Virus record (IMG/VR): IMGVR_UViG_3300019886_000024
Coordinates: 1-24,152 of that record
DNA length: 24,152 nt
Origin: a virus
Direction: 5' to 3' (one strand)
Within the stretch, counting starts at the first letter, position 1. Each line of letters opens with the position of its first letter. Position numbers and translations under genes: made by a program. The notes beneath the pieces are model-generated. The model was not told where the DNA came from. It did no database searches and was given only the letters and a program-made list of their open reading frames with translations. This document shows, one piece after another, positions 1 through 24,152 of this stretch.

Positions 1-520
1 GATAAGTAAGAAGAAGCTTATAGCCTGCAACACAATGAGTGCTAGTGGTAGTCGTACCCCGTAGCTTGGTGATACCAGTCCGACCAGCCATAGCCCAAAG
101 AGCACTGTTGCCGAGACACACAATGAGATTTGGATCAACCTGAAGTATCTCGTCACCAAGGCGGTCAAGTTCATGTTGGAACTCCTTTCTGACGTACTTG
201 GATTTCTGCAGGATGGGGTACCCTGGGATGCCTTCGGCCTTCCCCCCGCAGAAGTAGAGAAGGTCATTGCTGGGTGGATGTTGCTGGAAGACGTTGGTGC
301 AGTATAACTCAGGATGAAGGTCCCATATCGCGGCAAGGGTCCATGGGTCTTTCGTCCTGTACCATTTGGAGAGATAGGAACGGTCTTCGGAAGTGAAGGA
401 TATAACCTCCGCGTCGTTGAGCATCCGAAGCAACTCCGCTCCCGTAGCCCCCACGAAGCCCTTACCGATCTGGGCCTCGTTCTGGCCTTGAGCTTCGCCG
501 ATGAGGAAGATGGGTTTCAT
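1..520 (-). CDS. Uracil-DNA glycosylase family protein, 3' end beyond the window
   Basis: The reverse strand is open from an ATG at 520 to the window edge (173 codons visible), so the C-terminus is missing. The N-terminus has the family 4/5-type UDG motif (GEAQGQNE at residues 8-15, then GKGFVGATGAELL), followed by a TNVFQQHPPSND segment and, near residue 130, DPNLIVCLGNSALWAMAG leading into KLRG. These match the water-activating and uracil-pocket regions of bacterial and phage UDGs. Known family role: removal of uracil from DNA, or an inactive derivative used in replication. The Cys cluster of classical family 4 enzymes is not evident in the visible part. The ATG overlaps the stop of the 48-aa gene upstream (ATGA), so it is translationally coupled. 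A role in repair of phage DNA next to the recombination genes is inferred. Confidence 0.8.
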   Translation of the reverse strand, partial: MKPIFLIGEAQGQNEAQIGKGFVGATGAELLRMLNDAEVISFTSEDRSYLSKWYRTKDPWTLAAIWDLHPELYCTNVFQQHPPSNDLLYFCGGKAEGIPGYPILQKSKYVRKEFQHELDRLGDEILQVDPNLIVCLGNSALWAMAGRTGITKLRGTTTTSTHCVAGYKLLLTY

Positions 521-663
521 AGCTGAGGACGGAAGCGATCGATAAGATAATAACTCACCTTCCACGCGTCTAATTCATCCACCACCATCTTGTAGATGTC
601 CCCGTTCTCACAGAAAATGAGGATGTAGCCGTGGTAGTAGGCTGTGCTTACGATCTTGTTCAT
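517..663 (-). CDS. Small hypothetical protein, 48 aa
   Basis: A 48-codon reading frame fills the gap exactly between the DUF3310 gene and the UDG gene, with ATGA overlaps at both ends (start at 663, stop at 517-519). The protein starts MNKIVSTAYYHGYILIFCEN and continues with an acidic-to-basic stretch ending RFRPQL; it is aromatic-rich (Tyr and Phe) and looks like a small beta-rich fold. No family is recognised. The perfect fit between coupled neighbours is the main support. The function is unknown. Confidence 0.7.
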   Translation of the reverse strand: MNKIVSTAYYHGYILIFCENGDIYKMVVDELDAWKVSYYLIDRFRPQL

Positions 664-1097
664 CGATCCCTCATCCTCTCCAGCCTAACAATCTCATCAT
701 TCAAATGCCACTGAGCCTTCTTCAAGTTCTCAATAGGATCATCCTTATCCATGTACCTCCAGATGTATTTCACTGAAGCTCCGAGATTATAGTTCATATG
801 TCTGATGATTTCGATACACTCAATCCCACTTGGGTGTCGGCGATAATGCGAGGGGTTAATCGGATCTTCTTCCAAGGCCGGAGCACTGACGGCTTCTTCA
901 TGAGACATCGCCGTATCGTCGCGTGGTCCCGGTGCATCGCCTTCACCAGATAACTTATGGATCGGCCTTCGACGTAGGCGCGGCGGACCAAACACCGATC
1001 TAGCGGTGTCATGTGCATCCGGGTCTGACGCGAGCTTGGCAAGACCATCCACCATCTCCTGTTGCATTTCTTCGCTTAGTTGGAAGGGTTTTTGCAT
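660..1097 (-). CDS. DUF3310 (SaV-like) phage protein
   Basis: A 145-aa protein. The C-terminal 65 residues carry the DUF3310 signature: NPSHYRRHPSGIECIEIIRHM, then ASVKYIWRYMDKDDPIENLKKAQWHL. This domain is common in phage early regions and is often annotated as a nucleotide kinase-like or SaV-like protein, but its biochemical role is not established. The N-terminal 75 residues are low-complexity, acidic and charged, and probably disordered. The start has a strong AGGAG site 7 nt upstream. It sits after a cluster of hairpins that separates it from the ssDNA-binding-like gene, so it may belong to its own transcript segment. Its stop overlaps the next ATG. Confidence 0.85.
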   Translation of the reverse strand: MQKPFQLSEEMQQEMVDGLAKLASDPDAHDTARSVFGPPRLRRRPIHKLSGEGDAPGPRDDTAMSHEEAVSAPALEEDPINPSHYRRHPSGIECIEIIRHMNYNLGASVKYIWRYMDKDDPIENLKKAQWHLNDEIVRLERMRDR

Positions 1098-1107
1098 TGT
1101 TCACTCC

Positions 1108-1150
1108 TGAAAGGGAAAGAAGAGGGAGAGGCATTTGCGCCCTCTCCCTC
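1108..1150 (-). terminator. Rho-independent-type terminator, minus strand
   Basis: A perfect 10-bp inverted repeat (GAGGGAGAGG at 1122-1131 and its complement at 1141-1150, 9-nt loop) is followed on the minus strand by a pyrimidine-rich TTCTTTCCCTTT run. It lies 3' of the ssDNA-binding-like gene and just before the ribosome site of the DUF3310 gene. The tail is interrupted by C residues, so it may only attenuate. Confidence 0.55.
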
Positions 1151-1155
1151 AGTTG

Positions 1156-1223
1156 GCCCGGCGGTGCAGATCCCTACCGGGCGGGAGGCCTCAACAGAGC
1201 AGCTTGGGGACACCCTGTTGAGG
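1156..1223 (-). other. Two further stem-loops between genes
   Basis: Immediately upstream (minus strand) of the terminator hairpin are two more inverted repeats: CCTCAACAG/CTGTTGAGG (1189-1197 with 1215-1223) and GCCCGG/CCGGGC (1156-1161 with 1177-1182). Together with the terminator, three consecutive stem-loops occupy the 133-bp gap at 1098-1230. They have no U-tract of their own. They may stabilise the 3' end of the upstream message or act as processing sites. Confidence 0.5.
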
Positions 1224-1230
1224 AACTGTG

Positions 1231-1677
1231 TTAGCTTACGCGGGCAGTGGAGCCCACCTTCGAGAACACCCGCTTGCCGTCGTCGGATGCCTCGTGTTTG
1301 ATATTGATGATCACTTCACAGTTGGGGACTTCGTCCAGTCCTTCAGCCATGCTCTTCCCTGCAAGATCAACCCCACAGTTAAGAATGAACTCCTTCAACA
1401 TATTCGCGGCCTTGTCCGTGATGTAGAAGGTGTTGTCGATCTCCTGTCCGGCAATGGTTTCACCGTCGGCCTGGAACTCAGCGATGGCATCCGGGTCCAC
1501 GTCGTCGAGGGGAGCAATGATCTTGTGGGTGAACTTCAAGTAGTCAGTTTTCTTCTTCGAGCTTTGGCCCTGTTCTGGGAGCCCCACCACGATCGAGTGG
1601 TACGAGCCCATGGGCAGTACCGGCATGGGTTTGATTTCTTCGGAAGGACGGTTCAGAATGTCTTGAAAATTAGCCAT
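1231..1677 (-). CDS. Candidate ssDNA-binding protein (DUF669-like), 148 aa
   Basis: The start chosen is the ATG at 1677 (MANFQDIL...). The longer in-frame extension to 1908 would overlap the preceding gene completely and reads as low-complexity sequence. The protein begins with a short linker and a PMGSYHSIVVG strand, then a beta-rich core with KKTDYLKFTHKIIAPLDD and a C-terminal SDDGKRVFSKVGSTARVS. The layout of a short N-terminal tail followed by a strand opening 'pxGxYxxxv' resembles DUF669-type phage proteins, which are usually found beside RecA-like and recombination genes and are thought to act like SSB. The neighbouring P-loop ATPase and Cas4-like nuclease support that reading. The family assignment is by resemblance only, and the ribosome site is weak. 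Confidence 0.6.
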   Translation of the reverse strand: MANFQDILNRPSEEIKPMPVLPMGSYHSIVVGLPEQGQSSKKKTDYLKFTHKIIAPLDDVDPDAIAEFQADGETIAGQEIDNTFYITDKAANMLKEFILNCGVDLAGKSMAEGLDEVPNCEVIINIKHEASDDGKRVFSKVGSTARVS

Positions 1678-1699
1678 TTGGTCACGCTTTCGTAAGGGG

Positions 1700-1912
1700 T
1701 TAATCTTTCGAGTAGGGGTCGGTGTTGGTAGTGCAAGCTCTAGTTGGCCTTTGTAGGGGCCAGTGGTTCTCCTTTTCTTGCTCTTCCCGGAACTTCCGGA
1801 TTTCTTCTTGAAGTAATACCTCGATGGCCGTGGAGCATTCTCCGACTCCAGGGACTCGAGATAACGCCTCAAGGGCGATGGATAGGTTCTTGATGCGGAT
1901 GGTTGCATCCAT
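1700..1912 (-). CDS. Small hypothetical protein, 70 aa
   Basis: The ATG at 1912 overlaps the stop of the upstream gene as TGATG, with a GAGG site 7 nt ahead; the GTG one codon earlier is a less likely start. The protein is helical in its first two thirds (MDATIRIKNLSIALEALSRV, then EVLLQEEIRKFREEQEKEN) and ends in a polar tail, NTDPYSKD. This could be a small coiled-coil adaptor, but no family is recognised. It lies between a widely conserved phage protein and the ssDNA-binding-like gene. Confidence 0.65.
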   Translation of the reverse strand: MDATIRIKNLSIALEALSRVPGVGECSTAIEVLLQEEIRKFREEQEKENHWPLQRPTRACTTNTDPYSKD

Positions 1913-2151
1913 CACACCGCCTCGTAGGTGGCGGCGAAGACGTCAGGCTTGCAAGGATAGAACTCTCCCATCACGCCCTTGATGATCCAGTCGTTGGGGC
2001 TGGCGTGGAGGGGACCTTCCAAGGTGGCGACGAGGAGCTTCCCATCACGGAACTCTGCATCACCACCAACGAAGGCTTCGATCTCATCGAAGTTGGTGCC
2101 AAGGTATTGCACCGCGTCGATGACAACTGGCTTCTTGCGGTACTGCCTCAT
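1912..2151 (-). CDS. Conserved phage protein of unknown function, 79 aa
   Basis: The sequence fits a small protein family seen very widely in phages. It opens with MRQYRKKPVVIDAVQYLG, has a central ATLEGPLHASPNDWIIKGV segment and ends GEFYPCKPDVFAATYEAV. The hallmarks are the YRKKPVVI start, the PxDWIIKG turn and the EFYPCKPD..ATYE end. The role of the family is not known. The start codon overlaps the stop of the Acb2-like gene (ATGA), and its GGAG ribosome site lies inside that gene's last codons, so the two are likely to be co-translated. Confidence 0.85.
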   Translation of the reverse strand: MRQYRKKPVVIDAVQYLGTNFDEIEAFVGGDAEFRDGKLLVATLEGPLHASPNDWIIKGVMGEFYPCKPDVFAATYEAV

Positions 2152-2363
2152 TGTCTGGGTGCTCCATCAGGCTGCCGCGTAATAGCGATATTGGCCCACA
2201 TGCTGACTTCACGCAGTTTCCGTATAAGATAGGTCTTGTCAGGCCCGTCAGGAACATTCGCTTCGAGACAGGATGAACAATCTGCCACTGCCTGACGACA
2301 AATAGCCATTGTGTTGATCTGCTCATCTGTCGGCTTTAGATATTCAAAGGTTGATGAATGCAT
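2148..2363 (-). CDS. acb2: Acb2-like cyclic-nucleotide sponge (anti-CBASS), 71 aa
   Basis: A 71-aa all-helical protein that matches the Acb2/Tad1 hairpin type. It has the N-terminal FEYLKPTDEQI motif (residues 6-16), a central helix with RQAVADC, then DKTYLIRKLREVSMWANIAI and a short Pro-rich tail. The 'F-x-Y-x-x-P-x-x-x-Q ... K-L-x-E-x-x-M-W-A-N-x-A-I' pattern is characteristic. Known family role: Acb2 forms hexamers that sequester cyclic di- and tri-nucleotides made by CBASS defence, preventing activation of the killing effector; the related Tad1 sequesters Thoeris signals. The ATG at 2363 overlaps the upstream stop (TGATG) with a GGAG site 6 nt away. Ligand range cannot be read from the sequence. 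Confidence 0.82.
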   Translation of the reverse strand: MHSSTFEYLKPTDEQINTMAICRQAVADCSSCLEANVPDGPDKTYLIRKLREVSMWANIAITRQPDGAPRQ

Positions 2364-3241
2364 CAAACTCTCCTCTGTAAGGTAACCGCTTTCGGCCTTG
2401 CTGGTACCACCACCGGTTCGGCCTTTACCAATGGCGTAGCTACGCTGGGTTTCCCGCGTAGGGTCTGGAAGATCGTTGCGAGGCCATCGTCTGCTGGAAG
2501 GGTCTTAGCCTCCACCTTTGCAGGCATAGCGAGGTCGATCATCACGTCGCTTTCAAGCTGTAGCGTTCGCCTCCCTGAGAGATTCTTCAGCCTGATGTAA
2601 ACAGGGAAGTACTGAGGTATCTTCGGTGAGAGCTTCTGCCCCACTCCCTGCGGGAATATCTTCGAGGTCTTATCCGGCAGTTCCATATACTGCCCGTGGC
2701 ACACAACGATCACGTTAGTCTGGAAGGTCTTTGAGGTGAGGTTTGAAAGGACCATCTCAACTGCGTCTTGTGCTTGACCATAGATGGCCCGGCCATCCAC
2801 CTCCCCCGACTTCCCTGCCTTTGCTATAGACTGATGGAAGTCATACGCGGCGTCACACAGCCGCGATAGAGAGTCCACGACAAGGATACAATCCGATCCC
2901 CACTCCTTAGGCTTGCCATAATCAATGTCATCATACTTCCAGTTATCCAGCATCTTCATTGCTGCAACAAAGGCCTTTGCGGCGCCATCGAGGACCATGC
3001 CGGTAGGCCCAGCTTTGTAGTCGTCTCGCAAGGTTCTGAACTCCACATTATCGAGTTGCTTCGGGCATTCCACAAGCAGCTTCTCCTTCAGCGAATCGAG
3101 AAGGTTGTCGAAGTCCAAGATGCGGAGCTTATACCCGGCGCGGACGAGGGACCAAAGCGCGGTTGTCTTACCGCTCTTCGAGTCACCCAAGAACAGAACC
3201 TTAGTGAACTCGTTGGATTGATGATCAGCTAGGCTTGGCAA
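2363..3241 (-). CDS. RecA-like P-loop ATPase (AAA_24 / Sak4-type)
   Basis: A 292-aa single-domain ATPase. The Walker A motif is GDSKSGKT (residues 19-26) and the Walker B strand is CILVVDSL with Asp123. A GRAIYGQAQDAVEMVLSNL helix and a VIVVCHGQ strand with sensor-like His182 follow. This is the layout of phage 'ATP-binding/AAA_24' proteins, including Sak4, which promote single-strand annealing with a phage SSB. The C-terminal 40 residues are Pro/Val/Lys-rich and probably disordered. The start is TTG at 3241, preceded by a very strong GGAGGT site 5 nt away; no ATG lies nearby in frame. It neighbours the Cas4-like nuclease and the ssDNA-binding-like protein, so a role in recombination-dependent replication is inferred. 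Confidence 0.8.
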   Translation of the reverse strand: MPSLADHQSNEFTKVLFLGDSKSGKTTALWSLVRAGYKLRILDFDNLLDSLKEKLLVECPKQLDNVEFRTLRDDYKAGPTGMVLDGAAKAFVAAMKMLDNWKYDDIDYGKPKEWGSDCILVVDSLSRLCDAAYDFHQSIAKAGKSGEVDGRAIYGQAQDAVEMVLSNLTSKTFQTNVIVVCHGQYMELPDKTSKIFPQGVGQKLSPKIPQYFPVYIRLKNLSGRRTLQLESDVMIDLAMPAKVEAKTLPADDGLATIFQTLRGKPSVATPLVKAEPVVVPARPKAVTLQRRV

Positions 3242-3434
3242 GGAGCACCTCCGTGTAAAGTGTTAAGAGATCCCCATCCCGCAAGTCATACGAACTGGTA
3301 TCACATGAAATGCGGATGGTAGTGGGAGAGCCGTATTCGGCACCGAAGCTGAGGGTGAAGTGGCCCGGACCTCGGTCGGTGATACGGGCTTTTAAGAGGG
3401 GCAGAATGGCTCTCATCTGCTTTTCAGTACTCAT
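3225..3434 (-). CDS. Small hypothetical protein, 69 aa
   Basis: The ATG at 3434 (MSTEKQMRAILPLLKARI) overlaps the previous gene by 11 nt and has a CAGGA site about 10 nt ahead; a GTG at 3464 would give 79 aa but overlaps more. The protein appears to be a small alpha/beta domain: a helix, then GHFTLSFGAEYGS, TTIRISC and a DGDLLTLYTEVLL segment. It could be a beta-sandwich-like nucleic-acid or nucleotide-binding partner, but no family is recognised. Its last codons carry the ribosome site of the ATPase gene. Confidence 0.6.
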   Translation of the reverse strand: MSTEKQMRAILPLLKARITDRGPGHFTLSFGAEYGSPTTIRISCDTSSYDLRDGDLLTLYTEVLLAKPS

Positions 3435-3561
3435 TTGGATTGTGTCCTGTATCAAACTCTTCACAGAGATAGTTCACGACATCAACCTTATCCATTCTAC
3501 TAAGTGGCCGTATGATATGAGCGAGAATGCGCTTCGTTGTTTCCATTGCTTCAGGATTCAT
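3424..3561 (-). CDS. Small hypothetical protein, 45 aa
   Basis: The longer reading frame (to 3678) would run 115 nt into the nuclease gene. The internal ATG at 3561 sits 2 nt after the nuclease stop and has an AAGGAG site 9 nt upstream, so the 45-residue product is preferred. It begins MNPEAMETTKRILAHIIRPL and continues SRMDKVDVVNYLCEEFDTG: an alpha-helical, amphipathic miniprotein. No family or function is recognised. Confidence 0.6.
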   Translation of the reverse strand: MNPEAMETTKRILAHIIRPLSRMDKVDVVNYLCEEFDTGHNPNEY

Positions 3562-3563
3562 GT

Positions 3564-4529
3564 CTAACGGCTCCTTAAGGGATTCCATCTCTCGTCCTCT
3601 GATAGTTGAAGGAAGTCTGATTTCAGATACGTCTCGCGGACTGAAGGGTTCTTCGAACATACGTCCCGGAAGCGACACCCCCCATACTTATCACAAGACA
3701 TGTCATTCATAGGCCAATGGCCCGCTTCCGCGAAAGCCTCAGCCGCGTTCAGGTGGTACTCAAGATCGTTCAGCCACTCGTCGATGAGGTCATCACTTCG
3801 ATAGGTAAACCCTCGGGCGAACTTCGTGGTGAACTTCTCCAGGCCTACCTGAGCCCCCTCAATCACCACCCCCTTGATTTCCATATCCATGACAACCTTC
3901 CCAGCGAAGGTGTAGAGGGTCATTTGGTTATTGGGGGCGAACTGTTTGAACCAATAGTCTCCGAGGGTGGTAGTGGTGGTCTTGTGGTCGATGACGAAGA
4001 TGTTCTCGTTGATATCAACAACCCGATCGAGATGACCGCAGAGCAGGTACTGCGTCTCAGGGTGGCTTACCGGAGTGAAGTCCAATTCGAAGCGGAACGA
4101 CAGCTCCACCGCCGGCCGACCATTATCTAAGATGATGGTTTTCGCGGCGTCCGTACGATAGTTATCGAAATAATCCACCACGAGTTGAACCAAAGTACGC
4201 GGGTTCTTATACGTCCCAGCCTTAGTCGAGGTATCGGGGTCCCAATCTTTGATACGCTTAAGTAACTGCCGGATGGTTTCCCTAAGAGCATCTTCGTACT
4301 GAAGGCCGTTGGCACGATGGATTTCGAAATCTTGAATGGCACTGTGATACTCCCCTCCGAAGCGAAGGTGGATGGATTCGTCCTTCGAGACGTAACCCAT
4401 GATCATGTGGTAATAGTAGAGGCGGGGGCATGTTTTGAGGTAGCCGAGGGACGTGGAGTCCCATGCGAATTGGAGGAATGTCCCGGAGATGAAGCAGGAT
4501 GGAGCTGGCATGGCTTCGATGTTGTCCAT
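3564..4529 (-). CDS. PD-(D/E)XK nuclease with Fe-S cluster (Cas4/RecB-like)
   Basis: A 321-aa protein starting at the ATG at 4529, which overlaps the upstream stop as TAATG and has an AGGA site. Visible active-site elements are GGEYH (His62), GHLDRVVD (Asp168), the VIDHKTT core (Asp181, Lys183) and QMTLY (Gln202), the order seen in RecB/Cas4 PD-(D/E)XK nucleases. Cys34 (KTCPRLYYY) plus the C-terminal C-x5-C-x5-C (Cys279, 285, 291) form the four-cysteine set that binds a 4Fe-4S cluster in Cas4 and AddB. Likely activity: 5'-3' or ssDNA exonuclease used in recombination or replication. Nearby helicase, ATPase and SSB-like genes fit. There is no CRISPR array here, so a phage exonuclease is more likely than an adaptation role. 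Confidence 0.85.
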   Translation of the reverse strand: MDNIEAMPAPSCFISGTFLQFAWDSTSLGYLKTCPRLYYYHMIMGYVSKDESIHLRFGGEYHSAIQDFEIHRANGLQYEDALRETIRQLLKRIKDWDPDTSTKAGTYKNPRTLVQLVVDYFDNYRTDAAKTIILDNGRPAVELSFRFELDFTPVSHPETQYLLCGHLDRVVDINENIFVIDHKTTTTTLGDYWFKQFAPNNQMTLYTFAGKVVMDMEIKGVVIEGAQVGLEKFTTKFARGFTYRSDDLIDEWLNDLEYHLNAAEAFAEAGHWPMNDMSCDKYGGCRFRDVCSKNPSVRETYLKSDFLQLSEDERWNPLRSR

Positions 4530-4777
4530 TATGGTTTTCCTGGAGTTGTCATCCAATGAGTAATCGGTCCATCATGAAAGCCTTCTGGAGTCTCTTCAAC
4601 TTCTTCCTGTACGATAGAATCTCCAATTACCCAAACTGGACCATCGTATTCACGGCCTTCTTGAGTATTAAACCATGCGCCCGGACAGAAATGTGCTTCG
4701 ACCCATCCATGAGTAGTATGATATACAAGGATGTAAGTACCGTCTCTTGGTGCATTAATGATAGGTTTAGGATCCAT
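4529..4777 (-). CDS. DUF551-like small phage protein, 82 aa
   Basis: The ATG at 4777 overlaps the upstream stop (TGATG) and is preceded by AGGAGACTTTG, an ideal ribosome site. The protein has the pattern of DUF551 proteins: APRDGTYILVY near the N-terminus, a central W-rich region and a terminal GPITHWMTTPGKP resembling the family's 'THWMPLPxPP' end. DUF551 proteins are common in phages and prophages and have no established function. The assignment rests on the two ends only. Confidence 0.65.
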   Translation of the reverse strand: MDPKPIINAPRDGTYILVYHTTHGWVEAHFCPGAWFNTQEGREYDGPVWVIGDSIVQEEVEETPEGFHDGPITHWMTTPGKP

Positions 4778-5067
4778 CAAAGTCTCCTGATGAAGCCCTT
4801 CGCGGGCGCTGAAGGAACTGAAGTCTTTGGCTCTGGTGGTATAGGCTTGGCTGGAGCCGCAGCCTTCTGTATCTTCCCCATGAGGGCTTTGATATCCACC
4901 GCTGGGGCTTCCCCGGTAGCCCGCTTCGTCTTTCCTCCCGCTTCGCGATGCATGCGTTGCTTGCGTTGGTAGGCGATGATCTTATCAAGGTCTTGCTTCG
5001 TCAGATCAACAGGGTCTAGGGACATAAGCGCAGTGAGATCTGTTGGGGGTTCAGGGATGTCGGTCAT
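4777..5067 (-). CDS. Hypothetical protein with helical core and Pro/Lys-rich tail, 96 aa
   Basis: The start was chosen at 5067 because GGAGGAG lies 9 nt ahead; upstream in-frame ATGs at 5091 and 5085 lack a good site. The N-terminus (TDIPEPPTDLTALMSLDP) is acidic. A DLTKQDLDKIIAYQRKQRM helix follows, and the second half is Ala/Pro/Lys-rich (EAPAVDIKALMGKIQK) ending GFIRRL. The terminal Arg-Arg codons double as the ribosome site of the next gene. No family is recognised; it is likely a partly disordered accessory protein. Confidence 0.65.
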   Translation of the reverse strand: MTDIPEPPTDLTALMSLDPVDLTKQDLDKIIAYQRKQRMHREAGGKTKRATGEAPAVDIKALMGKIQKAAAPAKPIPPEPKTSVPSAPAKGFIRRL

Positions 5068-5116
5068 CGAATCATGCTCCTCCATATGCACTTCAAGCCA
5101 AACCTAAGCGTCTGTT

Positions 5117-5347
5117 TCATTCCGGTAGCTCCGTTGTTTTCTTTGCTATGTACAAGACATTCGGCGGATTGGGTTGGAAGATCATAAGCTCATCAAACCC
5201 CCCGCTTTGCTTCCGACACTCCCAAAGAGCATTGACCAAGAGGCGCTTGTCATCTTCGTTGGCGCATTCAACGAAAAGGCCAAACTCCAGGGCCGAAGCT
5301 TCTTCCCAGAAGTTCAGATAAGAGAGGGGATTAGCTTTCGTCGTCAT
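5117..5347 (-). CDS. Small hypothetical protein, 76 aa
   Basis: Two ATGs lie 6 nt apart (5353 and 5347). A GGAG site is 3 nt from the first and 9 nt from the second, so 5347 is preferred. The protein reads MTTKANPLSYLNFWEEASAL, then ECANEDDKRLLVNALWECRKQ and FDELMIFQPNPPNVLYIAKK: a helix-helix-strand layout typical of small soluble phage proteins. No family is recognised. It overlaps the acidic tail of the upstream gene by 17 nt. Confidence 0.6.
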   Translation of the reverse strand: MTTKANPLSYLNFWEEASALEFGLFVECANEDDKRLLVNALWECRKQSGGFDELMIFQPNPPNVLYIAKKTTELPE

Positions 5348-5519
5348 CGTCATGTTCTCCGGGCAGGGCCCATGGCTTGCCTTTGCTGTACCTCAAGTAT
5401 TCCCTGTAAGCCTCATCATGCCATTCCCAGTTGTCCACGCCTCCAGCTTCCAAGGCTCTAAGCATAGCCTGAGCGCGCTTGAGCTTGTAATACTCCTCAA
5501 CGCTAATCAGCCGGCGCAT
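5331..5519 (-). CDS. Small hypothetical protein with acidic tail, 62 aa
   Basis: The ATG at 5519 overlaps the upstream stop as TGATG. The protein begins MRRLISVEEYYKLKRAQAML, a basic helix, and continues NWEWHDEAYREYLRYSKGKP with a strongly acidic end (EHDDDDES). The mix of a basic helix and an acidic tail suggests a protein or nucleic-acid contact, but no family is recognised. Coupling to both neighbours supports it as a real gene. Confidence 0.65.
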   Translation of the reverse strand: MRRLISVEEYYKLKRAQAMLRALEAGGVDNWEWHDEAYREYLRYSKGKPWALPGEHDDDDES

Positions 5520-5842
5520 CAATCCAACTCACTCAGCAACTCCACCGATGACGGGTCCAGCTGCGTGCGTTCCGCATAGACCCACCACGCACCGGAGGTG
5601 TCCTGCTTGAGCTTTAGCTGAAGGGGGTCATATTCGGAGGCGCCGAACATCGGTGTGTTCGGAAGGTGCACCTTCTTGTTCTCCTCCCGGTGTAGTTGCC
5701 GGGCCTTGTTACACCTGAGGCGGAAGTAATGCGCATCTGCGTAGGCACCCAGGTAAACCCGGCCACCTTTCGGATCGTCCACGACCTTCTCGAAGAAATC
5801 GAGACAGTCGCCGTAGGATTGTAGGGAAGATGGTAGGGGCAT
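5519..5842 (-). CDS. Hypothetical protein, 107 aa
   Basis: Starts at the ATG at 5842, 12 nt past the helicase stop, with an AAAGG site 8 nt away. The protein has an N-terminal helix (YGDCLDFFEKVVDDPKGG), a YADAHYFRLRCNKARQLHRE stretch and a C-terminal half with PLQLKLKQDTSGAWWVYAER. The repeated aromatic and basic residues hint at a nucleic-acid-facing surface; this is inference. No family is recognised. Confidence 0.65.
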   Translation of the reverse strand: MPLPSSLQSYGDCLDFFEKVVDDPKGGRVYLGAYADAHYFRLRCNKARQLHREENKKVHLPNTPMFGASEYDPLQLKLKQDTSGAWWVYAERTQLDPSSVELLSELD

Positions 5843-5854
5843 TGACGTGGCCTT

Positions 5855-7273
5855 TCAGTCGATGGAGTCAGATTCTATTTCCGTGAGACGGTCGCTTGAC
5901 CGAGTGGAGATGACGTAGTCCAGATTCTTGTTCTGCGCCGTCGGCTCCTTCCGCGTCAACCAAGGATCGAGGTGGATGACGTTGGGCCATTCCAGGCCCT
6001 TGGCCTTGTGTCCCGTAGTGAGAAGAATGGTTCCCTGCTGCTTGAAAATATGCTCAGCGTAAGCCATTGCGGCCCGGAGATCTTTCCCTTGCCTCGCAAA
6101 CACCCGCATGCAAGCAGCCATATCCGAAGCGGTGCGGGATTCCTTCTCAAGCTTATCCGCCTCCCACTCAGCGATGCTGTCCATCACCCCTTGGCGGCCC
6201 AAGGTCTCTGGCCCGAGCTTCTTCATGATCCCTATCAAACGAGGGCCAATATCAGAGCCAGCAATGCTAACACTCCTGCCAGCCGCCAATAGCCGAAATG
6301 CAAAGCCCAGAAGAGGGGCATTATTGCGACAAATGACAGTAGTATCGTTATCAATGTCATCAATACATAGGCGGGAGGGACGCTCAACTTGACCTCCTTC
6401 GGTGTACCATTTGAAATGTGGGACGTGCCAGTGGACGTTCTTGACGATAGCCTCAGGACAGCGGAAGCTGATACTCAGAGGCAATTCTTGGCACTTGTAT
6501 GCCTCCGTGGCTTCTTCAATCCCCCCTGCCTTGGCTCCACGGAAACCGTAGATGTTCTGCCAAGGGTCTCCAACCCCAATAAGCCTGCCTCGAACAAGCT
6601 TCTTAAGTAAGGCGTGATTGACTGGTGACAGGTCTTGGTATTCGTCAACGAGAACAAGTGGAAACTGAGGGTATGCACCTCCGAACAGCGCGGGCATGTA
6701 AATCTGATCGTTGTAGTCAATGAGCCCTTCGTAGGCGAGCTTGATTGAACGTGTGAGCACAGTGTCGATGAGATCGGCGGTGAGTTCATCCGGGAGTTCC
6801 TCAAGGGAGTGGTGGAAGGAGGTGCGATTTATGAGTCGCTTGGCGTTGGGGTAGATTTCCCCTGGGATGTATCCGAGGGCTTTAGCGAGGCCTACGCCTG
6901 AGAGGACTTCGTGGTACACTCCCCAAAGAGTGTCTCGGTAGTCTCGTGGAGCATTGTCGATGATGTCCCGCATGATGGCGTTGCATTTCTTAGCATCAAG
7001 CGAGAGCTTTCGCCCTGTCGACCAGATGCGGTGGCCCATGCCGTTGAAGGTCCGTACGGAAGTGGTGCCAAGCATACGCTTCGTGGCATCATCAGCGTTC
7101 TTTCGGTTAAAGACCAAGTACAGAATTGGGCCTCGTGGCACGGCGCGTTCGAGCAACTCTAGAGTGGATGTCTTCCCTGTTCCGGCTAGGGCCGAGATCA
7201 TAAGATTCTGCTTCGTGGCCTTGCCTGCGGCGACAATGGCGGCTTGTTCGTCAGTAGGGGTGTGATCGGTCAT
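5855..7273 (-). CDS. UvrD/Rep-like superfamily 1 DNA helicase, 472 aa
   Basis: Helicase motifs are present in order: Q motif TDEQAAI (7-13), Walker A ALAGTGKTS (28-36), Walker B VDEYQDLSP (209-217), motif III GDPWQNIYGFRGA (235-247), motif V-like TTGHKAKGLEW (419-429) and motif VI NLDYVISTRSSDRL with Arg458. This is a 3'-5' SF1A DNA helicase. At 472 residues it is shorter than cellular UvrD (about 720) because the 1B/2B insertions are reduced, as is common in phages. The start at 7273 is preferred to 7279 because the GGAG site is 8 nt, rather than 2 nt, away. It probably unwinds DNA in replication or recombination with the nearby nuclease. Confidence 0.9.
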   Translation of the reverse strand: MTDHTPTDEQAAIVAAGKATKQNLMISALAGTGKTSTLELLERAVPRGPILYLVFNRKNADDATKRMLGTTSVRTFNGMGHRIWSTGRKLSLDAKKCNAIMRDIIDNAPRDYRDTLWGVYHEVLSGVGLAKALGYIPGEIYPNAKRLINRTSFHHSLEELPDELTADLIDTVLTRSIKLAYEGLIDYNDQIYMPALFGGAYPQFPLVLVDEYQDLSPVNHALLKKLVRGRLIGVGDPWQNIYGFRGAKAGGIEEATEAYKCQELPLSISFRCPEAIVKNVHWHVPHFKWYTEGGQVERPSRLCIDDIDNDTTVICRNNAPLLGFAFRLLAAGRSVSIAGSDIGPRLIGIMKKLGPETLGRQGVMDSIAEWEADKLEKESRTASDMAACMRVFARQGKDLRAAMAYAEHIFKQQGTILLTTGHKAKGLEWPNVIHLDPWLTRKEPTAQNKNLDYVISTRSSDRLTEIESDSID

Positions 7274-7289
7274 TGGCATGGCTCCGGTT

Positions 7290-7523
7290 TCAACTTAAAA
7301 GCTTCCCCATAGCAAGATCAGTGACCTTGGTCCGGGTGCGGTAGAATAGCTCAGCGACAGCCAACCATCCCATCGCCAAGACCCGGTCCTTATCCGTGTC
7401 CTCGGTTTGATGCAGGTGGGCTATCACCGAGGCGCAGTCCCGAGCTTCATCGAGATGATGGAGGAGTTTCAAGTACGTGTCGGAACGGGAGACGACTCCG
7501 CCTTTGGTAGCAAAGTTGGTCAT
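7290..7523 (-). CDS. Small helical hypothetical protein, 77 aa
   Basis: The ATG at 7523 overlaps the upstream stop (ATGA) with an AAGGA site 6 nt before it. The sequence is mainly helical: SDTYLKLLHHLDEARDCASV, then DKDRVLAMGWLAVAELFYRT and KVTDLAMGKLLS. Two amphipathic helices suggest a helical bundle or dimer. No family is recognised. It is followed 16 nt later by the helicase start and could be a partner of it. Confidence 0.6.
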   Translation of the reverse strand: MTNFATKGGVVSRSDTYLKLLHHLDEARDCASVIAHLHQTEDTDKDRVLAMGWLAVAELFYRTRTKVTDLAMGKLLS

Positions 7524-8374
7524 TTGGTTTCCTTCTGTGGATGTTGCAAGGATTGTGCTGTCATCAACTCGTCAGCGAACCTCTTAGATTCGGTCGTGAC
7601 GCTCAGATAGCTTGCGCAGGCTTCCTTTGCGGCGTCCCAGCCCGCTGCAAACCCAAGATCATGAAGCTCATCACAGTGAGCCAAGATCGTTGGATCTGCA
7701 GCGGGCTGTTCCGGGGGTAATGCGGAGGCAACGATTCGCATAAGCTCGGAATATTCAGCTTGACGTGTCGCCTCATGACTTCGATCAAAATCGAGACAGT
7801 CAAACCATTCTGTCAGTTGTTCCACCAGACGCTCCCGCGATGCGGAGGCAGGCTGGACACGGAGCGCGGAAACAACGAGTGATTTTTCTGTCTGGCTTAA
7901 AAGCCTCCCATTCTCGATACGAAGGTGACCAGCGATTGCGATTTCGCTCGCCAGAGACTGCCGCAATGGGGAGGCCGCCTGAGCGCGAAGCAACCCAACA
8001 ATAAAATCACGTTCTGCTAAAGTCAGGGACGGACCACCGATCTTGTCATCGTCACCAAACATGTCTGGACGATAGTGAACTGCCTCAAATCTATCAGCCA
8101 GTGCTTTCCGCTCCCCACCAACCGCAGGCTGGGAGGCCGGTTGGGTGGCGAGAGCGTCCTTGCATTTCTGCTGAGCCGCACACATAGCTATGATGTTGGT
8201 CTTTGAGTTGTCGCCCATCCAATATTTATCAAGCAGCCCATTTAACTCGATCGTTGCTTCAGCCAGCCCACCAACCGCAGGCGTGGCAGCTTTATTTTCA
8301 AGAATCCTCCCAATGCCGTTGCACTTTGGACAACAAACAAGGGTATCTTTGATCTCCACGCGGTTTTCAGTCAT
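7520..8374 (-). CDS. Hypothetical phage protein with N-terminal Cys-rich motif, 284 aa
   Basis: The preferred start is the ATG at 8374 (MTENRVEIKD), which overlaps the upstream stop as ATGA and has a GGAGG site; an earlier in-frame ATG at 8413 lacks these. Residues 13-24 (VCCPKCNGIGRI) look like half of a zinc ribbon or DnaJ-like CxxCxGxG unit. The rest alternates helical blocks with Ala/Pro-rich linkers containing repeated PAVGG, QAAS and QPAS strings, giving a modular bead-like layout. The C-terminal block is HCDELHDLGFAAGWDAAKE. The pattern is reminiscent of Ea22/Ead-type phage proteins, but that is weak. Function unknown. Confidence 0.65.
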   Translation of the reverse strand: MTENRVEIKDTLVCCPKCNGIGRILENKAATPAVGGLAEATIELNGLLDKYWMGDNSKTNIIAMCAAQQKCKDALATQPASQPAVGGERKALADRFEAVHYRPDMFGDDDKIGGPSLTLAERDFIVGLLRAQAASPLRQSLASEIAIAGHLRIENGRLLSQTEKSLVVSALRVQPASASRERLVEQLTEWFDCLDFDRSHEATRQAEYSELMRIVASALPPEQPAADPTILAHCDELHDLGFAAGWDAAKEACASYLSVTTESKRFADELMTAQSLQHPQKETK

Positions 8375-8601
8375 CTCTTCCTCCTCATATTGTAAGTGGG
8401 ATCGTTGCGCCAATCATACACTTCACACCGAATGGCTTCCCTTGCCCTCAAATGCTCTTCCTCAGGGCTTATCAAAAGGTCCTTTCTGTCGACGATTTTG
8501 TTGGTCCAATTGTCGATCAGGACTTGTGTCCTCCACACCGGCATCTCTGGGTCCCTCCAATCGAGGGCTTTGGGATTGGATAGAATACGTCGGCGTGTCA
8601 T
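8371..8601 (-). CDS. Hypothetical basic protein, 76 aa
   Basis: Opens with MTRRRILSNPKALDWRDPEM and continues with NWTNKIVDRKDLLISPEEEH and a basic end (YNMRRKR), whose last codons give the ribosome site of the next gene. The amino-acid mix is normal for a phage protein. Its first 140 nt overlap, in another frame, the tail of the gene listed at 8462-8818. Either both frames are used or the upstream gene once ended near 8600. No family is recognised. Confidence 0.55.
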   Translation of the reverse strand: MTRRRILSNPKALDWRDPEMPVWRTQVLIDNWTNKIVDRKDLLISPEEEHLRAREAIRCEVYDWRNDPTYNMRRKR

Positions 8602-8818
8602 TGAGGTAAGCCTTTCTGATCTCTGGGATCATAAGGGTGCGAATGCGATCGCTTTCGTCTTGCATCCTTCGCATGGTCCCTTCGAGCAATTCGCGAAAGA
8701 TAGGCTGCATTCCGTTCCAGCTGTTGCATTGGCTCATACGGAAGATTAGCTGATCCTGCTGGCGCAGCAGGGCGACAAGGCGTAGGACTTCGTTTGAAGA
8801 GGGATCAAGTTCGTTCAT
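8462..8818 (-). CDS. Hypothetical protein with helical N-terminus, 118 aa
   Basis: The ATG at 8818 overlaps the upstream stop (ATGA) with a GAGG site just before it. The first ~75 residues look like a real helical protein (SSNEVLRLVALLRQQDQLIF, then QPIFRELLEGTMRRMQDESD and IRTLMIPEIRKAYLN). The last ~43 residues (from DTPTYSIQSQSP to RRQKGPFDKP) are low-complexity and lie over the 8371-8601 gene in another frame. The tail may be an accidental extension after loss of a stop. Function unknown. Confidence 0.55.
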   Translation of the reverse strand: MNELDPSSNEVLRLVALLRQQDQLIFRMSQCNSWNGMQPIFRELLEGTMRRMQDESDRIRTLMIPEIRKAYLNDTPTYSIQSQSPRLEGPRDAGVEDTSPDRQLDQQNRRQKGPFDKP

Positions 8819-9159
8819 AACCGCCTCGCTATATGCGCCTTAGGCGCAGGTTTGAAAAGGGAAGTGATGTCTAGCTTCGGGGCGGCTTTGGTGCGGTAGT
8901 GGTCGGGCCAGCCGGAGGGCACCTCGCCAATAGCGTGAATCTCACCATTGGTTAATTCCCCAAGTTCACTGGTCCAGTATGGATAGGCCCGGTGTCCGGA
9001 GGTAGGGATGATCCACCAATATCCAAGGCTGTCGCATTCAAGACATCCCTCTCGGGAATAGTAGTCACTCGTGACACAGCAGGGACAGTCCATCTGTAAG
9101 GCCACATCGAAAGCGGCCTCGCCCCGCACGGAGTGGGCTATGAGATACAGCTTACTCAT
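8815..9159 (-). CDS. Conserved phage protein with two CxxC pairs (zinc-binding-like), 114 aa
   Basis: The start at 9159 (MSKLYLIAHSVRGEAAFDVA) is preferred, with GGGGGT 7 nt ahead; the in-frame ATG at 9204 lacks a site. The N-terminus has the look of a small conserved phage protein. A DCPCC pair (CxxC) and, 14 residues later, CLEC make a probable zinc site, followed by aromatic YWWIIPTSGHRAYPYW. The C-terminus is AHIARRL, encoded by the ribosome site of the next gene. Function unknown; a nucleic-acid or protein adaptor is possible. Confidence 0.7.
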   Translation of the reverse strand: MSKLYLIAHSVRGEAAFDVALQMDCPCCVTSDYYSREGCLECDSLGYWWIIPTSGHRAYPYWTSELGELTNGEIHAIGEVPSGWPDHYRTKAAPKLDITSLFKPAPKAHIARRL

Positions 9160-9205
9160 ATCAGGCACCCCCGCTTGACCCTGTACGCCTCGGTCATTTT
9201 GCATC

Positions 9206-9493
9206 TCAATTCGGCACTATCTGGAACAGGTTTTGACGCGATTCCGGATGCTGGCGTTTAAACTCTTGGACCATGCGATCGAATTCATCGGCTGTCTGAT
9301 CTTCGGTGCACGTCACTTTGCCCGTGACCGTCGATGACGAGCACGCCAGCCACGGCGCGTCGACGGGATGATGAATGCCGGGCTTGAGCGTCACCTCGGG
9401 CTCTAACGACGGCGACGAGCACCAAGCTCCCACGCCGACCAGCACGGCGCAGGCCAGCATCCAGAGCAGCGCGCGCTTTTGGTCGGGCTTCAT
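9206..9493 (-). CDS. Small membrane-anchored protein, 95 aa, higher-GC gene
   Basis: The ATG at 9493 overlaps the upstream stop (ATGA). The protein has a basic start (MKPDQKRALL), one hydrophobic segment, WMLACAVLVGVGAW (about residues 11-24), and a polar C-terminal part with two Cys (LACSSSTVTGKVTC) that could be oxidised outside the membrane. The residue before the first Cys is Trp, so it is not a lipobox. The gene is clearly more GC-rich than its neighbours, with CGAC/GCGC-rich codons, which suggests later acquisition. A role at the host membrane, such as exclusion or lysis timing, is only inferred. Confidence 0.65.
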   Translation of the reverse strand: MKPDQKRALLWMLACAVLVGVGAWCSSPSLEPEVTLKPGIHHPVDAPWLACSSSTVTGKVTCTEDQTADEFDRMVQEFKRQHPESRQNLFQIVPN

Positions 9494-9741
9494 GCGCTCC
9501 ATCCCCGTTTGATTTTGTTCGCCTCAAGATTAAGCAGGAAGTTCTCGTTGTAATCCTTCAACATCTCCTTAGGGTCAAACCCCGGCTCTTTGTTGTTCAA
9601 CCACGTTGTAAGATGGAGCATAGAGATGAGGGTGATAGCTTCAAAGGGGGTGTCGGTGAGGCCTACGATGGTCCCGTAGAGGCCTTGAGCCATAGCTTTC
9701 AGCTCATCAACGCGTTCCTTATCAATCGCTGGCTGCGTCAT
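9490..9741 (-). CDS. Hypothetical protein, 83 aa
   Basis: The ATG at 9741 overlaps the upstream stop (ATGA), with GGAG 7 nt ahead. The protein is helical: DKERVDELKAMAQGLYGTI, then a hydrophobic stretch (FEAITLISMLHLTTWL) and DPKEMLKDYNENFLLNLEAN with a basic end. The hydrophobic patch is too broken for a firm membrane call. No family is recognised. Confidence 0.65.
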   Translation of the reverse strand: MTQPAIDKERVDELKAMAQGLYGTIVGLTDTPFEAITLISMLHLTTWLNNKEPGFDPKEMLKDYNENFLLNLEANKIKRGWSA

Positions 9742-10040
9742 GATATAACTCCAAGCTTCTTCAACGCGTCCCTCGCTGCGTCCCGGTCGTTCTGTGTGAG
9801 CCCGTTCTTTACCAACTCCTTCGAAGGTGGCAGCGCCATGCGGACGTAGGGCTGGCCGCTTTGCTCCTGATGCATAGCGCCCATGTGGTGCAGGGCTGCA
9901 CTGAGCCCTCCCTCGCTTCGTGGGAACGCGGCGACATAGGGGCCATTCACCGAAGGGAGCTGTGCATAGACGTTGCGCTCATCTGCCCACATCAAGCAGG
10001 CGTAAGCAGGCGCGGCGGATTTGGCTGCGAAGGCGCTCAT
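9738..10040 (-). CDS. Hypothetical protein, 100 aa
   Basis: Starts at the ATG at 10040, overlapping the preceding stop (ATGA), with AAAGGG 8 nt upstream. It is Ala- and Met-rich: MSAFAAKSAAPAYACLMWAD, then NGPYVAAFPRSEGGLSAALH and a C-terminal NDRDAARDALKKLGVIS helix. It appears to be a small alpha/beta domain. No family or function is recognised. Confidence 0.65.
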   Translation of the reverse strand: MSAFAAKSAAPAYACLMWADERNVYAQLPSVNGPYVAAFPRSEGGLSAALHHMGAMHQEQSGQPYVRMALPPSKELVKNGLTQNDRDAARDALKKLGVIS

Positions 10041-10210
10041 TTCATGATCCCTTTCCTTCTAAGGTCTTGACGAAGCTCAAAAGCAGCCGTGGCGACGCGT
10101 GGGTAGACCTTAAGCATATGATCTGCCAAGGCCAGAATGGGCTCAGTGACCGCTTCGGGCTTTAACCCTGCGAGGGTGATGACTTCAAGGATGTCTTTAT
10201 CAATCATCAT
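10037..10210 (-). CDS. Small hypothetical protein, 57 aa
   Basis: A long reading frame reaches 10306, but the real start is most likely one of two adjacent ATGs at 10210/10207, which overlap the stop of the DnaJ-like zinc protein (ATGA or TGATG). The product reads MIDKDILEVITLAGLKPEAV, then EPILALADHMLKVYPRVATA and a basic end (QDLRRKGIMK). The ribosome site is weak, so it is probably translated by coupling. Function unknown. Confidence 0.6.
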   Translation of the reverse strand: MMIDKDILEVITLAGLKPEAVTEPILALADHMLKVYPRVATAAFELRQDLRRKGIMK

Positions 10211-10404
10211 GGCTCTAGCCCACGGCCGCCGCAGCGACGACACAAGTGGAGGCCTTCCGTGCCACAGCCACCGCATAGGCAGCAAGGTAAGTGGGGTGAG
10301 GACCAACCCGGCAGTTTCACCTTAACTTCCGGCTCCTTCCGGGGAAGCAAATCCCCCTTCATCCGCGAATGGATGTCTTTGAAGTCGTAGACTAAGGAAG
10401 TCAT
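10207..10404 (-). CDS. Zinc-finger protein with DnaJ-like Cys motifs, 65 aa
   Basis: The ATG at 10404 overlaps the upstream stop (TGATG) and has a textbook AGGAGG site. The C-terminal third holds two CxxCGG units (CCLCGGCGTEG and CRRCGGRG), the CxxCxGxG pattern of the DnaJ cysteine-rich domain, probably binding one zinc ion. The N-terminus (TSLVYDFKDIHSRMKGDLLP) is a short alpha/beta lead. A chaperone or transcription-adaptor function cannot be inferred from this alone. Confidence 0.7.
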   Translation of the reverse strand: MTSLVYDFKDIHSRMKGDLLPRKEPEVKVKLPGWSSPHLPCCLCGGCGTEGLHLCRRCGGRGLEP

Positions 10405-10820
10405 CAAAGCCTCCTTTTGATATGCGTGGGCGAAGGTGGCATTCTAGGCTCGCCAACAGCATCAGCTATCGTGTTGTAAAGCAACTCTGGGTCGCCTAAG
10501 GTGATCATGGTCACGCCTTCGGGAGGATTGTGAAAGCCCATAAGAGTCTTCTCTTCCTGAAGCCCTGAGAGTTGCACGAATTCCGGTCCCATCTGCACCC
10601 ATCCACCCCGATCGAAATCAAACATCCACTCGTCTCCGATATGGCTTCGGGCGATGAACTTCGGCAACATCTGCCGGTGCCTGCACGTAGGCCGCACGCC
10701 TGCGGGGCATTCACACTCTTCAAGCGAAAGCAGGTATGACCCTTGAGGGTTCATGTCATCGTCAAACTTAGTGATCCGGTATTGATCGCCGTCATGGCGG
10801 CAGTTGTAGAGAATGGTCAT
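10404..10820 (-). CDS. SWIM-like zinc-motif protein, 138 aa
   Basis: The ATG at 10820 overlaps the stop of the 47-aa zinc ribbon (ATGA). Residues 37-48 read CECPAGVRPTCRH, a CxC-x7-CxH arrangement close to the SWIM zinc finger (CxCx(n)CxH), which in other proteins binds DNA or protein partners. Around it are an N-terminal strand set (TILYNCRHDGDQYRITKFDD) and a later GDEWMFDFDRGGWVQMG. The C-terminal tail is Pro-rich and ends THIKRRL, whose Arg codons form the next ribosome site. It is probably an early regulatory protein; the target is unknown. Confidence 0.7.
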   Translation of the reverse strand: MTILYNCRHDGDQYRITKFDDDMNPQGSYLLSLEECECPAGVRPTCRHRQMLPKFIARSHIGDEWMFDFDRGGWVQMGPEFVQLSGLQEEKTLMGFHNPPEGVTMITLGDPELLYNTIADAVGEPRMPPSPTHIKRRL

Positions 10821-10960
10821 GCCCAGAACCTTTCCTCTTCTTCGCGGACGCAGGTGGTCTTTTCAGGGTCAATCACCTGACCACAGTTGGGACAAATGTA
10901 GATAACGAAGGGCTCATCTCCGATGGTCTCACAAGGCGTAGCACATTCAGTGCAGGTCAT
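10817..10960 (-). CDS. Mini zinc-ribbon protein, 47 aa
   Basis: A 47-codon frame exactly fills the gap between the exported protein gene and the SWIM-like gene, with ATGA overlaps at both ends and a GAGG site 4 nt ahead. The sequence has CTECATPC near the N-terminus and CPNCGQV at residues 23-29: two CxxC knuckles of a zinc ribbon. The C-terminus is acidic, then hydrophobic (REEEERFWA). This is a recognisable architecture of small phage zinc ribbons; the role is unknown. Confidence 0.7.
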   Translation of the reverse strand: MTCTECATPCETIGDEPFVIYICPNCGQVIDPEKTTCVREEEERFWA

Positions 10961-11244
10961 TGTTCCTCTCCTTCATACAAGTCGTATCGATCAGGGAAGG
11001 GTGGCATCTGTGGGCGTCGAGGACCACAATCGCCATAACGAATACAGGGCGGGATATCATACCCACGCCGTGGTGGAGGCAACCTACGTGAGCGTTCCTC
11101 CGGTCCCCAGTCACGCGGGTCGGGGTAGCGGATAGGTGGCCCATACTGCGCCTCAGTTGGCTTACCTGTGAAGGCAGGGGCGTGGTGCGTGGCTAGGGCT
11201 AGCGCAAGCGCGACAGTAGCAGGGATAAGGGCGAAGCGAATCAT
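10957..11244 (-). CDS. Exported Pro/Arg-rich protein with signal peptide, 95 aa
   Basis: The start at 11244 is fixed by an ATGA overlap with the 27-aa gene upstream. Residues 1-24 (MIRFALIPATVALALALATH) are a typical Sec signal peptide with probable cleavage after an Ala near residue 25-27. The mature part is Pro/Arg/Tyr/Asp-rich (PPIRYPDPRDWGPEE, RLPPPRRGYDIPP, PFPDRYDLYEGEE), with two Cys 7 residues apart. This resembles small exported or periplasmic polyproline proteins, such as Rz1-like spanin parts, but no lipobox is seen. It is the second gene after the 11.4-kb promoter. Confidence 0.65.
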   Translation of the reverse strand: MIRFALIPATVALALALATHHAPAFTGKPTEAQYGPPIRYPDPRDWGPEERSRRLPPPRRGYDIPPCIRYGDCGPRRPQMPPFPDRYDLYEGEEQ

Positions 11245-11324
11245 GTGAGCACCCATGCGCAAAAGCTAACCCCTGCAAAGGAGCCGAGGAGGGAACCAAC
11301 GAACGCGGCGAGGATTAAGGGCAT
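11241..11324 (-). CDS. 27-aa hydrophobic mini-protein
   Basis: An ATG at 11324 opens a 27-codon frame ending in an ATGA overlap with the signal-peptide gene. The product (MPLILAAFVGSLLGSFAGVS, then FCAWVLT) is a single transmembrane helix with almost no soluble part. The GGAG site is 9 nt upstream and follows the strong promoter at 11.4 kb, so it is the first gene of this transcript. It could be a leader peptide for coupling or a small membrane protein; there is no family match. Confidence 0.55.
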   Translation of the reverse strand: MPLILAAFVGSLLGSFAGVSFCAWVLT

Positions 11325-11341
11325 TTAGGTAATCTCCAAGA

Positions 11342-11358
11342 GGGGCACATTCTGCCCC
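11342..11358 (-). other. Stem-loop in the 5' leader
   Basis: A 6-bp perfect inverted repeat (GGGGCA with TGCCCC, 5-nt loop) lies in the leader between the promoter and the GGAG ribosome site of the 27-aa gene. It may protect the 5' end or modulate initiation. Confidence 0.4.
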
Positions 11359-11399
11359 ATTGTACTCACTAGTATACCACGTTTTCGACACGAAGTCAA
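11358..11399 (-). promoter_or_regulatory. Strong sigma-70 promoter, leftward
   Basis: On the minus strand, -35 TTGACT (11394-11399) is followed by a 17-bp spacer and -10 TATACT (11371-11376). Three bases further is GAGTACAATG (11358-11367), which also follows the -10 box of the 15.75-kb promoter. It drives the 27-aa gene and the genes to its left. A 7-bp inverted repeat, GGAGCTT/AAGCTCC, sits just upstream of the -35 box. Confidence 0.8.
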
Positions 11400-11444
11400 G
11401 GAGCTTGATTGCTTTGCAAGCTCCCTGATATCTCTGATAGGAAG

Positions 11445-11654
11445 TTAAGCTTTAGCTTCCCAATAGACCTTCGGGTTGATCACATATTCGCTTGGGGAGT
11501 ATTTGCCGAGTTGGCCTTCATACTCAATGCCGTAGGACTGTCCGCTGCCAAAGGCGTTGGTGTATTCCACAATGCGCAGCACACGGGGATCATCTGCGTA
11601 GTAGCCATCCTGTGCAGCGAGCTTGTCAGCGAGTTCTTTGCTTACCGTAGCCAT
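11445..11654 (-). CDS. Conserved small phage protein, 69 aa
   Basis: Starts at 11654 with an AAAGGA site. The sequence (MATVSKELADKLAAQDGYYA, then DDPRVLRIVEYTNAFGSGQS and SPSEYVINPKVYWEAKA) looks like a widespread small phage protein with a DDPRVxxIVEYTNxFG core and a terminal SEYVxNPxxYW motif; I recognise the type but know no function. It is separated from the coiled-coil gene upstream by a terminator, yet it has no clear promoter of its own, so it probably depends on read-through. Confidence 0.75.
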   Translation of the reverse strand: MATVSKELADKLAAQDGYYADDPRVLRIVEYTNAFGSGQSYGIEYEGQLGKYSPSEYVINPKVYWEAKA

Positions 11655-11673
11655 GTTCTATTCCTTTCGAGGC

Positions 11674-11707
11674 CAAAGAAAAGGCCCGGCTTGTCCACCG
11701 GGCCTTA
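11674..11707 (-). terminator. Rho-independent terminator, minus strand
   Basis: A perfect AAGGCCCGG/CCGGGCCTT inverted repeat (11682-11707, 8-nt loop) is followed on the minus strand by TTTTCTTT. This is a classic intrinsic terminator, placed 10 nt after the stop of the coiled-coil gene. It divides the leftward operon into two main transcripts or attenuates read-through into the next small gene. Confidence 0.85.
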
Positions 11708-11716
11708 GGTAGGGAG

Positions 11717-12715
11717 TTAGGATTGATGCGAAGAACGATTGAACTGCGTCGGCACTTTATCATCCTCAGGACGCCAGTGATAGTCCTCTCGTGTCCCGCC
11801 TTCGTTCAGCCATTGGTGAAGAGGAACGAAGTAAGTAACGTCGTAGTACTTACGTCCTGTGAAGAACGTAGAGCGGTCGCGGTTACGTTCAGGCTGCGAA
11901 GCGCTGGAGGCAGCAGACTCCCCGTTCTCGGCAGAGGTCGATGATGCAGTCTGAGGCTCTGGTGTGTTGCCAGTGGTCACGCTGGAGGCAAAAGGGCCAT
12001 CACTCTGACCCTCATGTGAAGCAGCAATAGCAAGAGATGACTCCGCTATGGATGCTTCCGCACCTTGGACAGTGTGAGAGATAGAAGTGGTAGGGTCCAC
12101 CTCACGCTGACCTTCGCCGATAGCACTCGGCATGATACGGAACGTCTCCGCTTTGTCCTGTTCCCAATCCGTGATAGGTCTAGACGAAGAGGGGTCCGTG
12201 ATGTCGTCTCTGGAGGATGACGTACCGTAGGGTACGGCTAAAGGGCGATGGAGTTGCTCCTGTGCGAGCCGCATGTCATTGCGAAGCGACTGAAGCTCAC
12301 CCTTAAGCTCTTGATTGGCATCCTCAAGCAAGCCAATAGATGTCAGATTGCCTTGATGCACGTCCTTGCTTATGACAAGGGACTCTTTGCCTTCCACAGC
12401 GCTAAGAACCTTGAGCCCATCTGTGATAAACCCACGCAGAGTGCCAAGCAAATTCTGCACCTTGTCTGCCTCTTCCAAAGCGCGAAAGCCGGCGTCGTCC
12501 CGCTCTGCCTCCACAGAGCGGAGCTTCGCAGTGAGGGCTTCTTCGTTCTGCTTCAGTTCATGGATGCGCAGCTCGCGTGAGGCAACAGTGTCGCCTAAGC
12601 GCCGCTGATCCTGTTCCAGATCCTTGATGCGCTGTTGATAGATGGGTTCCTGATCAAAGGCCCGCTTCGCTTCGGCGATGGAGTTGAGAAAACCTGAGAT
12701 ACTTTCGTTTGTCAT
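11717..12715 (-). CDS. Coiled-coil protein with disordered middle and conserved-looking C-terminus, 332 aa
   Basis: Starts at 12715 with GGAG 7 nt ahead. Residues ~15-155 form a long coiled coil (for example DLEQDQRRLGDTVASRELRI and EEALTAKLRSVEAERD, heptads of Leu/Ala). Residues ~160-285 are Ser/Thr/Glu-rich and low-complexity, and a compact C-terminal segment has GRKYYDVTYFVPLHQWLNEG with EDYHWRPEDD. Nothing in it resembles a known enzyme. A scaffold or partition-like organiser is possible on architecture alone. Its C-terminal domain would be the part to search. A terminator follows. Confidence 0.7.
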   Translation of the reverse strand: MTNESISGFLNSIAEAKRAFDQEPIYQQRIKDLEQDQRRLGDTVASRELRIHELKQNEEALTAKLRSVEAERDDAGFRALEEADKVQNLLGTLRGFITDGLKVLSAVEGKESLVISKDVHQGNLTSIGLLEDANQELKGELQSLRNDMRLAQEQLHRPLAVPYGTSSSRDDITDPSSSRPITDWEQDKAETFRIMPSAIGEGQREVDPTTSISHTVQGAEASIAESSLAIAASHEGQSDGPFASSVTTGNTPEPQTASSTSAENGESAASSASQPERNRDRSTFFTGRKYYDVTYFVPLHQWLNEGGTREDYHWRPEDDKVPTQFNRSSHQS

Positions 12716-12933
12716 GACATGACTCCGTGAGGGGTTGCGTTCGCAAGTGTCTATGAGTGCATTGCACTGCTTACACTTGGCATTGCAAAAGATAGGCCCC
12801 TTAGGCCCTGTGGGATATACCCGTGGGTGCGAAGGGGTTGCCTCTGCTGGAGGCGAAGAGGAAGTCGCTACGCATCCTGAGCCTGTATCAATGCTTGCTC
12901 ATTGCTGCGTAGCGAGGCAGGGACTGGTCCTGC
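12716..12933 (-). other. 218-bp gap with an in-frame Cys-rich extension but no start codon
   Basis: No start-to-stop gene is seen. In frame with and upstream of the 332-aa gene, the minus strand stays open back to a TGA near 12894, encoding a Cys-rich stretch (FCNAKCKQCNALIDTC: a C-x3-C-x2-C-x6-C ribbon). No ATG, GTG or TTG lies in that part of the frame. It may be decayed, use a rare start, or reflect a frameshift. Confidence 0.4.
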
Positions 12934-13605
12934 TTAGTGAGTGGTAGCCGTAGCGGGCTTCTGCCGGGTCTGCACCTTGCCTGCTTGCGCAGCGCTCAGC
13001 ACTTCCCCTGCCTTAGCCTTGGGCTTTGGCGGAACCTTCGGCTTTGCTTTCAGGCTCTCATCCCCTGCCTTGTCGCCAAGCATCGACTTAACATCGAGGC
13101 CCTTGACTGGCAGCTCTGCACGAGCCTTAAGGTTCTCTTCCGCCCGCTTGTAGAGATCCGGGTTGCCAGCCAGTACATCCTTGGCGAAGGCTGTAAGCTC
13201 CTTCGCGTCGAAAGCGCTGATCTTATACCCATTGCTCCGTAGGGTGTCCTTAACCAACGCCTTCGCAAGGCGCATGGCCTCGGTCTGCGTGGCTCCGGTA
13301 CGCTTCGAGGTGGCCTTGGCACCCTTGAGATTCCCGTCATACATGGCCTGCACTGTCCGTGTGGCCTGTTCCACGATCTCTGCGGTACGCTTGACCTTAT
13401 CCTCACCCACGGCTTTGGTAATGCCCGTAGCGATCTTGGACATCCCAACTTTGTTGATGATGGTTTCCAAGCCAACCGTGAAGATGTATTGGTAAACATC
13501 CATGTCCACGATCAGCGAGGTGTCCACCTCAACTTCGCCTACGCCACCTTTCAGTTTGATCTTGATCGTCTGAGGAGTGGCTTCTGATGCAACTGCGTCA
13601 GTCAT
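12934..13605 (-). CDS. Conserved hypothetical protein with basic Pro/Lys tail, 223 aa
   Basis: Starts at 13605 with AAAGGA 8 nt ahead. The N-terminus (TIKIKLKGGVGEVEVDTSLI) looks like a beta unit, followed by a mostly helical domain with AVGEDKVKRTAEIVEQATRT and TEAMRLAKALVKDTLRSNGY. The final 50 residues are Lys/Pro/Ala-rich (KAKPKVPPKPKAKAGEVL) and probably bind nucleic acid or membranes non-specifically. The helical part (...KDTLRSNGYKISAFDAKELT) suggests a DNA- or RNA-binding role, by inference. No family is recognised. Confidence 0.7.
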   Translation of the reverse strand: MTDAVASEATPQTIKIKLKGGVGEVEVDTSLIVDMDVYQYIFTVGLETIINKVGMSKIATGITKAVGEDKVKRTAEIVEQATRTVQAMYDGNLKGAKATSKRTGATQTEAMRLAKALVKDTLRSNGYKISAFDAKELTAFAKDVLAGNPDLYKRAEENLKARAELPVKGLDVKSMLGDKAGDESLKAKPKVPPKPKAKAGEVLSAAQAGKVQTRQKPATATTH

Positions 13606-13709
13606 TGCTATAGTCCTTTCATCTGACGTCTCTGTGCTGAGATTACACTACCACCGTCCTCATCCCCTAAGGGCACCGAGCGTGGTCTACGGCTCTCTCA
13701 CGCCCTCAA

Positions 13710-13734
13710 GCCCGGTATCCTTTCGGAGCCGGGC
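13710..13734 (-). other. GAAA-capped RNA hairpin, copy A
   Basis: On the minus strand the RNA reads as an outer 6-bp stem GCCCGG/CCGGGC, an asymmetric internal loop (CU opposite AUA), an inner CC/GG pair and a GAAA tetraloop. It lies 3' of the 54-aa gene and about 105 nt before the 223-aa gene. The sequence flanking it (TTACG upstream, CTTGAGGGCGT downstream) is also shared with copy B at 13948. There is no U-tract, so it is not a simple terminator. Confidence 0.55.
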
Positions 13735-13756
13735 GTAAGGAACGATGTCGGAGGGA

Positions 13757-13921
13757 CTATAGAGTTATCACAACAGTCACCGAAACTACATAGCTGTGAG
13801 ATAAAGCCCGCCTGTAATACTCACCCACAATACCAGTGACGTCAAACTCATCTACGTCCCTATGTTCCTCAACCAGTGCTGTATCACCGTCGTCGAGCTT
13901 CTGACTGAGTTTGATATTCAT
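13757..13921 (-). CDS. Small hypothetical protein, 54 aa
   Basis: An open frame of 54 codons with a strong GGAGG site 6 nt before the ATG at 13921. The product begins MNIKLSQKLDDGDTALVEEH, is acidic in the middle and ends in a beta-like hydrophobic stretch (SHSYVVSVTVVITL). It is flanked by the two GAAA-capped hairpins. No family is recognised; its codon use and ribosome site argue that it is real. Confidence 0.65.
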   Translation of the reverse strand: MNIKLSQKLDDGDTALVEEHRDVDEFDVTGIVGEYYRRALSHSYVVSVTVVITL

Positions 13922-13947
13922 TGCCATCCTCCATTGCTTCCTAACGC

Positions 13948-13984
13948 CTTAAGGCCGGTGAGGGTTTCCCCTGCCGGCCGTAAG
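13948..13984 (-). other. GAAA-capped RNA hairpin, copy B
   Basis: On the minus strand: CTTA pairing with TAAG, one mismatch, GGCCGG/CCGGCC, an internal loop (CA opposite UCA), GGG/CCC and a GAAA loop. It has the same architecture as copy A with compensatory base changes. It lies 27 nt upstream of the 54-aa start codon, where it could control translation or mark RNA processing. Confidence 0.6.
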
Positions 13985-14009
13985 AACGTAGTGGAATGGC
14001 TAGATTGCC

Positions 14010-14177
14010 TCAGCCAACCTTCGCAATCTCAATCCCCACGCTGGGGAACAGCTTCGTGAAGTATTCCCGATCCGCCGTGCTCAGCTCCTTCACCTCAGTC
14101 ATAAACTCCCCCAGTGTCTGCCCCTGCTTGTAGCCAAAGTATTCCTTGCAGGCGGCGGTGAATGACATGATCTTCAT
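14010..14177 (-). CDS. Conserved small protein, 55 aa
   Basis: The start at 14177 has AAGGAG 7 nt upstream; the longer frame to 14246 begins inside the promoter. The sequence MKIMSFTAACKEYFGYKQGQ, then TLGEFMTEVKELSTADREYF and KLFPSVGIEI matches a small protein type common in phages and plasmids, with a GQTLxEFxxEVKxLxxxDREYF core. Its function is unknown. It has its own promoter and operator-like site just upstream, so it is probably expressed early and independently. Confidence 0.75.
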   Translation of the reverse strand: MKIMSFTAACKEYFGYKQGQTLGEFMTEVKELSTADREYFTKLFPSVGIEIAKVG

Positions 14178-14212
14178 AGCATAACTCCTTCGTAAGGGTT
14201 GCTGGTCTGTGC

Positions 14213-14257
14213 AGAATAGCACGTTCGGGGCGCAGACGCAAATCACATTTTCGTGAT
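14213..14257 (-). promoter_or_regulatory. Extended -10 promoter with palindromic operator
   Basis: On the minus strand: TTGCGT (14236-14241), 17-bp spacer, TGCTATTCT (extended -10, TATTCT at 14213-14218). Directly upstream of the -35 box is a 16-bp palindrome-like site, ATCACGAAAATGTGAT (14242-14257). The same palindrome type occurs at 15481 and, perfect, at 16103. It probably controls the 55-aa gene. Confidence 0.55.
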
Positions 14258-14273
14258 GGTGCGGTGCGGTAGG

Positions 14274-14510
14274 CTAGCCCATCCTCTTAGCAAACGCTTC
14301 CTTGGCAGTGCACTCAATAGCAAGCTCCATCAAAGCGAGGCCTACGCCAAGTCTGGTAACGTCTCTGGCCGCGCCACCAATACTCTGGCCCAGCATCACT
14401 CCCAGAACCGTAGCTTGGCGCGTCTCTGAGATGCCTTGCGAAGCAAACCAAGCCTTTAAGGCTGGAATGATAGCTTCGCAATCCCTTTGGATCTCCCTTG
14501 GGTCATCCAT
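14274..14510 (-). CDS. Hypothetical helical protein, 78 aa
   Basis: The start at 14510 (MDDPREIQRDCEAIIPALKA) is preferred, with AAAGGG 9 nt upstream; a TTG at 14531 would overlap the previous gene. The sequence is mostly helical with a hydrophobic, Gly-rich middle (VLGVMLGQSIGGAARDVTRL) and ends ECTAKEAFAKRMG. The hydrophobic part is not long enough for a clear membrane call. No family is recognised. Confidence 0.6.
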   Translation of the reverse strand: MDDPREIQRDCEAIIPALKAWFASQGISETRQATVLGVMLGQSIGGAARDVTRLGVGLALMELAIECTAKEAFAKRMG

Positions 14511-14511
14511 C

Positions 14512-14829
14512 TCAGCGTTCCCTTTCCGCAAGCCTGGCCCAGAATTCCCGGCCCTCAGCCGTGCGATCCCAGAGGAACAGGGACGTTAACACAGGGCCTC
14601 TGAAGTCGCCAAGATAGTCGGCGACAGTCTTGCTTAAGACCTCGGCAGTCCTGCGTGACCCATCCACCCTGTACATCTCTGTGATGATACGGATGTAATG
14701 CTCCGGGTACAAGAGCTTAAGGCGTTCCCCAACGGTCTCATTCACCAAGCTGGCGCTGCTAGTAGCAGACTTACCAACAGTCTCACCGTCTTGCGCAGCA
14801 GAAGGCGAAGTAATCGATTTCTCATTCAT
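14512..14829 (-). CDS. Hypothetical protein, 105 aa
   Basis: The ATG at 14829 has GGAGG 6 nt before it. The first 30 residues are Ser/Thr-rich and low-complexity. The rest is a compact helical domain (VGERLKLLYPEHYIRIITEM, then RTAEVLSKTVADYLGDFRG and a charged end, EGREFWARLAERER). It is followed by the 78-aa gene 1 nt past its stop. No family is recognised; a DNA-binding fold is possible but unproven. Confidence 0.65.
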   Translation of the reverse strand: MNEKSITSPSAAQDGETVGKSATSSASLVNETVGERLKLLYPEHYIRIITEMYRVDGSRRTAEVLSKTVADYLGDFRGPVLTSLFLWDRTAEGREFWARLAERER

Positions 14830-14871
14830 AAGTTTCCTCCCTTGATTGCCAATAGCACACTTACCTGCATG

Positions 14872-15090
14872 TCACCAAGCCTCCCTCAGCTCATGCTTCG
14901 CTGCCTTCTTAGCTTCGCTGTATTCCATCGCTGGGCCTTGATTGTCCCAAGCATGACAGGCGCAGTTAGACCCATCATCCCGTCCCGTGACATGCTCAAA
15001 GCCCGTAGCATTCTGCAGACGCCACATTCCGTTTGAGGCGCAAATGATACGCTGCGAAGCATCCTTAGAGATCTCAGGTTTATTCTTCAC
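14872..15090 (-). CDS. Hypothetical protein, 72 aa, GTG start
   Basis: Begins with GTG at 15090, with AAGGA 8 nt ahead. The protein reads MKNKPEISKDASQRIICASN, then GMWRLQNATGFEHVTGRDDG and SNCACHAWDNQGPAMEYSE, ending with a basic helix. The NCACHAW triplet of Cys/His could bind a metal, by inference. No family is recognised. The 54-bp gap to the next gene upstream carries an ACTTACCTGCA repeat shared with the gap at 14859. Confidence 0.6.
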   Translation of the reverse strand: MKNKPEISKDASQRIICASNGMWRLQNATGFEHVTGRDDGSNCACHAWDNQGPAMEYSEAKKAAKHELREAW

Positions 15091-15145
15091 GGTGATATTC
15101 CTTCTGGGTGAGAGTGAGAGCTAGACTTACCTGCACCTTGCGATG

Positions 15146-15406
15146 CTACTCATCATCCCGATACGGGAATGCAGTTGCCATCAAGAGCAACGTATCCGCA
15201 ACCAGCTTGGGCTGTGCTTCGCGATCCCAGCAAGGCGTAAAGTGCGTAGCAGGGATGTTATGCGCACTGAAATCCCCAACCCGGAAGCTGATCTCATCCA
15301 ACTCGGGCTTAGTGAAGTGATGCGAGCCAACGACCTTCCGTGCAGCCTTGCTGGCATGGATGTCATTCAGAAGCTCGTAGTGGTAAGCGGGAAAGCGTCC
15401 GTTCAT
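15146..15406 (-). CDS. Hypothetical protein, 86 aa
   Basis: Starts at 15406 with GGAG 8 nt upstream. The protein begins MNGRFPAYHYELLNDIHASK, has a VGSHHFTKPELDEISFRVGD middle and ends HNIPATHFTPCWDREAQPK with a helical tail. It has many His residues and is probably a small alpha/beta fold. A palindromic operator-like site lies 75 bp upstream. No family is recognised. Confidence 0.6.
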   Translation of the reverse strand: MNGRFPAYHYELLNDIHASKAARKVVGSHHFTKPELDEISFRVGDFSAHNIPATHFTPCWDREAQPKLVADTLLLMATAFPYRDDE

Positions 15407-15480
15407 GGCATGTCTCCTACAGGCCCAATGCCTGCGTCCCTAGTGTGCGGCCGAAATGCGGCGCAATTGCGGCACGATCG

Positions 15481-15496
15481 ATCACATTTTCGTGTG
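15481..15496 (-). promoter_or_regulatory. Operator-like palindrome, second copy
   Basis: On the minus strand this reads CACACGAAAATGTGAT, 14 of 16 bases equal to the 14242 copy and lying 5' of the 86-aa gene. No convincing -10/-35 pair is adjacent, so it may be an operator without a visible core promoter. Confidence 0.45.
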
Positions 15497-15510
15497 GCGC
15501 TTGATTGCCA

Positions 15511-15714
15511 TTAGATATCTCCATCCCCATACACAGGCCCGGAGATAAGCTTACTCAATACCTTCTGTGCCTCCTGCTTACGCTCCTCCTTCTCCCTCCT
15601 GACATCTGCGGCCACCTCAGCCCTACTCTTAATCCGTAAAGCTACAGATGAAGCCGAGGCGAACCTACGCTTCTGCTCTTCCCTCATCCTCCTCCACTCT
15701 TCCCGATGTCCCAT
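15511..15714 (-). CDS. Small basic helical protein, first gene after the early promoter, 67 aa
   Basis: The start at 15714 has GGAG 9 nt upstream. An ATG at 15741 would be in frame but would begin about 5 nt from the predicted transcription start. The product is very rich in Arg, Lys and Glu (MGHREEWRRMREEQKRRFAS, then KSRAEVAADVRREKEERKQE), an extended amphipathic or coiled-coil helix suited to binding nucleic acid or protein. No family is recognised. Position as the first leftward early gene is typical of phage host-takeover or regulatory proteins; this is inference. Confidence 0.6.
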   Translation of the reverse strand: MGHREEWRRMREEQKRRFASASSVALRIKSRAEVAADVRREKEERKQEAQKVLSKLISGPVYGDGDI

Positions 15715-15738
15715 ATCCCTATGCTCCGCTAAAGGTGG

Positions 15739-15780
15739 CATTGTACTCCCCAGTATACACCCGCAGGAGGTGAATGTCAA
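15739..15780 (-). promoter_or_regulatory. Consensus sigma-70 promoter, leftward early
   Basis: On the minus strand: TTGACA (15775-15780), 17-bp spacer, TATACT (15752-15757), then N3 and GAGTACAATG (15739-15748). The boxes match the sigma-70 consensus at 11 of 12 bases, and the downstream element is identical to the one after the 11.4-kb promoter. It is the main candidate for transcription of the 14-15.7 kb genes. Confidence 0.85.
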
Positions 15781-15815
15781 GAGCTATTTCCCCCACCCCA
15801 CACCTGAGAGGTACT

Positions 15816-16001
15816 GATACTACCCCGATACTACCCCGATACCGCCCTGTTGCTTAGGAGTTAGAGAGACCCCACCCCGTAGGGGGGATAGGTATGGTGT
15901 TTGTGTGTGTGTGTGTTGTGTACATACTATACGGGGTCACGGCTACCCCCTTGAAGGGCTTAGGCAACAGGGTAGTATCGGGGACTAATGGGGGCGGTAT
16001 C
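15816..16001. repeat. Iteron-like 11-bp repeats in a large inverted repeat
   Basis: Left arm: three tandem 11-bp units from 15816 (GATACTACCCC twice, then GATACCGCCCT), followed by GTTGCTTAGG. Right arm (inverted): GGGTAGTATC (15970-15979), a degenerate unit (15980-15990) and GGGGCGGTATC (15991-16001), preceded by CTTAGGCAAC. Units are spaced 11 or 22 bp apart, in helical phase. The 97-bp centre holds a GT tract and a GACCCC..GGGGTC pair. No credible gene runs through the region. Candidate origin, centromere or operator cluster. Confidence 0.7.
15902..15916 (+). repeat. TG dinucleotide tract
   Basis: Seven and a half TG units lie in the centre of the large inverted repeat, followed by TTGTGTACATACTATAC. 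Such tracts favour flexible or unwound DNA. Slippage would make length variation likely. Confidence 0.7.
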
Positions 16002-16102
16002 TGTATCATTGCAGGTGTGCACAGCACTGCCACTCCCCGACTCTGCCCGCTCCGCTTATTGCACTGCAACCGCTGTCTTGTGCTGCGTTGCACAACACTT
16101 CG

Positions 16103-16118
16103 ATCACGAAACCGTGAT
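16103..16118 (+). promoter_or_regulatory. Perfect operator-like palindrome, third copy
   Basis: ATCACGAAACCGTGAT is a 16-bp site with perfect 6-bp arms, followed by TTGC as at 14242. It is oriented toward the 86-aa rightward gene. A separate 6-bp inverted repeat, TTGTGC/GCACAA, lies just upstream (16078-16095). No -10 box was found at the right distance. Confidence 0.5.
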
Positions 16119-16194
16119 TTGCATCGCTGCCCGATCCATGCGACAAGGGCGTTGTTCGGCGCTTCTGCCGTTCGATGCCTGAAAGGCCAATCCG

Positions 16195-16455
16195 ATGACC
16201 ATCCTCCCGAACCTTGCCCAAGAGAACGAAGCCCTCAAACAGAAGCTTGCGGATATGCAAGCCATCCTTGCCGCTGCCTCGAAGCCTAAGGCCATCACCC
16301 TCAAGGTCAGCGAGAAGGGTGCGCTCAGCGTCTACGGCCTTGGACGCTTCCCGGTCACGCTGTACCGTGGCCAGATGGAGCGCTTGATTGGTGCCGTGCC
16401 CCAGATCAAGGCCTTCATCGAGACCAATTCCGCCCTCTTCGCAACCAAGGACTAG
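16195..16455 (+). CDS. Conserved phage protein with YGLGRFPVTLY motif, 86 aa
   Basis: First gene rightward of the control region, with AAAGG 8 nt before the ATG. An N-terminal coiled coil (LAQENEALKQKLADMQAILA) is followed by KVSEKGALSVYGLGRFPVTL, a short motif I know from many large-phage and viral hypothetical proteins (S-x-Y-G-L-x-R-F-P-V-T-L-Y), and by a helix, RLIGAVPQIKAFIETNSALF. The function of the motif is not established. It has its own hairpin-bounded transcript and may be an early rightward gene. Confidence 0.75.
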   Translation: MTILPNLAQENEALKQKLADMQAILAAASKPKAITLKVSEKGALSVYGLGRFPVTLYRGQMERLIGAVPQIKAFIETNSALFATKD

Positions 16456-16490
16456 TCTAGGCATACCGTATACCAGACCTCGCCACATCA

Positions 16491-16519
16491 GGCCTCATCC
16501 CCTCGAAGGGGGTGGGGCC
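16491..16519 (+). other. 13-bp hairpin after the 86-aa gene
   Basis: Positions 16491-16519 can fold into an uninterrupted 13-bp stem (Watson-Crick plus two or three G-U pairs, arms GGCCTCATCCCCT and AGGGGGTGGGGCC) around a 3-nt CGA loop. It follows the gene stop by 35 nt. No U-tract follows on the plus strand, so it may protect the mRNA end or act with Rho rather than as an intrinsic terminator. Confidence 0.5.
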
Positions 16520-16564
16520 AAAATTCGTCGCTCGCGTGGGCCCGCAGTGTTGCTTCCGGCGCAA

Positions 16565-16642
16565 AATATAATTTAGCCTTTTCCCTATATATAAAATAAT
16601 TGCAAATATCTCTTGACACCGACACCTGATCCGTGGGATAAT
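16565..16642 (+). promoter_or_regulatory. Sigma-70 promoter for the packaging/head genes with A+T-rich upstream DNA
   Basis: TTGACA (16613-16618), 18-bp spacer, GATAAT (16637-16642). A 45-bp A+T-rich tract (about 16565-16610, including CTATATATAAAATAATTG) precedes the -35 box and could act as an UP element or an unwinding site. It is the only strong rightward promoter seen and probably starts the late operon. Confidence 0.8.
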
Positions 16643-16682
16643 GGGGCCACGCTGAAGGAGAATTCTGTAAGAGGCCATGCCA

Positions 16683-17105
16683 ATGGAAGAGTACGTTCAT
16701 ATTGATATTTCTAAGCTACTGCACTGCGGGGTCTATGCGCTTCTGAAGAAGGGAGTGGTGGTGTATGTGGGGAAGTCGAAGCAGCCGATGGTGAGGTTGA
16801 GCACGCACTTTCGGAATAGAGGAAAGGAGCTGGCGCGGACGTGGAACCCGGATGCCGGGCCAGCGGTTAATGGAAGAGGGATTGGGTTTGATGGAGCTTG
16901 GTTTGTTCCTTGCATGCTAGGGCAGCTGGATATAATTGAGGGGTATCTTATTCGGAAGTATCTGCCGAAGTATAATATCAAAGGGAAACCAGCTATGCCA
17001 ATTCCTGATGATATCAAGGCGTTGCTGAAGCAGATGGTTTACATCACTGACATGCCACCACAACAGGACCCTGTGTCCAGATCGTATATGGTAAGAAGGC
17101 TATGA
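16683..17105 (+). CDS. GIY-YIG nuclease (probable homing endonuclease-like), 140 aa
   Basis: A compact single-domain GIY-YIG protein. It has CGVYALLKKGVVVYVGKSKQ (the GIY and YIG strands), RLSTHF with the following basic residues, and the catalytic-Glu helix, LDIIEGYLIRKYLPKYN. No DNA-binding extension such as a NUMOD is obvious, so specificity may be low or built in. The start at 16683 has GAGG 8 nt ahead; an ATG at 16677 is 2 nt from it. Codon use (many GGG, GGA, GTG, AGG and AAT) differs from neighbours that favour C-ending codons, suggesting recent acquisition. It ends in an ATGA overlap with the terminase small subunit. Alternatively, it may be a packaging or repair nuclease. Confidence 0.82.
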   Translation: MEEYVHIDISKLLHCGVYALLKKGVVVYVGKSKQPMVRLSTHFRNRGKELARTWNPDAGPAVNGRGIGFDGAWFVPCMLGQLDIIEGYLIRKYLPKYNIKGKPAMPIPDDIKALLKQMVYITDMPPQQDPVSRSYMVRRL

Positions 17106-17752
17106 CCCAACCTACGCTTCACCGTGGCAAGCTGGCCCGCACCCCGAAGGTTCTCTCGGTGCGGCCGCTGACCCGTGAGGATATAGCTGCGCTACAAGCC
17201 CCGAGGCCTCCCCAGAACAGGCCTAAGGCCATGCGTGAGGCACATCATCGCTTGGCGCGGATGGTCGCGGCTGGGTTTCGTATCGAAGAGATCCTGCGCC
17301 TAACCGGCTACAGCTACAACCGCCTTCTTCAGCTTCGCAAGGACCCTGCCTTCGAGGAACTGATCACTCAGTACCGGGGTAAGGTTGACGAGTCTTGGGC
17401 CCGGAGTTTGGATGAGTTTCATGAAACCTCAACCTCAAACATGCTCCGGGCCGAACGAATGATTGAGCAGAAGCTCGATCTCGCGGAGGAGACGGAAGAG
17501 CTTCCTTCACTCCGAGATCTTATGGCTCTCACCTCAGACCGGGCCGATCGCTTTGGGTACTCGAAGAAATCCATTCAGCGAAATGAAAACCTCGACTTCG
17601 CTGCGATGATGGAACAAATCGCCCGCGCTTCGGGGAAGTCCAACGTGATCGACGCGAAGCCCCTGTTCGGCAACCGTGGAGCGACCGTGGAGGCCGAGAT
17701 TCCCGCCAGTCGGCTGGTGACCAGCGGGGATGATGGGGGGACAGATGGCTGA
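17102..17752 (+). CDS. terS: Terminase small subunit, 216 aa
   Basis: Lies directly before the large terminase, which is the standard place for this subunit. Residues ~45-90 hold a helix-turn-helix-like unit (RLARMVAAGFRIEEILRLTG, then YSYNRLLQLRKDPAFEELI). A long helical region with MLRAERMIEQKLDLAEETEE follows, typical of the oligomerisation segment, then an acidic/Gly-rich tail. Role: recognises the packaging site on phage DNA and recruits the large subunit. The ATG overlaps the GIY-YIG stop (ATGA). Exact family is not resolved by eye; context carries much of the assignment. Confidence 0.8.
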   Translation: MTQPTLHRGKLARTPKVLSVRPLTREDIAALQAPRPPQNRPKAMREAHHRLARMVAAGFRIEEILRLTGYSYNRLLQLRKDPAFEELITQYRGKVDESWARSLDEFHETSTSNMLRAERMIEQKLDLAEETEELPSLRDLMALTSDRADRFGYSKKSIQRNENLDFAAMMEQIARASGKSNVIDAKPLFGNRGATVEAEIPASRLVTSGDDGGTDG

Positions 17753-17852
17753 CAAGGTGCTCGGCATGGCTCCCTTGGCGCTGTCTGTCCCTTCAGGCGT
17801 ACGCCACGCGCCTACCACTCGATCCCGCATGGAGGTCGTAGGTGGAACCTGA
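17745..17852 (+). CDS. Possible 35-aa protein overlapping both terminase genes
   Basis: An ATG at 17745 with a GGGGGG run 4 nt ahead opens a 35-codon frame (MADKVLGMAPLALSVPSGVR, then a Thr/Arg tail ending EVVGGT). It overlaps the end of the small subunit by 8 nt and the start of the large subunit by 11 nt, so it would couple the two. It could also be a chance frame in the gap. No homology is recognised. Confidence 0.4.
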   Translation: MADKVLGMAPLALSVPSGVRHAPTTRSRMEVVGGT

Positions 17853-19359
17853 ACTCGCCGAGTGGCTGGTTTCTGTACGTGACGATCCCCTTGCTTGGGT
17901 CATGGGCGCATTTCCATGGGGCGTCCCCGGCTCCCAACTCGAAGCGTTCGATGGCCCGATGCCCTGGGCTAAAGCTCTGATGGAGCGCGTTCGGGTTGGG
18001 TTGCTTACGCCTGAAGAAGCCATCCTTGAAGCCACCGCCTCCGGCCACGGCATCGCGAAGTCCACCACAGTCTCTCAGTTGGTCCTCTGGGCCTTCACCA
18101 CCTTCCCAGACTGTCGTGGGGTTGTCACAGCGAACACAGAGACCCAGCTCAAGACCAAGACCTGGGCCGAGTTGGGGAAGTGGTTCAATCTCTTAAGCCC
18201 AATCATCCGCCAACACTTTGAACTGAAGGCCACCTCTCTTCTCTCAAAGGACCCCAACCGCGAACGCACGTGGCGGATCGATATGATCCCGTGGTCCAAG
18301 ACCAACCCGCAAGCGTTCGCTGGGTTGCACAACAAGGGCAACCGTCTGATCCTTGTCTTCGACGAAGCTTCCGAGATCGAAGATATCATTTGGGAAACCG
18401 CAGAAGGCGCCTTCTCCGACGCGGATACCCAGCTCATCTGGCTCGCCTTCGGCAACCCCACCCGCAACACCGGCCGCTTCCGTGAATGCTTCGAAGGTGG
18501 CGCACACAACAGCTTCTGGCACACCAACCAAATCGACTCCCGCGAAGTCCCCATCACCAACAAGAAGCGTATAGAAGCCCTCATCAAAGTCTATGGTGAA
18601 GACAGCGACTACGTCCGCATCCGTATCCTAGGCCAGTTCCCACGCCAGGGCCTCATGGAGTTCTTCCTCGCCTCGGATATCGATGGCGCAATGTCCCCAG
18701 AACGAGAGGTCTTCATAGATGCATCCACACCCTTGGCTATCGGGGTTGACGTCGCCCGCTATGGGGCCAACAACTCTGTTATCTTCCCTCGTAAGGGACG
18801 CGATGCTCGGACCATTGCTCGGAAAACCTACAACGGCATCTCCACAGTTGAACTTGCCAACAACGTCTTCGACGTGTGGCAACAATGGCACCCCGACGGA
18901 ATCTTCATAGACGGCGGTGGCGTAGGCGGTGGCGTTGTAGACAACTGCCGGGCCAAGCATCTCTACGTCACGGAAGTTCAATTCGGAGGCAAGGATGACA
19001 TCACCGGAATCGTCTTTGACAACTCTGGCGAGCAATACGCTAACAAACGGGCCGCGATGTATGGCGCGCTCCGAAGCTGGGTCCGCACTGGCCTATTGCC
19101 TGTTGACGCCGATCTGCGCACAGCAATGCTTGCTATCCGATATACTTTCAACAAACAAGACCAGATCATCCTCACTCCGAAGGAAGACATACTTGCAGAC
19201 AATCCTGGATTGGTGCTCGACGACCTTGACGCCCTAGCACTGACCTTCGGTGGGCCCCTCGCAGCTCACATAGCTGCAGGTGGTGAAGGTCCCAGGCAAG
19301 AACTTCACGTTACCGAATACGATCCCTACGCCCCCGAACATATGGGACACGCAGCATGA
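17842..19359 (+). CDS. terL: Terminase large subunit, 505 aa, GTG start
   Basis: A complete TerL. The ATPase half has a Walker A motif GHGIAKST (68-75) and Walker B LVFDEAS (Asp174, Glu175). The RNase H-like nuclease half has GVDVARYG (Asp303), IFIDGGG (Asp357) and VLDDLDAL (Asp460/461/463). Role: pumps DNA into the prohead and cuts concatemers. The start is GTG at 17842, with GGAGGT 5 nt ahead and an in-frame TAG immediately before it, which fixes the start. Ala72 replaces the usual Gly before the Walker Lys. It matches the family found in BPP-1-like and related phages. Confidence 0.93.
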   Translation: MEPELAEWLVSVRDDPLAWVMGAFPWGVPGSQLEAFDGPMPWAKALMERVRVGLLTPEEAILEATASGHGIAKSTTVSQLVLWAFTTFPDCRGVVTANTETQLKTKTWAELGKWFNLLSPIIRQHFELKATSLLSKDPNRERTWRIDMIPWSKTNPQAFAGLHNKGNRLILVFDEASEIEDIIWETAEGAFSDADTQLIWLAFGNPTRNTGRFRECFEGGAHNSFWHTNQIDSREVPITNKKRIEALIKVYGEDSDYVRIRILGQFPRQGLMEFFLASDIDGAMSPEREVFIDASTPLAIGVDVARYGANNSVIFPRKGRDARTIARKTYNGISTVELANNVFDVWQQWHPDGIFIDGGGVGGGVVDNCRAKHLYVTEVQFGGKDDITGIVFDNSGEQYANKRAAMYGALRSWVRTGLLPVDADLRTAMLAIRYTFNKQDQIILTPKEDILADNPGLVLDDLDALALTFGGPLAAHIAAGGEGPRQELHVTEYDPYAPEHMGHAA

Positions 19360-19541
19360 CCCCAGACCAGCCCCAGCAACCGCTACCGCAAATGCCAGTG
19401 GCCCCGCCAGCCCCACCTATCTTCGGCCAAGGTCCTGGGAAGAAGCCCGGGGTTAAGTCTTCCACTCCCTCCTTCCTCGGAACTCAAGCCCTCCCGGCCC
19501 AAGGCTCTACAGCTCCAGCTGCCTTGTCAGGAAAACCATAA
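19356..19541 (+). CDS. Pro/Gln-rich small protein, 61 aa
   Basis: The ATG overlaps the terminase stop (ATGA). The sequence is extremely Pro/Gln/Ala-rich (MTPDQPQQPLPQMPVAPPAP, then FGQGPGKKPGVKSSTPSFLG) and disordered. It ends exactly where the next gene begins (TAA next to ATG). Disordered proteins between terminase and portal occur in some phages but have no assigned role. Coding is supported by coupling at both ends. Confidence 0.6.
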   Translation: MTPDQPQQPLPQMPVAPPAPPIFGQGPGKKPGVKSSTPSFLGTQALPAQGSTAPAALSGKP

Positions 19542-19754
19542 ATGCCTCAAGCCCCAATGCTCCCTCCGGAGATGATGCAGAAGTCAGGCGCGGCAAGCCC
19601 GGTCAACCCAGCCAACTTCCTAATGGCCGCGGCTGAGATGTCGAAATCCGGCGCTCTGCCCGATGCAGCGAAGGGCCGTTCCATGCCGAGTGGTGTGGCT
19701 ACCACTCTGGCTTCAGGCAAGCGCGGTAAAGGAAAGCTACAGGTCCTCAAATGA
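19542..19754 (+). CDS. Small hypothetical protein between terminase and portal, 70 aa
   Basis: Begins next to the previous stop and overlaps the portal start (ATGA). It reads MPQAPMLPPEMMQKSGAASP, then NFLMAAAEMSKSGALPDAAK and a Gly/Lys-rich end (SGKRGKGKLQVLK). A central Met/Ala-rich helix in an otherwise low-complexity protein suggests a small structural or assembly factor. No family is recognised. Confidence 0.6.
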   Translation: MPQAPMLPPEMMQKSGAASPVNPANFLMAAAEMSKSGALPDAAKGRSMPSGVATTLASGKRGKGKLQVLK

Positions 19755-21511
19755 ACGCCCTCGTTGACTGGCGTCAGTTCCAACGAAACACCGATCTCGC
19801 GTCGGCGCAGGATCAACGCTTGCGTTCCTTCCAGCAAGGTCGGCTCCTAGGCCTACGCAACAATCGCTACTCGTGGTGGACCCACGGCCGCGAACTCGCG
19901 GATTACATCCTCCCTCGCAGGTACAAATGGCTCATCACTCCGAACCAGATGAACCGTGGCTCCCCGATCAATCAGCACATCCTCGACTCGACCGGAACCC
20001 TTGCGGCGCGGAACCTCGCAGCAGGCATGTTCTCTGGAACCTGCTCCTCTACGCGCCCGTGGGTGAAACTCAAGGTAGGCCACATCGACACCACTCAGAC
20101 CTCACCCACCTCCTTGTGGTTGGCCGAGTGCGAACGGCTCATGTACCTGATCTTCGCGGAATCGAACTTCTACACCGCGATGGCTGTGTTCATGTTCGAC
20201 CTCGTGGTCTTCGGCACCGCAGCTTTGCTGATCTACGAAGACTTCGACAACGTCATCAACTGCATCAACCCCTGCTTCGGCGAATACTACGTCGACATCG
20301 ACGGCAAGTACCGCCCCACGATCTTCTACCGTGAGTTCACCTACACCATAGCCCAGGTCGTAGACGAGTTCGGGTGGGAGAACTGCTCCTCCATGATCCA
20401 ACAGTTCTACGATCGCCAAGACGGCGCAGGACTAACCCGAGAGGTCATCATTGCTCATGCGATTGAACCCAACTCCGACCCGGAGAAGTACGGCATCCCG
20501 AAGCACTTCAAATACCGCGAAACGTATTGGGAGTGGGGTGGGGCTACCAATCCTCAAAGCGGAACGTCTAGCAGAGGTTTCCTCCGCAAGCGTGGCTTTA
20601 ATGAACGCGCTGCGATTATCGGCCGCTGGGACCTTGTTGGCAACGATCCTTACGGACGAAGTGTTGGTATGGATGCCCTCCCTGATATCAAGCAACTCCA
20701 ACAAGAAACCCGGCGTAAGGCGCAAGGCATAGACAAGGGAATCAACCCTCCCCTCGTGGCTGACGTCCAGCTGAAGAACCAACCCGCTTCACTCCTCCCC
20801 GGAGGCATCACCTTCTTGCAAGGTATGATGTCTACAGGTAACGACGGTATGAAGCCTGCCTACGGCAATTGGAAACCAGACATCGCTTCCATCACCGCCG
20901 ACTTGGAAGAGGTCCGCAAACGCATCCGCGATACCTTCTTCAACAACCTCTTCAACGTCGCGTCGCAGTTCGAAACACGCTCAAACATCACCGCTGTAGA
21001 ATGGGACATGCGCAAGGCCGAATCCTTGATCATGCTTGGCCCAGTCTTCCAGCGCCTCTACAACGAAGTCTTCACCCCCATCATCGACCGCGTCTGGGGG
21101 ATAATGGTCCGGGCCAACATCCTTCCACCCCCACCGCCGGAAGTAGCAGGGAAGAGCATTGATGTTAAGTTTAGCTCTCTTTTGGAAATCTCTCAAAACG
21201 CTGCTCAGGCTGGAAGCATCGAACGTATGTTCCAGATCACCGGACAGCTTGCTGGCATTGACCCCGCTGCCATCGACAACCTCGACATCGACATGGCTAT
21301 CGACATCTACAGCTCGCTCCTCAACAACAGCCCTCGCATTATCCGCTCTCCAGCCGCCCTTACCGACATCCGCATGCGCCGACAACAGGCCCAGCAAGCA
21401 GCGCAGCAAGCAGAGCAAGCAGAGAAGTACGCAGGCGCAGCGGCGTCAGCAGGCCAGATCGACGTGGGTGGTGGGCAGAACCTCGTACAGAAAATGATGG
21501 CGGGCGGATGA
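19751..21511 (+). CDS. Portal (head-to-tail connector) protein, 586 aa
   Basis: Matches the podovirus head-tail connecting protein type. The N-terminus has RFLGLRNNR-like basic motifs with WWTHGRELADYILPRRYKW; the core has LDSTGTLAARNLAAGMFSGT, which is diagnostic for this family, then WLAECERLMYLIFAESNFYT. A stretch with LPDIKQLQQETRRKAQGID and a C-terminal Gln/Ala-rich coiled coil (QQAQQAAQQAEQAEKYAGAA) complete it. Role: a dodecameric ring at the head vertex through which DNA enters and to which the tail attaches. Length is usual for podoviral portals. The ATG overlaps the previous stop (ATGA). Confidence 0.93.
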   Translation: MNALVDWRQFQRNTDLASAQDQRLRSFQQGRLLGLRNNRYSWWTHGRELADYILPRRYKWLITPNQMNRGSPINQHILDSTGTLAARNLAAGMFSGTCSSTRPWVKLKVGHIDTTQTSPTSLWLAECERLMYLIFAESNFYTAMAVFMFDLVVFGTAALLIYEDFDNVINCINPCFGEYYVDIDGKYRPTIFYREFTYTIAQVVDEFGWENCSSMIQQFYDRQDGAGLTREVIIAHAIEPNSDPEKYGIPKHFKYRETYWEWGGATNPQSGTSSRGFLRKRGFNERAAIIGRWDLVGNDPYGRSVGMDALPDIKQLQQETRRKAQGIDKGINPPLVADVQLKNQPASLLPGGITFLQGMMSTGNDGMKPAYGNWKPDIASITADLEEVRKRIRDTFFNNLFNVASQFETRSNITAVEWDMRKAESLIMLGPVFQRLYNEVFTPIIDRVWGIMVRANILPPPPPEVAGKSIDVKFSSLLEISQNAAQAGSIERMFQITGQLAGIDPAAIDNLDIDMAIDIYSSLLNNSPRIIRSPAALTDIRMRRQQAQQAAQQAEQAEKYAGAAASAGQIDVGGGQNLVQKMMAGG

Positions 21512-21951
21512 CCTACGACGGCTCAAATCGCAAACACATCCGACAGGCCGAGAAGGCTGCTCTCGTTGCCGAGAACGAGCGCAAGCTCTTCGTTGCCCAC
21601 ATCATGTCCACCCTTTCGGGCCGGGCCTGGATGCATGATCTCCTCTTGAAGTGTTCCATCTTCAGTACCCCCTTTGTCGCAGGGGCCTACGACATCACCG
21701 CATTCAAATGCGGAGGCCAGAACATAGGCCTGCAAATCTTTGCCGATGTCCACGCCGCCGCTCCTCGCGAATATGTTTTAATGATGCAAGAAGCCAGCCA
21801 AAAGGAAGTAGCAAATGACCGACGTTACAGTGACCAACGAACCCCCGCAGGGAAACCAGTCGGAGGCGAGGGAACCGAACGGGACGTTGAAGGATCAGTC
21901 GTCTCCGACTACGACCCCTACGCCTCCGGAGACGAAGACTCCGTCCACTGA
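21508..21951 (+). CDS. Bbp19-like phage structural protein, 147 aa
   Basis: Residues ~9-98 have the Bbp19-type pattern: an N-terminal helix (IRQAEKAALVAENERKLFVA), then TLSGRAWMHDLLLKC, FVAGAYDITAFKCGGQNIGL and a final DVHAAAPREYVLMMQEA helix. In BPP-1-type phages this gene sits between portal and scaffold, as here; its role is probably in head assembly. Residues ~103-147 are polar and acidic and lie over the start of the scaffold gene in another frame. The ATG overlaps the portal stop (ATGA). Confidence 0.8.
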   Translation: MTYDGSNRKHIRQAEKAALVAENERKLFVAHIMSTLSGRAWMHDLLLKCSIFSTPFVAGAYDITAFKCGGQNIGLQIFADVHAAAPREYVLMMQEASQKEVANDRRYSDQRTPAGKPVGGEGTERDVEGSVVSDYDPYASGDEDSVH

Positions 21952-22576
21952 CGAAGGGAAGTCCTTTCTCAATGGCAAGCCTGAAGCGAAGGAAGAGCCG
22001 AAGCCTGAGCCCAAGCTTGATGCTGATGGGAAACCTATTGTTGAGAAGAAAGAGGATGCACCAGCGAGAGCGCCGGAGAAATACGCCGACTTCAAAGTCC
22101 CCGATGGGTTCAAGTTCGATGACAAAGCCCTAAGCGAAGCCCAAGCGACCTTCAAAGAACTCGGCTTGACCCAAGACGCGGCGCAGAAGCTCATCGACAC
22201 CTACGCCAAAGTCGGTCGCGAAGCGGCTGAAGCTCCATACAAGGCCTGGGCCGACACCCAAAAGGAATGGCTCTCAGACATCAACGATCGCTTTGGCTCT
22301 AAGGCCGAGCTGGTCCGCACCGATATCTCCAAAGCCATCGACTCTGCCTTGCCCCCTTCCTTGGCGAAGTCATTCCGTTCCGCTTTGGACCTGACTGGAG
22401 CCGGCTCCAACCCAGATGTTGTGGAAGCCCTCTCCATCATGTTCAAGCCCTTCGTCGAAGGCGGCTCGCTTAAACCCGGTGGCATCTCGCCGGAGGCCAA
22501 CAAGGCCCCGGGCCAACCTTCACGCCCATCCGTAGCCGAGGCGATGTATCCGCATCTCGCCGGGAACCGAACCTAA
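21815..22576 (+). CDS. Capsid scaffolding protein, 253 aa
   Basis: Between Bbp19-like and major capsid genes. The N-terminal ~90 residues are Pro/Glu/Lys/Thr-rich and disordered. A helical core follows (FKFDDKALSEAQATFKELGL, then TQDAAQKLIDTYAKVGREAA and an amphipathic KAWADTQKEWLSDINDRFGS segment), typical of phage scaffold proteins. The C-terminus ends with VAEAMYPHLAGNRT. Role: organises the capsid protein into a prohead, then exits. The start has GGAAG about 7 nt upstream, inside the Bbp19-like frame. Confidence 0.8.
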   Translation: MTDVTVTNEPPQGNQSEAREPNGTLKDQSSPTTTPTPPETKTPSTDEGKSFLNGKPEAKEEPKPEPKLDADGKPIVEKKEDAPARAPEKYADFKVPDGFKFDDKALSEAQATFKELGLTQDAAQKLIDTYAKVGREAAEAPYKAWADTQKEWLSDINDRFGSKAELVRTDISKAIDSALPPSLAKSFRSALDLTGAGSNPDVVEALSIMFKPFVEGGSLKPGGISPEANKAPGQPSRPSVAEAMYPHLAGNRT

Positions 22577-22666
22577 GACCCGCCCCAGAGGGGACGAACT
22601 GCAAAGCACAGAGGGTATCAAAGGTGAACTACCACTTAGCTTAACCCCCTCACAGGACAACCAACC

Positions 22667-23710
22667 ATGGCTGTAATAGGCTCTACTGCCCTTACCTACG
22701 CTGACTGGGCAAAGCGGATGGACGATGGCTACAAAGTCGCGTCCATCATCGAACTGCTTTCGCAAACGAATGAAATCCTCGATGACATGATGGTCGTCGA
22801 AGGCAACCTCCCGACAGGGCATAAGACCACAGTCCGCACGGGTATCCCCCAGGCGACTTGGCGTCTTCTGAACTCAGGTGTCCCCAACGCCAAGTCCACC
22901 ACTGCCCAAATCGTCGACACCTGCGGCAACCTCGAAACCTACTCGGTGATCGACAAGGACATCGCTGATCTGAACGGCAACACCCCGGAGTTCCGTCTTT
23001 CGGAATCCCGTGCCTTCCTTGAAGGTATGTCCCAACAGGTTGCCTCAACCCTCATCTACGGCAACCAGCTTGTGAACCCCGAGCGTTTCACCGGCTTTGC
23101 CCCGCGCTATTCCACCAAGACCGTAGCGAACTCCCAAACCGCCAACAACGTCCTCGATGGCGGCGGCACCTCCAACACCAACACCTCTATCTGGGTGATG
23201 ACTTGGGGTATCGACACCAACCACGCGATCTTCCCGAAGGGGAAACTGACCGGCCTTCAACAGCGGGACATGGGTGAGTGGCCCGTCGCTGACTCCGTCG
23301 GCAACACCTACCAAGCCTATCGCGAACACTTCAAGTGGGAGATCGGCTTCGCTCAGCGAGATTGGCGCTACATGGCCCGCATCTGCAACGTGGACGTTGC
23401 TCAGCTGACCGGCGTCAGCGCTGCGAACTTGATCAATCTCCTCGTCCGCGCCCTCTATCGTCTGCCAACCGCGCCGGTGTCTGCGACGACCGTGCAAACT
23501 TCCGACACCCCTGCGGTCCGCGCCGACATGGGCCGAACCGTCATCTACTGCAACCGTATCATCCGCACTTACCTCGACTTGCAGGCGATGAACAAAACCA
23601 ATGTCCTTCTTCGAATCGAGGAGTTCAACGGCAAGCCCATCACCACCTTCCGTGGCATCCCCATTCGCACCTGCGACGCAGTGTTGTCGAATGAAGCCCA
23701 AGTTGTTTAA
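22667..23710 (+). CDS. Major capsid protein, 347 aa
   Basis: Follows the scaffold gene after a 90-bp gap with an AGGA site. The sequence begins MAVIGSTALTYADWAKRMDD and has conserved-looking blocks VEGNLPTGHKTTVRTGIPQA, FRLSESRAFLEGMSQQVAST and a terminal EFNGKPITTFRGIPIRTCDA. These are typical of the HK97-fold capsid proteins of BPP-1-like podoviruses (Bbp17 type), which lack an N-terminal delta domain and use a separate scaffold. It forms the icosahedral shell. High translation is expected. Confidence 0.92.
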   Translation: MAVIGSTALTYADWAKRMDDGYKVASIIELLSQTNEILDDMMVVEGNLPTGHKTTVRTGIPQATWRLLNSGVPNAKSTTAQIVDTCGNLETYSVIDKDIADLNGNTPEFRLSESRAFLEGMSQQVASTLIYGNQLVNPERFTGFAPRYSTKTVANSQTANNVLDGGGTSNTNTSIWVMTWGIDTNHAIFPKGKLTGLQQRDMGEWPVADSVGNTYQAYREHFKWEIGFAQRDWRYMARICNVDVAQLTGVSAANLINLLVRALYRLPTAPVSATTVQTSDTPAVRADMGRTVIYCNRIIRTYLDLQAMNKTNVLLRIEEFNGKPITTFRGIPIRTCDAVLSNEAQVV

Positions 23711-23722
23711 AGGAGAAATGAA

Positions 23723-24152
23723 ATGATTCTCGATGGACTTCTTCAGTTCAACGCCGCAGGTGGTGACGTTCCGACCACCGGCTCTCAGGTGTCTACCAAC
23801 TCCATAGACCTGGGCCTGCTCGGCATTCCCCTCTCTGCCCAAGGCGGTGGTGCCCGTGACATCGGTATCGGTGACGACCCAGCGATGAAGCTCTTGGTCC
23901 TTGTGACCGTAGCCTTCACCGGTGGCACCTCCCTACAAGTCAACGTTCAGGGCGCACCGGACAACGGCTCAGGCGTAGCGGGTGCCTTCGTCATCATGGT
24001 CTCTGGCCCTGTGGTTGTGGAAGCCAACCTCATCGCTGGCACGCGACTTCTCGACATTGACTTCCCCCGTCCTGCGCCTGCCCAGCCTCTGCCCCGTTTC
24101 ATCCAGCTGGGCTATGTAACCGTAGGCACCCACACCGGTGGTCTTCAGCGCA
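23723..24152 (+). CDS. Bbp16-like capsid cement/decoration protein, 3' end beyond the window
   Basis: Starts at 23723 with AAGGAG 7 nt upstream and runs off the right edge (143 codons visible). The protein is beta-rich: MILDGLLQFNAAGGDVPTTG, then DLGLLGIPLSAQGGGARDIG and MKLLVLVTVAFTGGTSLQVN with later LPRFIQLGYVTVG. This resembles BPP-1 Bbp16, the jelly-roll cement protein that binds the outside of the capsid, encoded directly after the capsid gene. The identification is by sequence type and position. Confidence 0.85.
   Translation, partial: MILDGLLQFNAAGGDVPTTGSQVSTNSIDLGLLGIPLSAQGGGARDIGIGDDPAMKLLVLVTVAFTGGTSLQVNVQGAPDNGSGVAGAFVIMVSGPVVVEANLIAGTRLLDIDFPRPAPAQPLPRFIQLGYVTVGTHTGGLQR

Follow-up and report, generated by a model that had tools for sequence, protein, structure and literature searches.

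The window, that is, the whole stretch of DNA analysed, is a 24,152-base IMG/VR virus fragment in which leftward early genes encode a UDG-like protein, an AAA/Sak4-type ATPase, a PD-(D/E)XK nuclease and a UvrD-like helicase, and rightward genes encode TerS, TerL, a head-tail connector and a capsid protein. Near-complete relatives also encode a PolA-type polymerase and a primase besides these early genes. In relative G002 (L159 18267-19376), a single gene fuses a uracil-DNA-glycosylase-like domain with a polymerase 3'-5' exonuclease domain, and a 223-aa early protein of the window (12934-13605), which is conserved in more than 20 relatives, has no Pfam, fold or annotated-phage match. The large terminase TerL (17842-19359, + strand; phrog_2, E 1.5e-37) shares at most 43% identity with isolates among the best matches listed, of which Pseudomonas phages and the epsilon15 group come nearest, and the head-tail connector is similar to its counterparts in BPP-1 and epsilon15 relatives. 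No close isolate of the window phage was found in the phage collection searched. The relatives measure ~47-50 kb; in three of the four examined the ends overlap, which makes circular assemblies probable. The scanned proteins, a set that covers not every small gene, include no recognisable integrase or repressor, and there is thus no evident sign of a long-lived low-copy state. Among bacterial genomes, the best TerL relative (61%) lies on a contig binned with a Terriglobia (Acidobacteriota) MAG (L200, JAIQFO010000051.1), which gives a weak hint of the host group of these phages; in this contig no giant repeat stands out clearly (best score 33.5).

Local alignment of the two arms delimits a giant imperfect inverted repeat at 15799-16019, which is the strongest in the window (score 55, runner-up 38.5) and scores above the maximum of 38.5 reached in 30 Markov-1 simulated windows, bearing out the original prediction of a giant inverted repeat at this place. 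As also predicted, the 11-bp units form two blocks, three in tandem at 15816-15848 and, opposite them, three in inverted orientation at 15969-16001, the middle one of the latter being degenerate. The units of the left outer arm, on the + strand, read GATACTACCCC at 15816-15826 and again at 15827-15837, and GATACCGCCCT at 15838-15848. Their mirror units, on the - strand, are GATACTACCCT (unit 3', 15969-15979), the degenerate CATTAGTCCCC (unit 2', 15980-15990; CATTAG-type units of this kind are ordinary in relatives, e.g., L016) and GATACCGCCCC (unit 1', 15991-16001). All five exact matches to GATACYRCCC in the 24 kb window fall inside the element. Both blocks end in a common inner edge, TGTTGCYTARG, represented by TGTTGCTTAGG (15848-15858, +) and TGTTGCCTAAG (15959-15969, -). 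This shared edge and the TG tract between the blocks (about 15900-15921, +) had been foreseen correctly, although the spacer measures 100 bp from edge to edge rather than 97 bp.

The element lies between divergent operons, as proposed. To its left, a leftward early promoter (TTGACA-N17-TATACT, 15752-15780, - strand, 11/12 consensus positions) stands 35 bp from the first unit (36 bp in the original prediction); its hexamers recur at the same place in ~20 relatives. To its right, a rightward promoter (TTGACA-N18-GATAAT, 16613-16642, + strand, 11/12 consensus positions) precedes the terminase operon. A palindrome, ATCACGAAACCGTGAT (ATCACG-N4-CGTGAT, 16103-16118), found by inspection in the window and many relatives upstream of the gene for an 86-aa protein, is a candidate operator beside a weak candidate rightward promoter. 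The 86-aa protein itself (16195-16455, + strand) has a nearly invariant YGLGRFPVTLY core and adjoins the element in most relatives; its gene is flipped in some (L094, L095, L096 and L104), and its family occurs in many environmental phage contigs and in just two annotated records. An AlphaFold model of this protein showed a weak resemblance to PC4/PUR-alpha nucleic-acid-binding folds (Z of 4.0 at most, with 5.3 A over 51 residues) and gave Foldseek E values above 0.5.

A second site, conserved in sequence, lies at about 16491-16578 (+ strand), where a terminator-like hairpin is followed by GGGGTGGGGCCAAAATT...GGGCCCGCAG, with GGGCC..CAGT after GGGGTGGGGCCAAAATT. Most relatives share the form GGGGTGGGGCCAAAATTTTGTC-TCTGCG-GGGGCCGCAG, ~1.3 kb upstream of TerL. 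The left part of this site resembles the terminator of the 86-aa gene and is missing in L046, L047, L051 and L070, which retain the right part; one of these, L070, comes from the same contig as L094 and has the 86-aa gene in flipped orientation. The second site is apparently untranscribed. A GIY-YIG endonuclease-like gene (16677-17105) sits between it and TerS.

Relatives were gathered via TerL and via the 86-aa neighbour protein, and in most of them a long inverted repeat precedes the 86-aa gene or TerL. The element occurs in at least 39 epsilon15-like contigs, where it separates a strong leftward early promoter from the terminase operon, and in ~40 contigs it is found ~1.4-2.4 kb upstream of TerL and also upstream of terS. 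In all six relatives scanned nearly whole, the element is the best inverted repeat of the contig. The span ranges from 171 to 299 bp (median 242, 39 elements) and the arms measure ~85-150 nt, hence the term iteron array, used in the original prediction, fits the outer part, whereas what relatives conserve is a longer, phased mirror architecture. The letters of the unit vary, from GATACTACCCC in the window to CCTCATTAGTA in L016, TCCCTCGATAG in L022 and a CCCAAG-type unit in L050. A search for GATACYRCCC-type arrays in related phages had been suggested; a tandem-pattern search of viral contigs returned one unrelated match, and the exact GATAC-type pattern was rejected as a family signature, since the letters drift while the architecture persists. 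Absence or loss of phase in close relatives had been named as the finding that would speak against the element; dozens of relatives were found to carry it with its 11-bp phase intact. Near and distant DNA searches of annotated phages revealed no relative of the element, and no comparable giant repeat occurs in UFJF_PfDIW6 and AF, which are TerL relatives at 41-43% (the best score in AF, 41.5, falls at a tandem-repeat stretch). The strongest inverted repeat of Bordetella phage BPP-1 (L180 26600-26720, score 67), whose arms each hold two 9-bp direct repeats, separates bbp27 from bbp28 and lies upstream of the terminase genes; it is a possible distant analogue.

It should be noted that the 39 elements were chosen for being inverted repeats and that overall pairing levels are consequently inflated; helical phase, a register fixed on the inner arms and the period of mismatches are free of this selection. 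Autocorrelation of the arms is 0.41, 0.38 and 0.32 at lags of 11, 22 and 33, and ~0.25 elsewhere, in agreement with the predicted helical phasing. AT steps recur every 11 bp in both arms, with GC steps 3-5 bp after each, and mirror mismatches likewise recur at 11 bp (z 4.6). When the register was set by the inner arms alone, the mirror identity of the outer arms was 0.50, falling to 0.37 at shifts of +-11 and to 0.26 at other shifts (13 elements). The mirroring is position-specific, beyond a common unit type. In the centre, simple runs of AG, TG, TA or A (or their complements) occur in 34 of the 39 elements, compared to 14 runs in the 381 kb outside; the counterpart of the window's TG tract in relatives is (AG)n, (TG)n, (TA)n or A8+. 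These tracts are polar, with 22 AG/TG/A8 against 3 CT/CA/T8 on the late strand, an effective number that is lowered by relatedness. A symmetric frame around a polar centre suggests a directional event at the centre.

Several lines of evidence bear on whether this architecture belongs to duplex DNA or to a folded strand. Among 958 mirror mismatches, G-U pairs would number 178 on one strand and 214 on the other, with no strand preference. Transcription heads away from the right side of the element, the left side has the strong leftward promoter, and where the 86-aa gene is flipped in L094, L095 and L096, a terminator-like hairpin lies between gene and element. Since no strand-specific G-U bias is seen and the flanks hold outward promoters or a terminator, the element looks like an untranscribed, protein-organised DNA site. 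We consider it very probable, judging from the sequences, that it is a protein-organised site of some kind that is not transcribed; and because it is kept while its letters change, it is probably a protein-wrapped control site.

As to which function such a site would serve, we tentatively favour packaging initiation, a role that the original prediction does not name, by analogy with known pac sites: the element may be a pac-like site wrapped by the small terminase, a reading we regard as possible rather than probable. Each arm, ~90-130 bp long, alternates AT and GC steps at the 11-bp period and so should be wrappable by a ring or spiral of a multimeric protein making one contact per helical turn, and as the arms mirror each other, two such assemblies would bracket the simple-sequence centre symmetrically. 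In the proposed mechanism, the small terminase, whose gene lies 1.1 kb to the right, would wrap both arms, the centre, polar relative to the late strand, would be the place of the enzymatic step, and the large terminase would act there. Protein wrapping, the identity of the binder, the cut and the packaging function are all inferred. The published model for phage SPP1 has bent pac DNA wrapped by TerS, with oligomers of TerS on both sides of the cut site in a possibly symmetric arrangement (PMC4856287). A model of SPP1/SF6 TerS places the HTHs one B-DNA turn apart on a ring with a circumference of ~300 A, and favours nucleosome-like sequences of ~100 bp (PMC4737164); the arm length and 11-bp phase of the element would match this wrapping model. 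Two further features of SPP1-type pac sites are present, namely the position upstream of an HTH/TerS-like gene and TerL in the relatives examined, and periodic, bendable DNA (11-bp AT/GC) on both sides of a centre.

The candidate binder is TerS (17102-17752, + strand), an HTH protein encoded directly upstream of TerL. Its relatives yield HTH matches together with weak TerS profile matches, no significant match was obtained between the TerS-like protein and solved TerS structures in the PDB, and the epsilon15 record holds an HHpred match of epsilon15's own TerS to SF6 TerS. Co-variation was assessed by partial Mantel analysis of element similarity against protein similarity given TerL. TerS co-varies with the element (partial r 0.24, p 0.002, n=39; p ~0.03 after thinning of close relatives), and no significant co-variation was seen for the 86-aa, 223-aa and 332-aa proteins, the portal or the MCP. 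The 86-aa neighbour was rejected as binder because its similarity does not follow that of the element, and the 223-aa early protein because its co-variation is weak and non-significant and it has no fold match. In the 11-12 genomes with early genes, however, the partial r is 0.39 (p 0.002) for an exonuclease, 0.29 (p 0.022) for TerS and 0.29 (p 0.023) for an SSB-like protein, so that the other two proteins co-vary with the element as well as TerS or better; several proteins entered this comparison and the p values are uncorrected. TerS co-variation therefore backs packaging weakly, and its use as decisive evidence was withdrawn.

Other observations also count against packaging. Known pac sites usually lie within or adjoin terS, whereas this element is 1.1 kb away. 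The second site is nearer to terS, strongly conserved in sequence and likewise co-varies with TerS (partial r 0.38), and contigs L003 and L005 begin within ~16 bp of it. That site may be the cos/pac packaging site, leaving the giant repeat another role, or the two may act jointly. Four contigs (L009, L010, L017 and L034) end in or near the central tract, but simple repeats also break assemblies; contig ends do not accumulate at the element beyond this effect, and the ends, being too few, were discarded as a sign of packaging ends.

A replication origin, one of the functions originally suggested, is the strong rival and nearly as likely as a packaging site, packaging fitting slightly better; we hold it as a possibility of somewhat lower standing. 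Here an early initiator would bind the phased repeats in each arm and the centre of simple sequence would melt, with the polarity of the centre setting the strand or direction of the first fork. Repeats beside an easily melted centre follow the canonical plan, as in SPP1 oriL/oriR, where direct repeats accompany an AT-rich unwinding element (PMC6316719). The centre is richer in AT than the loci (best 30-bp stretch 0.68 vs 0.45), although many centres are AG or TG tracts and these are not AT-rich. The location beside a strong early promoter, between early and late operons, the strand-polar tracts, and the co-variation of the exonuclease and SSB-like proteins (11 genomes) are all consistent with an origin. 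Against it, DnaA boxes lie near just 5 of 39 elements, and no initiator gene was recognised among the proteins scanned. The usual sign of an origin in cumulative GC skew is a minimum. The GC-skew check suggested originally did not single out the element: the cumulative maximum lies here in three of four near-complete genomes, a signal confounded by gene orientation.

A looped operator or enhancer, also among the suggested functions, is in our view unlikely. A regulator bound to both arms would loop the centre and switch the divergent early and late promoters together. The position between these promoters, with the left edge near the early promoter in many relatives, and the same-face spacing, which suits cooperative binding, are in keeping with such a loop, and the SPP1 TerS-pac complex also silences a nearby promoter (PMC4737164). 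However, the distance from promoter to first unit appears variable by eye, and the early promoter, because it is near consensus, is expected to be on at once. Moreover, the other promoter already has its own conserved palindrome (ATCACG-N4-CGTGAT), and the element stays where the flipped 86-aa gene leaves no right-hand promoter. Some function outside those considered here has a smaller chance still.

That the long inverted repeat acts as a folded strand, either a structured RNA or a single-stranded DNA hairpin, is very improbable. Pairing reaches up to 106 pairs, with a fold z of -12 in L026 (the copy in the window is modest, z -2.9), and the position-specific mirroring and strand-polar centre would suit a folded strand. 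Nevertheless, the strict 11-bp phase of both units and mismatches is a signature of duplex DNA, and an Rfam search gave no match of note. The lack of strand preference among G-U mismatches and the outward promoters or terminator at the edges, which make the element apparently untranscribed, led us to reject an RNA hairpin. Least likely of all, and scarcely to be entertained, is the suggested partition (centromere-like) site bound by a ParR-type protein, since, although two 11-bp repeat blocks around a spacer resemble R1 parC and R1 ParR needs 11-bp repeats, characterised ParR proteins bind direct repeats (PMC9426499), the blocks here are inverted, the scan of proteins revealed nothing like ParM or ParR, and the scanned proteins give no sign of a long-lived low-copy state either.

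The element is a non-coding hallmark for a large clade of uncultured soil phages. The layout was predicted to be unusual, and indeed no description of mirror arms, helical phase and drifting letters combined with a polar simple centre was found in the open-access literature searched. It could represent an undescribed class of phage DNA element, with a nucleosome-like complex at the early/late junction coupling packaging, replication and early-late control, a proposal that we put forward tentatively. If TerS wraps the element, few sequence signatures of nucleosome-like wrapping during DNA packaging would be as clear, and dozens of natural variants would make the terminase wrapping model readable from sequence; if it is an origin, the replication start would be fixed for these phages. 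The conservation of the mirror despite letter drift also poses a testable evolutionary question, whether selection acts on both arms or one arm is corrected from the other.

Each of the known systems compared shares a part of this layout. Phage P1 pac has short repeated binding elements flanking a central region of ~160 bp, but these are Dam-site hexamers inside the TerS gene, without phased mirror arms. In R1 parC/ParR, two 11-bp repeat blocks likewise surround a spacer, although as direct repeats next to parM, and no such genes are seen here. The repeats of SPP1 oriL/oriR also adjoin an easily melted region; they are direct repeats with a known initiator, one set lying inside the initiator gene, whereas the element has two mirror-image blocks and no initiator was recognised. 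The Mu strong gyrase site and the 130-bp gyrase motif resemble the element in having periodic, anisotropically bendable flanks around a centre; the motif is defined over ~130 bp (PMC6379681), whereas the elements span 171-299 bp with position-specific mirror arms. In SPP1/SF6 pac (pacL-pacC-pacR, TerS ring), bent, periodic DNA flanks a central site at or upstream of terS, as it does here, and TerS oligomers bracket the cut with an HTH spacing of about one DNA turn (PMC4856287, PMC4737164). SPP1 pacL and pacR have no sequence identity and overlap gene 1, whereas the arms of the element are mirror images, 11-bp phased around a simple-repeat centre 1.1 kb from terS, with TerS as their putative binder.
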